From: Fluviicola sp.
GTDB taxonomy: Bacteria; Bacteroidota; Bacteroidia; Flavobacteriales_D; Crocinitomicaceae
NCBI GenBank assembly: GCA_029866325.1
Contig: JARWZO010000023.1
Location: 62,001 to 126,000 of the forward strand
Direction: 5' to 3'
DNA length: 64,000 nucleotides
A program made the position numbers and the translations under genes. The stretch's first letter is position 1. The number at the start of each line of letters is the position of its first letter. This document shows, one piece after another, positions 1-64,000 of the stretch. The notes beneath the pieces were generated by a model. The model searched no databases. It was not told where the DNA came from and saw only the letters and a program-made list of their open reading frames with translations.

Positions 1-185
1 AAATAGGTTGAAAAGGCCACCAGCAATAAATTCGCTGCATTCAGCATCAATTCGATGCACATCAACAGGATAATTGCATTTTTTCGGTAGATGACTCCAA
101 ACGCCCCAATGACAAACAACGCTGTCGCTAAAAGCATGTAGAATTTAATACCTACTCCGGATTCGAAAATCGTAGCTAATACCAT
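1..185 (-). CDS. nuoK: NADH-quinone oxidoreductase subunit K (partial, cut by window edge)
   Basis: Membrane subunit of proton-pumping complex I. Translating from the ATG at 185 gives a hydrophobic N-terminus (starting [18 protein letters not shown]) followed by the family hallmark [10 protein letters not shown] around residues 45-55. That glutamate-containing helix is conserved in NuoK and belongs to the proton channel. The frame runs off the left edge at base 1, so only about 61 residues of the usual roughly 100 are visible. The start lies 2 bp after the nuoJ stop, in the same operon. nuoL, nuoM and nuoN are expected beyond the edge (inference). Confidence 0.9.
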
Positions 186-187
186 GG

Positions 188-706
188 TTATTCTATAATT
201 TGTTTATCGCGTTTCGCCAAAAGAACTGCTCCTACCATCGCTGCGATGAACAGAATAGAAGATATTTCGAACGGAAGCACGTATTTCGTAAAGAGTAAAT
301 GACCGAGATTTTTCACCAATCCCATTGACTCGTCATGCGGTGTTGCCAACTGTGGCGCAAAAATGGCGGCATCTTTCAAGGCGGCAAATAACACCAAGAA
401 CAGCACACCACCGGCCAAGGCAGCTGCAACTTTCATAAAGAGTGAACTCCGAGGTTCATCTTCCTTACTGAGATTCAGCAACATCAATACAAAGAGGAAT
501 AATACCATGATTGCTCCGGCGTAAACGATAATATTCACGATAGCAATAAACTGCGCATTCATCAATACGTAGTTGGCTGTAATGAGGAAGAAAGTAACAA
601 TCAGGTACAAGACGCTTCTTACGGGGTGGTGACTCAAGACCACCATCAGCGCCGAACCGATCGTTAAACCTCCCAATACAGTTGCAATGATTAATTCTGT
701 ACTCAT
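188..706 (-). CDS. nuoJ: NADH-quinone oxidoreductase subunit J
   Basis: Membrane subunit of complex I, 172 residues with about five hydrophobic segments. The conserved NuoJ stretch [19 protein letters not shown] is near residues 18-36, and [19 protein letters not shown] near 58-76 matches the family's third helix. The ATG overlaps the nuoI stop by 4 bp (703-706), implying translational coupling. Position between nuoI and nuoK is the canonical order. It carries no cofactor; its role is in the membrane arm linking quinone reduction to proton translocation (family knowledge). Confidence 0.95.
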
Positions 707-1248
707 GACTTTTGAGGGCGTTTTCCGGTTAATTGACGTTTGGAAATATCGATGCGCTCATCCACTTTTTCCACCAGCTTATCTTTTCCGTAGATGAAAT
801 TGTCGCGCTCGAAATACGTCGGAACGATACGATCTGTCAGAAAAATAGCTTCTTTCGGGCATGCTTCCTCGCACAATCCGCAGAAGATGCAACGCAGCAT
901 GTTGATCTCGTACATTGAAGCGTATTTTTCTTCCCGATACAAATGCTCTTCTCCTTTTTTGCGCTCGTCGGCTACCATCGTAATGGCCTCTGCAGGACAA
1001 GCAACGGCGCACAATCCGCAAGCTGTACAGTTCTCACGACCTTCTTCGTCGCGCTTCAATACGTGCTGACCTCTATAAACCGGAGCGAACTCACGTGTTT
1101 CTTCGGGATATTTTGTCACGTTGTGTTTTCGGAACAAATGTTTGAATGTAATCCACATTCCTCCCAAAACGGCGGGCAAATAAATACTTTCCCAGAAGGT
1201 CATCTTCTTGTCGGAAACTACTTTTTTGCGATTTGATAAACTCTCCAT
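703..1248 (-). CDS. nuoI: NADH-quinone oxidoreductase subunit I, two [4Fe-4S] ferredoxin
   Basis: Peripheral-arm ferredoxin subunit that carries clusters N6a and N6b to the quinone-side subunit NuoB. Two CxxCxxCxxxCP motifs are visible: Cys74/77/80/84 and Cys120/123/126/130. The 181-residue length is normal. The start used is the first ATG; a second Met at residue 16 (MTFWESIYLP) fits the family N-terminus almost as well, so the start could lie 45 bp further in. It overlaps nuoJ by 4 bp and follows nuoH by 21 bp. Confidence 0.95.
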   Translation of the reverse strand: MESLSNRKKVVSDKKMTFWESIYLPAVLGGMWITFKHLFRKHNVTKYPEETREFAPVYRGQHVLKRDEEGRENCTACGLCAVACPAEAITMVADERKKGEEHLYREEKYASMYEINMLRCIFCGLCEEACPKEAIFLTDRIVPTYFERDNFIYGKDKLVEKVDERIDISKRQLTGKRPQKS

Positions 1249-1269
1249 ATCTATTCGAAATGTGTTGTT

Positions 1270-2376
1270 CTAATGAGTGTTTGTATTCATAGACAATCGC
1301 TTGTCCGGTTGTTCTGTTTTCACCTTTGTTTGCATCGGCTCAGCAGTTTTCGGTTTTTCACCGCTAAACCATCCTGAAAGTGCAGCGATAACAACACCTG
1401 TTACCAACATATTCACCAATGCAATCGGGATTAGTTTTTTCCAACCCAAGTGCATCAATTGATCGTAACGGAAACGTGGCAATGTCCAGCGAATCCACAT
1501 AAATACAAAGATGAAGAAGAAGGTTTTTCCGAAGAAAACCAATGTTCCAAGAACAGCGAGTGTATTACCTGAGAAATTATCCATTCCCGGGAAGTTATAA
1601 CCTCCGAAGAATACTGCAGAAATCACAGCGCAAGAAATAAACATATTGATGTATTCTGCAAACAGGTAGAATCCGAGTTTCATGGAACCGTATTCGGTAT
1701 GATAACCACCGATCAATTCCGATTCACATTCCGGTAAGTCGAACGGTGCACGGTTACATTCAGCCATGGCACAAACAAAAAATACGATGAAGCACAAAGG
1801 TTGTTTCCATACATACCAGTTAAATCCGTGCTGATCTTCAACGATATCGCGCAGATTCAAACTTCCGCTCATCATCACAATGGTAATGATGGAAATTCCC
1901 ATGGCTAATTCGTAGGAAATCATTTGCGAACTCGCACGAATAGCTCCAAACAACGAGAATTTGTTGTTGGAAGCCCAACCACCGATCATGATACCGTAAA
2001 CACCGATGGAAACGATACCCATGATGAACAAGATTCCTACATCGACATTAGCAACCTGCAATTCAACTGTTGTTCCGAATACTTCCAAATCAGGTCCCCA
2101 CGGAATCACCGATCCTGTCAACAACGCCGTGAACATGGCAATTCCGGGTCCGATAATGAACAACCATTTATCCGCGTTTGTCGGAATAAAATCTTCTTTA
2201 AAGAACATCTTTCCGGCATCAGCCAAGGGTTGTAGAAGTCCCCACGGTCCTGCTCTATCCGGCCCGATACGATCTTGCAACCAAGCAGCGACTTTACGTT
2301 CGGCGAGGGTCAAATACGTTGCAATCAGCAAGGTAACACTGAACAACGCAACTATTAGTATGATTTTCTCTAACAT
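1270..2376 (-). CDS. nuoH: NADH-quinone oxidoreductase subunit H
   Basis: Membrane subunit forming the quinone-binding cavity of complex I. Visible signatures are ERKVAAWLQDRIGPDRAGPWG near residues 26-46 and NRAPFDLPECESELIGGYHTEY near 208-229; the second is the E-rich quinone-cavity loop. There are about eight transmembrane stretches. At 368 residues it is slightly longer than the roughly 330 typical, because of a polar C-terminal tail rich in Lys, Thr and Gln (last 35 residues) with no recognised domain. It starts 1 bp after the nuoG stop. Confidence 0.95.
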   Translation of the reverse strand: MLEKIILIVALFSVTLLIATYLTLAERKVAAWLQDRIGPDRAGPWGLLQPLADAGKMFFKEDFIPTNADKWLFIIGPGIAMFTALLTGSVIPWGPDLEVFGTTVELQVANVDVGILFIMGIVSIGVYGIMIGGWASNNKFSLFGAIRASSQMISYELAMGISIITIVMMSGSLNLRDIVEDQHGFNWYVWKQPLCFIVFFVCAMAECNRAPFDLPECESELIGGYHTEYGSMKLGFYLFAEYINMFISCAVISAVFFGGYNFPGMDNFSGNTLAVLGTLVFFGKTFFFIFVFMWIRWTLPRFRYDQLMHLGWKKLIPIALVNMLVTGVVIAALSGWFSGEKPKTAEPMQTKVKTEQPDKRLSMNTNTH

Positions 2377-2377
2377 C

Positions 2378-3352
2378 TTATTTCGTTCCCGTTAGTTTCT
2401 TAGCATCTCGTTCCGGATCATTCTTGAGGTAGTGATTTTGCGAAATCACCGAGTGACGGTTGATCACACGCGGACCTTCAATGTTCCATTCGCTTACATC
2501 TTTTTTGTCGAAGCGACAATCGTTGCAAATCCAAGCCGTTTTTCCATCGATATCTTCGATTTCACCGTATTTGTCTTTACGACCTGTCACACGCATGATT
2601 TCGTTTCCGAACATCCACACTACTGCTTTTCCGGCACATTTTGTACACTCGCACGAAGCGTTCATTGGTTTCAAGAACCATACACGGCTTTTAAAGCGGA
2701 ATGTTTTGTCGGTTAACGCACCAACCGGACACACATCAATTACATTTCCAGAGAAATCGTTATCGATTGCTTTCTCGATGTACGTGCTGATTTCAGCATG
2801 TTCGCCTCTGTGCATGACACCATGAACGCGTTGGTCGGTCAATTGATTGGCCACATACACACAACGGTAACACAAGATGCAACGATTCATGTGCAACTTG
2901 ATCTTGTCACCGATATCAATCGGATCATACGTACGACGTTCTTCTTCGTAGCGCGTGCCTTCTTTTCCGTGTTCGAATCCAAGATCCTGCAAGTGACACT
3001 CACCGGCCTGATCGCAAATTGGACAATCCAAGGGGTGATTGATCAACAAAAACTCGGTAACAGCACCACGATTTTCATGAACGCGTTCGCTGGTTTTGTT
3101 TTTGATCACCATTCCGTCTTGCACGGGTGTAGAACACGAAGCCACCAATTTGGGCATCGGTCGAGGGTCGGCTGTAGAACCTGCAGCCACTTCCACCAGA
3201 CAGGTACGGCATTTTCCACCGCTGCCTTCCAGCTTGCTGTAATAACACATCGCAGGAGGAACCACATCACCACCAATCTTACGAGCGGCGTTGAGAATGG
3301 TTGTTCCCGGTTCTACTTCTACTTCAATATCGTCAACGATAACTTTTACCAT
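2378..3352 (-). CDS. nuoG: NADH-quinone oxidoreductase subunit G, short form
   Basis: Iron-sulfur subunit of the NADH-oxidising arm. The plant-ferredoxin-like [2Fe-2S] site is CYYS..GGKCRTC..ASC (residues about 36-75). It is followed by the His/Cys N5 site (HPLDCPICDQAGEC), then the N4 site (CILCYRC plus CPVGALTD). The protein stops at 324 residues, shortly after a further Cys pair region (CECTKC, WICNDC). The large molybdopterin-oxidoreductase-like domain of the 700-900 residue enterobacterial and Thermus proteins is absent. The reading frame is intact and the next gene begins at once, so this looks like a genuine short form rather than a frameshift. I recall similar short NuoG proteins in Flavobacteriia, but cannot verify that here. 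Confidence 0.9.
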   Translation of the reverse strand: MVKVIVDDIEVEVEPGTTILNAARKIGGDVVPPAMCYYSKLEGSGGKCRTCLVEVAAGSTADPRPMPKLVASCSTPVQDGMVIKNKTSERVHENRGAVTEFLLINHPLDCPICDQAGECHLQDLGFEHGKEGTRYEEERRTYDPIDIGDKIKLHMNRCILCYRCVYVANQLTDQRVHGVMHRGEHAEISTYIEKAIDNDFSGNVIDVCPVGALTDKTFRFKSRVWFLKPMNASCECTKCAGKAVVWMFGNEIMRVTGRKDKYGEIEDIDGKTAWICNDCRFDKKDVSEWNIEGPRVINRHSVISQNHYLKNDPERDAKKLTGTK

Positions 3353-3366
3353 AACAAATGGTTTAC

Positions 3367-4710
3367 TTATACTAAAGGTACATGAGCCGATGCAATGCCG
3401 AAGTTGCGTTTTTGCGCTTCATCCGGATTGGTCACGTGCCATTCAAATTCTTCACGGAAATGACGGATTGCCGCTGCTACCGGCCATGCTGCTGCATCAC
3501 CCAACGGACAAATGGTATTTCCTTCTATTTTCTTATTGATTTCTGCTAACAAATCGATGTCGCGGAGGTTACCATGACCATATTCCAAACGGTGAAGCAC
3601 TTTCTCCATCCAGCCTGTACCTTCACGGCAAGGTGAACATTGACCACACGATTCATGTGCGTAGAAACGGGCGAAATTCCATGTATTGCGAACAATACAC
3701 TGATCTTCGTCGAATACGATAAAACCACCCGATCCCAGCATGGATCCCGATGCGAAACCACCTTCTGCCAAACTTTCGTAAGTCATCAAACGATCGGTTC
3801 CTTCGGCTGTTTTACATACCAGGTTGGCAGGTAAAATCGGAACGGAAGAACCACCCGGAACGCAGGCTTTCAGTTTCTTGCCGTTGGCAATACCACCACA
3901 CCATTCGTCGGAGTAAATAAATTCTTCTACCGAAACACCTAAATCCAATTCGTAAACACCCGGTTTTACTAAATTCCCGCAAGCGGAAATGAGTTTGGTT
4001 CCGGTACTTTTCCCGATTCCGATTTTGGCATATTCCGCGCCACCATCGTTGACGATAGGAACTACTGCGGCAATGGTTTCAACATTATTTACCACTGTCG
4101 GACATCCCCACAAACCTTTCACGGCCGGGAATGGTGGTTTGATACGCGGATTTCCACGTTTACCTTCCAGCGATTCGATCAAGGCTGTTTCTTCGCCACA
4201 AATGTAGGCACCACCACCCGGAGCGATGGACAAATCAAGGTCGTAACCCGAACCTAAAATATTTTTTCCCAACCAACCGTTTGCATAAGCTTCGGCGATT
4301 GCTTTTTCTACGATTTCCAACACCCACATGTATTCACCACGGATGTAGATATATGCCTGATTACACCCAAGCGCGTAACTGGAAGTAATCATTCCTTCTA
4401 CCAAGAGGTGAGGAATTTTCTCCATCAAGTAACGGTCTTTGAACGTACCCGGCTCACTTTCGTCAGCGTTGCACAACAAATAGCGCGGCACACCTTCGGG
4501 TTTTGCGAGGAACGACCATTTCATTCCAGTTGGGAAACCTGCCCCACCACGACCACGTAGTCCTGAAGCTTGCACTTCTTCGACCACATTTTGCGGCGAC
4601 ATGGTTTTCAATGCCTTTTCCACAGAGCGGTAACCACCGTTTTTGCGGTATACCTCGTAGGTTTCAATTCCAGGAACGTTTACATGTTCCAATAATAGCT
4701 TTCTTCCCAT
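3367..4710 (-). CDS. nuoF: NADH-quinone oxidoreductase subunit F, FMN/NADH-binding
   Basis: Subunit that binds NADH and FMN and starts electron transfer in complex I. Seen: the NADH-binding loop GLRGRGGAGFPTGMKWSF near residues 51-68, the FMN-binding region (LLCNADESEPGTFKDR), and the N3 [4Fe-4S] ligands ESCGQCSPCREG with a later Cys in CPLGDAAAW. Length of 447 residues is normal. It starts 3 bp after the nuoE stop and ends 14 bp before nuoG. Confidence 0.96.
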   Translation of the reverse strand: MGRKLLLEHVNVPGIETYEVYRKNGGYRSVEKALKTMSPQNVVEEVQASGLRGRGGAGFPTGMKWSFLAKPEGVPRYLLCNADESEPGTFKDRYLMEKIPHLLVEGMITSSYALGCNQAYIYIRGEYMWVLEIVEKAIAEAYANGWLGKNILGSGYDLDLSIAPGGGAYICGEETALIESLEGKRGNPRIKPPFPAVKGLWGCPTVVNNVETIAAVVPIVNDGGAEYAKIGIGKSTGTKLISACGNLVKPGVYELDLGVSVEEFIYSDEWCGGIANGKKLKACVPGGSSVPILPANLVCKTAEGTDRLMTYESLAEGGFASGSMLGSGGFIVFDEDQCIVRNTWNFARFYAHESCGQCSPCREGTGWMEKVLHRLEYGHGNLRDIDLLAEINKKIEGNTICPLGDAAAWPVAAAIRHFREEFEWHVTNPDEAQKRNFGIASAHVPLV

Positions 4711-4713
4711 CTC

Positions 4714-5262
4714 CTAGTTGTTCGATGAAGTTGAATGTTCTTTCCGGAATGCGTCCAGTAATGCGTCGACTTTTTCGGTTGTCAAATGCTCGTGATAGTG
4801 TTTTCCGCACTGCAACATTGGTCCGTAACCGCAAGCGCCAAGGCATTCAGCTGTTTTCAGCGTAAACATTCCATCCGCTGACGTGCCGCCAACTTCCACA
4901 CCCAATTGTAGTTTCAGGTGATCGATGATGTTGTCGCTTCCAACCAACATACAAGGTCCGGTACGGCATACTTCCAATACTACTTTGCCCGGTTTCTCGA
5001 TGTTGAACATCGTGTAAAACGTAGCTACCTCATAAACTTCGATTGGCTGGATGTTTAAAATTCCTGCCACGTAATTCATGGTAGGCACGCTCAACCATCC
5101 ACCGAAATCTTCTTCGGCCATGTGCAAAATGCGCATCAATGCACTTTTGTGTTTGCCCTCAGGATATTGATTGATGATACGTTGTACCTCAACCATCCGT
5201 TCGGCGCTGAACTGCGGTGCTACCTCATCGGTCGCATTTCCGTTTGTTATCTTTATGCTCAT
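4714..5262 (-). CDS. nuoE: NADH-quinone oxidoreductase subunit E, [2Fe-2S]
   Basis: Thioredoxin-like [2Fe-2S] (N1a) subunit that docks on NuoF. Cluster ligands are visible as CRTGPC and, about 35 residues later, CLGAC. An upstream in-frame TTG would add 8 residues but would overlap nuoD by 23 bp. The ATG at 5262 (MSIKITNG) sits 1 bp after the nuoD stop and is preferred, giving 182 residues. The last ten residues are Ser/Asn-rich and probably disordered. Confidence 0.94.
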   Translation of the reverse strand: MSIKITNGNATDEVAPQFSAERMVEVQRIINQYPEGKHKSALMRILHMAEEDFGGWLSVPTMNYVAGILNIQPIEVYEVATFYTMFNIEKPGKVVLEVCRTGPCMLVGSDNIIDHLKLQLGVEVGGTSADGMFTLKTAECLGACGYGPMLQCGKHYHEHLTTEKVDALLDAFRKEHSTSSNN

Positions 5263-5263
5263 C

Positions 5264-6487
5264 TTATGCGTCCAATTCTCCGGCAATTACATTCAAACTA
5301 CTCAATGTCAAAACTGCATCCGAGATGGTTTGTCCGGTAATCATTTCCGGATATGCCTGGTAATAAATGAAACAAGGTCGACGGAACTGCAAACGGTAAG
5401 GTGTGCGTCCGCCATCACTGATTAAATAGTATCCTAATTCGCCATTTCCGCCTTCAACGCTGTGATACACTTCACCAACAGGAACCGGAATTTCGCCCAT
5501 CACAATTTTAAAGTGATAGATCAACGCTTCCATTTTGGTGTAGACGTCTTCTTTTGCAGGAAGGTAGAATTCGGGAATGTCTTTTGAATAATAATCTCCC
5601 TCGGGAAGATTGTTGTAAGCCTGGTGAATGATGGCTAAACTTTGGCGAATTTCTTCCTGACGTACCTGGAAACGGTCGTAGGTATCACCTTGTGTTCCAA
5701 CAGGAATAATGAAATCGAAATCTTCATACGAAGCATACGGATTCATCACACGTACATCGTAATCAACACCGGCGGCACGCAAGTTCGGGCCTGTGAAACC
5801 GTAATCCAATGCACGTTCGCCTGAAATAGGTCCGCCACCAATGGTGCGATCCATAAAGATACGATTGCGCGAAAGCAGGCTATCAAATTCGTTGAAGTGT
5901 TTCGGGAAATCTTTGAGGAATTTCTTCAGTTTCTCATGAAAAACAGGAGAAAAATCGCGTTCAAAACCACCGATACGGCCAATGTTGGTTGTCAAACGTG
6001 CACCGCATACCTCTTCGAACAATTCATAGATGGCTTCACGCTGCTGGAACATGTACGTAAATCCTGTCAAAGCTCCTGTATCCACTCCGATTACCGAGTT
6101 ACACACCAAGTGATCGGCGATACGCGCCAATTCCATGATGATCACGCGCATGTAATCAACGCGTTTTGGAACACCTGCACCGATGAGTTTTTCAACCGTC
6201 ATGTCCCAACCAAGGTTATTGATCGGCGAAGAACAATAGTTCAAACGGTCGGTGATCGGTGTGATCTGGTTGTACGGACGACGTTCGGCCAGTTTTTCAA
6301 ACGCACGGTGAATGTACCCTACCGTTTGTTCAGAGGAAAGGATTTTCTCACCGTCAACTTTCAGTACGTTTTGAAAAATACCGTGTGTTGCCGGGTGCGT
6401 AGGTCCAAGGTTCAGCGTAGCGATTTCCCCATTGATGGTATCGTTGGAAAAAAGGCTTTGCTTTTTTAGTTGTTCAATATCGCTCAT
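5264..6487 (-). CDS. nuoD: NADH-quinone oxidoreductase subunit D
   Basis: 49-kDa-type subunit of the quinone-binding module. Signatures: LNLGPTHPATHG near residues 25-36 (the His-rich loop lining the quinone tunnel), RNRIFMDRTIGGG, and the C-terminal GGRTPYRLQFRRPCF. 407 residues, typical for a stand-alone NuoD. NuoC and NuoD are separate genes here, unlike the fused NuoCD of E. coli. It is 11 bp downstream of nuoC. Confidence 0.96.
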   Translation of the reverse strand: MSDIEQLKKQSLFSNDTINGEIATLNLGPTHPATHGIFQNVLKVDGEKILSSEQTVGYIHRAFEKLAERRPYNQITPITDRLNYCSSPINNLGWDMTVEKLIGAGVPKRVDYMRVIIMELARIADHLVCNSVIGVDTGALTGFTYMFQQREAIYELFEEVCGARLTTNIGRIGGFERDFSPVFHEKLKKFLKDFPKHFNEFDSLLSRNRIFMDRTIGGGPISGERALDYGFTGPNLRAAGVDYDVRVMNPYASYEDFDFIIPVGTQGDTYDRFQVRQEEIRQSLAIIHQAYNNLPEGDYYSKDIPEFYLPAKEDVYTKMEALIYHFKIVMGEIPVPVGEVYHSVEGGNGELGYYLISDGGRTPYRLQFRRPCFIYYQAYPEMITGQTISDAVLTLSSLNVIAGELDA

Positions 6488-6498
6488 AACTCCCGTTT

Positions 6499-7008
6499 TT
6501 ATCTTCCAAAGAAGCGATCATCTTTATCTTCACGTGTAGCATCTTCCAACTGGTATTCTTTGCGCATCGGATGATAGTCCATGGAATCTTCATTCAGGAT
6601 GCGCACCAAGTTGGGATGTCCAACGAATTTCACTCCATAAAAATCGAAGGTTTCACGTTCCTGCCAGTTAGCACCTACATAAATATCGGTAATGGTCGCG
6701 ATGCTCGGATCTTCAATCGGCAAAAATGCTTTCAAGCGCAAGCGGACATTGTGAACCAATGAATGTAAGTGGTACACAACCGCCATTTCACGACCAGTTT
6801 GATCGGGATAATGCACAGCACCTAATAATGTAAGGAATGAAAGCGCCAATTCGTTGTCTTCTTTCAACCACTTAACAATAGCGTGTGCGGAAGAAGGAGT
6901 TACTTCAACCGTCAATAAATCATAAGGAGATTCATGTTGCAGAATCGCTTCACCGAAACGTTCTTGCAAGCGTTGCAACAGCAATTCGCTTGTGATGGGA
7001 TTACTCAT
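6499..7008 (-). CDS. nuoC: NADH-quinone oxidoreductase subunit C
   Basis: 30-kDa-type peripheral subunit. The family signature ANWQERETFDFYGVKFVGHPN is near residues 111-131, followed by RILNEDSMDYHPMRKEYQLED. 169 residues, normal. Its ATG lies inside the end of nuoB (8-bp overlap at 7001-7008), indicating coupled translation. Structural role bridging NuoD and NuoG/NuoI (family knowledge). Confidence 0.95.
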   Translation of the reverse strand: MSNPITSELLLQRLQERFGEAILQHESPYDLLTVEVTPSSAHAIVKWLKEDNELALSFLTLLGAVHYPDQTGREMAVVYHLHSLVHNVRLRLKAFLPIEDPSIATITDIYVGANWQERETFDFYGVKFVGHPNLVRILNEDSMDYHPMRKEYQLEDATREDKDDRFFGR

Positions 7009-7552
7009 CTTCGTTCAGGTTGTATTTAGTGAGCAAATGTTTGTATTCATCCGAGTAGCGACGACGCAACGATTCGTGTTTCACCAAACGGTGTACATTC
7101 ATAATTCCTTCAATGATTTGCTCCGGACGCGGAGGGCAACCAGGCACGTAAACATCAACCGGAATTACGCGATCAATACCTTGTAATACAGAATACGTAT
7201 CAAAAATACCACCCGAAGAAGCGCAAGCACCAACAGACAAAACCCATTTCGGTTCTGCCATTTGTTCATACACTTGTTTCAGGATCGGCGCCAATTTTTT
7301 TGAAATGGTTCCTGCCACAATGAGCAAATCTGCCTGACGTGGAGAAAACGACATACGCTCCATTCCGAAACGGGCCACATCGTAGTTGGTTCCCATCGTT
7401 GCCATGTACTCAATTCCACAGCACGAAGTAGCGAACGGAAGCGGCCACACCGAATTGGCGCGTGCTGCGGCGATCACTTTATCGAGCATCGCCAACTGGA
7501 ATCCTTCTCCGTTGAACGTCTCGACGCCATTAACAACTTCTACTTTTCCCAT
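7001..7552 (-). CDS. nuoB: NADH-quinone oxidoreductase subunit B, N2 cluster
   Basis: Holds the terminal [4Fe-4S] cluster N2 that reduces quinone. Seen: adjacent cysteines in SCCGIEYM, then VGACASSGG and PGCPPRPE, the complete ligand set. The open frame extends 24 codons upstream, deep into nuoA, but MGKVEVVNG from the ATG at 7552 fits the family length (183 residues) and leaves a 13-bp overlap with nuoA. Confidence 0.95.
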   Translation of the reverse strand: MGKVEVVNGVETFNGEGFQLAMLDKVIAAARANSVWPLPFATSCCGIEYMATMGTNYDVARFGMERMSFSPRQADLLIVAGTISKKLAPILKQVYEQMAEPKWVLSVGACASSGGIFDTYSVLQGIDRVIPVDVYVPGCPPRPEQIIEGIMNVHRLVKHESLRRRYSDEYKHLLTKYNLNEDE

Positions 7553-7905
7553 TCTAAAGCTCCTTTTTTGAGTACGTAGAAAAATCCGGTGAGGAATAAC
7601 CCGACAAATATCATTACTGCCCACAAACCATCCAATTCCAGATCACGGAAATTCACCGCATACGGGTAGAAGAAAATAACTTCCACATCGAATAATACAA
7701 AGAGGATGGCTGTCATGAAATAGCGAATGGAAACCGGGAAACGAGCGTTTCCAACTTCTTCGATTCCGCATTCCCAGTTTGCATCTTTTTTCTTGCCTTT
7801 TAGCTTTGGTCCCAAGAAATGGGTTACCACAAGAACCGTTACCACAAATCCCAGTGCCACAACGGCTTGGAGGAGTATTGGAATGTAATCATTTGGAGAA
7901 GACAT
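7540..7905 (-). CDS. nuoA: NADH-quinone oxidoreductase subunit A
   Basis: Small membrane subunit of complex I, 121 residues, three transmembrane helices. The signature KDANWECGIEEVGNARFPVSIRYFMTAILFVLFDVEVIFFYPYA spans residues about 40-83; its Glu/Asp residues face the quinone channel. First gene of the operon. Upstream on this strand the only promoter-like sequence is TAAATTCG at 7928-7935, which matches the Bacteroidota -7 box (TAnnTTTG) at seven of eight positions. Confidence 0.95.
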   Translation of the reverse strand: MSSPNDYIPILLQAVVALGFVVTVLVVTHFLGPKLKGKKKDANWECGIEEVGNARFPVSIRYFMTAILFVLFDVEVIFFYPYAVNFRDLELDGLWAVMIFVGLFLTGFFYVLKKGALEWEK

Positions 7906-7927
7906 AATCTACCATTTTTTAGACCCG

Positions 7928-7935
7928 CGAATTTA
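7928..7935 (-). promoter_or_regulatory. Weak candidate -7 box of the nuo operon
   Basis: Read on the minus strand the sequence is TAAATTCG, one mismatch from TAnnTTTG, 22 nt before the nuoA ATG. No clear -33 TTG is seen, so the assignment is tentative. Confidence 0.3.
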
Positions 7936-8089
7936 ATATATTTTAACGGTAAGCAGGGGTAAAAAACAGTTATTTAGAATTATTCCACATAACAGCGCTT
8001 TTATCGAAGCGAAAGGCATTTTCTTCTTTGGATAAAGGGGTTTGGGCAGATCGGGTGATTTTACCTCGGGTAGTTTCGACTGATTTCTT

Positions 8090-8097
8090 TATTTTTG
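8090..8097 (+). promoter_or_regulatory. -7 promoter box for the delta-60 repeat protein
   Basis: TATTTTTG is a full match to the Bacteroidota -7 consensus TAnnTTTG and lies 24 nt before the ATG at 8122. I see no TTG at the usual -33 distance. Confidence 0.5.
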
Positions 8098-8121
8098 GGG
8101 TGAATCTAATTTAGTTGCCGC

Positions 8122-11100
8122 ATGAAATCGATTGTTTTTCTTGTTACTCTTTTGTTGTCGTTGGGTGCTTTGGGGCAGGCAGGGAGTTTGGATACGATGT
8201 TTAATTCTTACTTAGTCAATCGCTTTGGGCATGGTGGAGGATTACTTAACAACTATTATGATTGTACATCCGAGGTTTTATCTGACGGTAAACTATTGAT
8301 TGGTGGTAGTCTTGTTTCTTACAACGGTGTTCCTTCAAGCGGAGTTATAAAACTAAATAGTGATGGGTCAATTGACCAATCATTTGTGACCTATTTTGCC
8401 GAACCATGCACGGTCAATGCAATAGCTGTGCAGACGGATGGAAAAATCTTGTTTGGCGGAAATTTCACCAGTTATGCTGGAGTTAGTTGTAAAGATTTAA
8501 TCCGAATTAATCCAGATGGAACACTTGATCAAAGTTTCCAAATTGGGACTGGGCCTTACAATCCTGATAATAATGAAGAAATTTTGGACTTGGCAATCAC
8601 TTCTGATGGGAAAATCATTGTAATGGGCGACTTCACGCAATTCAACAATATAGTCAGAAGAGCCATTGTACGACTTGACTCAAACGGTGCTGTAGATCAA
8701 ACATTTGGATCGACATCAGGGGCTCAAACTCCTGACGGGCCTGGTATTAATTGTATGGCTTTGCAGCAAGACGGCAAAATAGTTGTAGGTGGTTATTTTA
8801 ATGAATATCAAAACAATAACACATATGGAATTGCAAGACTAACGGCTGATGGTGGATTAGATCCACTATTCAATGCTGGGAATGGAATCGCAGGATTTGA
8901 AAGCGAAGTAATTGCACTGGCAGTTCAACCTGATGGGAAAATTTTAATTGGCGGTGATTTTAGTGGTTATTATACCAATAATGGTGGATTCAATATTGTT
9001 AGAGCTAACCCAGATGGAAGCTTTGATCCAACCTTTCAGTTTCCAAGCACACCTAATGATGCTTTTGTGGGGAGCATCGATCTTCAATCAGACGGTAAAA
9101 TCATTTTAGTAGGTGATTTTGATAACTCAACTGTTGGTGAACCGAATCACCAATATTACAGGGTGAATCCGGACGGATCAATTGACCTTACATTTAACAA
9201 TACTATTTTACCTGACGCGGGGAGAATTGAAAATGTGCAAGTGCTGCCTGATGACCAAATTCTCTTTAGAGGATTATTCCAGATGTATGGAGACTACAAT
9301 AAGTCCGGAATTGTTAAACTGAAACCTGAGGGGGAAATAGATCAGACCTTTTCACCCTGTCCTGGAGCAACTTTTGCTTCGCCAGTTAATACCGATGCTA
9401 CAATTGCGGCAATAAATGTAATTGTATCTCTGCCTGATGGTAAAAAGCTTATCGGTGGTACTTTTTCAGAGTACAACGGAATTCGAAGAATGGGAATTGC
9501 CCGATTAAATCAAGATGGAACATTGGACACTACTTTTAATGTGACAACGGATGTAGAGGCTGTTATCCAGTCCTACTATGAAATTAAATCAATTGTTCTT
9601 CAACCAGACGGTAAGATACTAGTTGGTGGATTATTTTCCATGTTCAATGATCAACAAGTCAACAATTTAATACGTCTCAACTCTGATGGAACAATTGATC
9701 CGAGCTTCATGATTGGAAACGGTTATGGCACCGACGGTATTGTACATTCTATTGCTATTCAAACAGATGGGAACATTGTCATCGGTGGAGGTTTTACCAC
9801 TGTAAATGGTGTGTTACGTAATAAAATGGCTAGAATAAGTGCTGATGGAGCAACAGTTGACCTAGGATTTAACATTAATTATTCTGGATCTGATCCTATA
9901 AAATCAATACAAATTATCTCCAATAAAATATATTTTATTCGATGGTATTCTCTATATAGAGTAATGTTAGCAACTGGTACAGCAGATAATAGTATTGGTT
10001 TCAGTGAACTGGTGAAAGATTACGCTTTTCAAGATGACGGGAAGATATTAGTTGTAGGTGAATTTCAAGGTCCAAAACGATACAACTCTAATTTTGGTCC
10101 TGATTTTACTTGGACAACCCCTGGTTTTGAGTCTACAATTATTAACTTAGATGCCGAAAACAAAATCATTCTAGCCAATGAAACAGGTCTATTTCGTTTA
10201 AATCCAGATGGTACTACTGATAATACTTTCATCAATGATCCGCAATTTGCAGGAGCAATATTTGATCTTGTATTCGAGAATGAACGATTAATTGTGGTTG
10301 GTGATTTTGCAAAATACCAAAACAAATTTCACAACAGCATTGTTTCAATAGGCACCAGTGAGCCTTTCGTCGAACCTTTTCAAATTTACTTCGATTCAGT
10401 AACTGACATTGATTGTAATTCAATTGGATCAGTTAAAGTTTTAGGACTCTTCGGTACGCCTCCATATAGTTTTGAATGGCAAAATGGTCTTGGTTCTACT
10501 GACTCTATCATTACTGTTACAACACCTGGAATATATACATGTACAGTAACTGATTCTAATAATGATTCTATAACTGGATCGCTGTTAATTTCAGGTCCGT
10601 CATCACTCGCAGGTAACGATCTAAAAGCAACACTTACTGCCAATTCTTTCCGTCCCGGCTTTAGTTCCACCACTTGGATCAACGCTTTCAACGACGGCTG
10701 TATCCCCGTTTCCGGCCAACTCAAACTGGCGTACGATCCTTTGCTAGATTTCATCAGTTCAACTCCTGCTCCAACATCCCAAAACGGTGATACGTTGATT
10801 TGGGATTTCACCGATATTACTTATGATTCAGCGCACCTAACGCCACAAATCGTCTTCAACACTTCCACTCAGGCCGTGATTGGTGACACCATTCATTTCA
10901 CTACGATCATAACTCCAATTGCCGGTGATGTCGATACCACCAATAATGTGAAATACTACAGTTCACCTGTTGTTAATGGCTATGATCCGAATATCAAATC
11001 GGTTTATCCTGTCGGGAAATGTGATGTCGGTTACATCAAACAAGATCAGCTACTGACTTATACTGTTCAATTTCAAAATACTGGAAACTCCGAAGCGATT

Positions 11101-11688
11101 AACATTGCAGTTATTGATTCATTGGATACAGATTTAGATCTGAATACGGTTCGTGTGGTTGGCAAGAGTCACCCCATGTGGACGGAAGTATTGCCGGGAA
11201 ACGTGTTGAAATTTCACTTTGACAACATCAACTTGCCGGATAGTACCAGCAACGAACCTGAAAGTCACGGTTATGTGATTTTTGAAGTAAAACCTGTTTC
11301 AGCGTGGTTACCTCAAAACACCGAAATCGCCAATTTAGTCGACATCTACTTCGACTTCAACCCTCCGATCAGAACCAATGAAGTGTCAAACTTGATTTTC
11401 CAGAATGATTTAGACAATTACAATTGTTTGGGAGCTGGTATCGAAGAATCATCTGTTGCAGAACTGATATTGTTCCCCAATCCGGCGAATAATCTGATTA
11501 CCATAAGAACGAATCAGGAATTTATGGATGAAACCATACTGATCACCGACCTTCAAGGTAAAATTGTATTGCGCAAAGAACACATCAATGGGGCAGATAC
11601 GACGATTGATGTGAGTGGTTTGACGAACGGTATTTATTTGATTCGTACTCAGACAAACGCTGCATTAAGTCGATTAGTGAAACAATAA
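8122..11688 (+). CDS. Secreted delta-60 repeat protein with T9SS sorting domain
   Basis: 1188-residue secreted protein. A signal peptide (MKSIVFLVTLLLSLGALGQA) is followed to about residue 760 by many repeats of the type QPDGKILIGGDF...RLNPDGSIDPTF, the delta-60 repeat that folds as a beta-propeller or solenoid. Residues about 770-830 form an Ig/PKD-like segment (FEWQNGLGSTDSIITV). Residues about 840-1105 resemble the bacterial DUF11-like region (YTVQFQNTGNSEAINI). The last 75 residues are a type A T9SS sorting domain (LFPNPANNLITI ... GIYLIRTQTN ... LVKQ). Cargo of type IX secretion is expected at the cell surface or outside. Substrate or function is unknown. It stands alone between its promoter box and a terminator at 11858-11892. 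Confidence 0.85.
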   Translation: MKSIVFLVTLLLSLGALGQAGSLDTMFNSYLVNRFGHGGGLLNNYYDCTSEVLSDGKLLIGGSLVSYNGVPSSGVIKLNSDGSIDQSFVTYFAEPCTVNAIAVQTDGKILFGGNFTSYAGVSCKDLIRINPDGTLDQSFQIGTGPYNPDNNEEILDLAITSDGKIIVMGDFTQFNNIVRRAIVRLDSNGAVDQTFGSTSGAQTPDGPGINCMALQQDGKIVVGGYFNEYQNNNTYGIARLTADGGLDPLFNAGNGIAGFESEVIALAVQPDGKILIGGDFSGYYTNNGGFNIVRANPDGSFDPTFQFPSTPNDAFVGSIDLQSDGKIILVGDFDNSTVGEPNHQYYRVNPDGSIDLTFNNTILPDAGRIENVQVLPDDQILFRGLFQMYGDYNKSGIVKLKPEGEIDQTFSPCPGATFASPVNTDATIAAINVIVSLPDGKKLIGGTFSEYNGIRRMGIARLNQDGTLDTTFNVTTDVEAVIQSYYEIKSIVLQPDGKILVGGLFSMFNDQQVNNLIRLNSDGTIDPSFMIGNGYGTDGIVHSIAIQTDGNIVIGGGFTTVNGVLRNKMARISADGATVDLGFNINYSGSDPIKSIQIISNKIYFIRWYSLYRVMLATGTADNSIGFSELVKDYAFQDDGKILVVGEFQGPKRYNSNFGPDFTWTTPGFESTIINLDAENKIILANETGLFRLNPDGTTDNTFINDPQFAGAIFDLVFENERLIVVGDFAKYQNKFHNSIVSIGTSEPFVEPFQIYFDSVTDIDCNSIGSVKVLGLFGTPPYSFEWQNGLGSTDSIITVTTPGIYTCTVTDSNNDSITGSLLISGPSSLAGNDLKATLTANSFRPGFSSTTWINAFNDGCIPVSGQLKLAYDPLLDFISSTPAPTSQNGDTLIWDFTDITYDSAHLTPQIVFNTSTQAVIGDTIHFTTIITPIAGDVDTTNNVKYYSSPVVNGYDPNIKSVYPVGKCDVGYIKQDQLLTYTVQFQNTGNSEAINIAVIDSLDTDLDLNTVRVVGKSHPMWTEVLPGNVLKFHFDNINLPDSTSNEPESHGYVIFEVKPVSAWLPQNTEIANLVDIYFDFNPPIRTNEVSNLIFQNDLDNYNCLGAGIEESSVAELILFPNPANNLITIRTNQEFMDETILITDLQGKIVLRKEHINGADTTIDVSGLTNGIYLIRTQTNAALSRLVKQ

Positions 11689-11789
11689 GTTCAATCAACG
11701 AAACGAACCGTTAATATTTAAAAAACAACCATTTACTCAATCAAACGACTTTTTCAGTTACCGAAAAGCCTGAAATTGAAACTAATTGA

Positions 11790-11797
11790 TAAATTTG
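11790..11797 (+). promoter_or_regulatory. -7 promoter box of a candidate small RNA
   Basis: TAAATTTG matches TAnnTTTG completely. No coding sequence follows; instead two hairpins and a T-run come within 95 nt. A TTG at 11776-11778 is too close for a standard -33 element. Confidence 0.4.
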
Positions 11798-11801
11798 TAG
11801 A

Positions 11802-11892
11802 AGTTAGTAGAGCAGCACATCATTTGATTTGAACCAATTGCCAAATGAAATGATGTTAACCCAAACATTGTAGTAGGTGTTTGGGTTTTTTT
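11802..11892 (+). ncRNA. Candidate small RNA, about 90 nt
   Basis: Not coding. After the -7 box at 11790-11797 comes a 14-bp hairpin (11818-11831 with 11842-11855, one mismatch). A perfect 10-bp hairpin follows (11858-11867 with 11878-11887) that runs straight into a T-tract, giving an intrinsic terminator. The start is estimated from the promoter box and is uncertain by a few bases. Alternatively these are just the processed 3' end and terminator of the 8122 gene, whose stop is 170 nt upstream. Confidence 0.4.
11858..11892 (+). terminator. Intrinsic terminator
   Basis: Perfect inverted repeat AACCCAAACA / TGTTTGGGTT around a 10-nt loop, with the stem ending in a run of T. It ends the candidate small RNA and any read-through from the gene at 8122. 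Confidence 0.8.
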
Positions 11893-11925
11893 ATGCCTTT
11901 ATTTTAATCTTCCCTACTTTTTGTC

Positions 11926-12108
11926 TTGACACAAAAAGTAGCAAAAAAGTCAAGGCTGTATATCGAAACTTTTGAAAACTACAGCTCGTTTCACTGCCTG
12001 CACCCCAACTCGCAAAACGTCATATGCGGTTTGTTTTACAAACAAACCGATGACTGAGCTCAAACAGGGGTTAGGCGACGTTTCACTTCACTTTGTTTTC
12101 TACAAGTT
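11926..12108 (+). repeat. Structured intergenic repeat family R1, copy A
   Basis: Homologous to 43526-43715. Shared blocks include AAAAAAGTCAAGGCTGTA, GCACCCCAACTCGC, CCGATGACTG and GCTCAAACAGGG. It holds a nested hairpin: outer GTCAT (12019-12023) with ATGAC (12050-12054), inner CGGTTTGTTT (12027-12036) with AAACAAACCG (12040-12049). The inner stem is kept in the other copy by compensating changes. Open frames across it look spurious. Together with R2 it fills the 11893-12489 gene-free stretch. Confidence 0.7.
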
Positions 12109-12254
12109 CGATATAAAGGCCGGTTCCTGCCGCACTCGGATTTATCAAAAAAATGAAGATACATGAACGCATTTGGAGGATCAGTTCTGAAATTAATCTT
12201 CCTTCGTTACTAAAATCCGAAAAATTCTTAAGGAAAAACTATTGACGCGGAGGA

Positions 12255-12478
12255 AACGCCATTCAAGGAAACGAAGTCAAAAAAATGGCTGTTTCGTTGT
12301 GTTTTGTCAAAAGCGCTAAAACGTACAGCGATTGCCAAATCTGCTGTGTGTTGCGTTTCAGATCCTGATCTGACACTTTTGACTTAAAAACACAGAATAA
12401 GGCCATTTTTGACGAGTGGCTTGGAATGGCGCTAAAGCATTTTTGCTCCACTTTTTTTGCTTCGGGAAAAAGTGGAAA
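12255..12478 (-). repeat. Intergenic repeat family R2, copy A
   Basis: About 225 bp, roughly 90 percent identical to 36541-36768 in inverted orientation; the estimate comes from aligning by eye. A core of about 100 bp (12291-12391) differs at only two positions. The unit carries a CCACTTTTT...AAAAAAAGTGG hairpin at one end and CGCCATTC / GAATGGCG arms. It lies just downstream of the zinc-ribbon gene. A 72-codon open frame crosses it, but single-base indels between copies break the frame outside the core. Confidence 0.75.
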
Positions 12479-12489
12479 CAATTAGAGAA

Positions 12490-12852
12490 TCACTTCACAT
12501 AATCTTGCTTCTGCACCAACACATATTGATCATTTTCCACCCGCATGTATCCTTGATCATAGCAGAAATAATACGTGCTGCCTTTTTGAGTTTGGTAGAT
12601 GTTGGTGAAATAATGGAAGTTAAATCCTTCTTCGGCCAAGGTGATCGCGTCGACGGTTCGTTTTCCCGACGGATTAAGTGCAACTAAAATGCGACGATTC
12701 TTGCGCAAAATATTGTTGATGCGACGCACGTAGCTGGTAGCGTCTTCATTGAGACGATTGTTAAAGGTATTGCGGCAATAATCGGAGCAGAATTTCTGAT
12801 CTTTTCTTCCGGATAGTTTTTGTCCACATTCCAAACACTTACGTTCTTCCAT
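12490..12852 (-). CDS. Small zinc-ribbon protein of unknown function
   Basis: 120 residues. The N-terminus carries four cysteines spaced as in a treble-clef or zinc-ribbon finger (CLECGQKL, 11 residues, CSDYC), with the basic stretch GRKDQK between the pairs. The remainder (ATSYVRRINNILRKNRRIL...) is mixed alpha/beta with a Tyr/Gln-rich end. I recall proteins of this layout in Flavobacteriia annotated only as hypothetical or DUF zinc-ribbon; no function is known to me. It stands alone between repeat R2 and an R3 inverted-repeat element. A nucleic-acid-binding role is only a guess from the finger. Confidence 0.7.
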   Translation of the reverse strand: MEERKCLECGQKLSGRKDQKFCSDYCRNTFNNRLNEDATSYVRRINNILRKNRRILVALNPSGKRTVDAITLAEEGFNFHYFTNIYQTQKGSTYYFCYDQGYMRVENDQYVLVQKQDYVK

Positions 12853-12872
12853 AGCTGTGAAAGTTGAAAAAC

Positions 12873-13044
12873 GGGATGAAGATAATTGATTTTTGATGCC
12901 TGACGTTGAATTTTTGATGTTGGATTTTGAATCACGCCAAAGGCGGACACGGTGTTTGATGAAAGTTCTCGGAAAAGAAGAAAGATCGTCTGTTTAGAAC
13001 GGAGGGCATCAAATCAAAAATCAAGCATCAAAAATCCAACATCC
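12873..13044. repeat. Inverted-repeat intergenic element family R3, copy 1
   Basis: About 170 bp bounded by diverged inverted copies of GATGTTGGATTTTTGATG-type sequence. The exact 18-mer, in reverse complement, is at 13026-13043, and a slightly altered one is near 12916-12933. Related elements are at 28611-28760 and 29683-29809. There is no coding content. It occupies most of the gene-free stretch between 12853 and the MoxR gene. Confidence 0.6.
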
Positions 13045-13260
13045 CAAAAGACGACTTAACAAAAATTAACAGGTCGCAAAACCTTTCTTTTACACCTTTG
13101 CCAACTATTGCTCTGCTTACTACGGTAATTAACTTTCAACGGTTTCACATATTTTGTGAACGAATGTCATGCTGTTGCGGCGGAAAGCAATATATTAGAA
13201 CCGAAAACCCCTGTACAACTGTTCCAGGTTCTCAAAACTGTATTTAAACGGCAAAAAACT

Positions 13261-14277
13261 ATGTTGGATTCATCGGCACTAACTCCGTCTGAACAATTGC
13301 AAATGCTTTCGGTTTCCATTAAAGAGGAAGCTATCAAATTCGAACTATTGCGTCAGGAAATAGCAAAAGTCATTGTGGGTCAGGATGCCATGGTGAAAAA
13401 CCTGTTATTGGCGCTTCTGGCTGACGGTCACGTATTACTCGAAGGCGTTCCCGGGTTGGCAAAAACATTGGCTATCAAAACGCTTTCACAAGCAATTTCA
13501 GCCGATTTTTCACGCATTCAGTTTACGCCCGATTTGTTGCCGGCCGATGTAACCGGAACCATGATTTACCAGCAGAAATCGGAGCAGTTTGCCGTAAAAA
13601 AAGGACCTATTTTTGCCAACTTTGTCTTGGCAGATGAAATCAACCGTGCCCCGGCAAAAGTGCAATCTGCGCTGCTCGAGGCCATGCAAGAACGTCAAAT
13701 TACCATTGGTGATACCACGTATCAATTACCGAAACCGTTTTTGGTAATGGCTACCCAAAACCCGATTGAACAAGAAGGAACGTATCCGCTTCCTGAAGCT
13801 CAAGTCGACCGTTTTATGCTGAAAGTTAGCATGGGTTATCCTTCCAAACAAGAAGAGCAACTCATTTTGCGCAGCAATGTGCGGGCAGAAGGTTTGGCTA
13901 CCGTTTCGCCGTGCATTCACCCCGATGATATTATTAAAGGAAAACAATTAGCCCGTTCCATTTACCTGGATGAAAAAATTGAACGCTACATCGTAGATAT
14001 TGTGACCGCCTCGCGCAACCCTGAAGTTGCCGGACTCGGACAATTGACCAAGTACATTTCTTACGGAGGTTCACCTCGCGCCACCATTAACTTGGCATTG
14101 GCTGCCAAAGCCCATGCATTTTTGGAAAGACGTGCTTTCGTGATTCCGGAAGATGTGCGCGCCATTAGTATGGATGTGTTGCGCCACCGCATCGGTTTGA
14201 CTTACGAAGCAGAGGCCGATGGCGTAACTGCAGAAAAAGTGATCGAGCAACTGATTCAACGCGTCGAAGTTCCTTGA
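13261..14277 (+). CDS. MoxR-family AAA+ ATPase
   Basis: 338-residue MoxR ATPase, thought to act as a chaperone for assembling VWA-domain proteins. Seen: Walker A GVPGLAKT at residues 62-69, Walker B VLADEINRAP near 125, MATQNPIEQEGTYPLPEAQ (sensor 1 region) near 164-182, and SPRATINLALAAKAHA (sensor 2) near 279. The frame opens at a GTG 105 bp upstream (13156), but the ATG at 13261 gives the family length. First gene of the Bat operon, 11 bp before the DUF58 gene. A loose promoter-like TACACCTTTG lies at 13091-13100. Confidence 0.9.
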   Translation: MLDSSALTPSEQLQMLSVSIKEEAIKFELLRQEIAKVIVGQDAMVKNLLLALLADGHVLLEGVPGLAKTLAIKTLSQAISADFSRIQFTPDLLPADVTGTMIYQQKSEQFAVKKGPIFANFVLADEINRAPAKVQSALLEAMQERQITIGDTTYQLPKPFLVMATQNPIEQEGTYPLPEAQVDRFMLKVSMGYPSKQEEQLILRSNVRAEGLATVSPCIHPDDIIKGKQLARSIYLDEKIERYIVDIVTASRNPEVAGLGQLTKYISYGGSPRATINLALAAKAHAFLERRAFVIPEDVRAISMDVLRHRIGLTYEAEADGVTAEKVIEQLIQRVEVP

Positions 14278-14288
14278 TTTCGTAACTC

Positions 14289-15158
14289 ATGGACCATCAG
14301 TCTTTACTCAAACGGGTTCGCACCATCGAACTGAAAACACGCGGTTTGACCCAGCAGGTCTTTTCGGGTGAATATCAGTCTGCATTTAAAGGTCGCGGTA
14401 TGTCGTTTAGTGAAGTACGCAATTACCAGTTTGGCGATGATGTTCGGAGCATTGATTGGAACGTTACTGCCCGGTTTCAGGAACCGTATGTTAAGATTTT
14501 CGAGGAAGAACGTGAGCTAACAGTATTGCTCATCATCGACCTTTCCGGATCGATGTATTTTGGACAAACCGACGATTCGAAATTTGTTACTGCCGTTGAG
14601 GCCGCCGCAACATTGGCTTTTTCCGCAGCGAAGAAAAACGATAAAGTAGGTGCCATTTTCGTCACCGATAAAGTAGAAAAATACATTCCTGCAGAAAAAG
14701 GCGTCAAGCACGTATATGCCATGATGAAGGCCTTGATTTATTTTCAGCCCAATCAGGCGCTTACCGATTTGAATGCCGGAATGAAATATGCCGTAAACGT
14801 CCATAAAAAACGCTGTATTTGTTTCCTTATCAGCGATTTCATGGATCTGCCAAGTATTAAAGACGGTTTGGTAACTCTTTCCCGCAAACACGATTTGGTG
14901 GCTTTGCAGTTGGAGGACGATGGTGAAAGCAGTCTGCCGAATGTGGGATTTGTTCAGTGGATTAACGCTGAAACCGGACGTACAACGTGGGTGGATACTT
15001 CTTCAGCGAATGTGCGACATGAATATGCCCAACGTCAGCAAAAACGTAAAGAAATCAACAAGGAAATTTTCGATTCATTGGGCATTGATACCTGCGTTCT
15101 GAAAGGCGGAAACTCCATCTTTATGCCACTCATGCATTTATTCAAACAACGAAAATGA
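14289..15158 (+). CDS. DUF58 domain protein of the Bat operon
   Basis: 289 residues, cytoplasmic, no signal peptide. The DUF58 hallmark FSEVRNYQFGDDVRSIDWNVTAR is around residues 40-62, followed by a degenerate VWA fold with DLSGSM (residues about 83-88) retaining a MIDAS-like DxSxS pattern. Proteins of this family always travel with MoxR and VWA proteins. They are usually implicated in assembly of envelope complexes, though the exact role is unknown. Its stop overlaps the next start by 4 bp (ATGA at 15155-15158). Confidence 0.9.
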   Translation: MDHQSLLKRVRTIELKTRGLTQQVFSGEYQSAFKGRGMSFSEVRNYQFGDDVRSIDWNVTARFQEPYVKIFEEERELTVLLIIDLSGSMYFGQTDDSKFVTAVEAAATLAFSAAKKNDKVGAIFVTDKVEKYIPAEKGVKHVYAMMKALIYFQPNQALTDLNAGMKYAVNVHKKRCICFLISDFMDLPSIKDGLVTLSRKHDLVALQLEDDGESSLPNVGFVQWINAETGRTTWVDTSSANVRHEYAQRQQKRKEINKEIFDSLGIDTCVLKGGNSIFMPLMHLFKQRK

Positions 15159-16069
15159 AGTGGGCATTCTACATAGCGGTATTGATGGTTTCAGGACAAG
15201 CGTTCGGGCAAGAGTTACGCGCTTGGTGGAGCACCGATAGTTGTCAGATCGGCGAACAGGTTGTATTGACCATTCAGCTGAAAAAAGCACCGAAGAAGGT
15301 CGATTTTAAATCTTATACCGGTGAAGTTCCCTGCGAAATAAAAAACGATTCTTCCACCCTTACCACCGATGGAACAATGGAAATAATCGGCAATTTCAAC
15401 GATACAACTTATAAAAAAAACGGTCAACAATTCTGGGAGGGTCGTTATACGCTTACAGCATGGGATACCGGAGTTTATATTTTTCCGCTCATACAACTTG
15501 CACTCCCCGATTCCGTTTACACAACTCAAGCTCCTTTGCTAACCGTTTCTTTCGTGAAGAAAAAAATAGGCGATGAATTGGATGAAGTACCTGTGAATGT
15601 AGAAACAGACTATTGGCGTTGGTTAAAAGATTATTGGTGGATCGCACTCTTTCCGTTAGCATTCTTCCTTATCATGTGGATTCGCAAACGCAACAATAAA
15701 CCCGTGGTTCGTATCCTTTCGCTGAAAGACAGAACCTTGCTCGGTTTGGATGCACTGCGCAAAGAAGCTTATTGGAAAAAAGGCGACATTAACCGCCATT
15801 ACATCGAGTTTTCGTTTTTACTGCGGTCGTTTTTGAGCGCTCGTTACGGATTAAACATTATGGAGAGAACAACGTATGAAACGATTGCCCTCTTGCGTGC
15901 CAAACAAATCCCAGAGCCTACTTTAGAGCGAATTCGTCTGTTATTGCAAGATTCCGACATTGTGAAATTTGCTTTGGGTATTCCCGACGATGAAAGCATT
16001 GTGTTGGGTATGAATTATATGGAACAACTAATCTTGGAATTGAGTCCACTGGAATTGATCAATGAGTAG
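15155..16069 (+). CDS. Bat-operon membrane protein (BatD/DUF4381-like position)
   Basis: 304 residues. Signal peptide (MKWAFYIAVLMVSGQAFGQ), an extracytoplasmic beta-rich domain to about residue 150, one transmembrane helix (WWIALFPLAFFLIMWI, about 167-182), then a cytoplasmic helical tail with NRHYIEFSFLLRSFLSARYG. The N-terminal beta domain plus membrane helix plus helical tail recalls DUF4381 and the C-terminal part of BatD. The assignment rests on layout and position rather than a clear motif. It overlaps both neighbours (4 bp and 8 bp), so it is surely co-translated with the operon. Confidence 0.75.
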   Translation: MKWAFYIAVLMVSGQAFGQELRAWWSTDSCQIGEQVVLTIQLKKAPKKVDFKSYTGEVPCEIKNDSSTLTTDGTMEIIGNFNDTTYKKNGQQFWEGRYTLTAWDTGVYIFPLIQLALPDSVYTTQAPLLTVSFVKKKIGDELDEVPVNVETDYWRWLKDYWWIALFPLAFFLIMWIRKRNNKPVVRILSLKDRTLLGLDALRKEAYWKKGDINRHYIEFSFLLRSFLSARYGLNIMERTTYETIALLRAKQIPEPTLERIRLLLQDSDIVKFALGIPDDESIVLGMNYMEQLILELSPLELINE

Positions 16070-17090
16070 ATACTGGAACATAGCGGTTTGGCAATACGAT
16101 TTCTACGCATCTGAATGGCTGTGGTTGCTGCTTGTCGTGCCTGTTATTTTTGGGTTGCATTATTACCTCACGCGCAATCATTCCGGTCATTTACGTTTCT
16201 CGCGCTCAGAAGAAGAACAGCATTCGCTCGGAACCGATTGGGTACGTTATTTCCGTTGGGGAATTGCGTTTCTGCAAATGTTTGCCGTTTCGTGTATGAT
16301 TGTGGCGATGTGCAAACCTTACCATTCAGGTTACGATCCCCCAAAAATCGATTACAAAAACGGAATTGACATCATCTTATCCATCGATGCATCGGGGTCT
16401 ATGTTAGCGCAGGATTTTCAACCAAACAGATTGGAAGCCGCCAAGTCGGTTGCCCAACAATTTGTGGACACTCGAAAAGGTGATCGTGTTGGTTTAGTGG
16501 TTTACGAAGGTGAAGCCTACACGGCTTGTCCGGCTACATTGGATTACCCGATGCTCAAAAGGCAAATCGCCGAAATACAACCCGGCTTTCTGGAACCCGG
16601 AACGGCAGTTGGAAACGGCTTAGGTGTTGCTGTAACGCGCTTGCGAAGCGATAGTTTGAAATCGAAAGTCATCATCTTACTCACCGACGGAAGCAGCAAT
16701 GCCGGAACCATAGAACCGATGGAAGCCGCCAAACTTGCGCGTGAGAAAAAATGCCGCGTGTACACCATTGGTGTCGGTTCACGCAGCACGGCTCCAACTC
16801 CGGTAATGACTCCATACGGAATTTCGTACGAAAATTTACCCGTAGAAATTGACGAAGCCACCTTACAGGCTATTGCCGATGAAACCGGTGGGAAATACTT
16901 CCGCGCAACAGATGAACACAGCTTGTCAACCATTTACGGAGAGATTGACAAACTCGAAAAGCGTAAAATGGAAGACATGCATTTTGGCGCCGAACCACCT
17001 GTTACGATTGTTCCGTTCATATTGTGGGCTATTTTAGCCTTGGTTGGCGCCTGGACACTCAACGCTGCAAAATTCAAACTGGATGACTAA
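16062..17090 (+). CDS. batA: BatA, VWA-domain membrane protein
   Basis: 342 residues. An N-terminal helix (about 18-35), a second at about 65-84, then a von Willebrand factor A domain with intact MIDAS: DASGS at 109-113, the Thr loop near ACPATLDYP, and LTDGSSN. A C-terminal membrane helix (IVPFILWAILALVGAWTL) follows. This is the aerotolerance-operon A protein first described in Bacteroides; the VWA domain lies in the periplasm. Overlaps the upstream gene by 8 bp and batB by 8 bp. Confidence 0.9.
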   Translation: MSRYWNIAVWQYDFYASEWLWLLLVVPVIFGLHYYLTRNHSGHLRFSRSEEEQHSLGTDWVRYFRWGIAFLQMFAVSCMIVAMCKPYHSGYDPPKIDYKNGIDIILSIDASGSMLAQDFQPNRLEAAKSVAQQFVDTRKGDRVGLVVYEGEAYTACPATLDYPMLKRQIAEIQPGFLEPGTAVGNGLGVAVTRLRSDSLKSKVIILLTDGSSNAGTIEPMEAAKLAREKKCRVYTIGVGSRSTAPTPVMTPYGISYENLPVEIDEATLQAIADETGGKYFRATDEHSLSTIYGEIDKLEKRKMEDMHFGAEPPVTIVPFILWAILALVGAWTLNAAKFKLDD

Positions 17091-18210
17091 GAAATACAGC
17101 GACGTATTCCGGAAACTGGTCATTTGGACGCTCATAGCAGAAATTGCTTTCTGGGCAATTGTTGGTTTGTTATACGGTTCATTTGAAATGGCCGGAGCCA
17201 ACTTTCAATTTCTCCACCCGGGCTTTTTCTGGATGTTGTTGTTCATTCCGCTTATTTTGCTGGCCTATCTCAAACGCTGGCAATGGAAAAGCGAGTTGCA
17301 CGACAATTATCGTGGCATGGGCAAAACACGGATGCTTTGGGTAACCTTTCATCCTCTTCGTTACTTTTTGCAATATTTCTTCATTCGCAATATTCTCTTT
17401 TTTCTGGTGATTGCATTGGTGCAGCCTGTCATGGGAAATCGCAAGGTAAAAGGCTCCAAACGCGTGTTGGATCTGGTGATTTGTTTAGACGTTTCATCCT
17501 CAATGAATACCGTGGACATGGACGCTACCTCATCACGACTTACCGTTGCCAAACGCGGCGTGATTCAACTGCTCAACAGCCTGAAAGGCGAGCGTATTTC
17601 GGTAGTTATTTTCGCCAACGAAGCCTATACGCAATTGCCGTTGACAATGGATTACGGTGCTGCCAAAATGTTTGTGCAAGAAATTGAAACCGAAATGATC
17701 ACCAACCAAGGAACCAATATCGGAGCAGCATTGGAAATGGCGCAGATTCAATTCATGGATAGTGAATCGGGACATGCCGTATTGGTGATTACCGACGGTG
17801 AAGACCATGAACAACAATGGCGCGAGCAAGTCACCAAAATTGTAGAAAAAGACATCGAACTGAGTTATTTTGGTATCGGGACTGAGCAAGGCGGATTGAT
17901 TCCCAACGACCCTAAAGACCCAACTCTGGGTTACAAACGCGATGGTGGAGGCGCTGTGGTATCACGACTGGATGTAAGCGGTTTAAAACGCATGGCGAAT
18001 GCAACAGGAAGTGCACTGCATTTTGCCAATTCTGCCTACCCCGATATGACTGCGGTAGCAAGCGATTTATCTTCAGTGAAAAGCAAAACAGTCAAAAACA
18101 TGGAGTTTACCGTTCAGCGTAACTACTACCAAATTCCACTCGTGATTGCCTTTTGTTGCTTTTTAGGGTATCTTTTTGTTCCATTTTTCGTAAATCGTTC
18201 ACGGTCATGA
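17083..18210 (+). CDS. batB: BatB, VWA-domain membrane protein
   Basis: 375 residues from the ATG at 17083 (MTKKYSDVFRK). An upstream in-frame ATG at 17044 would extend deep into batA and is not preferred. Three hydrophobic segments (about 11-32, 48-63, 95-115) precede a VWA domain with MIDAS DVSSS at 136-140 and VITDGEDHE. A C-terminal helix (IPLVIAFCCFLGYLFVPFFV) ends the protein. It pairs with BatA in the aerotolerance operon, and the BatA and BatB VWA domains are thought to form a complex (family knowledge). Confidence 0.9.
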   Translation: MTKKYSDVFRKLVIWTLIAEIAFWAIVGLLYGSFEMAGANFQFLHPGFFWMLLFIPLILLAYLKRWQWKSELHDNYRGMGKTRMLWVTFHPLRYFLQYFFIRNILFFLVIALVQPVMGNRKVKGSKRVLDLVICLDVSSSMNTVDMDATSSRLTVAKRGVIQLLNSLKGERISVVIFANEAYTQLPLTMDYGAAKMFVQEIETEMITNQGTNIGAALEMAQIQFMDSESGHAVLVITDGEDHEQQWREQVTKIVEKDIELSYFGIGTEQGGLIPNDPKDPTLGYKRDGGGAVVSRLDVSGLKRMANATGSALHFANSAYPDMTAVASDLSSVKSKTVKNMEFTVQRNYYQIPLVIAFCCFLGYLFVPFFVNRSRS

Positions 18211-18977
18211 AAACAATTGTTCTTCTTTGCTTTTTGATAGTAACGGCGGCTTCCAACTTGGGAATGGCGCAGGAATGGCGCGATACGTTGAATCGTGCAC
18301 GGGAGTTGTACAAAAAAGGCAATTACAAAGAAGCGTTAAAGTATTATAAATCCGCCGACCGATTAGCGCCAAATGACGTAGATTTGTCAGAGGAAAAGGG
18401 GCAATCGGCCTATCGTGCAGGAAAGTACAAAGAAGCCGAGGAAGCTTTTAGAACAGCAGCAAGCAAACAGACCGACACCAAGCGAAAAGCTTCGGCTTAT
18501 CACAACGTGGGAAACGCGCGTATGAAGCTAAAAGATTACGCCGGTGCCGAGGAATCATATAAAGAAGCATTGAGGCTCGATCCGAAGAATGAAAAGGCGC
18601 GTCAACAATTGGCAGAAGCCAAACGATTGAAGAAAGAGCAGGAAGAACAAGAAAAGAAAAAACAACAGGAAAAGAAACCAAGTGATCCTAAAGATCCGGG
18701 AGACGACAAACCGAATGAAGGTGAAGGTGATCCCAAACAAGGAGAAGGACAGGGTCAAAATAACAATAAACCGAAGCAACCGCAGGATGGCGAAGGCAAG
18801 CCGAATAACAACGACGCCAAACCCCAACCCGGTAGTGCAAGTAAAAAACAAAAACTGACAGACCAACAAACCGAACGCAAACTTAATGAGTTGATGCGTC
18901 AGGAAATGGATGCCAAGAAACGATTGGATGGATCGAAAGGAAAAACAAATGGATCAAAAGCAAAAAAAGACTGGTAG
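18207..18977 (+). CDS. batC: BatC, TPR protein
   Basis: 256 residues from the ATG overlapping the batB stop (ATGA at 18207-18210). Signal peptide (MKTIVLLCFLIVTAASNLGMAQ), then about three tetratricopeptide repeats (RARELYKKGNYKEALKYYK; AYHNVGNARMKLKDYAGAEE). A long Lys/Glu/Gln/Pro/Asn-rich low-complexity tail runs from about residue 145. The TPRs probably scaffold the Bat complex in the periplasm. Its 3' end overlaps batD by 29 bp. Confidence 0.88.
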   Translation: MKTIVLLCFLIVTAASNLGMAQEWRDTLNRARELYKKGNYKEALKYYKSADRLAPNDVDLSEEKGQSAYRAGKYKEAEEAFRTAASKQTDTKRKASAYHNVGNARMKLKDYAGAEESYKEALRLDPKNEKARQQLAEAKRLKKEQEEQEKKKQQEKKPSDPKDPGDDKPNEGEGDPKQGEGQGQNNNKPKQPQDGEGKPNNNDAKPQPGSASKKQKLTDQQTERKLNELMRQEMDAKKRLDGSKGKTNGSKAKKDW

Positions 18978-20661
18978 GTTAGTGCTGCTCTTAGCATGCT
19001 TCTTCCCCACATTGGGGGCATGTCTGTTTGCGCAAAAACCGATGGTATCGCTTACGGTGAGTGACAAAAATATTGCTCCCGAAGAATCCGTTACCGTTAC
19101 CGTTACTACCAATCTAAATGGTACTGTAAAAGTTGATTTTCCACTTGAATTTTCGGTCGATTATGGTTTAATGAACGGTATGGATCAAAATCTTGATCCT
19201 TCCACCGGAAAAATCAAAACCTATTATTACGTTCAGCAAAGCGGTTCATTCCGCAAAGAAGGAAGTTATACGTTTTTTGCAACGGTTGATTATCATGGTA
19301 AAACGTATAAGTCGAACAAAATAACCCTAAAGGTTTCGGAAGAAAATGAAGACGATGAAGAAAACCTCGGCTACAATTCCAAAGACCCGATTTTCGGCGT
19401 GATACAAGCGAAAAAAACCACTGTTTACGAAGGTGAATGTGTGCTCTTGAAAGCAAAGGTTTTTTCACGCTACAACATTTATTTTCTGGAAGGATACAAA
19501 CCCTTTGAGGCCGATAAAAATGCTGAAGAACATGTGTTTCAAAATCAACGTCAGGTGGTGGAAGAAACCAAGTACAATGGCAAAAACATACTCACTTTCG
19601 ACTACGGTAAACAACTGATTTTCCCTATTTCGACGGGAAAATGCAAGATTCGTCCGTTTGAAATGGCACTGCGTTGTCACACTTCTTTCTTTGATAAAAC
19701 CATCACGTTTAAATCATCTTCTGCCGTATTGAATGTGAAACCGTTGCCAGATGGCGCTCCGAAAACATTTATCGGTGGTGTTGGTCAATTTAAAGTGGAT
19801 CAGCTTTTAGGTAAAACCAAACTCAAACAAGGCGATGTCTTTTCGCTTACGCTGATCGTTTCCGGATTGGGGAACCTGCACAATATCAATCCTCCGATTC
19901 TGAATTTACCGAACGGATGTGTCGTTTACGGTGATCCCGAACGCAAAGAAGACTTTCAGTTTACAGAAGAAGGCGTTGAAGGAACCATGACTTTTGTTTA
20001 CAACATTCAGGTCGGAAGCAGTGGAAAAGTGGATTTTGACGCACAAGCCATTTCGTATTTCGATCCTCAATTGGAAAAATACGTCACCGTTCGCGCCGAA
20101 GCATTTTCACTCGATGTTGAAAAAGATGCTTCATTCCAACCGATTGCAGATCATACCCAGGATACTCCTGCGCAAACCGGACAGGAAATGAAACAAGGTA
20201 CTTCCAAAAATAACGACGAAAAAGAAGGCTCAAACACCACCTTGATTGTAGGTATTGCAACACCTGTGTGCTTACTCGGTTTATTACTTTTTCTCTTCAT
20301 GGGCAAACGCAAACGTAAAGAAGAAGAGAAAACCGCAGATAGCGCCCCACAAATCATGCTTACTCCGTTAGTTGAACAAACCGATTTCTGGAAAATGGCT
20401 CAGGATACCGTTGGCGACAACAATCAATTTGCGATCTTATTACCAAAAGCAATTATTCAACGCATTGAAAAACATTTCCGTCAGGAATTTCTGACCAGAG
20501 AGAAAGCCATGTCTCTATTGGCTGATAAAGATGCTGACACAGCGCACAATTTGCGGGAAGTAATTGAAATTTGCGACCATTTCCGTTATGGATTCGGTGG
20601 TTCGGAACTGGATACGGTTGCGCTGTTGGAGCGTGCGCGTGTTTTGTTGGGGAAGTTGTAA
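18949..20661 (+). CDS. batD: BatD, oxygen-tolerance protein
   Basis: About 570 residues. The chosen ATG at 18949 gives MDQKQKKTGRLVLLLACFF, a proper basic-hydrophobic signal sequence; an ATG at 18910 would put a polar extension before it. Large periplasmic region of Ig-like beta domains (VSLTVSDKNIAPEESVTVTV...) typical of BatD. A transmembrane helix follows near residue 445 (TLIVGIATPVCLLGLLLFLF), then a cytoplasmic helical domain. Last gene of the operon. Confidence 0.9.
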   Translation: MDQKQKKTGRLVLLLACFFPTLGACLFAQKPMVSLTVSDKNIAPEESVTVTVTTNLNGTVKVDFPLEFSVDYGLMNGMDQNLDPSTGKIKTYYYVQQSGSFRKEGSYTFFATVDYHGKTYKSNKITLKVSEENEDDEENLGYNSKDPIFGVIQAKKTTVYEGECVLLKAKVFSRYNIYFLEGYKPFEADKNAEEHVFQNQRQVVEETKYNGKNILTFDYGKQLIFPISTGKCKIRPFEMALRCHTSFFDKTITFKSSSAVLNVKPLPDGAPKTFIGGVGQFKVDQLLGKTKLKQGDVFSLTLIVSGLGNLHNINPPILNLPNGCVVYGDPERKEDFQFTEEGVEGTMTFVYNIQVGSSGKVDFDAQAISYFDPQLEKYVTVRAEAFSLDVEKDASFQPIADHTQDTPAQTGQEMKQGTSKNNDEKEGSNTTLIVGIATPVCLLGLLLFLFMGKRKRKEEEKTADSAPQIMLTPLVEQTDFWKMAQDTVGDNNQFAILLPKAIIQRIEKHFRQEFLTREKAMSLLADKDADTAHNLREVIEICDHFRYGFGGSELDTVALLERARVLLGKL

Positions 20662-20804
20662 TTTGTTGAAACAGAAATTTACGCTTGCTTTTCAAATAAT
20701 CACCAAATCGCCACACTTAATCAGTCACTAATCGCGCGTTATAAAACCAAGCGTTTCAATCGCATTCTTTCAGACACTTTTGGATAGTTATTTATCCGAA
20801 AACT

Positions 20805-23800
20805 ATGAAAACGTTTGCTTACTCCTCGTGCATTGCATTCATTGCTACTCTTGTTATTTTCCTCAGCGGTTGCGGCTCAGGAAAACCCGAACTGGTAAAG
20901 GTCGATCCGGCTTTTAACGAATACATCTCGGCTTATTCTTCTGGCATGCGATCTCGCACAAGTAATATCCGTGTGGAATTGCAGGATGTGTTGTCGGAAG
21001 ATATTTTGGCGACCATCCGCAAAGACGAACTTGGATTGCCTGATTCCACGCTTCTGAAAGAAATCTTTTCGTTTGAGCCCGAGATCAAAGGTCATGCCGT
21101 TTGGATCGATGCCCATTCGGTAGAATTTGTTCCAGACGAAGTATTACCCGTCAATCAGTTCTACGATGTATATTTCAACCTGGAAAAACTAGTTCAGGTA
21201 AAAGACGGCTATGAAGAATTTCACTACCAGTTTGCTACCTATCCGCAAAAATTGACCGTCTCAACAAATGGTCTATACAGTCAAGACGACTACAATTCGC
21301 AATGGAAAAGCTTGCGGGGCGATCTCCGCACCAGTGATTACGAAGATACCTCCTTGTTGCGTAAAACACTTAAAATCACTCAAAACGGGAAGGAATTGCC
21401 TTTTACATTAGAAACAGCTTACGAAGACAATCTATACTATTTTCAGGTAGACAGCATTCGCAGGGAAAAAGAAGAAGGAAAACTCATCGTGACCTGGAAT
21501 GGCGAGCCTATCAATGCAATGAGTCGCGGAAAGGAAGAAATCATTATTCCGGCATTGGGAGATTACACGGTAATCAACGCCAAGGTTATCGACGAAGGCG
21601 ATCAATACGTAGAAATCGATTTCAGCGAACCCATTCTAGCGTCGCAGGATCTGAATGGAATCGTATCCATAGATGGAATCGACAATCTGACATTTAACGT
21701 TACCGGAAGTATGGTTACCGTTTACCTTCCCAACCGGTTTGTGGGTGAATATACCTTACGCATTACCGACGGTTTGCGCAATGTGATGGGTTATCAAATG
21801 CTGAAACCGTATTCTACCAAATTGGAGTTCCACGAACCGAAACCGCTGGTGCGCATCAAAGGCAACGGAAGCATTTTGCCCAACTCGCAAGGACTCATTT
21901 TTCCATTCGAAGCAGTGAGTTTGAAAGCGGTGGACGTACGGATCATCAAGATTTACGAAAACAACATTCATCACTTTTTGCAGATCAATGATTTGGATGG
22001 CGATGATGGATTAACACGGTTCGGGAAAGTAATTGCGGAGAAAAAAATCGCTTTGGATTATGACAAATCCATGAACCTGAAACAGTGGAACACGCACATC
22101 ATTGATCTCAATAAGTTTATCAAAACCGATCCGGGAGCCATTTACCGCGTAAGTATCAAATTTCAAAAAGACTACGCCGTTTGTGATTGTCCGGTTTCAC
22201 CCACCGCGGAGGAAGAAACCGAAGAAGCATCAGCGGAATATGAAGAAGAAAACGATCCGAATTGGACGGAAGAAAACTGGCACGGTTACGGTTTCGACAG
22301 CGGCTACGACAATTGGTATTATTACAGCGACGATTCTTCACCATGCGAGGCTGATTATTACGATGGAAAAGCGGTGAGTCGGAACATTCTTGCGTCTGAT
22401 TTGGGAACGGTTTTCAAACTGGACGAAGATCATTTGTCACATACCTTTGTGAGCGATATGCTATCAACATCTCCCGTTTCCGGAGCGCAAGTTACCTTCT
22501 ACGATTTCACCAAACAAGTCATTGCTCAGGGAACAACCGACGGCAACGGCATGCTGGAAATTCGTCTGAAAGAAAAACCGTTTTTGATGATTACCAAACG
22601 CGGTGATCAGCGTGGGTACATGAAATTGGGTGATGGTTATTCCAACTCGCTGAGTGAATTCGATATTGAAGGTGAAGAACTGCAAAACGGCGTAAAAGGT
22701 TATATCTATGGAGAACGCGGAGTCTGGCGACCGGGCGATTCGCTTTACCTGACCTTTGTTTTACAAGATTTACTCAAGAAATTGCCACCCAATCATCCGG
22801 TAGGATTTCAGTTACAAGATCCGAACGGACAAGTGGTCGACGAGCAATCGCGGGTGAAACACGTCAACGGCATGTACGATTTCCGCACCGCAACTTCTGC
22901 CGAAGCACCTACGGGAAATTACACCGCATTGGTAACCGTTGGAAATCGTACCTACGCCAAAAACCTGCGCATCGAAACCATTAAACCCAATCGCTTGAAA
23001 ATCCTGATGAATGTAGATCAGGAATTGGCGCGAGATAGCACAAAACTGACGGTGAAATGGCTTCACGGCGCGATTGCCAAAAAACTGCGGGCCACTGTTT
23101 CAGTGAAAGTGAGTCAGCTGGAAACGGCTTTTGACAATTACAAAGGTTATACCTTCGACTCGCCTATTCGAACGTGTCATACCGATATGGAATTGATCCA
23201 CGACGGTTACCTCAACGACAAAGGTGAATCTTGGATCAAGACCAAACTCGATGTGGGAACCACCGCGCCGGGAATGCTGCGCGCGCACTACATTACCAAA
23301 GTTTACGAGGCCGGTGGCGATTTCAGCATCGATCGCAGCAGTATTAATTATTCGCCGTTTGAAACCTACATCGGGTTGCGCAAACCGGCCAATACCCACA
23401 TGGACGGAACTTTGGAAACCGACCAGCGACATACCTTCGATTTGGTGGCGCTAAATGAAAACGGAAAAGCGGCCAGTGCGGATAAAATTCAGGTGAAAAT
23501 CTATAAATTGGAATGGCGTTGGTGGTACGAAAAAGACAACGAAAAAATTTCGGATTACATGGCTCGTACCGGAACTATTATCGTGAAAGACACCATCGTT
23601 TCTGCCAAAAACGGAAAAGCGAATTTTCACTTCAAAGTGCAATCGCCTGATTATGGTCGTTACCTGATTACAGCCACCGATTTAGCAGGTCAGCACCAAA
23701 CGGGTGAAATCATTACCATCGATTATCCGTACCAAAGCCGGGGCAATCACCGCGACAACGAACGCGCCAATATGCTCAGTTTTGCTTGCGACAAACAAAA

Positions 23801-26375
23801 TTATGTCAAAGGTGAGCAAATCAAGGTGTCTATTCCTTCGCCATCGAATGGTCGTGCGCTCATTAGCGTTGAAACCAGCCGCAAAGTGGTGAAGAAATTC
23901 TGGATCAATACCGTGAAAGGTGAAACGGTTCATTCCTTCGAAGCAACGGCTGATATGTCGCCCAACGCCTTTATTCACGTGACCTTGATTCAACCGCATG
24001 CTTCCACACAAAACGACTTACCGATTCGTATGTACGGTATTGTTCCGGTAATGGTCGACGATCCGAACACGCACTTGCATCCGGAGATTGTGATGGCCGA
24101 CCAAGTGCGCCCGGAAACCAAAACCTCCATCAAAATCAAGGAACAAAACGGTCGGAAAATGACCTATACGTTGGCCATCGTGGATGAAGGATTACTCGAT
24201 CTTACCGCATTTAAAACGCCACAACCATGGACTACGTTTTACGCCAAAGAAGCACTGGGCGTCACTACCTGGGATATTTACGATCACGTCATTGGTGCCT
24301 ATGCCGGAAAAATCGACAAACTGCTCAGCATTGGTGGTGATGGTGATTTAGACGGAAGCAAAGGTCCGAAAGCCAATCGATTCAAGCCCGTAGTTACGCA
24401 TTTGGGACCGTTTGTGGTGGAAGCCGGACAAACCGGAAATCACACCATCGACATTCCGAATTATGTGGGATCGGTGCGCGTGATGGTGGTTGCACAACAA
24501 GACGGTGCTTACGGAAATACTGAAAAAGCTGTCGCGGTGAAAAAACCGTTGATGGTACTCAGTTCCTTACCGCGTGTATTGGGCCCGGGCGAAAGCGTGC
24601 AACTTCCCGTAACCGTTTTCGCGATGGAAAAACACATCAAAGACGTAAAAGTAACGGTCGAAGTAAACGATTTTCTGAGCATTGACGGTAGTAGAACCCA
24701 ATCGATTTCCTTCACCCAACCGGGCGACGATATGCTTCATTTCAAGCTACAGGTCGCCGAAAAAGTAGGAATTGCTAAAGTGAAAATAACAGCCACCTGC
24801 GGCAGTGAAAAAGCAGTAGAAGAAATTGAGTTGGATGTTCGTCCGGCTAATCCGAATGTATTTGAAGGTCAGGAAATGACGCTTCAACCCGGAAAAAGCT
24901 GGGATACCGAATTGCAATTCAAAGGATTGAGCGGAACCAATCAGGCAACCATCGAATTTAGCAGCATTCCTTCTATCGGGTTGGAAAAACGCCTGAATTA
25001 CTTGATTGAATACCCTCACGGATGCATCGAACAAACCACCTCGGCCGTATTCCCGCAATTGTACGTAGACAACCTGATGGATCTCACTCCCGATCAGCAA
25101 ACGCAAACATCGGCAAACGTCACTGCGGGATTGAAGCGCTTGCAATTTTTCCAAACCACCAACGGCGGATTTTCCTACTGGCCGGGTGAAAGCTCTGAGA
25201 ATGACTGGGGGACCAACTACGCCGGACATTTTATGCTCGAAGCCGAGCAACAGGGCTATCACCTGCCGGGGAATATGAAAAGTCGCTGGTTGGCTTATCA
25301 GCAGCAAGCCGCCCGCGATTTTGATCCGTCAGGCAGCGGGACAAATCCGGCGGCGCTTATTCAGGCATACAGGCTGTTTGTGCTTGCATTAGGCAAAAAG
25401 CAGGAATTGGGCGCTATGAACCGCCTGCGCGAAACCAAAAACCTCGGCACAGCGGCTAAATGGCGTTTGGCAGCTGCGTATCAATTGGTCGGTCAACAGG
25501 AAGTCGCCAAACAGTTGATTGACGCGTTGCCGCTTACGGTTTCTACCTACCGTGAATTGTCGGATAGTTACGGTAGTGAAATCCGCGATCAGGCCATGAT
25601 TCTGGAAGTATTGAGTTTGAGTAATCGCTCGACCAAAGCAAGCTCTGTTGCTGAAAAAGTAGCACAGAAACTCAACTCCGACGTGTGGATGAGCACCCAG
25701 GAAACCGCTTACAGTTTGTTGGCGATGTGCGAATACGCCGGCGTGAAAACCGGAAGCGGGGTGAATTGTTCGTACCAGCTCAACGGTGGAACAACGCAGA
25801 AAATCACTTCCGGAAAAACCATTACACCCATTCGTTACCGCGAAAACGACTTTGCGAAGCGGGGAAATTTCCGTTGCAAAAACTCAGGGAAATTTCCCTT
25901 GTACGTAAAAGTAATGGTGCAAGGTGTTCCGTTGAAAGGCGAGAGCAAAGCCGCATCGAACAACCTGAAAATGAGCTTGAAATTCCGCGATGCAAACGGC
26001 AAAGACATCAAACCCGACAAATTGCCACAAGGAACCGATTTCCTTGTTGAAGTAACGATGACCAATCCGGGTAACAAAGGCGTTTACCGCGAAATGGCAC
26101 TAACGCAAATTTTCCCGAGCGGCTGGGAAATCCACAACTCCCGCATGGACGACGGTGGTATTTTTTCGGTAGCGCGCTACCTGGACATCCGTGACGACCG
26201 CGTGTATACCTATTACGATCTGGAACCCAACGAAACCAAATCGTTTACGATACGACTCAATGCCACTTATCTCGGTCGTTTCTACCTGCCCACCACCTAC
26301 TCCGACGCGATGTACAACCACCTCATCAATGCCAGCGCTCCCGGCAAATGGGTAGAGGTTGTGAAGCAAACGTAG
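20805..26375 (+). CDS. Alpha-2-macroglobulin family lipoprotein with thioester
   Basis: 1856 residues. Lipoprotein signal with lipobox LSGC (Cys23), so it is membrane anchored. Macroglobulin (MG) beta domains fill the N-terminal half, with the MG2-type motif KGYIYGERGVWRPGDSLYL near residues 628-646. The A2M core with TYTLAIVDEGLLDLTAFKTP follows, then the thioester motif GCIEQ with Cys1407 (codon at 25023), in an alpha-toroid (complement-like) domain, and a C-terminal receptor-like domain. Bacterial A2Ms trap proteases in the periplasm, the thioester becoming covalently linked to the attacker. They often work with penicillin-binding protein 1C, which here lies 11 kb away (37795-40173). Residues about 465-525 form an acidic Glu/Tyr-rich insertion. 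Confidence 0.92.
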   Translation: MKTFAYSSCIAFIATLVIFLSGCGSGKPELVKVDPAFNEYISAYSSGMRSRTSNIRVELQDVLSEDILATIRKDELGLPDSTLLKEIFSFEPEIKGHAVWIDAHSVEFVPDEVLPVNQFYDVYFNLEKLVQVKDGYEEFHYQFATYPQKLTVSTNGLYSQDDYNSQWKSLRGDLRTSDYEDTSLLRKTLKITQNGKELPFTLETAYEDNLYYFQVDSIRREKEEGKLIVTWNGEPINAMSRGKEEIIIPALGDYTVINAKVIDEGDQYVEIDFSEPILASQDLNGIVSIDGIDNLTFNVTGSMVTVYLPNRFVGEYTLRITDGLRNVMGYQMLKPYSTKLEFHEPKPLVRIKGNGSILPNSQGLIFPFEAVSLKAVDVRIIKIYENNIHHFLQINDLDGDDGLTRFGKVIAEKKIALDYDKSMNLKQWNTHIIDLNKFIKTDPGAIYRVSIKFQKDYAVCDCPVSPTAEEETEEASAEYEEENDPNWTEENWHGYGFDSGYDNWYYYSDDSSPCEADYYDGKAVSRNILASDLGTVFKLDEDHLSHTFVSDMLSTSPVSGAQVTFYDFTKQVIAQGTTDGNGMLEIRLKEKPFLMITKRGDQRGYMKLGDGYSNSLSEFDIEGEELQNGVKGYIYGERGVWRPGDSLYLTFVLQDLLKKLPPNHPVGFQLQDPNGQVVDEQSRVKHVNGMYDFRTATSAEAPTGNYTALVTVGNRTYAKNLRIETIKPNRLKILMNVDQELARDSTKLTVKWLHGAIAKKLRATVSVKVSQLETAFDNYKGYTFDSPIRTCHTDMELIHDGYLNDKGESWIKTKLDVGTTAPGMLRAHYITKVYEAGGDFSIDRSSINYSPFETYIGLRKPANTHMDGTLETDQRHTFDLVALNENGKAASADKIQVKIYKLEWRWWYEKDNEKISDYMARTGTIIVKDTIVSAKNGKANFHFKVQSPDYGRYLITATDLAGQHQTGEIITIDYPYQSRGNHRDNERANMLSFACDKQNYVKGEQIKVSIPSPSNGRALISVETSRKVVKKFWINTVKGETVHSFEATADMSPNAFIHVTLIQPHASTQNDLPIRMYGIVPVMVDDPNTHLHPEIVMADQVRPETKTSIKIKEQNGRKMTYTLAIVDEGLLDLTAFKTPQPWTTFYAKEALGVTTWDIYDHVIGAYAGKIDKLLSIGGDGDLDGSKGPKANRFKPVVTHLGPFVVEAGQTGNHTIDIPNYVGSVRVMVVAQQDGAYGNTEKAVAVKKPLMVLSSLPRVLGPGESVQLPVTVFAMEKHIKDVKVTVEVNDFLSIDGSRTQSISFTQPGDDMLHFKLQVAEKVGIAKVKITATCGSEKAVEEIELDVRPANPNVFEGQEMTLQPGKSWDTELQFKGLSGTNQATIEFSSIPSIGLEKRLNYLIEYPHGCIEQTTSAVFPQLYVDNLMDLTPDQQTQTSANVTAGLKRLQFFQTTNGGFSYWPGESSENDWGTNYAGHFMLEAEQQGYHLPGNMKSRWLAYQQQAARDFDPSGSGTNPAALIQAYRLFVLALGKKQELGAMNRLRETKNLGTAAKWRLAAAYQLVGQQEVAKQLIDALPLTVSTYRELSDSYGSEIRDQAMILEVLSLSNRSTKASSVAEKVAQKLNSDVWMSTQETAYSLLAMCEYAGVKTGSGVNCSYQLNGGTTQKITSGKTITPIRYRENDFAKRGNFRCKNSGKFPLYVKVMVQGVPLKGESKAASNNLKMSLKFRDANGKDIKPDKLPQGTDFLVEVTMTNPGNKGVYREMALTQIFPSGWEIHNSRMDDGGIFSVARYLDIRDDRVYTYYDLEPNETKSFTIRLNATYLGRFYLPTTYSDAMYNHLINASAPGKWVEVVKQT

Positions 26376-26442
26376 TTTGGCGGAACCCCCGCAATTGAGG
26401 AGATTGTGGGGGTTTGGGTTTGGGTGGTGATTTGCTAAAGTG

Positions 26443-26590
26443 GCCACCCTCCTCAATCCTCCCTCAAGGGAGGAAGTGGATTTCCCTCAGAAGTTAAGTG
26501 ACTTCAAACCTGAATTTAGCACTAGAAAGAAACCCGAAAAAACTACCTGAAAATGGCCTTCTCCGTTGAGGGAGGACCGAGGAGGGTGGC
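26443..26590. repeat. Inverted-repeat element family R4 (148 bp)
   Basis: Arms 26443-26467 and 26566-26590 are inverted repeats of 25 bp with two mismatches (GCCACCCTCCTC...CTCCCTCAA). There is no coding content. It fills much of the 26376-26736 gap between the A2M gene and arginine decarboxylase. A related half-motif (CCTCCCCCTCAATCC...) occurs at 37750-37781. Confidence 0.65.
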
Positions 26591-26674
26591 ATTAGAACCT
26601 ACTGTATTCTTTCAATATTTACCCTCTTTCACGAATAAAATCCCCTACCTGCATCAACCTGTTTTACTTTCCCG

Positions 26675-26682
26675 TACATTTG
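26675..26682 (+). promoter_or_regulatory. -7 promoter box for arginine decarboxylase
   Basis: TACATTTG matches the -7 consensus fully, 54 nt before the ATG at 26737, and lies outside the R4 element. No clear -33 TTG. Confidence 0.5.
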
Positions 26683-26736
26683 CACCGGCTTACCAAGCTG
26701 GCAAGTCATTAAGAGAGAAAGAACGACTGAAAAAGA

Positions 26737-28134
26737 ATGAGAACCAAATACATTGACCTTATTGATCAAACCTTTGATTTTCCGCAAGATGAATTCAACT
26801 TACGCGAAGACAGGCTGATCTTTCACGGTATCGATTTGATGCGTTTGATTGAAGAGTACGGCACACCGCTGAAATTCAATTACCTTCCACAGGTTTCAAA
26901 CAACATTCAACGCGCCAAGGGCTGGTTTAGGGAAGCCATGAACAACCTGGGGTATTCCGGTTCGTATTTTTATTCTTACTGCACCAAAAGTTCGCATTTT
27001 TCATTCGTGTTGGATGAAGTGCTCAAAAACGATGTACACATTGAAACGTCTTCGGCGTTTGACATCGATATCGTGAACAAACTACTGGAAACAGGTAAAC
27101 TGAAAGAAGGAAGTTTTGTGATCTGCAACGGCTTTAAACCGCCTCAGTATATCAAAAACATCGCAACGCTGATCGATAGCGAGAAGGTGGAAGTGATTCC
27201 GGTGGTGGATAACACAACCGAAATTCACGAAATTCTGGCGGCTTGCGAAAGCAACGATATCAAAATCGGGATTCGGATTGCATCGGAAGAGGAACCGAAA
27301 TTTGAGTTCTATACCTCGCGCCTCGGCATTCGTTACCGCGAAATTGTACCGTTTTACAAAGCGTTTATTCAAGACAATCCGCGGGTGCAGATCAAAATGC
27401 TCCACTTTTTCATCAATACCGGAATCAACGATACCTCGTATTACTGGAATGAACTCACGAAGTGTTTGCGGATTTATTCCGACTTGAAAAAAGTGTGTCC
27501 GACGCTCGATTCATTGAACATTGGCGGTGGATTCCCGATTAAAAAATCATTGGCCTTCGATTTTGATTATGCTTACATGGTGCGTGAAATCCTGATGCAG
27601 GTAAAACGCGTTTGTACCGACAACGATATTCCGGAGCCGAATATTTTCACCGAATTCGGATCGTTTACCGTAGGTGAAAGCGGTGGCGCTATTTTCAATG
27701 TCTTGCATCAGAAACAGCAAAACGACCGTGAAAAGTGGAACATGATCGATAGTTCGTTTATGACCAATCTTCCGGATACTTGGGCGATCAATCAACGCTT
27801 CATCATGTTACCGATCAATCGCTGGAACGACGATTACGAACGTGTGCTTTTAGGCGGATTGACGTGCGACAGCGACGATTATTACAACTCCGAGCAACAT
27901 TCCAATGCGATTTACCTCCCTAAGTTTGATAAAAACAACCCGCTTTTTATCGGCTTTTTCAACACAGGCGCTTATCAGGAAACAATCGGAGGGTTCGGTG
28001 GACTCAAACACTGCCTTATTCCGGAGCCAAAACACGTGTTGATTCGCAGAGATGATCAAGGAAAAATCCAAACCGAGCTGTTTTCAGAGGAACAGACCGC
28101 GCAAGACTACCTGCGAATCCTTGGCTATCAGTGA
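26737..28134 (+). CDS. speA: Arginine decarboxylase (fold III, PLP-dependent)
   Basis: 465 residues, about the length of the flavobacterial biosynthetic arginine decarboxylase family and much shorter than E. coli SpeA. Converts arginine to agmatine for polyamine synthesis. Seen: the PLP-lysine region FYSYCTKSSHF near residues 78-88, HIETSSAFDIDI, the Gly-rich phosphate loop LNIGGGFPIKKS near 260, and the C-terminal LGGLTCDSDDYY carrying the CxxxD-type active-site cysteine of fold III decarboxylases. Substrate choice (arginine versus diaminopimelate or ornithine) is from overall family resemblance. Own promoter box at 26675-26682. Confidence 0.8.
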   Translation: MRTKYIDLIDQTFDFPQDEFNLREDRLIFHGIDLMRLIEEYGTPLKFNYLPQVSNNIQRAKGWFREAMNNLGYSGSYFYSYCTKSSHFSFVLDEVLKNDVHIETSSAFDIDIVNKLLETGKLKEGSFVICNGFKPPQYIKNIATLIDSEKVEVIPVVDNTTEIHEILAACESNDIKIGIRIASEEEPKFEFYTSRLGIRYREIVPFYKAFIQDNPRVQIKMLHFFINTGINDTSYYWNELTKCLRIYSDLKKVCPTLDSLNIGGGFPIKKSLAFDFDYAYMVREILMQVKRVCTDNDIPEPNIFTEFGSFTVGESGGAIFNVLHQKQQNDREKWNMIDSSFMTNLPDTWAINQRFIMLPINRWNDDYERVLLGGLTCDSDDYYNSEQHSNAIYLPKFDKNNPLFIGFFNTGAYQETIGGFGGLKHCLIPEPKHVLIRRDDQGKIQTELFSEEQTAQDYLRILGYQ

Positions 28135-28193
28135 GATTCTAATTTAGTTAATAAATTATTCACAATTTCTACAAGGAAACGTAAAGAAAGAAC

Positions 28194-28201
28194 TACTTTT
28201 G
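28194..28201 (+). promoter_or_regulatory. -7 promoter box for the small unknown gene at 28229
   Basis: TACTTTTG is a full -7 match 27 nt before the ATG at 28229. It overlaps the upstream TTG that would otherwise open the frame, which favours the ATG start. Confidence 0.55.
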
Positions 28202-28228
28202 GCATCCCTGTTACAAATTGCCACTGGC

Positions 28229-28606
28229 ATGACAACGCATATAAAAACAATATACACACCTGAGAAATCGGCCTTCGCTGCAGACATGCGCAATTGGTTG
28301 GTTGATCGCGGATTTACGGTTGAATCGTTTGACGAATCAATGGATGTAGTGGAACGCATTGACGCAGTCGTTATTTTCCACGAAAACCACAATTTCGACA
28401 AGCATGTTGCTGAATTGCGCGATCTTTTTGACAAACGTCAGGTGGCCATGCACAAGATTGACATGAGCGGAACCATGAACGTGGCTATCTCTCATCTCTC
28501 GCTTTTCTTCGAACGCACACAATGCACACATGTATTATTTCTCGGTTCGGAAGGCTTGAAGGACAATCCGAAAATGGAGTTGTTCAAGGAGAAGTGGAAC
28601 CTCTAA
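28229..28606 (+). CDS. Conserved hypothetical protein
   Basis: 125 residues from the ATG at 28229 (MTTHIKTIYTPEKSAFAAD). No signal peptide or membrane segment. The predicted alternation of beta strands and helices (DAVVIFHENHNFDKHVAELRDLF; THVLFLGSEGLKDNP) suggests a small Rossmann-like or flavodoxin-like fold. No catalytic motif is recognised. Not known to me by function. It is monocistronic, with its own -7 box, and sits between arginine decarboxylase and an R3 element. Confidence 0.6.
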   Translation: MTTHIKTIYTPEKSAFAADMRNWLVDRGFTVESFDESMDVVERIDAVVIFHENHNFDKHVAELRDLFDKRQVAMHKIDMSGTMNVAISHLSLFFERTQCTHVLFLGSEGLKDNPKMELFKEKWNL

Positions 28607-28610
28607 AATG

Positions 28611-28760
28611 ATTTTGAATGCTTGATGTTGGATTTTTGATGAGACTTGCCTCTTAACTTAAGTTCAAACTTCTATCAAGAAATTAATTGCAGGACGTAAA
28701 TTTTTTATTTTACCTGAAATTTCATCAAACATTCAACATCCAAAATCAAACATTCAAAAT
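28611..28760. repeat. Inverted-repeat element family R3, copy 2
   Basis: 150 bp with ends ATTTTGAATGYTTGAT inverted (28611-28626 and 28745-28760, one mismatch) and an exact GATGTTGGATTTTTGATG at 28624-28641. The interior CCTCTTAACTTAAGTTC resembles copy 3 in reverse orientation. Confidence 0.65.
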
Positions 28761-28819
28761 TTTTCAGGTAAAGGATAAGGGTTCTCCCTTCGTTAGTTGT
28801 CTTATGATAAATTGGTATC

Positions 28820-29677
28820 ATGATAACACATTTACAAACTCCGAAATTTTCAGTTCACTCCATTATTTTTATCCTTCTTGCAATTGCTGCCTTATGCGCA
28901 AATACGGCATTTTCGCAACAAGAAAAGCACGGAGACGATCATCCTGATGTCACGCTCAACATAAACACCGGGCTTGGCATGTGCGATTTTGATATCTCTC
29001 CTTTGTTGACCCAACAAGAATGGGCAAGAGCAACCAAAGAAGTAGGAAACGCCATCTATCTTGAACCATTGGCAGCAGCTCAACCACTTGGAAAAGGAAA
29101 CTGGGCGTTAAACCTCGAAAACAACTCGTTTCATGTTGATCAAGAAAGCGGTGCCTGGAACAATACCTTTCATCATCCTGATTCAACACATTACCTCACC
29201 GGTTCAAGCGGACGGCTTTCCGTTCCCGGAATTCGTTTTCGGATGGGAATTTCAGAGCGTTGGGACGCAGGAATTTATTACACATCAGCCAAACCGTTTG
29301 GCGCCAATTACGGGTTCCTCGGGTTCGAAACCAAGTATGTGCTGCTGAACGATACTGAAAAAGGTTGGGCAGTTGCAGCGCGCGCCAGCTATGCAATGGA
29401 TGCCAATATTAAGGATTTTAATATCTCGTCTACCGGATTGGAAGTGTTGGGTAGTAAAAAGTTATTCGGCGTGCTTATGCCTTATGCCGGATTGGCTACC
29501 AATTGGAATCACAGTAGAGAAATCACTTCGGATGTTGATTTAATGAACGAAAACAGTTTTGCCTTGCGGGGAATTGTAGGTCTTGAGTTTCGCTGGAAGT
29601 TTGTGAATCTGGGGTATGAATGTCAGATCGGTGACGGAATGACACAGCGGTCGTTGAAGTTTGGGGTCGTTTTTTAA
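28820..29677 (+). CDS. Probable outer-membrane beta-barrel protein
   Basis: 285 residues. Signal sequence (MITHLQTPKFSVHSIIFILLAIAALCANTAFSQ), then alternating amphipathic beta strands (RFRMGISERWDAGIYYTSA; GWAVAARASYAM; ALRGIVGLEFRWKFVNLGYECQIG) ending in a C-terminal phenylalanine. Both features are typical of outer-membrane barrels. A His/Asp-rich stretch (EKHGDDHPDV) follows the signal peptide. No specific transport or enzyme motif. Ends 6 bp before the R3 element that separates it from a convergent gene. Confidence 0.65.
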   Translation: MITHLQTPKFSVHSIIFILLAIAALCANTAFSQQEKHGDDHPDVTLNINTGLGMCDFDISPLLTQQEWARATKEVGNAIYLEPLAAAQPLGKGNWALNLENNSFHVDQESGAWNNTFHHPDSTHYLTGSSGRLSVPGIRFRMGISERWDAGIYYTSAKPFGANYGFLGFETKYVLLNDTEKGWAVAARASYAMDANIKDFNISSTGLEVLGSKKLFGVLMPYAGLATNWNHSREITSDVDLMNENSFALRGIVGLEFRWKFVNLGYECQIGDGMTQRSLKFGVVF

Positions 29678-29682
29678 TGTTG

Positions 29683-29809
29683 AATGCTTGATTTTTGATG
29701 CTTGATGAGATCTCGATAAAATCAAAACTCTCGGAAACTTTATTTAGAACGTTGAAGTTAAGTTAAGAGGGGAATCTCATCAAAAATCCAACATCAAAAA
29801 TCAAGCATT
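29683..29809. repeat. Inverted-repeat element family R3, copy 3 (bidirectional terminator position)
   Basis: Perfect 18-bp inverted repeat AATGCTTGATTTTTGATG (29683-29700) with CATCAAAAATCAAGCATT (29792-29809), and an exact R3 18-mer in reverse at 29778-29795. It lies precisely between the stops of convergent genes (29677 and 29812), so it could end transcription on both sides. Confidence 0.7.
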
Positions 29810-29811
29810 AT

Positions 29812-31644
29812 TTAAATGTCATCTTCCACCGCCGCATCACCACGCAAGGTACGGAAGCGTTTTCTTGCTTCAACTGTAAGGAGGCTTCCTTTGAATTCGA
29901 ATAAAATCTTTTTGTAGTATTCGGCTGCTTTCTCCGGATTGTTTAAGTGTTTCTCATAGATTTCACCCAATTGGAAAACTGCGTCATCGGCCAAAATATC
30001 TTCGCCGTGTTGTGAAACGATTTTTTCGAGATAACCCACAGCATCTTCCCATTTGCCTTGTTGCTGCATAGCTTGTGCTTTACGGAGGTAAATCTCGTCA
30101 GCTAGCCCATGGTAAGGAAATGCCTCATTGATCGTGTCATAGAGCTTAAACGCAGCCGCGAATTGGTGTTGTTCGAGCAACAAATCTGCTTTGGCAAACA
30201 AGTTCATAGCCGTATAGTTGCTATCGAGCCCCAAATTGTCGGTGATGAGGATAGATAGTTTCATGGCGTCATTGGCAATCAGTTTGGAAGTCGATTGTTT
30301 CAATACATCCAATTGCGATTGCGCAAATAGAAAATCGCCGTCGTAGTAGAAAATACGCGCATTTTTGAATTTCGCTTCGTGGCCTACGGTTTCGTATTTA
30401 AACTCTTTGTCGATCTGCATGTAGTATAACGAAGCCTGCCAAATATCATTTTGCAACACCAATACATCTGCCAAACTCATTTTGACTTCGGCCTTTTGCA
30501 TATCAGTTAAGCCCGGCATTGCCAAACAACTGTCGAGCAATTGAGCTGCTGAAGTTGCATCGTTGCCATAATACGCCTGAATGATGGCCAACTCGCGGGC
30601 TATACGAACCGAATTGCGGTTCCAGCCAATGATTTTTAGTGCCGCTCTGTATTCGATAACTGCAGCGGTGATATCCGCTTCGTTGAAGCTTTTCTCGTAC
30701 GTAATTTCTCTGAAACGCACGTTGAGCAAAGAACTGTAAGCACGGTAAAAATTAGGTTCGGCCTCACCCAACTCAATGACGTATTTGTAAGCGTTGCGTG
30801 CTGTGGCATAATCGCTGTTTTGGAGGCAGGTTTCGCCGAGTTCCATCACACGATTTCCTTGACCCTTTTCGCGCTTGTCTAATGCCTGAGCTTGCACCAA
30901 CGCACTTTTGAATTCCTTTTTCTGAATGAACAACCAAATCAACATCTCTGCGTAAATGGTTTCGCCGGGTTTTTTCTGAATACGTTGTAATAATTTGTCT
31001 TTGAGTTTGCCGTAGATTCCCGATTCATCGTTCACGAAATCAATTTGTTTTGACAAACTGGCTTCAATGCCGCTACGGTAGTTTGGAAATTCATCCAACA
31101 TGGCAAAATATTCGTCCACCATATCGTCTGTGCGACCTAACAAACCATAAACTTCGGCAAACTGCAATTGCAGCGGATAGCTTTTTTTGAGTTCTTTTCT
31201 GCCTGCTTCCAGAGTTTTCAGAGCTGTTTCGGTTTTTCCCTTTTTGCGGAAAACATCGTACAACTCTACCACCTGATAACCACTTGTAGAAGCTGTCTTT
31301 ATGAGTTCATTGTACAATTTATTGGCTTGATCAACGCGTTCGGTACGTTCGTAAAATTCACCCAATAAAATAGGCATTTCCATGTCGGCCGGAAATTGTG
31401 TTCTAGCTCTCTTGAATATTTTTTCGGCTTCTTTGAGGTTATCTGTTTTCTCCAGACATTCGGCATAGCGCAATAAATCAAACTTGGTACTTTGTTTATT
31501 GACGAGTTTCTCGAAATACTCCAATGCTTTCGCGTATTCGCCGTTGTTGTAGTAAAGATTGGCTAATTGTTGGTCGGTACTTTCTTGCGCTGAAGCTGAA
31601 AAAGCACTAAAAACAACTAGACATAAAACGATGAAAGACTTCAT
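29812..31644 (-). CDS. Secreted tetratricopeptide-repeat protein
   Basis: 610 residues. Signal peptide (MKSFIVLCLVVFSAFSASAQ), then TPR-type helical repeats throughout (LANLYYNNGEYAKALEYFEKL; ADMEMPILLGEFYERTERVDQANKLYNEL; DDAVFQLGEIYEKHLNNPEKAAEYYKKI). Predicted periplasmic scaffold protein; no enzymatic domain. Its ATG overlaps the stop of the upstream lipoprotein gene by 4 bp, so the two are translated together and likely act together at the envelope (inference). Confidence 0.8.
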   Translation of the reverse strand: MKSFIVLCLVVFSAFSASAQESTDQQLANLYYNNGEYAKALEYFEKLVNKQSTKFDLLRYAECLEKTDNLKEAEKIFKRARTQFPADMEMPILLGEFYERTERVDQANKLYNELIKTASTSGYQVVELYDVFRKKGKTETALKTLEAGRKELKKSYPLQLQFAEVYGLLGRTDDMVDEYFAMLDEFPNYRSGIEASLSKQIDFVNDESGIYGKLKDKLLQRIQKKPGETIYAEMLIWLFIQKKEFKSALVQAQALDKREKGQGNRVMELGETCLQNSDYATARNAYKYVIELGEAEPNFYRAYSSLLNVRFREITYEKSFNEADITAAVIEYRAALKIIGWNRNSVRIARELAIIQAYYGNDATSAAQLLDSCLAMPGLTDMQKAEVKMSLADVLVLQNDIWQASLYYMQIDKEFKYETVGHEAKFKNARIFYYDGDFLFAQSQLDVLKQSTSKLIANDAMKLSILITDNLGLDSNYTAMNLFAKADLLLEQHQFAAAFKLYDTINEAFPYHGLADEIYLRKAQAMQQQGKWEDAVGYLEKIVSQHGEDILADDAVFQLGEIYEKHLNNPEKAAEYYKKILFEFKGSLLTVEARKRFRTLRGDAAVEDDI

Positions 31645-32189
31645 GGTATTGAAGGTACATTTTGAGTTAGATAACGTTCGAGTTCAGGTTGAAATTGTTC
31701 AATAGCTGATTTAGCTTTCTCGAATCTACGCTTTAATTCGATACTATGGTTGCGAATCTTTGTTAATTCGCGGGTTTCGGTCTTGATATTCTTCTCGTAA
31801 TCGACCCGGTCACCCGAACCGTATTCAATGTCTCTTTTGAGTAATCGGATTCGCTCGGTTTCAAGTTTGTTTCCCAGTTTACAAAGATCGATTTCGTTTT
31901 CGAGTGTTTTAAGATCCATATAGGCTAGGTAATATCTTTCGAGCATGCGCGCAAACTCCAAATCAAGCGTGTCTTTTCCAAAGGATTGTTTCATTAATTC
32001 CAATCCTTCAATTGATTGCACCAACAACGCTTCCAGTTCACTTATGTTGATCTTTTTCAAATCAAACGTGATTGAATCGGAAGTCCGTTTCAGTTGGTCT
32101 AAATCAGCAATGTATTGGGCTTTTTTGCCCGAACACGCTGCTGAGAGCACGAATATCAATCCTAAGAAACAAACGGAAAACCACTTCAT
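31641..32189 (-). CDS. Coiled-coil lipoprotein of unknown function
   Basis: 182 residues from the ATG at 32189 (MKWFSVCFLGLIFVLSAAC). The lipobox SAAC puts the lipidated cysteine at residue 19; a TTG two codons upstream opens the same frame but is unlikely. The mature part is almost entirely charged helix with heptad-like Leu/Ile spacing (QLKRTSDSITFDLKKINISELEALL; ELKRRFEKAKSAIEQF), suggesting coiled coils. No catalytic motif. It overlaps the TPR gene by 4 bp; serS lies upstream past a 60-bp palindrome. Confidence 0.7.
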   Translation of the reverse strand: MKWFSVCFLGLIFVLSAACSGKKAQYIADLDQLKRTSDSITFDLKKINISELEALLVQSIEGLELMKQSFGKDTLDLEFARMLERYYLAYMDLKTLENEIDLCKLGNKLETERIRLLKRDIEYGSGDRVDYEKNIKTETRELTKIRNHSIELKRRFEKAKSAIEQFQPELERYLTQNVPSIP

Positions 32190-32202
32190 ATCCAAATTTA
32201 AT

Positions 32203-32262
32203 GATTTTTTGATTTGTAGTAAGGGCAGGTCGCGACCTGTCCCAACAACAAATCAAAAAATC
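32203..32262 (-). terminator. 60-bp near-perfect palindrome after serS
   Basis: Exactly symmetric about 32232/32233, with 26 of 30 positions paired. The outer arms are GATTTTTTGATTTGT / ACAAATCAAAAAATC and the centre is AGGTCGCGACCT. It begins at the last bases of the serS stop codon and ends 13 bp before the lipoprotein ATG, so it probably ends or attenuates serS transcription. It could also be a mobile palindromic repeat. Confidence 0.6.
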
Positions 32263-33532
32263 AATTAATAACCTTGAAACCAGTGTATTTGTGCAAACAT
32301 TCCGGAATTTCAATTCCTTCGGGTGTTTGGTGATTTTCCATCAACGCAGCCATGATTCGTGGTAACGCCAGCGCACTTCCGTTGAGGGTATGAACCAATT
32401 GGTTTTTCTTATCAGCTGTTTTGAAACGCAACTTCAAGCGATTTGCCTGAAAAGTGTCGAAACGTGAGCAAGAACTCACTTCGAGCCATTTTTCTTGTGC
32501 GGCAGAATACACTTCGAAATCGTAGGTCATAGCCGAAGCAAAGCCTGTATCTCCTCCACACAAACGTAAAACGCGGTAATGTAAGCCCAATTTTGCCAAT
32601 AAACCTTTCACATGATCGATCATCTCAGTGAGCGCTTTGTCGGTATTAGTTGGGTGTTCGATGCGTACAATTTCTACTTTATCAAACTGATGCAAACGAT
32701 TCAATCCACGCACGTGCGCTCCGTAACTTCCTGCTTCTCTGCGGAAACATGGCGTGTAACCAGTCAATTTGATGGAGAAACTCTCGTCAGGCAACAGCAC
32801 ATCGCGGTAAATATTGGTCAATGGCACTTCCGCTGTTGGAATCATGTACAAATCGTCTTCGGGAATGTAGTACATCTGACCTTCTTTATCGGGCAACTGA
32901 CCTGTTCCATAAGCACTCGCTTCGTTCACCACGTGAGGCACAATGAATTCTTCGTAACCGGCTTTTTCGGCTTCATCCAGAAAAAACTGAATGAGTGCGC
33001 GTTGCAATTTGGCACCTTTTCCGCGGTAAATCGGGAAACCTGCTCCTGTTACTTTTACACCCAGTTCAAAGTCAATAAGGTTGTATTGTTTGGTCAATTC
33101 CCAGTGCGGAACAGCGCCTTCATGTAACGGTTTGCGCGTACCCACTTCTTCAACCGTTTCGTTGTCTTCTTCGTTTTTACCTGCTTTCACCAGCGCATTC
33201 GGTACGTTTGGAATCTGGTACAGCAATTCGGTAATGGCTGCTTCCAACTCATCGACCTGTGTTTTCAGCGACGATTCTTCTTGTTTTAATTCGGAAGTTT
33301 TTGTTTTGGCAGCTTCTGCTTCGGCAGCTTTCCCTTGACGGAACAAGTCACCGATTTCTTTGGCGATTTTATTCAATTCAGAAGCAATTGATTCCATGCT
33401 TGTTTTAGCAGCACGCCACTGCTGATCTTTTTCCAAAACGGCATCGATGGTTTCCGTAACGTCGATGTTGCGTTTCTTCAATCCTTCTATAATTTCGTTC
33501 CGCTCTGCGCGGATGCGTGTCATTTCTAGCAT
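32261..33532 (-). CDS. serS: Seryl-tRNA synthetase
   Basis: 423 residues, normal for bacterial SerRS. Charges tRNA-Ser (and tRNA-Sec where present). The N-terminal long antiparallel coiled-coil arm (residues about 1-100, rich in Lys, Glu and Ala) is followed by the class II catalytic core. Motif 2 is CFRREAGSYGAHVRGLNRLHQFDKVE and motif 3 is NGSALALPRIMAALMENHQ near residues 383-401. Stands downstream of rpmA on the same strand, with a terminator between them. Confidence 0.97.
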   Translation of the reverse strand: MLEMTRIRAERNEIIEGLKKRNIDVTETIDAVLEKDQQWRAAKTSMESIASELNKIAKEIGDLFRQGKAAEAEAAKTKTSELKQEESSLKTQVDELEAAITELLYQIPNVPNALVKAGKNEEDNETVEEVGTRKPLHEGAVPHWELTKQYNLIDFELGVKVTGAGFPIYRGKGAKLQRALIQFFLDEAEKAGYEEFIVPHVVNEASAYGTGQLPDKEGQMYYIPEDDLYMIPTAEVPLTNIYRDVLLPDESFSIKLTGYTPCFRREAGSYGAHVRGLNRLHQFDKVEIVRIEHPTNTDKALTEMIDHVKGLLAKLGLHYRVLRLCGGDTGFASAMTYDFEVYSAAQEKWLEVSSCSRFDTFQANRLKLRFKTADKKNQLVHTLNGSALALPRIMAALMENHQTPEGIEIPECLHKYTGFKVIN

Positions 33533-33591
33533 AACAAAAACTTTTAATAGTCAATCGGGATTCCGTTGGTTTCCGAAATTCAGCCCGAAAA

Positions 33592-33623
33592 TAAAAAAAG
33601 GCGAACAACTAATGCTGTTCGCC
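33592..33623 (-). terminator. Intrinsic terminator after rpmA
   Basis: Read on the minus strand, GGCGAACA and TGTTCGCC pair (33600-33607 with 33616-33623) around an 8-nt loop and are followed by a T-run. It ends the rplU-rpmA transcript. Confidence 0.9.
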
Positions 33624-33646
33624 TATTCTAAATTATTTCAATTCAA

Positions 33647-33916
33647 TTAAGCCTCAGCAGTTTCAAATGGAACTACCGATACAAACGAACGATTATCTTT
33701 TTTCTTACGGAATTCAACCAAACCGTCAGTCAAAGCAAACAATGTGTGGTCTTTTCCAATACCTACATTGTTTCCAGGGTGGTGTTGAGTACCACGTTGA
33801 CGAACAATAATGTTACCGGAAATAGCAGATTGTCCGCCGAAGATTTTAACTCCCAAACGTTTGCTTTCCGATTCACGACCGTTTTTGGAACTACCGACTC
33901 CTTTTTTATGTGCCAT
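33647..33916 (-). CDS. rpmA: 50S ribosomal protein L27
   Basis: 89 residues beginning [16 protein letters not shown], the conserved N-terminus that reaches the peptidyl-transferase centre, followed by [10 protein letters not shown] and [15 protein letters not shown]. There is no N-terminal pro-extension of the Staphylococcus type. Second gene of the rplU-rpmA operon, 44 bp after rplU. Confidence 0.97.
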
Positions 33917-33960
33917 GTTCTTTTATTTTTATCCTGTCGGTCTAAACCAACCAGGAAGAT

Positions 33961-34272
33961 TTATCCTTTAATACCTGTAATTGTCAAACTTGTAAATGAT
34001 TGACGGTGACCGTTTTGTTTTTGGTAACCTTTTCTGCGTTTTTTGTGGAAAACGATTACAGTTTCACCTTTCACATGTCCATTTACTTCTGCGGAAACCG
34101 AAGCTCCATCTATAGCCGGGGCGCCAATTGTCACTTTTCCTCCGTTGTCTACCAACATCACACGATCAAAATCAAGTTTTGCTCCTGCTTCGGCGTTCAA
34201 ACGGTGTACATAGATCTTTTGGTCTTTTTGCACTTTGAATTGCTGCCCTGCTATCTCTACTATTGCGTACAT
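33961..34272 (-). CDS. rplU: 50S ribosomal protein L21
   Basis: 103 residues from the ATG at 34272 ([18 protein letters not shown]), the universal L21 N-terminus. The open frame runs 14 codons further upstream but crosses the promoter at 34303-34310, so the later ATG is right. The C-terminal signature [17 protein letters not shown] is present. Confidence 0.97.
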
Positions 34273-34302
34273 AACAGTTATTTTAATTATTAAATTGGAG
34301 GG

Positions 34303-34331
34303 CAAAGATAGCAATCTTTTTCAACAATCAA
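34303..34331 (-). promoter_or_regulatory. Complete Bacteroidota promoter of rplU-rpmA
   Basis: On the minus strand, TTG (34329-34331), an 18-nt spacer, then TATCTTTG (34303-34310). This matches the TTG-N17-23-TAnnTTTG pattern of the Bacteroidota primary sigma factor. The expected transcript start is about 25 nt before the rplU ATG. It is the clearest two-part promoter in the window. Confidence 0.75.
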
Positions 34332-34370
34332 TGTTGATAACCTAAAAATTTGCACTCGCTCATTGCTTTT

Positions 34371-36443
34371 CTAGCGCATGACCAAATGAGGCAGTCGTAC
34401 CTGACCTGATTTTCCCTGAGCCAAAATGGTATAATAACCTGTGGCAACGGTTGATAAATCAAGATTGATTGCTGATTGTAAAGGATCAATTGCCATTCGT
34501 TTTACCAACTGTCCGGCGGCGTCAATGAGCACTACTTCGTTTATTTCTGCCGATTTTTCCCAGGTGATAGTAGCCAAGTCTTGCGACGGATTTGGAAATA
34601 CCTGTAATTGAATAACGGCCTGGTCATCCAGTCCCAAAACCGACGGGTGTCCGATGCGGATATTATCCAGGAAGAAATCATTGCCACCTTTACTTTCAAA
34701 TGAAAACTTCACCATCAAATGATCGGTAAGATTGGCAGCTCCATTGATCAATACCGTATCGCTGTTCCATTCGGTAACATCGGCCGGTGTGAATGATGAA
34801 ACGAGTGTGTCGGAAATACTAGGCAAGGTTGAAAGTCCGCTGTAATTTTTCTTGATAACCCAGCTATCACCGCAGTTGTTGGAGATGGAAATGCGAAAAA
34901 GATCGGCATCGTTGTTGGTACGCTGTGCATACGCCCAATCGAATGAAATGGCGAAAGTTGTGAGTCCGCTGGCATCAATAGGTTTGGAATAGAAACCGAA
35001 AGTGGCATTTTCTTCAGAGTTGAAGTTGTCAATAGAAAAGGACTGACTGCTCGTGAAACCGACAGGAGCAAATTCCCAGTCATTGAGAGCTGCGCCTTCT
35101 TGCACAAACCATTTGTTTTGGAACGATGGCTCCGATTCGAAGTCTTCGGTTATACCAACCAATGCACCTGTTGCAGGAATGACCGTTATGTAATCCGTTA
35201 AAGTCAATTCCACCGTATCCGGTCCGTTACTCACCAATAAAGTGACATCATACGTTCCTTCAGCGGTATACGTAACTGTGGTAACAGCGGTGGTCAAACT
35301 CGATGCCGTTGCGCCTTCAAACGACCACAAACGATCTGTAACCCCGTGAAACGAAATATCGGTGAAGTCAACCGGATCTCCGGCACAAACGATGCGTTTT
35401 TCTGCTTCAAAAAGTGCGGCACATAAAACATAATTGGCACTATCGGTTCCTGTAGCGGCGAGGTTTGCGGGTTGCCACAAGTTGTTGCGATTAGCAACGG
35501 GCGAATTGAGTGCGGCGTGCATGCGTTGTTTTTGTCCTTCGGTAAACATGCGGGCACAGTAGGCATAATCCATGTAATTCTGCACGTTTTCGATTACACC
35601 ACATGCTTGAGCATTGAGGTTGCAGCTTGACCAACCGATGGAATTGGGTGTATCCACTACGTCATCATCATACGCGCAATTTCCGGCATCACCAACCGGT
35701 AAGTATGGAAAACCAGGTACGTTATTTCCGCCCCAAATGTGGTATAGATTTAAGTAATGTCCAATTTCATGGGAAAGAACGGTTCGTCTAAAATAATCGG
35801 ATGTTCCGATAGTTCCAACGTAGCTGTGTTGCATCACAATTCCATCCCATTCCGGAATCGTATCGGCTACAGGAGGCATTAATGCATGACCGGCCAATCC
35901 TGCAGCGCCAATACAAACGTAAATATTCAGGTATCTATCCGGAGGCCATTGAATGAGGCTTTTTACCTGATGATCGCCAATATAACTCAACAATGAAGGT
36001 GTACGGGTGATTCCGTTGGTACAGTTTCCATTTGGGTCGATTTGCGCTAGGCGAATTTCAATCTGCGCATCGGCAGCTATGGATTGGAAGGGGCTCACGA
36101 TATCCGACGTATCGGCATTGAGCTTGCGGTATTGAATGTTTACTTGCTCAATGGCATCGAAGATTTGCTCATCACTGATGTTTTCAATTCCATAATTGTG
36201 AATGACATGAAACACAACCGGAATAATATAAGTTGCTCCCGATTTCGGATGCGCGGCCTGCAAATACTCACTGGTGTATACTTGTAAGCGCTCATGCGCC
36301 CGCTGGATGCCTTCGTTGTACTCGGGATGTTGTTGAAACAGCTGTTGGTGCATTTCGTCGGTTCCGCAATGCAGGTGTTCCTGAGAGAAGAAAGAAGAGA
36401 TGCTAACGCTTGTGAAAGCGATCAGTAGGAGTAATTGTTTCAT
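34371..36443 (-). CDS. Secreted M43 (pappalysin-like) zinc metalloprotease, T9SS cargo
   Basis: 690 residues. Signal peptide (MKQLLLLIAFTSVSISSFFSQ). The catalytic zinc motif HEIGHYLNLYH (HExxHxxxxxH) near residues 225-235 has the downstream Met-turn region NYMDYAYC near 292, the M43 metzincin pattern. A PKD-like domain follows (YTAEGTYDVTLLVSNGPDTVELT, about 396-418), then a jelly-roll/MAM-like segment (FDWAYAQRTNND..FRISISNNCGDSW). The C-terminal T9SS type A domain is FPNPSQDLATITW...GYYTILAQGKSGQ. Predicted to be secreted by type IX secretion. A weak -7 box TATATTTA lies at 36464-36471. Confidence 0.9.
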   Translation of the reverse strand: MKQLLLLIAFTSVSISSFFSQEHLHCGTDEMHQQLFQQHPEYNEGIQRAHERLQVYTSEYLQAAHPKSGATYIIPVVFHVIHNYGIENISDEQIFDAIEQVNIQYRKLNADTSDIVSPFQSIAADAQIEIRLAQIDPNGNCTNGITRTPSLLSYIGDHQVKSLIQWPPDRYLNIYVCIGAAGLAGHALMPPVADTIPEWDGIVMQHSYVGTIGTSDYFRRTVLSHEIGHYLNLYHIWGGNNVPGFPYLPVGDAGNCAYDDDVVDTPNSIGWSSCNLNAQACGVIENVQNYMDYAYCARMFTEGQKQRMHAALNSPVANRNNLWQPANLAATGTDSANYVLCAALFEAEKRIVCAGDPVDFTDISFHGVTDRLWSFEGATASSLTTAVTTVTYTAEGTYDVTLLVSNGPDTVELTLTDYITVIPATGALVGITEDFESEPSFQNKWFVQEGAALNDWEFAPVGFTSSQSFSIDNFNSEENATFGFYSKPIDASGLTTFAISFDWAYAQRTNNDADLFRISISNNCGDSWVIKKNYSGLSTLPSISDTLVSSFTPADVTEWNSDTVLINGAANLTDHLMVKFSFESKGGNDFFLDNIRIGHPSVLGLDDQAVIQLQVFPNPSQDLATITWEKSAEINEVVLIDAAGQLVKRMAIDPLQSAINLDLSTVATGYYTILAQGKSGQVRLPHLVMR

Positions 36444-36540
36444 AACGGATTGATAATGCGAGGTAAATATAGGCTTCGTGTGGCGAATAGTAAAGGATAA
36501 AATGAAAAAGTTGGCTGCTACTAAACTTAGATTAAGTTAC

Positions 36541-36768
36541 ATTCCACTTTTTTCCAAAGCAAAAAAAGTGGAGCAAAAATGCTTTGCACCATTCCAAGCC
36601 GCTTGCCAAAAATGGCTCTTTCTGTGTTTTAAGGTCAAAAGTGGCAGATCAGGATCTGAAACGCAACGCACAGCAGATTTGGCAATCGCTGTACGTTTTA
36701 GCGCTTTTGACAAAACACAACGAAACAGCCATTTTTTTTGGCTTCGCTTCCTTGAATGGCGCGTGGTC
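36541..36768 (+). repeat. Intergenic repeat family R2, copy B
   Basis: Inverted copy of 12255-12478. Differences from copy A are concentrated at the ends and include single-base indels; the core differs at two positions. It fills most of the 36444-36837 gap. Within the shared frame both copies would encode DLKRNxQQIWQSLYVLALL, but the flanking frames diverge. Confidence 0.75.
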
Positions 36769-36837
36769 CGCAAAAATAATTTGTTGTTAATAATTACGGT
36801 TTACAGTACCGAATAGATAATGATTGAAAACCATTTT

Positions 36838-36875
36838 AAAACAAAAACGCCTTACTTACCGAAGTAAATAAGACG
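36838..36875 (-). terminator. Intrinsic terminator with UUCG tetraloop
   Basis: On the minus strand a 12-bp stem (36864-36875 with 36848-36859, GU pairs included) is closed by a C(TTCG)G tetraloop and followed by TTTTTGTTTT. It ends the small membrane-protein gene 26 bp upstream. Confidence 0.85.
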
Positions 36876-36901
36876 TTCAATTATCTTCAGGGAAGAGAAA
36901 C

Positions 36902-37066
36902 TTAGTTTGCTTCTTCTTCGTCTTTTTCAAAAACTTTCTTCGGGCGAAGTTGTTGCATGATACCCAAGTGAATCCAGTAAGGAACAATGAATCCTAATAA
37001 AAACAATAGCATCCAAAAGGCCATTCCACCAATTAAAAGAAACAATACGATTCCAAAAACACTCAT
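36902..37066 (-). CDS. Small membrane protein, 54 residues
   Basis: ATG at 37066, stop TAA at 36902-36904. Residues 3-33 are strongly hydrophobic (FGIVLFLLIGGMAFWMLLL, then FLLGFIVPYWIH), giving one or two membrane helices. The tail is charged (RPKKVFEKDEEEAN). A well-formed terminator follows at once, and a promoter-like TACTTTTA lies upstream, which supports a real gene. Function unknown to me; similar tiny envelope proteins are usually overlooked in annotation. Confidence 0.75.
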   Translation of the reverse strand: MSVFGIVLFLLIGGMAFWMLLFLLGFIVPYWIHLGIMQQLRPKKVFEKDEEEAN

Positions 37067-37280
37067 CTCGGTTGTTATTTAATGTTCAACTTTCGAGGGT
37101 AAAAGTAGCAATAAAATTAAAATGACGAAATAATTGTTGGTAGAATAAACACAGATTCTATGTGCTACGAATTACACTTCATCCTGTCTACCACAGATGC
37201 GCAGATTTTTGCGTTCCTAACGGAAGCGCTTGAAGCAGGCTAATTGACTCATATTCAACCATACAATGAATCAATGTCGT

Positions 37281-37658
37281 TCAAGTTAATCTCCACGGCG
37301 GATTTAAGCGGTTTTCGCCGGCATGGTAAATCAGCAATTGATTTCCGTCGGGGTCTTTTAAACGGGCTTCGCGCCACAGCCATGGTTGATCGGTGGCTTG
37401 TTCTTCGAATACAATTCCTGCTGTTTCCAGTTTTACTACTTCTTCTGCCACGTTTTCCACTTCGAAGTAAATCCAGATGCCATCACCGGAAGGCAATTCG
37501 GTTACCAGATGCAGTGAAAAAGTAGTACCGCCATCGGGACAAACGAATCGCGCATAATGATCGTTGGAATGTACGATGAGTTGTAAACCGAGAGTTTGGT
37601 AAAACGCAATGGATCTTTCGAGATCCAAAACGGGAATGGTAACCTGATTTAAATTCAT
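37281..37658 (-). CDS. VOC/glyoxalase-family protein
   Basis: 125 residues from the ATG at 37658 (MNLNQVTIPVLDLERSIAFYQTLGLQ). Two beta-alpha-beta-beta-beta halves are typical of the vicinal oxygen chelate fold; the second half ends ARLKDPDGNQLLIYHAGENR. A His or Glu metal ligand in the first strand is not obvious, so substrate and metal use are unknown. The -7 box TATTTTTG ends only 4 nt before the ATG. Confidence 0.8.
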   Translation of the reverse strand: MNLNQVTIPVLDLERSIAFYQTLGLQLIVHSNDHYARFVCPDGGTTFSLHLVTELPSGDGIWIYFEVENVAEEVVKLETAGIVFEEQATDQPWLWREARLKDPDGNQLLIYHAGENRLNPPWRLT

Positions 37659-37662
37659 GTAA

Positions 37663-37670
37663 CAAAAATA
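37663..37670 (-). promoter_or_regulatory. -7 box 4 nt before the VOC gene start
   Basis: Minus-strand TATTTTTG matches TAnnTTTG fully. Only four bases (TTAC) separate it from ATG, so transcription would begin at or next to the start codon (possible leaderless mRNA). Confidence 0.45.
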
Positions 37671-37749
37671 CCCCCTGATTACCAAATTTCACATTATTAA
37701 TAACCCTTTTTTTAGCCACGAATGGAGTGCTAGACTCTACTTTTAAAGT

Positions 37750-37781
37750 CCTCCCCCTCAATCCCCCTCCAAAGGGGGAGG
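37750..37781. repeat. C-rich/G-rich hairpin repeat downstream of pbpC
   Basis: CCTCCCCC (37750-37757) is inverted at 37774-37781 (GGGGGAGG), with CTCAATCCCCCTCC between. It shares the CCTCC...CTCAATCC pattern with the R4 arms at 26443. It lies 13 bp past the pbpC stop and could act in termination. Confidence 0.5.
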
Positions 37782-37794
37782 CTGGTTCCTCCTA

Positions 37795-40173
37795 CTATTT
37801 TTGGGTTTTCGAAGAACCAATAACCTCAAAATTGACGGTTGAGGAAATGCCGTTTTCGTCAATAAGTTTGAGAGTGTGCGCTCCGATTGGCGGATTCAGC
37901 GAAAACTGATGCACGTCTTTGGTTTCACCTAAATAATAATCATCTAAATGCCAATAAATGCGGGTGGTGCTTTTGCGATGTCCGGCTTCGAAAATGACTT
38001 TCCCAGGTTGACCGTCAACCGTTATAGGTACATAGATTTTGCTTCCTGCTTTCGGGTAAACAATGTGTAGCGAACCATCGGCAATCTTGGCTAGGCATTC
38101 GGGCTTGAAATCGGGTAAAATGGTATAGTTGGGGTGATTCAACGCATAATACCGCTCAATAACAGGTGGCAATACAAACCGGTTCACACGCTGCATTTCG
38201 AAGACACTGGCGCATTCACTATCCACCCGATAGGTTCCGGTTTTGTCAAGAAACACGCGTTGATGATACGGACAAACGATTGTTTTTAGGCACGTTGCCG
38301 GAATGCGTTTTCGGATAACATCATTACAATATTCACCCGCACGATGACCGCTTTCACGGCAAATAGCAACGGTTTTCATGTGCTTTTTTGGAGCACTGAA
38401 CCAATGATCGGCCTGCGGTAATTGACGGAATACATCAAATAATAATGGTGCGGCGGCTTTTACGCCTGTGAGTCCCGGTCGACCTTCACCGTCGGCATTG
38501 CCGATCCAAACAGATACTACATATTTCGGCGTCACACCCACCGCCCATGCATCTCTAAATCCGAAACTGGTTCCGGTTTTCCAGGCTATTTTCTGGGAAG
38601 AACTGAAAATTTTCCAGTTGTTGTCTTCGTCGGGGCGGTTGACCTCAATCATGGCATCGAAGGTGGTGTAAATGCAAGCGCGATCTGTTAATACGGCGGT
38701 TGACGGAATTTCGCGAATCTCTTTTTTGATTGCTCCAATCGATCTACGTTTCCCGAATTTCAGTTCCTGCGCCATTTGTGTGTAAACCGAATTGAGATCA
38801 AACAGCTTCACCTCTGCTCCACCTAAGATGAGTGAAAGTCCGTAATGCTGAGCCGATTGGTGAATGGTCGTGAAGCCGTATTCCCGAAGATCATCGCGGA
38901 ATTTGGTGACACCATAGTTTTCCAACAAATGCACCATCGGGATATTCAAACTTCTGGAAAGCGCTTGATTGGCGGGCACTGCGCCATCAAATTGCCCTGA
39001 ATAATTTTTGGGTGAAAAACTCCCGAACTGCGACGGAACATCGGTGATCAGCATAGAAGGCGTCAGTTGCCCCGATTCCAGACATTTTGCATACAGTAAA
39101 GGTTTCAGAATACTACCGGTGCTTCGCGGAGCCATGATACAATTCACATTTCCGGCATATTCTTCTTCGGTAGTAGCTGTATTTCCAACATAGGCTAAAA
39201 TTTCTCCGGTATTCACATCCGTTACCATTACGGCGCCGTTCATGATGCGGTTGTCGCTTAGAATTTGGTGGTGCAGCTGCAATTGATGCAACGCTTTTTC
39301 CTGTATGTCCTTTTGAAGGGTACAAACGATGCGTTCACCTTTGTGTCCTTCGACGATTAATCGATCCAGTAAATGTGGCGCCAAGTGTGGAACAGGAACA
39401 GGCTTTTCAGGTAGCGGTTCAGTGAGGGCTAATTCATATTCTGTTTTATTCAAGGTGCCATTTTCGAAAAGGTAACGCAGTAAGCGATTGCGTTTCTTGA
39501 GCAACAAATCGTGATTTTTTCCGGGATAAATAAGTCCCGGAGCGTTTGGAAGCACCGCCAATGTAGCGCTTTCGGCCCAACTGAGCTGATGTGCGCTTCG
39601 TCCGAAATATCGCCAGGCAGCAGCATCGAGACCAACCACATTGTTTCCGAAAGGAGCGTGTGAAGCATAGAGCGCCAGAATCTCACCTTTACTGTAACGC
39701 CATTCGATGCGGGTTGCCAGAATCATTTCCAGCAGTTTTTCGCTGTACGTTCTCGGTGGGTTTTTACGCATGATTCGCGCCAGTTGCATGGTAATGGTGC
39801 TTCCTCCGCTTACGATTTTGTCACTTTTCGAATTTTGAAGAATTGCCCGACCAATACCTTTTACGCTAATGCCAATATGACTGTGAAAGTTGCGGTCTTC
39901 GAATGCGATAATGCAGGTTGCCATTTTGGGCGGAACGTATTTTGTTTCGGGGAATCGCCATTGTCCGTCGTCAGCTATACGAGCTCCCAATAAATTTCCG
40001 TTGCGGTCTACCAAAACGGTGGAAGTGCTATCATGAAACAGTTGATCTGGTAAGCATTGCGCATACCAAATGAGGAAAATGGTCAGTAATACTAACTGAA
40101 TGCGCCTTCTATTTTTTTTGGTCCGCTTACGCCATTCACGGTAACGTTTCCATTGATTGATGATTCGTTTCAT
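37795..40173 (-). CDS. pbpC: Penicillin-binding protein 1C
   Basis: 792 residues; bifunctional peptidoglycan synthase. Very basic N-terminus with a single membrane anchor (IQLVLLTIFLIWYAQCL). The glycosyltransferase 51 domain has EDRNFHSHIG near 91-100 and GGSTITMQLAR near 121-131. The transpeptidase domain has the SxxK serine in STGSILKPLLYA, SLN in ALSRSLNIP, and KTG in AWKTGTSFGFRDAW. The C-terminal penicillin-binding protein 1C domain (AGSKIYVPITVDGQPGKVIFEA) distinguishes it from PBP1A. Often functionally linked to the bacterial alpha-2-macroglobulin, here at 20805-26375. Confidence 0.95.
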   Translation of the reverse strand: MKRIINQWKRYREWRKRTKKNRRRIQLVLLTIFLIWYAQCLPDQLFHDSTSTVLVDRNGNLLGARIADDGQWRFPETKYVPPKMATCIIAFEDRNFHSHIGISVKGIGRAILQNSKSDKIVSGGSTITMQLARIMRKNPPRTYSEKLLEMILATRIEWRYSKGEILALYASHAPFGNNVVGLDAAAWRYFGRSAHQLSWAESATLAVLPNAPGLIYPGKNHDLLLKKRNRLLRYLFENGTLNKTEYELALTEPLPEKPVPVPHLAPHLLDRLIVEGHKGERIVCTLQKDIQEKALHQLQLHHQILSDNRIMNGAVMVTDVNTGEILAYVGNTATTEEEYAGNVNCIMAPRSTGSILKPLLYAKCLESGQLTPSMLITDVPSQFGSFSPKNYSGQFDGAVPANQALSRSLNIPMVHLLENYGVTKFRDDLREYGFTTIHQSAQHYGLSLILGGAEVKLFDLNSVYTQMAQELKFGKRRSIGAIKKEIREIPSTAVLTDRACIYTTFDAMIEVNRPDEDNNWKIFSSSQKIAWKTGTSFGFRDAWAVGVTPKYVVSVWIGNADGEGRPGLTGVKAAAPLLFDVFRQLPQADHWFSAPKKHMKTVAICRESGHRAGEYCNDVIRKRIPATCLKTIVCPYHQRVFLDKTGTYRVDSECASVFEMQRVNRFVLPPVIERYYALNHPNYTILPDFKPECLAKIADGSLHIVYPKAGSKIYVPITVDGQPGKVIFEAGHRKSTTRIYWHLDDYYLGETKDVHQFSLNPPIGAHTLKLIDENGISSTVNFEVIGSSKTQK

Positions 40174-40442
40174 GCTGCTCCCTATAATTCTAAGGTGAAC
40201 TTAATTTCAATCCGAAAAAGTTGATAGCTCACTTTATTATTCGCAGTGGTTTAGGTGAAAACCGTTAGGGTTGGTTGATTAAGCAATCGGGTAGAATTGT
40301 ATTGTTAGGAGGATTTTTGTTCTTGTTTTTTAGCAAAAAACCTGTTTATATAATTGATTTACAATGGTTTAAATTCGGTAATCCCGCAATATTACTGAAT
40401 TTTTTCATTGCAGATTTTCACCCGTTTTTTCCGCTAAAACAG

Positions 40443-40450
40443 TACATTAG
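40443..40450 (+). promoter_or_regulatory. Near-consensus -7 box for the hybrid sensor kinase
   Basis: TACATTAG, one mismatch from TAnnTTTG, 22 nt before the preferred TTG start at 40473. Confidence 0.35.
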
Positions 40451-40472
40451 CACCACAAACAAACCCCATCCA

Positions 40473-43400
40473 TTGGCAACACCATTTCGGTTACTTTTTA
40501 TCGGTTTATTCCTTTCAGTTTCGGGTTGGAGTCAGCAATACAATTTCCGAAATTTTACCGTAAAAGACGGAGTGGCTCAATCGCAAGTTTACACGCTGAT
40601 GCAAGATCACAGAGGGTATTTGTGGTTGGGAACCAGAGGTGGCGGACTATGCAGGTTTGATGGAACGCGCTTTGAAACGGTTACCGAAAAAAACGGACTT
40701 GTCAACAGCTATATCCGCAAAATAAAAGAAGATAACCATCACCGTTTATGGATTGCTACCGATGATGGCCTTTCGGTGTACAACGGAAAATCATTTACCA
40801 ATTACAAACCACCAACGAAAGGTGGTCCAGTGATTGTTTACGACATTGCCATTGATCGGAATGATCGCAAATGGCTTGCCACAAGCGACGGATTGATGTG
40901 TTTTGAAAAAGGCATTTTTACAGCAATTTCGGACAAAATCCGTTTACCGAAAACCACCATTAACAGCGTTCTCATTGATCGTCAGGATCGTATTTGGCTG
41001 GCTACCGGAAAAGGGCTTTTTCGCATCGACAAAAAAGGAGATCAGCAGGTATTGAAGCGTCTGAGTGACGAGTCGCATTACATGTCGAATGCGATCAATG
41101 TAGTGAAAGAAAGTCCAAACGGATTTATTTGGATCGGTACTTACGGTGATGGCGCTTATGTCTACGACGGTTATCATTATTCCCGCATCGACTGGCACCA
41201 TGAATTGTATACCCGAACGGTGCTCGATATTTATTGCGATGACGACAATAACGTTTGGTTTGGAACACTCAATCATGGCATCGTTCACTATAACTCGCTC
41301 ACCAAAGTCTTTGGGACATTGACCGAAAAAGAGGGTTTGAGCAACAATCATGTGCGAAGCATTGCGCAGGATAACAGCGGAAGTTTGTGGTTTGGAACTT
41401 CGGGTGGCGGAATCTGCAATTACTTCGGGAAATTGTTTACCACCTACGATGTATCTTCCGGATTGGGAGGTAATTACATCTACAGCGTGTTTCGCGATAG
41501 CAAGCAACGGCTTTGGATCGGTACATCGCAAAAAGGATTGTCGGTATTATCCCAATCACGCTTTAACTCCTATAATGCGCAGAATGGTTTTGCCGATTTG
41601 AAGGTAAGAGCCACCACCGAAGACAAAAATAGCTGGCTGTATTTCGGAACCGACGGACAAGGCGTATATACTTACGATGGAACGCGTTTTGAACTCATTC
41701 CACGACTGGAAAAAATCTATGTGCGCGGAATGTTGACCGATAAAGATGGCATTATCTGGATCGCAACAGCCGGTTCGGGGTTGATAAAAGTTGTTCCGAA
41801 CGGAACACTGCGGCCGGAAATCACCTTCATTACGATGCGCAAAGGGTTGTTGCAAGATCGATTGACCTGTATTCATATTGATCGACACAATCGCATTTGG
41901 TATGGAACAGATAATAACGGTGTTGGTGTGGTGGAAAACGGTCGACCGATCAGATTGCATGTGCGCACCAAACAAGGTTTGCGCTCAAACGCAATTCGTT
42001 CGCTTACCGAAGACCAAAGCGGTTATTTGTGGATCGGAACGGCGGGCGCAGGCATAGCAAGTGTTTCTATTTACAATGGAAATCCGGTTCCGGTGAATTA
42101 TGATCACAGAAGCGGCCTCACCTCTTCGAATGTGTATTTATTAACCGTAGATAAGCGCAACAACCTGATCATAGGTTCCGAAACGGGTCTTGATTACATT
42201 TACCTAAATAATCAGCGCAAACTCGTTTCCATTAAACACTTCGGAAAAGGAGAAGGCTTTACGGGGATAGAAACCTGTCAAAATGCGGTTTTTAATGATA
42301 CTGACGGAACGATTTGGTTTGGTACCATTAACGGTTTATCGCGTTACAATCCGGCCAATTCACGTATCAATAAACACGAACCGATTACTCGAATCACAGA
42401 TGTGCGTTTGTTCTACGAATCGTTGAATAAAACAGCTTATAAATCGGCAATTGGCGACTGGAATGCTGTCACTAAACTCCATTTGCCTTACAATCAAAAT
42501 CACCTGAGTTTTGACTTTTTCGCTATCAATTTCAGCAATCCCGAAGCGGTGAAATACAAGTGGAAACTGGTTGGTTTTGATGCTGATTGGTCGCCCGAAA
42601 CGAAAGAACACAGCATTGTGTATTCCAATATCAGTCCCGGGAAATATGTTTTCATGGTAAAAGCCTGCAATGAAGACGGCATTTGGAATAAAAACCCGCA
42701 ATTGATTTCCATCGAAATTACAGCTCCATACTGGCAGCGCTGGTGGTTTATTTTAGTGGAAATCGCAATTGGTCTTGGCGTCTTGTTCGGCATTTTTAGG
42801 TGGCAAACCAATCGCATTCGCACCAAATCGCGCGAAATGCAACAGCGACTTCAACTGGAAAAAGAAGTAGTTGAATTGGAACAAAAAGCCTTGCGTTTGC
42901 AGATGAATCCGCATTTTATTTTCAATGCACTCAATTCCATTCAATCGCAAATCGGGAACGGAAACGAGCAGGAAGCACGGTATTATTTAGCAAAATTCTC
43001 GCGCCTCATGCGTCAGATTTTGGACAATTCGCGCAATACGCACATCACACTGGACGAGGAAATTCAAACGCTTGAAAATTACCTATTGATTGAGCAGTAT
43101 TGTACCGGAAATCGATTTGATTACAGCATTACCTTCGATGAATCACTGGAAAAGGATTTCATCAAACTACCTCCGATGTTATTGCAACCATTCGTTGAAA
43201 ATGCGATCAAACATGGCTTTCGCTTTGGGGAAGAACACCAAGGCAAACGCGGGCACATTTCCATTCATTTTTCTGACAAAGGTGAGTTTGTGGAATGTAC
43301 GGTAACAGATAATGGAATTGGGCGTAGAGAAGCCGAACGCCTGAATGAAAACAGTAAGGAAACCTATCATCAATCAACGGCTTTGCGCGTAACGCAGGAA

Positions 43401-43517
43401 CGCCTTGATTTGCAGCAGAGTGATGCCGGAAGTTCTTCGTTGGAGATTGTTGATTTGGAAGATGAGAATGGGGTTGCGCTTGGGACAAAAGTAGTGGTGA
43501 GGGTGATGGTGATATGA
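40473..43517 (+). CDS. Propeller-type sensor histidine kinase (LytS/YpdA-like)
   Basis: About 1014 residues from a TTG at 40473, which is followed at once by a clean signal peptide (ATPFRLLFIGLFLSVSGWSQ). The frame is open upstream to another TTG at 40275, but that would add a 66-residue extension with no support. Two-component-regulator propeller repeats (LWLGTRGGGLCRFDG; IWIGTYGDGAYVYDG) fill the periplasmic part, then a Y_Y_Y domain and a membrane helix (WWFILVEIAIGLGVLFGIF). A His_kinase domain follows with phospho-acceptor His814 in NPHFIFNALNS, then the N-box LLQPFVENAIKHG and TDNGIGR. Partner is the LytTR regulator at 43806. Confidence 0.9.
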   Translation: MATPFRLLFIGLFLSVSGWSQQYNFRNFTVKDGVAQSQVYTLMQDHRGYLWLGTRGGGLCRFDGTRFETVTEKNGLVNSYIRKIKEDNHHRLWIATDDGLSVYNGKSFTNYKPPTKGGPVIVYDIAIDRNDRKWLATSDGLMCFEKGIFTAISDKIRLPKTTINSVLIDRQDRIWLATGKGLFRIDKKGDQQVLKRLSDESHYMSNAINVVKESPNGFIWIGTYGDGAYVYDGYHYSRIDWHHELYTRTVLDIYCDDDNNVWFGTLNHGIVHYNSLTKVFGTLTEKEGLSNNHVRSIAQDNSGSLWFGTSGGGICNYFGKLFTTYDVSSGLGGNYIYSVFRDSKQRLWIGTSQKGLSVLSQSRFNSYNAQNGFADLKVRATTEDKNSWLYFGTDGQGVYTYDGTRFELIPRLEKIYVRGMLTDKDGIIWIATAGSGLIKVVPNGTLRPEITFITMRKGLLQDRLTCIHIDRHNRIWYGTDNNGVGVVENGRPIRLHVRTKQGLRSNAIRSLTEDQSGYLWIGTAGAGIASVSIYNGNPVPVNYDHRSGLTSSNVYLLTVDKRNNLIIGSETGLDYIYLNNQRKLVSIKHFGKGEGFTGIETCQNAVFNDTDGTIWFGTINGLSRYNPANSRINKHEPITRITDVRLFYESLNKTAYKSAIGDWNAVTKLHLPYNQNHLSFDFFAINFSNPEAVKYKWKLVGFDADWSPETKEHSIVYSNISPGKYVFMVKACNEDGIWNKNPQLISIEITAPYWQRWWFILVEIAIGLGVLFGIFRWQTNRIRTKSREMQQRLQLEKEVVELEQKALRLQMNPHFIFNALNSIQSQIGNGNEQEARYYLAKFSRLMRQILDNSRNTHITLDEEIQTLENYLLIEQYCTGNRFDYSITFDESLEKDFIKLPPMLLQPFVENAIKHGFRFGEEHQGKRGHISIHFSDKGEFVECTVTDNGIGRREAERLNENSKETYHQSTALRVTQERLDLQQSDAGSSSLEIVDLEDENGVALGTKVVVRVMVI

Positions 43518-43525
43518 TAGCTTTT

Positions 43526-43715
43526 CTTTTTGTCTCCGCCTGAGGCGGAAAAGAAACAAAAAAGTCAAGGCTGTACATCCCTCGCTTGAGAACTACCCTC
43601 CATTTCACTACCGCACCCCAACTCGCTAACGTCATTAACGAATTCTTCTACAAAGAATCCGATGACTGTGCTCAAACAGGGTTTGGTTACGTTCCATTCC
43701 GCTTGTTCTCTTACA
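43526..43715 (+). repeat. Structured intergenic repeat family R1, copy B
   Basis: Homologous to 11926-12108. The nested hairpin is preserved: GTCAT (43631-43635) with ATGAC (43662-43666), and CGAATTCTT (43639-43647) with AAGAATCCG (43653-43661). It has inserted or persisted between the sensor kinase and its response regulator. Confidence 0.7.
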
Positions 43716-43793
43716 CGATGAATGTAATGCCATAAAATATGAAAGTGCTCAACAAAAATTCACTGTAATAAACCAAATTTTCATTATCCCGAT

Positions 43794-43801
43794 TAAATTT
43801 A
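43794..43801 (+). promoter_or_regulatory. Near-consensus -7 box 4 nt before the response regulator
   Basis: TAAATTTA (one mismatch at the final G), separated from the ATG by CAAC only. It gives the regulator a possible promoter of its own, independent of the kinase. Confidence 0.35.
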
Positions 43802-43805
43802 CAAC

Positions 43806-44549
43806 ATGATCAAAGCCATCATCATAGACGACAGCGAACAGGCGCGGCAAACTTTCCGCACTGACCTGCTTACTTATGCCAAAGATGTAGAAGTAATTGC
43901 CGAGGCCGGCGGTGTGGTAGAAGGCGCTAAATTGTTGAAGAAAACACAGCCGGATATTTTGTTTCTCGACATTCAAATGCAGGATGGCAGCGGGTTTGAT
44001 TTACTGGATGTATTGCCTGAAATCAATTTCAAAATTGTCTTCATTACCGCTTCGGATGCACATGCGATCAAAGCGTTTCGGTATGCGGCAATCGATTATT
44101 TGCTTAAACCCATCGATCCGGACGAATTGGTAAGCGCCCTCGACAAATTTCGCCTTCAACACCTCAACGAAAACGCGAAGTATCGTTTGCTGAACGATTC
44201 ACTGAAAAATCACGCGAAACCGCACGAACGGCTGGCTTTGCATTCGCAGGATAAAATCCACATTGTCACCATTAGTGATATCATTCGTTGCGAAAGCGAT
44301 GTGAATTACACCTGTTTTCATTTCAATAACGGAAAGAAAATGATGGTGACCAAAACGCTGAAGGAATTTGAAGATTTGTTGAGCGATCAGGGATTTTACC
44401 GCGTGCATCAATCACACCTCATCAATACCAAGTGCATCCGCGAATATGTAAAAACCGAAGGCGGACACTTGATTCTGAATGACAACTCAATGATTCCCGT
44501 TTCAACGCGCAAGCGGCCGGAAGTGATGAAAATGCTGGAGGGGTTGTGA
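43806..44549 (+). CDS. LytTR-family response regulator
   Basis: 247 residues. The receiver domain has acidic pair Asp8/Asp9, phospho-acceptor Asp55 in LFLDIQMQDG, Thr in VFITASDAHA and Lys in YLLKPIDPDEL. The C-terminal LytTR DNA-binding domain follows (IIRCESDVNYTCFHF; FYRVHQSHLINTKCIREY; MIPVSTRKRPEV). Expected to be phosphorylated by the sensor kinase encoded just upstream and to bind direct-repeat sites. Target genes are not evident. Confidence 0.93.
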   Translation: MIKAIIIDDSEQARQTFRTDLLTYAKDVEVIAEAGGVVEGAKLLKKTQPDILFLDIQMQDGSGFDLLDVLPEINFKIVFITASDAHAIKAFRYAAIDYLLKPIDPDELVSALDKFRLQHLNENAKYRLLNDSLKNHAKPHERLALHSQDKIHIVTISDIIRCESDVNYTCFHFNNGKKMMVTKTLKEFEDLLSDQGFYRVHQSHLINTKCIREYVKTEGGHLILNDNSMIPVSTRKRPEVMKMLEGL

Positions 44550-44565
44550 CTAACAGATTAACAAC

Positions 44566-45042
44566 CTAATCAATAGTATCCGAATCACTATTTTTGGTTT
44601 CTTCCTCTTTGGAATTTTGTCTCAAATCAACAAATCGTTCCAGGTACTTGAGAGCATTGGTAATGATCACAAATCCAACCGTTAAAATGCCAGCTGAAAG
44701 CAAATATCCCAAACCACACAGCACACCAATTGCTGCGATAAACCAGATAAAGGCAGCACTGGTAATTCCTGTGAGGCGATCACTTTGTTTAAAAATAACA
44801 CCACCACCTAGGAATCCGATTCCTGTGATGATTTGTCCGATAACACGTGTTGGGTCGGCTTTTTCACCGAAACTGATTCCTACCAACGTGAAAATAGCTA
44901 CACCCACACAAATGAGTACATGTGTACGGATTCCGGCGGCTTTGTTTTTGATCTCCCGATCAATTCCAACGATGGTTCCACAGGCAGTGGCTACCAACAA
45001 TTCAGGTAGCATTTTGAGTAAAAAATCGAATTCCTTTAGCAT
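44566..45042 (-). CDS. MgtC/SapB-family membrane protein
   Basis: 158 residues with four to five membrane helices. Signatures are GTIVGIDREIKNKAAGIRTH near residues 22-41 and IGQIITGIGFLGGGVIF near 68-84. The C-terminal cytoplasmic domain of Salmonella MgtC is missing, as in most SapB-type members. Family members are linked to Mg2+ limitation and regulation of ATP synthase; the role here is unknown. Co-directional with and 11 bp after the ArsC-like gene. Confidence 0.88.
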   Translation of the reverse strand: MLKEFDFLLKMLPELLVATACGTIVGIDREIKNKAAGIRTHVLICVGVAIFTLVGISFGEKADPTRVIGQIITGIGFLGGGVIFKQSDRLTGITSAAFIWFIAAIGVLCGLGYLLSAGILTVGFVIITNALKYLERFVDLRQNSKEEETKNSDSDTID

Positions 45043-45053
45043 CGCACTTCGGA

Positions 45054-45413
45054 TTATGATTGAATCAATTCGGTGATCAAAATTGCCGGACGACCAATCA
45101 CGGCCCGGTTTCCTTTTACCACAATTGGGCGTTCCATCAGCTCAGGATACTTGATCATGGCTTTGATCCATTGCTTGGGCGTCATTTTGCGGTCGGCAAA
45201 TTTGGTTTTATAGATTTCTTCTTTTGTTCGCACCAATTGTCGGGGTTTGATTCCCAATTTGACGATCAACGTCGAAAGCTGTTCCTCTGTGAGTGGATGT
45301 TTGGTGTATTCGATGATTTCCACCTCGTCACCAAAGCTTTCCAACATACACATTCCTTCGCGGCTTTTGGAGCACTTCGCGTTGTGGTAAATTTGAATTT
45401 TTTCTTCTGACAT
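45054..45413 (-). CDS. ArsC/Spx-family thioredoxin-fold protein
   Basis: 119 residues. MSEEKIQIYHNAKCSKSREGMCML places the catalytic cysteine in the CxxS motif (CSKS) of ArsC; the RxxxR-type region PRQLVRTKEEIY and the conserved KGNRAVIGRP near the C-terminus fit glutaredoxin-coupled arsenate reductase. No ars operon genes are nearby, so arsenate reduction is not certain; the YffB/ArsC-related group is an alternative. A near-consensus -7 box TATCTTTA lies at 45433-45440. Confidence 0.85.
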   Translation of the reverse strand: MSEEKIQIYHNAKCSKSREGMCMLESFGDEVEIIEYTKHPLTEEQLSTLIVKLGIKPRQLVRTKEEIYKTKFADRKMTPKQWIKAMIKYPELMERPIVVKGNRAVIGRPAILITELIQS

Positions 45414-45540
45414 GACAACGAATCTTGGAGAGTAAAGATAGTGGGAAAATTAACGTACGTTTAACATGGATGATGTTAGCCTTGGAGTGGCTAGTTCGAT
45501 TTGTTGATTTTCCCGAAAAAATCACGAAATGAAATTCGGG

Positions 45541-45593
45541 AATTTTAGTGTTCGCAATTTTTAGTGTTCGGGAAATTGCGAACACCAAAAATT
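45541..45593 (-). terminator. Overlapping inverted repeats at the end of the ilv operon
   Basis: GTGTTCGCAATTT (45548-45560) is a perfect inverse of 45573-45585, and AATTTTTAGTGTTCG (45556-45570) is an inverse of 45579-45593 with one mismatch. The same right arm can pair with either left copy, giving two mutually exclusive hairpins. It lies 65 bp after the ilvA stop and 128 bp before the ArsC-like start. Confidence 0.6.
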
Positions 45594-45657
45594 TCAACTT
45601 ACTGAAAAGTAAGTAGTTAATAAACTATATAACTAGTCAAAACTAATAAAATAATCT

Positions 45658-46902
45658 TCACCCGATCAACTGACTATACAACGCAAAATTTTCATTGAGG
45701 TACTCATACGAAAATCCAAATTCATCCAATCGGTCGAAAATAGGTTGTAAAAACGAACGGTCTTGCAACTCGATTCCCACCACAGCCGGACCACTTTCAC
45801 GGTTGTTTTTTTTGGAAAACTGAAAATAGGTAATGTCGTCATCCGGACCCAAAATTTGGGTCACAAAGGTCTTTAATGCTCCTGGGCGCTGTGGAAATTC
45901 AATGAGAAAATAATGCTTCATTCCGGCATGTAAGAGCGCGCGTTCCTGAATTTCAGGCATACGCAGATTATCGTTGTTGCTTCCACTCACGATACACACC
46001 ACATTTTTCCCTACAAACTCGGTTCCCGATTCCTCCAAAGCGGCAATCGTTAATGCTCCCGCCGGTTCTACAACCAAGGCTTCTTCGTTGTACAATCGCA
46101 AAATGGTCGCGCACACTTTTCCTTCTGGAACGGTTCTGATTTCGTCTAAGTGTGCCTTACAAATATCGAAGGTCAATTCACCCACGCTTTGCACAGCGGC
46201 ACCATCTACAAATTTATCGATGGTGGTTAACCGTGTTACTTCTCCATGCTCAATCGCAGCTTTCATGGAAGCCGCTCCGGCTGGTTCCACACCGATTACT
46301 TTTGTATCCGGACTCAATTGTTTCAATACCGTCAGCAATCCCGCCGCCAAACCGCCGCCGCCAATAGGAACCAATACCACATCAATGGGTGAATCGGTTT
46401 GTTCCAACAATTCCAAACCTATGGTTCCTTGTCCGGCAATTACCAGCGGGTCGTTGAAAGGATGAATAAACGGTAAGTTGTTTTTCTCGGAATAAGCAAG
46501 CGCCGCCGAATAGGCTGCATCGAAGGTATCTCCGCATAATTCAACCGAAACCCACGATTTCCCGAACAATTTCACCTGATTGATTTTTTGCTTGGGCGTA
46601 GTTTCTGGCATGAAGATGGTTCCGTTGACACCCATTTCGGCACAGGCAAATGCCACGCCTTGCGCATGATTACCAGCACTTGCGCATACGATTCCTACCG
46701 CTTTTTCGTCCGGAAGCAAGGAGTTCATTTTGGTAAATGCGCCTCTGATTTTGTAAGAGCGAACGCGTTGTAAATCTTCACGTTTCAGCCATACTTGCGC
46801 CCCCGATTGATGCGAAAGTTGCTGGTTGAGCAACAGCGGAGTAACCGGAATTACCCCGCGCATGGCTGTTGCTGCTTGTTTTACTTGATCGAGATTAACC
46901 AT
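45658..46902 (-). CDS. ilvA: Threonine dehydratase (biosynthetic)
   Basis: 414 residues from the ATG at 46902 (MVNLDQVKQAATAMRG), which overlaps the ilvC stop by 8 bp; the open frame 13 codons upstream is unlikely to be used. Fold II PLP enzyme converting threonine to 2-oxobutanoate, the first step to isoleucine. PLP-lysine motif VRSYKIRGAF near residues 47-56, and the phosphate-binding loop PIGGGGLAAG. One C-terminal ACT-like regulatory region (KHYFLIEFPQRPGALKTFV) is present, as in the short feedback-regulated form. Last gene of the ilv operon. Confidence 0.94.
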   Translation of the reverse strand: MVNLDQVKQAATAMRGVIPVTPLLLNQQLSHQSGAQVWLKREDLQRVRSYKIRGAFTKMNSLLPDEKAVGIVCASAGNHAQGVAFACAEMGVNGTIFMPETTPKQKINQVKLFGKSWVSVELCGDTFDAAYSAALAYSEKNNLPFIHPFNDPLVIAGQGTIGLELLEQTDSPIDVVLVPIGGGGLAAGLLTVLKQLSPDTKVIGVEPAGAASMKAAIEHGEVTRLTTIDKFVDGAAVQSVGELTFDICKAHLDEIRTVPEGKVCATILRLYNEEALVVEPAGALTIAALEESGTEFVGKNVVCIVSGSNNDNLRMPEIQERALLHAGMKHYFLIEFPQRPGALKTFVTQILGPDDDITYFQFSKKNNRESGPAVVGIELQDRSFLQPIFDRLDEFGFSYEYLNENFALYSQLIG

Positions 46903-47953
46903 GAACCACTTCGGTTTTTGGTCGCAGTTTGCGGACTTCACGACCTGTTTGCCACAATTCCGAATCGTGGATTTCTTTCAATTCCGTATTCAAGGTTTCG
47001 CGGTAATCGGCTTTGCTCCCTGCGGCGATCACACGTGCTGCTTCTCTGCCCGATTTTACTTCTTCGTACAATGATTCAAATACCGGAAGTGCTGCGTCGC
47101 GGAATTTCCCTTTCCAGTCCAACGCCCCGCGCTGTGCAGTTACCGAGGTGTTTGCATACATCCAATCCATACCGTTTTCGGCAACCAACGGCATCAAACT
47201 TTGGGTCAATTCTTCTACGGTTTCATTAAATGCTTCCGAAGGTGAATGACCGTTTTTACGTAAGACTTGATACTGTGCTTCGAACATTCCAGCCAAAGCT
47301 CCCATTAAAATTCCACGTTCGCCGGTGAGATCGGAATAGACTTCTTTGCGGAAATCGGTTTCAAACAAATAGCCCGATCCCACTCCGATTCCGAGTGCAA
47401 TGGCGGTTTCTTTGGCTTTCCCGGTGAAATCCTGATACACTGCTATACTCGAGTTGATGCCTTCGCCTTTTAGAAACAAGCGGCGAAGCGATGTTCCGGA
47501 TCCTTTCGGAGCTACCAATACCACGTCCACGTCTTTCGGTGGAACAATGCCTGTTTGTTCGTGAAAAGTGACACCGAAACCATGCGAAAAGTAAAGTGTT
47601 TTTCCAGTGGTCAATTGCGGTAAAACGGATTTCCACGCATCGATTTGACCGGCATCTGAAAGTAAATAACAGATCACCGAAGCTTGTTTACTAGCCATTT
47701 CAATGTCGAATAAGGTTTCTCCCGGAATCCAGCCGTCTTCCAAGGCTTTTTGCCAGCTTTTTCCACCTTGGCGTTGACCAACAATGACGTTGAAACCGTT
47801 GTCTCTGAGATTTAATGATTGTCCCGGACCTTGCACGCCGTAACCGATCACAGCGATGGTTTCGTTTTTTAAGGTTTCGAGCGCTTGTTCGAGTGGGAAT
47901 TCTTCACGGGTAACTACTTGTTCTGCTACTCCTCCAAAATTGATTGTTGCCAT
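46895..47953 (-). CDS. ilvC: Ketol-acid reductoisomerase
   Basis: 352 residues. NADPH-dependent isomeroreduction of acetolactate and acetohydroxybutyrate. Rossmann motif IAVIGYGVQGPGQSLNLRD near residues 33-51; GQRQGGKSW carries the cofactor-specifying loop; metal-binding residues lie in DLTGERGILMG and in the C-terminal EELTQSLMPL region. The length fits a single knotted-domain form. 16 bp after ilvN and overlapping ilvA. Confidence 0.95.
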   Translation of the reverse strand: MATINFGGVAEQVVTREEFPLEQALETLKNETIAVIGYGVQGPGQSLNLRDNGFNVIVGQRQGGKSWQKALEDGWIPGETLFDIEMASKQASVICYLLSDAGQIDAWKSVLPQLTTGKTLYFSHGFGVTFHEQTGIVPPKDVDVVLVAPKGSGTSLRRLFLKGEGINSSIAVYQDFTGKAKETAIALGIGVGSGYLFETDFRKEVYSDLTGERGILMGALAGMFEAQYQVLRKNGHSPSEAFNETVEELTQSLMPLVAENGMDWMYANTSVTAQRGALDWKGKFRDAALPVFESLYEEVKSGREAARVIAAGSKADYRETLNTELKEIHDSELWQTGREVRKLRPKTEVVHG

Positions 47954-47969
47954 TTTTTTTGTTATTTGA

Positions 47970-48488
47970 TTATACTAATTCGTTGATAAATGCTTCCAAT
48001 GTTTTCATCGGTTTGGTAACCGCTACTCTACCCGACCGGGCAAATTCCAAAAGGTCGAATGTGTCTAAATCGGCCACAATGTGATTGATCGCTTCTTCAT
48101 GACCGGTCAATTCAAATACGGCATAAGCCGGAGAAACCGATAACAGTCGCGCGTTGTGACGACGTATGATTTGCTCTAATTCAGTCATGCGGTTTTCATC
48201 CATTCTGACTTTCATCAGCGCTAATTCTTGGTAAACGATATCGGTATCACAGTGGTAAAAAGCCTTCAATACGTCGACTTGTTTTTCAAGTTGAGCCACC
48301 ACTTTACGCACCTGCAATTCAGTTTCGCGCAAAACAATCGTGTAGCGATATACATCTTTGAGTTCGGTTTCAGAAGCCGTAATGCTATCGATGTTGATGT
48401 GTCTTCGGGTAAAAATGATGGTCAATCGATTCAGGATCCCGATGGTGTTTTCGGTAAAAACCGATATATTGTATCGTTGCTTTTCCAT
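47970..48488 (-). CDS. ilvN: Acetolactate synthase small (regulatory) subunit
   Basis: 172 residues with an N-terminal ACT domain (YNISVFTENTIGILNRLTIIFTRRHINIDSIT), which binds valine for feedback inhibition. A second ACT-like half follows (LALMKVRMDENRMTELEQIIRR...AYAVFELTGHEEAINHIV). It is regulatory only. Starts 1 bp after the ilvB stop. Confidence 0.93.
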   Translation of the reverse strand: MEKQRYNISVFTENTIGILNRLTIIFTRRHINIDSITASETELKDVYRYTIVLRETELQVRKVVAQLEKQVDVLKAFYHCDTDIVYQELALMKVRMDENRMTELEQIIRRHNARLLSVSPAYAVFELTGHEEAINHIVADLDTFDLLEFARSGRVAVTKPMKTLEAFINELV

Positions 48489-48489
48489 G

Positions 48490-50190
48490 TTAATTGAGTC
48501 TTATTTCGGCTACCGAAGCGCCGGTTTCTATCATTGGGAATACGTTTTCTTCGCGTTCCACTACACATTCCAAAAAAGCGCTTCCTTCGGTTCTCAGCAA
48601 GGTTTCCAGCGCTTGTGAAAAAGCATGACCTGCATCTACCTGTTGAGCAGGAATGCGGTAACCTGAAACGATGGTCACAAAATCGGGATTCACGATTTCG
48701 GTAAACGAATAACGTCGGTCGAAAAACAGCTGTTGCCACTGGCGCACCATTCCCAAAAAATGATTGTTGAGGATAATGATTTTTACCGACAACCCATGTT
48801 GCAGAATGGTTCCCAATTCTTGAATAGTCATCTGAAAACCACCGTCACCAATGATGGCAACCACTGTTTTATCCGGACGTGCCAAACTGGCTCCAATAGC
48901 TGCGGGCAACGCAAATCCCATGGTTCCCAAACCGCCGGAGGTGATGTTGGTCCGAGCATTCAGATAGCTGAAATAACGAGAAGTAATCATTTGATGTTGA
49001 CCCACATCCGTCACCACAATCAAATCTTGGTGTTGTTTGTTCCAAGTGCTCAATTCATTTACAACACGCGCCATATTGAGCTTTTCCCTATCGGGAAAAA
49101 CAGCAGGTTCGATAACTTCAGCTCTTTCCACAGCTTCCAAATCGCGAAACTGTTGCAACCATTGACCATGTTGGTTTTCATTAACCAGATCGAAGAGCAA
49201 CTCCAAAGCTCGGTTTGCATCGGCATGAACCGCAACAGTAGCCGGAATGATTTTATTGAGCTCGGAAGCGTCGATATCGATGTGAATCACTTTCGCTTGT
49301 TTGGCATAACGCGATACATCTCCGGTAACGCGGTCATCAAAACGCATTCCAACTGCAATCAGCACATCGCATTCGTTGGTGAGTAAGTTGGGGGCATAGT
49401 TTCCGTGCATTCCTAAATAACCCACATACAAGGAATGATCTGCCGGAAAAGCTCCCAATCCCAACAAGGTTGATGCCACCGGAATGCCTGTTTTCTCCGC
49501 GAACTGAAGCAACCGTTCTTCGGCTTGACTCAACAAGATTCCTTGCCCGACCAACAAATACGGTTTTTGAGCGTTGTTGATCAGAGCTGCCGCTTCAGCC
49601 AACAATTCCACATCCGGCACAGGAACAGGGCGATAACTTCTGATTTCAGTGCACGGTTCGTAGTGAAAATCCGTAAGTCCGAACTGTGCGTCTTTGGTGA
49701 TATCGACCAATACAGGTCCGGGGCGGCCACTCGCGGCAATGTAAAATGCTTTTGCTAGCGCCGAAGCAATATCTTCTGCACGTGTTACCTGAATGTTCCA
49801 TTTGGTCACCGGCATCGAGATTCCGATCACATCCGTTTCCTGAAATGCGTCGGTTCCCAACAAATGCGAAGCCACCTGACCCGTAATACACACAAGCGGT
49901 GTGGAATCGATCAGTGCGTCTGCCAAACCGGTTATAAGATTCGTGGCGCCCGGACCCGAAGTTGCAAAGACAACACCCGTATGTCCGCCGGCTCTAGCAA
50001 AACCTTGTGCAGCGTGTACCGCACCTTGTTCGTGTCGCACCAAAATGTGGCGAATGGTTTCCTGATAATCGTACAAAGCATCATAAATGGGCATAATCGC
50101 TCCACCGGGATAACCGAATATGGTGCTGATGTTTTCTGATTGGAGGCATTTCATCACAGCCTCTGCTCCTGTTATGCGTTGTGTTTCCAT
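48490..50190 (-). CDS. ilvB: Acetolactate synthase large (catalytic) subunit
   Basis: 566 residues. Thiamine-diphosphate enzyme forming acetolactate or acetohydroxybutyrate. The catalytic Glu lies in LVRHEQGAVHAAQGFARA near 46-63; the FAD-domain region is ...VGMRFDDRVTGD; the ThDP-Mg motif is IIGDGGFQMTIQELGTI...NNHFLGMVRQWQ near residues 446-485. It is 1 bp after ilvD and pairs with IlvN. Confidence 0.96.
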   Translation of the reverse strand: METQRITGAEAVMKCLQSENISTIFGYPGGAIMPIYDALYDYQETIRHILVRHEQGAVHAAQGFARAGGHTGVVFATSGPGATNLITGLADALIDSTPLVCITGQVASHLLGTDAFQETDVIGISMPVTKWNIQVTRAEDIASALAKAFYIAASGRPGPVLVDITKDAQFGLTDFHYEPCTEIRSYRPVPVPDVELLAEAAALINNAQKPYLLVGQGILLSQAEERLLQFAEKTGIPVASTLLGLGAFPADHSLYVGYLGMHGNYAPNLLTNECDVLIAVGMRFDDRVTGDVSRYAKQAKVIHIDIDASELNKIIPATVAVHADANRALELLFDLVNENQHGQWLQQFRDLEAVERAEVIEPAVFPDREKLNMARVVNELSTWNKQHQDLIVVTDVGQHQMITSRYFSYLNARTNITSGGLGTMGFALPAAIGASLARPDKTVVAIIGDGGFQMTIQELGTILQHGLSVKIIILNNHFLGMVRQWQQLFFDRRYSFTEIVNPDFVTIVSGYRIPAQQVDAGHAFSQALETLLRTEGSAFLECVVEREENVFPMIETGASVAEIRLN

Positions 50191-50191
50191 G

Positions 50192-51865
50192 TTATTGATC
50201 TGTTACACAACCCAACGAAGCCGACGAAACACAGCGCATGTATTTGTACAAAACGCCCTGTGTTGCCGACGGTTTGGGTTGTTTCCATTCGTTTTTTCGT
50301 TGGTCTAATTCTTCTTCCGAAACACCCAATTGCAAACTGTTATTCTGCACATCGATGGTGATTTGGTCGCCGTTTTTGACGAGTGCTATTGGTCCGCCGA
50401 CTACACTTTCGGGTGAAATATGTCCGACCACAAAGCCGTGAGTTCCACCGGAAAATCGTCCGTCGGTGATCAGTGCAACTTTATCGCCTAAACCTGCGCC
50501 CATGATGGCAGAAGTCGGTTTCAGCATCTCGGGCATTCCGGGTCCGCCTTTGGGGCCGCAGCCACGAATCACGATCACTGTTCCAGGACTGATTCCTCCT
50601 TGTCTTACAACATCAATCAGATCGAATTCGTTTTCAAATACCTGCGCTTTTCCTTTGAAAAAATAACCCTCTTTTCCGCTGATTTTCGCCACAGAACCAT
50701 CGGGTGCAAGGTTTCCGAACAACATTTGCAATTGACCTTGCGCACTCACCGGATTTTCAACACGTCTAATCACATCCTGATCGACTGGCAAACAGGGAAC
50801 ATCCGTCAGATTCTCAGCAACCGTTTTTCCAGTCACCGTTAGGCAATTGCCATCTAGCATTCCTTGATTCCAGAGGTATTTCATCACAGCCGGTAAACCC
50901 CCAATTCGGTGTACATCTTCCATCAGGTATTTTCCACTCGGCTTGAGATCAGCTAACACCGGAACGCGATTACTAACGGCTTGAAAATCGTCTAGTGTAA
51001 GCGTAATTCCAACCGAATGCGCCATGGCGATCAAGTGGAGAACCGCGTTGGTAGAACCGCCCAATACAGAAACCACGGTCATTGCATTTTCGAAAGCTTT
51101 TCGCGTCATGATATCGCGTGGTTTGATGTCTCTTTCCAGCAGCAAACGCATTGCTTTTCCGGCTTCTTCGCATTCCTTTTGTTTGGCTTCGCTTAATGCA
51201 GGATTGGAAGACGTATACGGTAAACTCATTCCCAAAGCTTCTACTGCCGACGCCATCGTGTTTGCGGTATACATACCTCCGCAAGCTCCCGCACCCGGAC
51301 AGGCATTTCGGATGATTCCCTTAAAGTCTTCGGGCGTCATTTTTCCGGCACTTTTTTGTCCAAGTGCTTCAAAAGCCGAAACGATATTTAGTGACTCTCC
51401 TTTCCACTTTCCGGAGTGAATCGTTCCACCGTAAACCATAATAGCAGGTCGGTTCAGTCGCCCCATAGCGATTACGGAACCGGGCATGTTTTTATCGCAG
51501 CCAACCACGGCGATTAAACCGTCGTACCACTGTGCGCCCATTACGGTTTCAATAGAATCTGCTATCACATCTCTTGAAACAAGCGAAAAACGCATGCCTG
51601 TTGTGCCATTGGAAATTCCGTCACTCACTCCGATGGAGTGAAAAACAAGTCCTACCAAATCGCTTTTTTGCACGCCTTCTTTTACTGTTTTGGCCAAAGC
51701 GTTCAAGTGCATGTTGCAGGTATTTCCCTCGTAACCTGTGCTCACGATTCCAACTTGAGCTTTATTGAAATCTTCATCAGAAAATCCGATTCCGTAGAGC
51801 ATGGCTTGCGCTGCAGGTTGTGTTTCGTCTTGCGTGACAGTTTTACTGTATTTATTGAGTTCCAT
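50192..51865 (-). CDS. ilvD: Dihydroxy-acid dehydratase
   Basis: 557 residues. Fe-S cluster dehydratase producing the 2-oxo acids of valine and isoleucine. Cluster cysteines are visible in [10 protein letters not shown] (near 49), GCDKNMPG (near 122) and [17 protein letters not shown] (near 194). C-terminal active-site region [23 protein letters not shown]. Starts 3 bp after the ilvE stop. Confidence 0.96.
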
Positions 51866-51868
51866 TGC

Positions 51869-52759
51869 CTAGATATGTAATGATTGATATTCGTTTACCG
51901 ATACACGTAATTTGTAGCGACGTTGGATGAGATCGCTCACCGATTCTTCCCATGCAAGCGGAAATACATAGTCATCAAACGCTTCTAATCCGGCTACTTC
52001 GGCGGCAGTTCCACAGAAAAAAGCAGCATCGGCGGTTTTGATTTCTTCGGGCGTAAAGTGTCGTTCTTCTACTCTGATTTCGAGTTCTTTTGCCAGTTCA
52101 AACACCGTAGCTCTTGTGATTCCGGAAAGGATATTTCCGAGTGGAGACGTATACAACACGCCGTCTTTTTCGTAGAAAAAATTCGCCCCAGGTCCTTCAG
52201 CAACGTAACCGTTTTGGTCGGTGAGTAACGCTTCATCGAAACCACGTTGTTTGGCTTCGGTAGTTGCCAATATGCTGTTGGTGTAATGACCTACCACTTT
52301 CGCTTCTACGTGGCACGCTTTCGGATTGGGGCGCTGATAGGGAGAAAGTGTTACCCGCAAGCGCTGATCGCCGAGGTATTTGTCCCATGTCCAAGCCATG
52401 ATTACCACATGTACTTCATTCGTTGGTGTAAGCGACATGTTACTCCCCAGATAAACCAACGGCCGTATGTATGCATCTTTGAGGTTGTTCTTGTGAAGCA
52501 ATTCGTAGGTGATCGCTTCCAACTCTTCAGAAGAATAAGGCAATTCGATGTGCATCATTCGCGCAGAATAGTGCAAGCGATCATAATGATCCTTCGCTTT
52601 AAAAATGCGGGTTCCGTCGGAGGTGTCATACGCACGGATTCCTTCAAACACGCCGTTACCATAATGGAGTGTTTGACTGTAGAGATCGGTTGTGGCATCT
52701 TTTGCCGAAACAAAATCGCCATCTTTAAAAATTACTGTGTGTTCGTTGAAATAATTCAT
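51869..52759 (-). CDS. ilvE: Branched-chain amino acid aminotransferase
   Basis: Fold IV PLP aminotransferase making Val, Ile and Leu from their 2-oxo acids. The preferred start is the ATG at 52759 (MNYFNEHTVIFKDGDF), which matches the usual family N-terminus and leaves 21 nt after the leader terminator. The ATG at 52780 follows the terminator T-run directly and leaves no room for ribosome loading. Seen: LHYGNGVFEGIRAY (31-44), catalytic Lys154 in EAKVVGHYTNS, and EGPGANFF. 296 residues. First structural gene of the operon and the one directly behind the tandem attenuators. Confidence 0.93.
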   Translation of the reverse strand: MNYFNEHTVIFKDGDFVSAKDATTDLYSQTLHYGNGVFEGIRAYDTSDGTRIFKAKDHYDRLHYSARMMHIELPYSSEELEAITYELLHKNNLKDAYIRPLVYLGSNMSLTPTNEVHVVIMAWTWDKYLGDQRLRVTLSPYQRPNPKACHVEAKVVGHYTNSILATTEAKQRGFDEALLTDQNGYVAEGPGANFFYEKDGVLYTSPLGNILSGITRATVFELAKELEIRVEERHFTPEEIKTADAAFFCGTAAEVAGLEAFDDYVFPLAWEESVSDLIQRRYKLRVSVNEYQSLHI

Positions 52760-52780
52760 ATTTATTGATTGTTTTGACAT

Positions 52781-52811
52781 AAAAAAACCCTTCCGGCTTT
52801 CGCGAGAAGGG
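52781..52811 (-). terminator. Second (ilvE-proximal) attenuator terminator
   Basis: On the minus strand, CCCTTC (52806-52811) pairs with GAAGGG (52788-52793) and is followed by seven T. The 5' arm CCTTCTC can instead pair with GAGAAGG (52833-52839) at the end of leader peptide 2, which would prevent the terminator. Confidence 0.85.
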
Positions 52812-52837
52812 CTACATTGTAGTATAGATTTTCCTTC

Positions 52838-52912
52838 TCACTCCCAATTGGGAATAATGATACGAATGACGATTCCTTGCACAAGCGCTACGCGCATTTC
52901 TAATTGTTTCAT
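52838..52912 (-). CDS. ilv leader peptide 2 (24 residues)
   Basis: Short frame, ATG at 52912, TGA at 52838-52840. It begins MKQLEMRVALVQ and continues GIVIRIIIPNWE; ten of 24 residues are Ile, Val or Leu, with five Ile between positions 14 and 20. The stop codon overlaps the segment (52833-52839) that can pair with the terminator 5' arm. A ribosome that reaches the stop therefore hides the antiterminator, while one stalled at the Ile run leaves it free. Confidence 0.75.
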   Translation of the reverse strand: MKQLEMRVALVQGIVIRIIIPNWE

Positions 52913-52939
52913 CTTTTTTTCAATTTAATTTCCGAGCAT

Positions 52940-52968
52940 AAAAAAAGCCGCTCCTTGTGGGAACGGCT
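52940..52968 (-). terminator. First (distal) attenuator terminator
   Basis: On the minus strand, AGCCG...CGGCT (52964-52968 with 52946-52950) with an inner TCC/GGA extension, followed by seven T. The segment TCCCAC (52957-52962) within it can instead pair with GTGGGA (52999-53004) in leader peptide 1. Confidence 0.85.
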
Positions 52969-52989
52969 CTCAATTATCTTCACGTATAA

Positions 52990-53064
52990 TTATACCAATC
53001 CCACCGTATCGTCGCTAATGACGATCACGCTAATAAGAATAATATGGATACGTTGTGTGTTCAT
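52990..53064 (-). CDS. ilv leader peptide 1 (24 residues)
   Basis: Short frame, ATG at 53064, TAA at 52990-52992. It begins MNTQRIHIILISVIVIS and ends DDTVGLV; 12 of 24 residues are Ile (6), Val (4) or Leu (2), with eight of them in the run from positions 8 to 16. Codons 14-15 (ATCGTC) can pair with codons 18-19 (GACGAT). That hairpin competes with the antiterminator pairing of codons 21-22 (GTGGGA), so classical segments 1 to 4 of an attenuator are all present. Confidence 0.8.
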   Translation of the reverse strand: MNTQRIHIILISVIVISDDTVGLV

Positions 53065-53073
53065 TTCTTGGGG

Positions 53074-53081
53074 CAAATGTA
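53074..53081 (-). promoter_or_regulatory. -7 promoter box of the ilv operon
   Basis: Minus-strand TACATTTG, full match to TAnnTTTG, 9 nt before the ATG of leader peptide 1. The transcript 5' end would then be only a few bases from that ATG. Confidence 0.6.
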
Positions 53082-53108
53082 ATTCTTTTTTTCATTCGTG
53101 TCGTTGAA

Positions 53109-53148
53109 AAATACAAGTCATCCATGTTATCTTGAATGACTTGTATTT
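53109..53148. terminator. Hairpin between the anchor-L gene and the ilv promoter
   Basis: Perfect 13-bp inverted repeat AAATACAAGTCAT (53109-53121) and ATGACTTGTATTT (53136-53148), A/T-rich at both ends so it could terminate in either direction. It lies 58 bp beyond the stop of the gene at 53206, which reads toward it. Confidence 0.7.
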
Positions 53149-53205
53149 AAAGGCAACCCTGTTTTAGTAGCTGTAGATTTACCTTTTTTCACCTATCTAA
53201 CCTGC

Positions 53206-54744
53206 TTATTTGATGATTTTTGATTGCACTGAAATCATACTATTCAAGACCTCCGTTACATACATTCCTGCACTCATATCGCTTGGAAGTTGATACTGGA
53301 ATACATGTTTGGTGGGCTCTAATCTGAAATCAACGTTTACCACGCGCTGACCCAGCATATTTGTAATGTTTAATACCATTTCTTCGGGATGTTTCACGTC
53401 ATATGAAACAATCAGTTGATTGGTGCGAGGATCGTATCCGATTTCGATACCGTAAGGATTGGTGATTCCACACGATGCATCAACAGAAATCACCGGCAAT
53501 TCTTCTGAACGACCGTCGAAATCAATTTGTCGAAGGCGGTAATAATTGATTCCAAGTGGCGCTGCTTTATCCGCATAAGAATACAAGTTCACTTCGTTGC
53601 TACTGCCATTTCCTTGCACCGTATCGATTACCTGGAAATCCATTGCCGCATCACTGCGCTCAACCAAGAAATAATCGTTGTTGTGTTCCGTTTCGGTTCT
53701 CCAATTGAGTTCTACGCCGTTTTCCGGTCTGCATTCTCCTGTAAAATCGGTTAATTCAACTGGCAATCCTGACACGGAAGTAGTAAAACTACCGCCCTCA
53801 AAGTACACGACACTTTCATAAGCACCGTCACTCAAATCCATGATGATCAGTTTGATGTGGTAGGTTTGTCCCGGAGTGAGTCCGTTTTGATAAACCGTCA
53901 GAATGCGCGTGTTTCCGTTCATCTGCGTTCCATCAATTGTGCCCAAATAGTCTGCCGTTGGGCTACCGTTTACCCATGCGGCATTAGCTGCTAAACACTT
54001 TGCAGCACTTGGACCTCCTCCTGAAGAACCTACCACACCACTGTTAACTGAATTGATTGATACGATTGAACCGTTGCTCAAACGAGCAATGTTTTTCGCG
54101 TCGTTGGTATATCCTTGTCCACCTGAAATACCGGGGCCGCTTAATAAAAATCCAAAACGATCACTGTAATCTGAACACTGGTAATTGATGAGTCCACTGT
54201 TGTCTGAATATTCTTCTGATCCGAAAATATATCGGAACGATACAGCACCTAGAACGGGTACAAAATCAAACTCCAATATCGCCGTATTGTAATAAGTTCC
54301 TCCTCCTGAAAGTACATTCAAATCGTTTTGAACATTCGGACAAGTTCCTCCTTTACGAATTTCACCGGTTGTGCAGCTCACGTAATTGCGTGTGTATTGC
54401 GCAGCCCTCGGATCAACCCCTAGTGTTAAAGGAAGTTCACTCGTATGACCTGTTGTAAGAACCACTCCGGAACCAATTCCCATTTGAGTTGCGGTTGTTC
54501 CCGCAGTTGAAAAATAACCAACCTGATAACGTGAGCTTTGATTATAAACTCCACCGAATGAAATATTTGAAACAGTTGTTCCGCCGGCAGAAGGAACCAA
54601 TATTCCGTTCACTAATTGTGAAACAGTATTGGTGGTATTATTGATCGTCAACTGAGCTGTCGCATTAAATGCCAATGTTAACATACACAAGCATGTTCCA
54701 AGCAACTGACCTTTTACCGATTTCAATTCAACTTTGTGTTTCAT
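53206..54744 (-). CDS. Secreted choice-of-anchor L domain protein
   Basis: 512 residues. Signal peptide (about residues 1-31, ending FNATAQ). The region 35-330 has the choice-of-anchor L features: GIGSGVVLTTGHTSEL, then AILEFDFVPVLGAVSFRYIFGSEEYSD, and SDRFGFLLSGPGI. A fibronectin-like segment typical of gliding-group surface proteins follows (LPVELTDFTGECRPENGVELNWRTETEHNNDYFLVERS). The end (MVLNITNMLGQRVVNVDF...AGMYVTEVLN..SKIIK) resembles a T9SS sorting domain. Surface or secreted protein; partner unknown. Nothing else is seen between it and the LytTR gene. Confidence 0.85.
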   Translation of the reverse strand: MKHKVELKSVKGQLLGTCLCMLTLAFNATAQLTINNTTNTVSQLVNGILVPSAGGTTVSNISFGGVYNQSSRYQVGYFSTAGTTATQMGIGSGVVLTTGHTSELPLTLGVDPRAAQYTRNYVSCTTGEIRKGGTCPNVQNDLNVLSGGGTYYNTAILEFDFVPVLGAVSFRYIFGSEEYSDNSGLINYQCSDYSDRFGFLLSGPGISGGQGYTNDAKNIARLSNGSIVSINSVNSGVVGSSGGGPSAAKCLAANAAWVNGSPTADYLGTIDGTQMNGNTRILTVYQNGLTPGQTYHIKLIIMDLSDGAYESVVYFEGGSFTTSVSGLPVELTDFTGECRPENGVELNWRTETEHNNDYFLVERSDAAMDFQVIDTVQGNGSSNEVNLYSYADKAAPLGINYYRLRQIDFDGRSEELPVISVDASCGITNPYGIEIGYDPRTNQLIVSYDVKHPEEMVLNITNMLGQRVVNVDFRLEPTKHVFQYQLPSDMSAGMYVTEVLNSMISVQSKIIK

Positions 54745-54891
54745 GATGTAACTGTTAAGTCATACAACGTATATGAACACCACGAAACTAGAGCAAGTTT
54801 GAATAGCCTGAAAATCTTTGCCGTAAGCAGTTAGAATTGGTTGTGAAGTGCCGTTTTTAGGGGCGAATAGTTACTTTTTAGTGGTGAAGTG

Positions 54892-55677
54892 TTATCCTGT
54901 TATTTCATGAATTGTTAATCTTCTGGAAACAGGGATTAGTTCCTCGAGGTGTTTTACATGAAGGCGATAGGCTTGCGCACGACCTTTTACTTCCAGAATA
55001 AATTGTTTGTTTACCAGAAATGATTTGTGCGCTCGAATAAAGTTCTCTGCGTACTCGGAGATTAATTCTTCGGCTCTGCGCATCGATAAGCGCTCCATCT
55101 TTTTATTCAACTTACCGGTAGCATCTTCGAAGTAAATTACCACATAATTGTCGTTGGCTTCGAAACAAATAATCGATGAAACCGGAACTTCCAAACGGGT
55201 TCTGCCTTTGGTGTTTTCAAGTGTTAGAAGTGCCTTGGAAGGAACATCCGGATCTTGCGAAGCTGCAACATTCACGGATAATCTGCGCTTCAATAACAAT
55301 TGCGCATCGAGGTACACTGCATAGAGTATGGTAAAAACGGCCGGTATAAAAGAAACCACCAAAAACCCACTAAAGTAAGCCGCCAGGTAAAGATTATCTA
55401 TCGAAGCCAAAGCCATTAAAAGTGGCGAAACTATAAATGCCGGAAGCATAAAACTAGTGGCGTACCACCATTTCAGCTGATTTGCTTGTCGTTTTCTACT
55501 AATGACCAAACCAACAAAGTTCAATCCGCACATCGCAAGTGTTGCAAATAATAACAGTAAATCGTGGTTGAACGTTGTTTCAAAGAAACCGGTAATCCCG
55601 AAAAAACGCAGTACCAAAAAGAGGTACACCCCGAAAACAGCGGATAAGATTGCGTTATGTCGGTTCGTTAATTTCAT
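54892..55677 (-). CDS. Membrane LytTR transcription factor without receiver domain
   Basis: 261 residues. Four hydrophobic segments in the first 130 residues (AILSAVFGVYLFLVLRFFGI; LLLLFATLAMCGLNFVGLVI; MLPAFIVSPLLMALA; AAYFSGFLVVSFIPAVFTILYAVYL) are followed by a C-terminal LytTR DNA-binding domain (SIICFEANDNYVVIYFED; YAENFIRAHKSFLVNKQFILEV; LIPVSRRLTIHEI). There is no receiver domain, so control cannot be by phosphotransfer to Asp. Its start overlaps the TPR gene stop by 4 bp, suggesting the TPR protein is its partner or sensor. Confidence 0.85.
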   Translation of the reverse strand: MKLTNRHNAILSAVFGVYLFLVLRFFGITGFFETTFNHDLLLLFATLAMCGLNFVGLVISRKRQANQLKWWYATSFMLPAFIVSPLLMALASIDNLYLAAYFSGFLVVSFIPAVFTILYAVYLDAQLLLKRRLSVNVAASQDPDVPSKALLTLENTKGRTRLEVPVSSIICFEANDNYVVIYFEDATGKLNKKMERLSMRRAEELISEYAENFIRAHKSFLVNKQFILEVKGRAQAYRLHVKHLEELIPVSRRLTIHEITG

Positions 55678-56807
55678 TTATTGAATTGTACTAATTTTCG
55701 AACACCGATAAATACCACAGTGATCACAGCAAGCAGCGCAAACATACTAAAGATCATGATTTTCCAATCGTATTTTCGCAATTCACGCATGGCTTTAGCG
55801 TTTTTTTCAGCTAAGCTTTGTTGTTCTTCCAAATACTGAATCTGAAGCTGTTTCCGTTTCAACTTGTTTTGATAGGTCAAGTCTTCGAGTTGATTCTTAA
55901 CAAAATTATTCTGCAATTGTTCGGCAGTTTCAATGTATTTACGATAATACACAACCGACTGATTTGCTTGATTATTGGCAGAATACAACTGTGCTAACAA
56001 TTGATAAATATCCAAGAGTTGGTTTTTTAGATCGTGTTTCCACGAAAATTGTTCGGCTTTTTTGAGTGAACTCTCCGCTTCGGAAAACCGATTTTCTGCC
56101 ATGGCGGTTTCTCCGGTAAGTTTATAGTAGAGTAACTCAGCTTCCAAATCGGCCTCAGGTAATAATTTCTGTACTTGTTCTAAAGTGATTTTAGCATCCG
56201 TGAGGCGATTGGTATGTGCGTAAACATCGGCTATTCCCAATTCGGCATACACCACTCCCAATTTGTTTTTTTCCTTTTTCTCGATGAGTAACGAGTTGGT
56301 GTAATAACCTAATGCTTCGTCGTATTGTTCCAATTCCTTGTAACAATCGCCCAGATTAAACAGTCGAATGGATTTCTGCAAAGGTTGGTTGAGTTTCTCT
56401 TCGAGTTTCAGCGACCGGTTGAAATAATAAATGGCTTTGGAATAATTTTCCTGCAACACATACATGATGCCGATATTGTTCAACGAAGCCGAAATCCGCC
56501 CTTTGTCACCGAGTTGTTCCGAAGCATCCAAGGCTTTGATATAATACTCAAGCGCCGAAATGTAATGTCCACCATTTTTATGAACAATTCCTAAAATAGT
56601 ATTGGCATTGATGACATATTTTGACGGCTGATTACCGGCCTTTTGGAGAATGAGCAATGCTGCTTCGGAAGGATCGCCTTCCCCCGACTCCAATTGTTCG
56701 AATGCTTGTTTTTCTAGTTCGGCTTGCGACAATTGATCAAGATTTTTCTGTGCTGTTCCAAGAACAACAATCCAACTAAAACCGCATGTCAATAGAAATG
56801 TTCTCAT
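55674..56807 (-). CDS. TPR membrane protein paired with LytTR regulator
   Basis: 377 residues. Signal sequence (MRTFLLTCGFSWIVVLGTAQ), about six TPRs (ISALEYYIKALDASEQLGD; SASLNNIGIMYVLQENYSKAIYYFNRSL; IRLFNLGDCYKELEQYDEALGYYTNSL), a coiled-coil (about 300-345, QNKLKRKQLQIQYLEEQQSL), and a C-terminal membrane helix (WKIMIFSMFALLAVITVVFIGV). This is the layout of the sensory half of Bacteroidota TPR histidine kinases, but the kinase domain is missing and the next gene supplies a membrane LytTR domain. Confidence 0.85.
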   Translation of the reverse strand: MRTFLLTCGFSWIVVLGTAQKNLDQLSQAELEKQAFEQLESGEGDPSEAALLILQKAGNQPSKYVINANTILGIVHKNGGHYISALEYYIKALDASEQLGDKGRISASLNNIGIMYVLQENYSKAIYYFNRSLKLEEKLNQPLQKSIRLFNLGDCYKELEQYDEALGYYTNSLLIEKKEKNKLGVVYAELGIADVYAHTNRLTDAKITLEQVQKLLPEADLEAELLYYKLTGETAMAENRFSEAESSLKKAEQFSWKHDLKNQLLDIYQLLAQLYSANNQANQSVVYYRKYIETAEQLQNNFVKNQLEDLTYQNKLKRKQLQIQYLEEQQSLAEKNAKAMRELRKYDWKIMIFSMFALLAVITVVFIGVRKLVQFNK

Positions 56808-56841
56808 TTTTCGACCATTCCGAAAATAAGCAAAAAGAATA

Positions 56842-57927
56842 CTAGTTTCCGTAAGTCATCAAATAAGCTTTCAGGAATTCATTCAAATCACCATCCATAA
56901 CCGCTTCCACATTTCCTGTTTCATGGCCTGTTCGAACGTCTTTCACCAATTTATACGGATGCATAACATAGTTACGGATTTGTGATCCCCATTCTATTTT
57001 TTTCTTGCCGGCCTCTATTTCATTGCGTTTTTCCAAGCGTGCACGCAATTCCAATTCGTATAACTGTGAACGAAGTAATTGCATGGCTTTTTCTTTGTTA
57101 GCCAATTGTGAGCGCGATTCGGAGTTTTCAATGATAATGCCTGAAGGCGCGTGCCGTAAACGAACGGCTGTTTCAACCTTGTTCACGTTTTGTCCTCCTG
57201 CTCCACCCGAACGGTAAGTATCCCACGACAAATCTGCCGGATTGATGTAAATCTCAATGTTGTCATCCACCAAAGGATAAACGTAAACGGAAACAAACGA
57301 AGTGTGACGTTTGGCATTGGAATCGAACGGTGAAATACGCACCAAACGGTGAACCCCATTTTCGCCTTTCAGGTAACCGAAAGCAAATTGTCCGTCGAAC
57401 TCAAGTGTCACGGTTTTTACACCAGCCACATCGCCATCCTGGTAGTTGAGTTCGGTAATTTTATAGCCATTTTTCTGTCCCCACATCATGTACATACGCA
57501 TCAGCATCGATGCCCAGTCACAACTCTCGGTTCCACCCGCTCCGGCGGTGATCTGAAGCACAGCACTCAAACCGTCTTCTTCACCCGAAAGCATGTTTTT
57601 CAACTCCACTTCCTCTACTTCCCCCAACAACTTTTGGTAAGCTTCATCGCATTCCGATTCTTCAGACATTCCTTCTTTTGAGAACTCAATCAATACTTCC
57701 AAATCATCATATTGGGTTTTCAAATGGGTATACGAATCAATCCAAAACTTCAACGTCCGGATCGCTTTCATGGATTCTTCGGCCTTTTTGGCATCGTCCC
57801 AAAAACCGGGATCCTGTGTTTTTAGTTCGTCTTCCTTGAGTTGCATTTGTTTCTCAGGAATTTTCAGATAGTCTGCAATAGCAGTAATTCGCTGACTGAT
57901 TTCCTTGAGTTGTTCGTTGTTCACCAT
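56842..57927 (-). CDS. prfB: Peptide chain release factor 2
   Basis: 361 residues, full length in one frame. Recognises UGA/UAA stop codons: the RF2 tripeptide SPF is in [14 protein letters not shown], and the catalytic GGQ is in [19 protein letters not shown]. There is no in-frame stop near codon 25, so the programmed +1 frameshift that autoregulates prfB in many bacteria is absent; the equivalent place reads GACTATCTGAAA. The -7 box TATCTTTG ends 4 nt before the ATG. Confidence 0.95.
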
Positions 57928-57931
57928 GTTG

Positions 57932-57939
57932 CAAAGATA
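57932..57939 (-). promoter_or_regulatory. -7 box 4 nt before prfB
   Basis: Minus-strand TATCTTTG, full consensus, then CAAC and ATG. Suggests a leaderless or near-leaderless prfB mRNA. Confidence 0.5.
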
Positions 57940-58035
57940 AATGCAATTCTGAATGTTGAATTATGAATTGAAAACTGTGTCTCCCTTTAGCGCGATGCAA
58001 GATTGAATCTGCCTTCTTTTTTGTAAGTTCGTTTC

Positions 58036-58443
58036 ATGATTCGATGCCTTCTCCCTTTTATTGTAGGAATAGCCCTATTCGGCTGTAAGAAACAATCCTT
58101 GGAAAAATTCAAGTGGGTAAAAATGGCTTCTGAGGAGCTTTTGTTTAATAGCGAACCGCTCTTTCAAGGTGGAAACTCCCGCATTAAATATTGGGTCGCG
58201 CAAAATACCGTTTACCCTCAACAAGCCATGGAAGAAGGGATTGAAGGTAGAGTATTAGTAGCGTTTGTTGTTCTTCCAAGCGGCAAAGTAGATAATCCTT
58301 ATGTTGTTAGGCACGCACATCCAATCTTAGAAAAAGAAGCATTACGCGTTGTTTCAGAGATGCCTGATTGGTTTCCCAGATATCACAACGGTAAGCCAAA
58401 AGGAAGAATCTTTCGGATACCTATAAAATTTGCGTTCGAATAA
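58036..58443 (+). CDS. TonB C-terminal-domain lipoprotein
   Basis: 135 residues. Lipoprotein signal MIRCLLPFIVGIALFGC with lipobox Cys17. The mature part is a TonB C-terminal-like domain: YPQQAMEEGIEGRVLVAFVVLPSGKVDNPYVVR, with a following helix LEKEALRVVSEMPDWFP and G-K-P-KG-R-F-R-IPIKF. True energy-transducing TonB would need an N-terminal membrane anchor and Pro-rich spacer, both missing, so this is a stand-alone TonB-like domain of unknown role. It ends 64 bp before pth. Confidence 0.8.
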   Translation: MIRCLLPFIVGIALFGCKKQSLEKFKWVKMASEELLFNSEPLFQGGNSRIKYWVAQNTVYPQQAMEEGIEGRVLVAFVVLPSGKVDNPYVVRHAHPILEKEALRVVSEMPDWFPRYHNGKPKGRIFRIPIKFAFE

Positions 58444-58481
58444 GTCATCGACTTCCACAAACAACTTTCCGTCAGCATTCC

Positions 58482-58489
58482 TATCTTTG
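58482..58489 (+). promoter_or_regulatory. -7 promoter box for pth
   Basis: TATCTTTG, full consensus, 18 nt before the ATG at 58508. It lies inside the open frame upstream of that ATG and so supports the later start. Confidence 0.55.
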
Positions 58490-58507
58490 CACCGCAAATG
58501 TAATCTG

Positions 58508-59071
58508 ATGAAATACCTGATAGTCGGACTTGGAAATCCCGGAGCAAAATATGCCGAAACACGCCACAACATTGGTTTCAAAGTAGTTGAAGCTCTTGCC
58601 AAAGAATTGGGTGGTTCTTTTTCGGTTCAAAAAGTGGCTGAAAAAGCGGAGGTAAAGTACAAAGGTCGAACCTTGATTCTGGTGAAACCGACTACCTACA
58701 TGAATCTCTCAGGGAAGGCAGTTAATTATTACCTGCAGCAGGAAAAAATTCCGCGCGAAAACCTAGTGGTGATTACCGACGATTTGGCGCTTCCGTTTGG
58801 CAAATTGCGCATGAAAGGAAAGGGAAGCGACGGAGGACATAACGGATTGAAAGACATTCAGGCCACTATCAATACAACTGAATATACGCGACTTCGCTTC
58901 GGGGTGGGAAGTGATTTTCACAAAGGACAGCAGGTAGATTATGTCTTGGGCGAATGGGGAGCAGAAGAACGCGAAACACTCACCGAACGCATTGCAACAG
59001 CCACCGAATTCATCAAAAGTTTTGCTACTATCGGATTGGGTCTTACCATGACCAATTGGAACGGAAAGTAA
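58508..59071 (+). CDS. pth: Peptidyl-tRNA hydrolase
   Basis: 187 residues from the ATG at 58508 (MKYLIVGLGNPGAKYAETRHNIGF). That N-terminus is the universal Pth start with catalytic His in TRHNIGF and Asn in GLGNPG. Also seen: KPTTYMNLSGKAV near residues 63-75, DDLALPFGKLRMKGKGSDGGHNGLKDI, and RLRFGVG. Recycles peptidyl-tRNA released from stalled ribosomes. The frame is open 26 codons upstream, but that part carries the promoter. Confidence 0.96.
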   Translation: MKYLIVGLGNPGAKYAETRHNIGFKVVEALAKELGGSFSVQKVAEKAEVKYKGRTLILVKPTTYMNLSGKAVNYYLQQEKIPRENLVVITDDLALPFGKLRMKGKGSDGGHNGLKDIQATINTTEYTRLRFGVGSDFHKGQQVDYVLGEWGAEERETLTERIATATEFIKSFATIGLGLTMTNWNGK

Positions 59072-59165
59072 TTTTTAACAATTGCTTAGTGGCTCATAAA
59101 CAGGCTTTTCACATAGGAATGTGAGAATTCGTCGAAAAACACAACGCACGCCATTTTAGAATGCT

Positions 59166-59173
59166 TACCTTTG
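59166..59173 (+). promoter_or_regulatory. -7 promoter box for the desaturase
   Basis: TACCTTTG, full consensus, 40 nt before the ATG at 59214. Confidence 0.5.
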
Positions 59174-59213
59174 TTTTCGAGGCACTCTTATTTTCCTTGT
59201 GCTTCAATGAATT

Positions 59214-60296
59214 ATGCAGTATATTAAACTCACTAAAAGTGACGCTTTCTCCAAGAAACTCTCACAACGCGTCGATGAATACCTTAAAACCAACAACCTA
59301 AAGAAATACGGAAACTGGCGCATTCTATTGAAAGTTCCATTGATGTTCTCTGTTTATCTTTTGCCTTATTTCTTAATGATTTTTGGTGTCATCGATAATG
59401 CTTGGGCTATGCTCTTATTTACCGGAATTATGGGTATTGGAATGGCCGGAATCGGGCTTTCAATTATGCACGATGCCAATCACGGTTCATTTTCTCGATA
59501 CAAATGGGTAAACAGCGCTATGAGTTTTTCCATGGAAATTCTGGGTGGCAACAGCACCAACTGGCGTATTCAACACAATGTGTTGCACCATAGTTTTACC
59601 AATGTACACGACATGGACGAAGACATCGCTCCGGTTGGCGTATTGCGTTTCTCTCCGAACGAACCACGTAAAAAAATGCACCGTTTTCAAGTGTTTTACG
59701 CTTGGTTTTTCTATGGTTTGATGACGCTTTCGTGGATGACGAACAAAGACTTCATGCAATTGGTTCGCTACCACAAAAACGGTTTGTTGAAATCACAAAA
59801 CACCAGTCTTGGAAAATCGCTTTCTTATTTGATTGTTTCAAAAATAGCGTACTACGTTTACATTGCGTTGATTCCAATGTTGGTGATGGATATCGCTTGG
59901 TGGCAATGGTTGATCGGATTCTTCACGATGCATTTCGTTTGTGGATCGATCTTAGCGTTCGTATTTCAGATTGCACACGTAATGCCTGAAACGGAATTCC
60001 TTACCAAAGAAACATACGATGACAAAAACGAAGAAATCAGCTGGGCAAAACACCAAATGATGACAACAGCCAATTTCTCTCGTTGGAATCCGGCATTTAC
60101 ATGGTATGTCGGTGGTTTGAATTATCAAATTGAGCACCATTTGTTTCCGGATATCTCACACATTCATTATCCGAAAATCTCTAGAATTGTGCGTAAAACG
60201 GCCCAAGAATTTGGTGTAACCTATCATTATCACCGTACGTTCGGTGGTGCGATTATCCAGCATTTACGTTTGTTGCATCAATTGGGCAAAGCCTGA
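59214..60296 (+). CDS. Membrane fatty acid desaturase
   Basis: 360 residues. Di-iron membrane desaturase with three histidine boxes: HDANH at 86-90, HNVLHH at 121-126, and QIEHH near 303. Four hydrophobic segments (about 41-60, 63-84, and two near 205-245). The QxxHH third box is typical of the front-end/linoleoyl-CoA type group, and these bacterial proteins are annotated as acyl-CoA or acyl-lipid desaturases; the position of the double bond cannot be told. Monocistronic, with its own promoter box and terminator. Confidence 0.9.
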   Translation: MQYIKLTKSDAFSKKLSQRVDEYLKTNNLKKYGNWRILLKVPLMFSVYLLPYFLMIFGVIDNAWAMLLFTGIMGIGMAGIGLSIMHDANHGSFSRYKWVNSAMSFSMEILGGNSTNWRIQHNVLHHSFTNVHDMDEDIAPVGVLRFSPNEPRKKMHRFQVFYAWFFYGLMTLSWMTNKDFMQLVRYHKNGLLKSQNTSLGKSLSYLIVSKIAYYVYIALIPMLVMDIAWWQWLIGFFTMHFVCGSILAFVFQIAHVMPETEFLTKETYDDKNEEISWAKHQMMTTANFSRWNPAFTWYVGGLNYQIEHHLFPDISHIHYPKISRIVRKTAQEFGVTYHYHRTFGGAIIQHLRLLHQLGKA

Positions 60297-60328
60297 TTTG
60301 ATTCAATTTATTCGATAAATTTGTTGTA

Positions 60329-60356
60329 GGCTCGGGATGTATCCCGAGCCTTTTTT
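60329..60356 (+). terminator. Intrinsic terminator of the desaturase gene
   Basis: GGCTCGGGAT (60329-60338) pairs with ATCCCGAGCC (60341-60350), with a central GATGTATC loop region, followed by six T. A second, weaker CGGGA/TCCCG hairpin follows at about 60389-60402, facing the convergent OmpA-like gene. Confidence 0.9.
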
Positions 60357-60435
60357 GTTTCCAACAACCCAATTATAAACAATGTAGTGGCGCGGGACGC
60401 ATCCCGAGTTACAACATTGTTACCCCCAAAAAAAA

Positions 60436-61104
60436 TTACAGAATTCTTATTTCCGTTCGGCGATTTTGTTGTTTGCCAGCCGTCGTTGCATTATCAGCCG
60501 TAGGGCGCGATTCACCATAACCTTGTGCAGTCATTCTGTTTGTGGCAATTCCCTTTTTGATCAGGTATTGTTTTACGGCATCGGCACGTTGCTGCGATAA
60601 AATCAGATTAGCCGCGTCATCTCCATCGCTGTCGGTATGTCCGGCAATTTCAATTTTCATGGTCGGCTTTAGCAACAACAATTCGGCTATATTGTCGAGG
60701 ATGGGAAAACTGACTGATTTCAACGTCGATTTTCCGGTGTCGAACTGCAGATTATCCAAGGTATAATTCTTCGCCGCCTCGTACATGATTTCCAATTCCA
60801 TCATTTCATAGCGCTCCCCTTCCTTCAGCGCCGGAATCTCAAGCGTATTGTACTCCAATTCATCACCTATGCTCATGATACGAATATCGTAAACATCTCC
60901 CGGCGGCAATTCGATGTGAAATTTGCCCGCTGAGTTGGTCACGCCCGAAAAGGATGTTTTGGAAGTTTGTCCCACAAAATAAATCTTATCTCCTACATAT
61001 GGCTTTCCGCTTTCGCTGAGCACTTTTACATCCAACGGAGCTGTTGACTGTGAGAACACCATCAAGCTGAGGCTGCATGCAATAAGGGTTAAAATCGTTT
61101 TCAT
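60436..61104 (-). CDS. OmpA-family peptidoglycan-binding protein
   Basis: 222 residues from the ATG at 61104, which begins a clean signal peptide (MKTILTLIACSLSLMVFSQ); 17 upstream codons in frame are unlikely. Residues about 20-100 form a carboxypeptidase-regulatory-like (CNA-B) beta domain (VKVLSESGKPYVGDKIYFVGQ; NSAGKFHIELPPGDV). The C-terminal half is an OmpA domain (LDNLQFDTGKSTLKSVSFPILDNIAELL; IEIAGHTDSDGDDAANLILSQQRADAVKQYL; YGESRP; QNRRTEIRIL) that binds diaminopimelate in peptidoglycan. There is no barrel domain. Confidence 0.9.
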   Translation of the reverse strand: MKTILTLIACSLSLMVFSQSTAPLDVKVLSESGKPYVGDKIYFVGQTSKTSFSGVTNSAGKFHIELPPGDVYDIRIMSIGDELEYNTLEIPALKEGERYEMMELEIMYEAAKNYTLDNLQFDTGKSTLKSVSFPILDNIAELLLLKPTMKIEIAGHTDSDGDDAANLILSQQRADAVKQYLIKKGIATNRMTAQGYGESRPTADNATTAGKQQNRRTEIRIL

Positions 61105-61256
61105 AATTACTGAGTTGTTTCCAGAGACAATGTAGGGATGGTGGAAAAGTAACAAGGTAATGAGAAATTAGTAGCCGCGCGATTTATCACGCGGTTACTA
61201 ATTCCTTTTAGCATCAGTTCTTTAACAAAAGTGAGCTGTTCTTTGCTCCTCTTTCC

Positions 61257-61264
61257 TATCTTTG
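61257..61264 (+). promoter_or_regulatory. -7 promoter box for deoC
   Basis: TATCTTTG, full consensus, 25 nt before the ATG at 61290. Confidence 0.55.
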
Positions 61265-61289
61265 AATCACAGACCATTGTGTCAAGGAT

Positions 61290-62210
61290 ATGACGACAAA
61301 CAAAACACACAAAAACGTTCCCGACTTTCGCTTATCGCCAACGGTTGATAAAGTAGGTGTGGAAGAACGCGTAGCCCGTTTTCAGACCAGAAGCATTAAG
61401 AACGAAGCAAAAATGCAAGGGCTGAAAATGGTGCTCAACATGATCGATCTCACTACGCTCGAAGGTAAAGACACTCCCGGAAAAGTGCGTCAATTGTGCT
61501 ACAAAGGGCAACATTTGCATGACCTTCATCCCGGATTGCCAACGGTAGCAGCCATTTGCGTGTATCCTTCGATGGTTGCCGAGGCCAAAAAAGCGGTCGG
61601 AGATTCGGGTGTGAAAATTGCTTCTGTTTCTACAGCTTTCCCCAGCGGACAAGCCCCGATGTCGATTAAAATCACCGATACTTTATATGCGGTAGAGCAC
61701 GGAGCCGACGAGATCGATATGGTAATTTCGCGCGGTAAATTTCTGGCAGGTGATTACAATTTTGTCTTCGATGAAATTGCGGCGATTAAAGAAGCTTGTG
61801 GTAAAGCGCGGTTGAAAGTCATTCTGGAAACCGGTGAACTGGCTTCGCTGGATCAGGTGCGTCGTGCGAGTGATATCGCTATGTACGCGGGTGCCGATTT
61901 TATCAAAACATCTACCGGAAAAATTCAACCGGCTGCAACCATGCAAGTAACGTATACCATGCTTTGTGCCATCAAGGATTTTTACCGAACAACAGGAGTT
62001 AAAGTAGGGATGAAACCTGCGGGCGGAATTTCCAACTCAAAATTGGCGCTTCACAACCTTGTGATGGTAAAAGAAACATTGGGCAACGATTGGCTCAATA
62101 ACAATTGGTTTCGCTTCGGGGCAAGCTCATTGGCCAACGATGTGTTGATGCAGATCATGAAACAAGAAACAGGACATTACCAATCGGCGGATTATTTCTC
62201 GATTGATTAA
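61290..62210 (+). CDS. deoC: Deoxyribose-phosphate aldolase
   Basis: 306 residues. Cleaves 2-deoxyribose 5-phosphate to glyceraldehyde 3-phosphate and acetaldehyde. Schiff-base lysine Lys206 in DFIKTSTGK; the second lysine is in VGMKPAGGISN; DLTTLEGKDT near residue 53 is the substrate-binding start of the barrel. It has an N-terminal extension of about 45 residues compared with E. coli DeoC, belonging to the longer DeoC type. Followed by an aldehyde dehydrogenase that could consume the acetaldehyde, with a MITE-like element between them. Confidence 0.94.
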   Translation: MTTNKTHKNVPDFRLSPTVDKVGVEERVARFQTRSIKNEAKMQGLKMVLNMIDLTTLEGKDTPGKVRQLCYKGQHLHDLHPGLPTVAAICVYPSMVAEAKKAVGDSGVKIASVSTAFPSGQAPMSIKITDTLYAVEHGADEIDMVISRGKFLAGDYNFVFDEIAAIKEACGKARLKVILETGELASLDQVRRASDIAMYAGADFIKTSTGKIQPAATMQVTYTMLCAIKDFYRTTGVKVGMKPAGGISNSKLALHNLVMVKETLGNDWLNNNWFRFGASSLANDVLMQIMKQETGHYQSADYFSID

Positions 62211-62372
62211 GAGCCTGTTTAAAATTCTTCTTTGAGAAAGATTGTTGCGTATTTTCGAGCGAAAAGAGGCACATTTTACAGACATAATGGAGTGATTACG
62301 GCGAAAAAATGTAACGAATTTGCAGCCGAAAAGACGCAGAATCGGATTAAAATGGGAAATTTAAACAGGCTC
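62211..62372. mobile_element. MITE-like element, 162 bp, with TAA target duplication
   Basis: Ends are GAGCCTGTTTAAA (62211-62223) and TTTAAACAGGCTC (62360-62372), a perfect 13-bp terminal inverted repeat. Bases TAA flank it on both sides (62208-62210 and 62373-62375), consistent with a 3-bp target-site duplication; the left copy is the deoC stop codon. There is no coding content. TNA-type duplication and GAGCC ends recall IS5-group elements (IS1031/IS427), but the parent element is not in the window, so the family is an inference. Confidence 0.75.
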
Positions 62373-62408
62373 TAAGGGAAGAATCAGCTTCCGATAAACG
62401 AAACGAAC

Positions 62409-63893
62409 ATGGCAAAAAACAAGCATAAAGAAACTCCGGCATTCGATTTTTCAGGCGGTTGGGATTATTCTCCAAGTCCGGAAAGCACTTCGCATGTGCA
62501 GCTGAAAAAGCGCTACGATTTGTACATCGACGGAAAATTTGTAGCACCAACTTCGGGCAAGTATTTTGAAACCACAAATCCTGCCACCGAAAAGGTCATT
62601 GCAGAAGTGGCCTACGGATCGGAAGCAGACGTTGACAAAGCCGTAAAAGCGGCACGCAAAGCTTACGAAACCGTTTGGTCGAAACTCTCAGCGAAGGAAC
62701 GCGGGAAATACATCTACCGCATAGCGCGTATGATGCAGGAAAAAGCGCGCGAGTTGGCTGTAGTAGAAACACTTGACGCCGGTAAAACCATTCGCGAATC
62801 GCGCGATGTGGATGTGCCGTTGGCGTGCAACCATTTCTTCTATTATGCCGGTTGGGCCGATAAACTGGACTATGCTTTTCCGAACCGTAAAATGACTTCG
62901 TTGGGTGTTGCCGGACAAATCATTCCTTGGAACTTTCCGCTGTTGATGGCCGCCTGGAAAATAGCTCCTGCTTTAGCTGCCGGAAATACGGTAGTGCTCA
63001 AACCAGCCGAAACAACGCCACTTACGGCAATGCTTTTAGCAGAAATCATTCACGAATCGGGACTTCCGGCAGGAGTGGTAAATATTGTGACCGGTTACGG
63101 TGATACGGGCGCTGCTATTGTCAATCATCCGGATGTGAACAAGATTGCCTTTACGGGTTCTACCAACGTTGGAAAACTGATTCAGAAAGCAGTAGCCGGA
63201 ACGGGGAAAAAACTCACATTAGAATTGGGCGGAAAATCGGCTAATATCATTTTCGACGATGCTCCTATTGATCAAGCAGTAGAAGGAATTGTGAACGGTA
63301 TTTTCTTCAATCAAGGTCACGTTTGCTGCGCCGGATCGCGTTTGTTTGTGCAAGAATCGGTGGCAGATCAGGTGATTCAAAAACTAAAAGACCGTTTGGA
63401 AACCTTGTATGTAGGTGATCCGTTGGATAAAAACACAGATATAGGAGCGATTAATTCCAAAAATCAATTGACAACCATTCGCAAGTACATCGAAATCGGG
63501 AAACAAGAAGGTGCTACCATTTTTGAAAGCAGTTGTGCATTGCCGAAAAAAGGCTATTTCTGCAAACCGACCTTGTTTATTGATGTGGCACAATCGAGTC
63601 GTATTGCGCAGGAAGAGATTTTCGGACCGGTACTTACGATTCAGACTTTCCGCACAATAGACGAAGTGATTCAAAAAGCGAATAATACGCCTTACGGTCT
63701 TGCAGCCGGTGTTTGGACAGATAAAGGTTCACGCATTTTTAACCTCACAACAAAGCTCAGAGCCGGAGTTGTATGGGCGAATACATATAACAAGTTCGAT
63801 CCTACTTCGCCTTTCGGCGGTTATAAAGAAAGTGGTTTTGGTCGTGAAGGTGGGCTTCATGGGTTGGGGGCTTATTTGAAGGTGGACAACTAA
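62409..63893 (+). CDS. Aldehyde dehydrogenase (NAD-dependent family)
   Basis: 494 residues. Classical ALDH: cofactor-binding IIPWNFPLLMAAWKIAPALAAGNTVVLKPAETTP (170-204), the GSTNVG loop near 250, general base Glu272 in LELGGKS, catalytic Cys306 in NQGHVCCAGSR, and EEIFGPVLTIQTF near 400. Its position after deoC suggests oxidation of acetaldehyde from deoxyribose breakdown to acetate, but the substrate is inferred. The 30-residue N-terminal extension (with a WDYSPSPES stretch) is longer than in typical ALDHs. The last 107 bp of the window hold nothing I can identify. Confidence 0.9.
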   Translation: MAKNKHKETPAFDFSGGWDYSPSPESTSHVQLKKRYDLYIDGKFVAPTSGKYFETTNPATEKVIAEVAYGSEADVDKAVKAARKAYETVWSKLSAKERGKYIYRIARMMQEKARELAVVETLDAGKTIRESRDVDVPLACNHFFYYAGWADKLDYAFPNRKMTSLGVAGQIIPWNFPLLMAAWKIAPALAAGNTVVLKPAETTPLTAMLLAEIIHESGLPAGVVNIVTGYGDTGAAIVNHPDVNKIAFTGSTNVGKLIQKAVAGTGKKLTLELGGKSANIIFDDAPIDQAVEGIVNGIFFNQGHVCCAGSRLFVQESVADQVIQKLKDRLETLYVGDPLDKNTDIGAINSKNQLTTIRKYIEIGKQEGATIFESSCALPKKGYFCKPTLFIDVAQSSRIAQEEIFGPVLTIQTFRTIDEVIQKANNTPYGLAAGVWTDKGSRIFNLTTKLRAGVVWANTYNKFDPTSPFGGYKESGFGREGGLHGLGAYLKVDN

Positions 63894-64000
63894 AATTAAT
63901 TGAAAATTGAAAATGTAAAATTGAAAAGGGGATACAGGAAATTATTTCAAGTGATTGGTTCTAAATGATGTTTTTGATTAACTTAAATAAGAAAGCTAAG

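What the first reader, a model, noticed from the sequence alone, without database searches (positions are those of the whole stretch)
52781..53064. Tandem leader-peptide attenuators in front of the ilvEDBNCA operon
Seen directly: two different 24-codon frames rich in Ile/Val/Leu (12 and 10 of 24 residues), each followed by a hairpin with a seven-T run, in series between a -7 box and ilvE. In unit 1, codons 14-15 (ATCGTC) can pair with codons 18-19 (GACGAT). Alternatively GTGGGA (52999-53004) can pair with TCCCAC in the terminator (52957-52962). In unit 2, GAGAAGG at the leader stop codon (52833-52839) can pair with the terminator 5' arm CCTTCTC. Established: E. coli ilvGMEDA uses a single such leader. 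Inference: two sequential attenuators could sharpen or grade the response, or respond to different charged tRNAs. I know of no described tandem ilv attenuator in Bacteroidota.
Basis: partly seen in the sequence, partly recalled or inferred. Interest (0 to 1): 0.78.

Follow-up and report, generated by a model that had tools for sequence, protein, structure and literature searches.

The report
Two attenuators in series before ilvE
The genes for making isoleucine and valine in this Fluviicola-like bacterium are very likely switched by two ribosome-read RNA terminators placed one after the other, an arrangement that recurs in related bacteria, whereas the textbook cases have only one.

Summary
Two 24-codon Ile/Val/Leu-rich frames lie in series on the minus strand before ilvE-D-B-N-C-A. 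Each is followed by an intrinsic terminator whose 5' arm can instead pair with RNA at the leader's stop codon. In 117 distinct ilvE loci of Bacteroidia a strict detector finds such a unit in 102 and two or more in 19 (plus 3 by eye), against 4/702 and 0/702 in shuffles. Terminator and antiterminator both covary in both unit kinds. Ile/Val/Leu codons become rare within about 12-18 nt before the antiterminator, the reach of a ribosome. A TAnnTTTG box precedes 13/19 first units but 1/20 later ones, which favours one promoter and a series arrangement. Unit 1 hides its antiterminator in the last codons; unit 2 builds it on the TGA stop. That order recurs. Best reading: two ribosome-mediated attenuators of the same signal in series, multiplying repression. 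Not supported: the codon 14-15/18-19 hairpin and the different-tRNA idea. Tandem leader attenuators are published for Salmonella mgtCBR (other signals, no intrinsic terminators). My searches showed none for an amino-acid operon. This is a new variant of a known kind. No RNA was measured.

The parts
53074..53081 (-). -7 promoter box TACATTTG (TAnnTTTG); transcription start expected about 5 nt before leader 1
   Evidence: Sequence; consensus and position from PMC9723704 (passages); 13/19 first units have this box versus 50/1626 background windows
52990..53064 (-). leader peptide 1, 24 codons plus TAA, 12 I/V/L
52994..53004 (-). antiterminator strand 1, GTGGGATTGGT, inside the last codons of leader 1
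   Evidence: pairing; covariation in 11 type A units
52957..52967 (-). shared strand: GCCGTTCCCAC, 5' arm and loop of terminator 1
52940..52971 (-). intrinsic terminator 1 with seven-T tail
   Evidence: fold -18.0 kcal/mol
52838..52912 (-). leader peptide 2, 24 codons plus TGA, 10 I/V/L
52833..52841 (-). antiterminator strand 2, GTGAGAAGG, overlapping the TGA stop codon
   Evidence: pairing; covariation in 44 type B units
52802..52810 (-). shared strand: CCTTCTCGC, 5' arm and loop of terminator 2
52781..52813 (-). intrinsic terminator 2 with seven-T tail
   Evidence: fold -15.2 kcal/mol
51869..52780 (-). ilvE (likely start 52750)
   Evidence: TIGR01122 above cut-off; start by comparison with relatives
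50192..51865 (-). ilvD
   Evidence: TIGR00110 above cut-off
48490..50190 (-). ilvB
   Evidence: TIGR00118 above cut-off
47970..48488 (-). ilvN
   Evidence: TIGR00119 above cut-off
46895..47953 (-). ilvC
   Evidence: TIGR00465 above cut-off
45658..46941 (-). ilvA (ORF as listed; start codon probably downstream of 46941)
   Evidence: TIGR02079 above cut-off

Best explanation
Two ribosome-mediated transcription attenuators lie in series behind one promoter and read the same amino acids. In each unit, a ribosome that reaches the leader's stop codon covers the antiterminator strand, so the terminator forms and RNA polymerase stops. A ribosome stalled on Ile/Val/Leu codons, for lack of charged tRNA, stays upstream and leaves that strand free. 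The strand then pairs with the terminator's 5' arm and transcription continues. Unit 1 keeps the antiterminator strand in its last codons; unit 2 starts it at the TGA stop codon. The genes are transcribed only if both units are passed, so repression should multiply and the response should be steeper than with one unit. Shown by sequence: anatomy, recurrence, covariation, spacing, order, promoter-box position. Inferred: ribosome stalling, termination, the multiplication of the two steps.
For: Units in 102 of 117 loci, two or more in 19 after dropping one doubtful call; shuffles 4/702 and 0/702. Without a pairing filter, 128 units pair with their own terminator arm at mean 18.07 against 12.96 (sd 0.31, max 13.78 of 200) for permuted arms. 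Antiterminator and terminator both covary: type B 31 and 29 double-changed cells against 10.7 and 7.6 in shuffles, type A 11 and 19 against 2.7 and 6.1. I/V/L share falls from .89 at 18 nt to .17 at 9 nt before the antiterminator over all 122 units, with the same fall in both position classes. TAnnTTTG box: 13/19 first, 1/20 later units. Within tandems, own pairing beats cross pairing in 40 of 42 ordered pairs, 2 ties.
Against: No RNA data. The units used for searches were first filtered for some pairing, and the rows of A1 and A2 were chosen by me (44 of 49 and 11 of 39), so absolute pairing levels are inflated; the unfiltered test is the fair one. The sister species G005 (Fluviicola sp. SJ411) has only one unit, so two are not essential even in this genus. 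The box is missing before 6 of 19 first and 58 of 81 single units, though called starts may be wrong there. L076 has an exact box before unit 2, and L003 and L008 show one by eye. At equilibrium the full unit 1 stretch folds as terminator and the full unit 2 stretch as antiterminator, so unit 1's antitermination must rely on folding order.
Confidence: 0.86

Rival explanations
1. Two parallel promoters, each with its own single attenuator: transcripts pass only one unit, so the units do not act in series.
For: L076 has an exact TAnnTTTG box before unit 2, and boxes are visible by eye in L003 and L008. The window has TAAATTG eight nt before leader 2, one base short of the consensus.
Against: Box in 1 of 20 later units against 13 of 19 first ones (background 50 of 1626 windows). 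The spacer from terminator 1's stem to leader 2 is 14-32 nt in 11 of 20 spacers, 30 in the window, too short for a whole promoter outside the terminator.
Confidence: 0.1
2. The units listen to different amino acids (for example Ile in one, Leu or Val in the other), so the pair integrates two signals.
For: The leaders differ in sequence; leader 1 has 4 Val and leader 2 has 3, and leader 2 carries an Ile triplet.
Against: Pooled shares of I, V and L are close in distal and proximal leaders. Both window leaders carry Ile and Val codons upstream of the antiterminator.
Confidence: 0.12
3. Terminator 1 only ends the upstream gene and leader 1 is incidental; a single attenuator (unit 2) regulates.
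For: 82 of 117 loci have one strict unit, so one unit can suffice.
Against: The upstream gene has its own hairpin with a T tail before the promoter (about 53109-53148). Distal units with leader, covarying antiterminator and box occur in other families too. The sister species keeps unit 1, not unit 2.
Confidence: 0.04
4. A metabolite riboswitch or T-box rather than leader-peptide control.
For: None found.
Against: No Rfam family reaches its gathering score in the window. In the 501-base region 12 sub-threshold matches are listed, best E 0.42, including Phe_leader at E 1.6 and Thr_leader at E 4.9 far below their cut-offs. The coding signal is position-specific.
Confidence: 0.02

Closest known systems
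Ribosome-mediated leader-peptide attenuators of amino-acid operons (E. coli ilvGMEDA, trp, his; recalled)
   Same: Short leader rich in regulatory codons, antiterminator against intrinsic terminator, biosynthetic operon downstream
   Different: Two units in series; no conserved protector hairpin in the leader; very short 5' UTR expected; antiterminator built on the stop codon (unit 2) or last codons (unit 1)
Tandem attenuators of Salmonella mgtCBR (PMC3641672, passages and section 11 read)
   Same: Two leader ORFs in one mRNA leader
   Different: There the signals are ATP and proline and the hairpins do not resemble intrinsic terminators; here the same amino-acid class twice, and two intrinsic terminators
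Leader-peptide attenuation clues upstream of amino-acid operons in Flavobacterium psychrophilum (PMC9723704, passages and section 19)
   Same: Same phylum, same principle
   Different: The term ilv does not occur in its main text and the read section gives no pairing model or tandem; supplements not read
Tandem riboswitches, B. clausii metE (as described in PMC3641672)
   Same: Two anticipated terminators on one transcript
   Different: Direct metabolite sensing, no leader peptides

Membership tests
Ribosome-mediated leader-peptide attenuator | Short ORF with clustered codons for the pathway's end products | tested here: met
   12/24 and 10/24 I/V/L; recurrent in 102 of 117 loci
Ribosome-mediated leader-peptide attenuator | Intrinsic terminator between leader and first gene | tested here: met
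   both units; covarying stems
Ribosome-mediated leader-peptide attenuator | Mutually exclusive antiterminator | tested here: met
   covariation and permutation
Ribosome-mediated leader-peptide attenuator | Regulatory codons placed so that a stalled, but not a finishing, ribosome frees the antiterminator | tested here: met
   I/V/L share .89 at -18 nt to .17 at -9 nt; ribosome cover about 12 nt as stated in PMC4833913 (passages)
Ribosome-mediated leader-peptide attenuator | Protector (1:2) hairpin as in the E. coli type (recalled) | tested here: not met
   mean z +0.28 over 122 units; I take this as a feature of the enterobacterial type, not of all leader attenuators
Ribosome-mediated leader-peptide attenuator | Termination relieved by starvation for the amino acid | not testable with these tools
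   no RNA data
Tandem attenuator in series | Two complete units on one transcript | tested here: inconclusive
   two complete units and box placement 13/19 first, 1/20 later point to one transcript; start sites not measured
mgtCBR-type tandem attenuator | Two different signals (ATP and proline) | tested here: not met
   both leaders I/V/L-rich
T-box or known riboswitch | Match to an Rfam family | tested here: not met
   0 at gathering score

The most novel reading that the evidence does not exclude
A two-stage attenuator cassette of fixed order (unit with the antiterminator in or next to the last codons, then unit built on a TGA stop), with stems that do not cross-pair and one promoter, is a recurrent module of the Bacteroidia ilvE operon. 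It travels with the operon between families, gains and loses units often (one to three), and works as an RNA AND gate that steepens the response to one signal.
Probability: 0.5. Interest if true: 0.72.

Novelty: new variant of a known kind. Interest (0 to 1): 0.58.

Why it matters
Attenuation is taught as one leader, one terminator. Here evolution repeatedly kept two, and once three, sensors of the same signal in series, with natural single-unit relatives for comparison. That makes a simple question testable: does stacking ribosome-read terminators buy lower leakage or a steeper response? It also supplies sequence-level models for amino-acid control in Bacteroidota, where my searches of the open-licence library showed only brief mentions.

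Tried and rejected
Rfam at gathering score and at low threshold: nothing relevant. The first detectors mistook ends of upstream genes for leaders (L001, L004, L068, L110, L117, L140, L142 and others); a strict filter was added. It still calls L068's first unit, which I dropped, and misses units that I see by eye: L008, L074, L137 counted as tandem and L069, L098, L130, L133 as single, in the tree only. 128 loci were cut to 117 by dropping 10 copies and one truncated contig.

Alignment rows were chosen. Of 122 strict units, sorted 49 as type B, 39 as type A and 34 as neither. I aligned 44 of the 49 (dropping L078 unit 1, L103 unit 2, L125, L126, L143) and 11 of the 39, those that resemble the window's unit 1. 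In the covariation controls two measures are weak for type A: further pair types are reached by 47 of 500 and 32 of 500 shuffles.

Functional 1:2 hairpin in leader 1: not conserved. Different amino acids for the two units: no clear difference.

Other copies in the own genome: models R1 and R2, both trained with the window's own units, score highest at the ilv leader. Of the other listed hits (52 rows in the two calls, ilv included) I read 8 places; none shows an amino-acid-rich leader, and by eye they are ends of genes or of RNA genes. The rest were not read.

ilvD-first operons: of 48 match rows I examined the 29 new loci. 16 have no ilvE nearby; 2 of these 16 carry one strict unit before ilvD and none carries two.

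Own-versus-cross pairing with stem arms alone was weak (29 of 42) because type B pairing uses loop bases; with loop bases 40 of 42, 2 ties. The held-out test of R2 is mixed: of 17 tandems not in its training set the distal unit scores higher in 12, the proximal in 4 (L076, L077, L083, L128), neither in 1 (L122) (my tally).

Full report
What is there. On the minus strand the window holds, in order, a TACATTTG box (53081-53074), leader 1 (53064-52990), terminator 1 with seven T (52971-52940), a 27-nt gap, leader 2 (52912-52838), terminator 2 with seven T (52813-52781), and the operon ilvE-ilvD-ilvB-ilvN-ilvC-ilvA (one family each above its curated cut-off). The ATG at 52780 lies in the tail of terminator 2. 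Relatives' ilvE starts at the equivalent of 52750, the likelier start.

Where it comes from. In a sample of 150 genomes of the family, 41 have this ilvD at E 1e-120 and 41 this ilvE at E 1e-90; of the window's genus only the window's genome and G005 do.

Recurrence. ilvE loci were collected from genus to class and from named genomes: 128 loci, 117 after removing 10 copies and one cut contig. A unit was defined as a short I/V/L-rich frame, then an intrinsic terminator, with a segment near the stop codon able to pair with the terminator's 5' arm. Units were found in 102 of 117 loci; 20 had two or more. One of these, L068, is doubtful and was dropped, leaving 19. In 702 dinucleotide shuffles, 4 had one and none had two. 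With three more seen by eye (L008, L074, L137), 22 loci are tandem in the tree; they fall in seven family codes (f1, f3, f27, f28, f32, f49, f65) plus a Bizionia MAG, whose code cannot be matched. L103 has three units of similar stem.

Two mutually exclusive structures. In 44 type B units (unit 2 of the window among them; 44 of 49 so sorted) the antiterminator helix is paired in 82.6% of cells with 31 double-changed cells (shuffles 10.7), and the terminator in 92.8% with 29 (7.6). In 11 type A units (unit 1 among them; 11 of 39 so sorted, chosen for likeness) the figures are 92.6% with 11 (2.7) and 95.3% with 19 (6.1). Sliding the partner by one to three columns lowers every measure in all four tables, though a terminator slid by one column still pairs 71.7% of cells in type B. 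In type A the measure 'further pair types' is reached by 47 and 32 of 500 shuffles. Members had been picked with a pairing filter, so I repeated the test without it: 128 units pair with their own arm at mean 18.07, permuted arms 12.96 (sd 0.31, highest of 200: 13.78).

Reading by the ribosome. Counting codons back from the antiterminator, the I/V/L share is .89 in the -21 and -18 nt bins.59 at -15.32 at -12.17 at -9 and .09 at -6 (122 units). The fall is seen both in units with the antiterminator in the leader and in units with it at or after the stop. A ribosome covers about 12 nt ahead of the codon it reads (PMC4833913, passages; 12-15 nt from the P site in PMC3641672, section 11). So a ribosome stalled on the last I/V/L codons just leaves the antiterminator free, and one at the stop codon covers it. 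In the window the last such codon upstream of the antiterminator starts 15 nt (unit 1) and 14 nt (unit 2) before it. Folding is compatible. Unit 1: antiterminator up to the 5' arm -18.8, terminator -18.0 kcal/mol; the whole stretch folds as terminator at equilibrium. Unit 2: -14.9 and -15.2; the whole stretch folds as antiterminator. With the region under a ribosome at the stop codon removed, both fold as terminator.

Two kinds of unit in a fixed order. Taking the last unit of each tandem as proximal and all earlier ones as distal, distal units end in TAA or TAG in 16 of 20 and proximal units in TGA in 18 of 19 (Fisher p 2.2e-6; without the pairing filter 18 of 23 and 20 of 21). Relatedness is not corrected for in that p value. 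The TGA is part of the common proximal antiterminator (G)TGAGAAGG, while the distal one lies in the last codons (for example before a GMV or GLV end) or just after the stop. A covariance model built from 11 type A units scores the distal above the proximal unit in 12 of 17 held-out tandems, the reverse in 4, neither in 1 (my tally). Own pairing exceeds pairing with the partner's terminator in 40 of 42 ordered pairs, with 2 ties, when loop bases are included, and in 29 of 42 with stem arms alone, so most stems look insulated from each other.

Series or parallel. TAnnTTTG within 45 nt of the start codon: 13 of 19 first units, 1 of 20 later units, 23 of 81 singles, background 50 of 1626 windows. 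Spacers between terminator 1's stem and leader 2 are 14-32 nt in 11 of 20; four come out negative because the longest frame was taken. A second promoter is likely only in a few (L076; by eye L003, L008). In the window the box would put the start about 5 nt before leader 1, using the position given for flavobacterial boxes (PMC9723704, passages); this is inference.

Evolution. On the ilvE tree the tandem label needs 14 changes (7 forced by well supported branches; shuffled mean 20.6, none of 500 as low), so it is clustered but gained or lost often. The tree is a quick one with long-branch warnings and mixes family codes, as expected if the operon moves between families. The sister species' single unit looks like an ortholog of unit 1 (local score 38 against a shuffled maximum of 22.5; 21.5 for unit 2 against 21.0), so unit 2 was lost there or gained here.

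What is known. Tandem leader attenuators are described for Salmonella mgtCBR as 'a singular example' with ATP and proline signals and hairpins unlike intrinsic terminators (PMC3641672, passages and section 11). Leader-peptide clues upstream of amino-acid operons are reported for Flavobacterium psychrophilum (PMC9723704, passages and section 19) and leader-like sORFs for Bacteroides thetaiotaomicron (PMC7366714, passages). PMC2965389 (passages) reports tandem terminators for rimP; the term ilv does not occur in it. Searches showed no tandem attenuator of an amino-acid operon and none in Bacteroidota. The library holds open-licence papers only; Lopatovskaya et al. 2010, seen only in a reference list, was not read and may treat single attenuators in this phylum.

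Verdict. The multiplied or steeper response is inference.

Noticed in passing
L103:888-1238 (G137): Three attenuator units in series with similar stems (AGTCCTGAC, AAGTCCTGAC, AAGCCCTGAC), so pairing between units looks possible; apparently a recent local multiplication.
   Followed up: partly
L002 upstream of ilvE (Fluviicola sp. SJ411): Sister species has only the likely ortholog of unit 1, with ilvE starting where unit 2 would be.
   Followed up: yes
window 52750-52780: ilvE is probably 10 codons shorter than the longest frame; the ATG at 52780 belongs to the terminator tail.
   Followed up: partly
L139, L140, L142 (family code f52): Single-unit leaders with a Leu-rich run (for example VILLNLLLLNILGKK), which suggests leucine sensing there.
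   Followed up: no
L006, L070, L105: No leader or terminator found before ilvE, which seems to follow an upstream gene closely: attenuation lost or promoter elsewhere.
   Followed up: no
window 53109-53148: AT-rich hairpin with a T tail between the choice-of-anchor L gene and the ilv promoter, probably the upstream gene's terminator.
   Followed up: no
ilvE tree: Members of the window's family code f1 are scattered over the ilvE tree, which suggests horizontal movement of the operon; not tested against a species tree.
   Followed up: no
L229, L233: Single attenuator units of the unit-1 kind before ilvD in loci without ilvE nearby.
   Followed up: no
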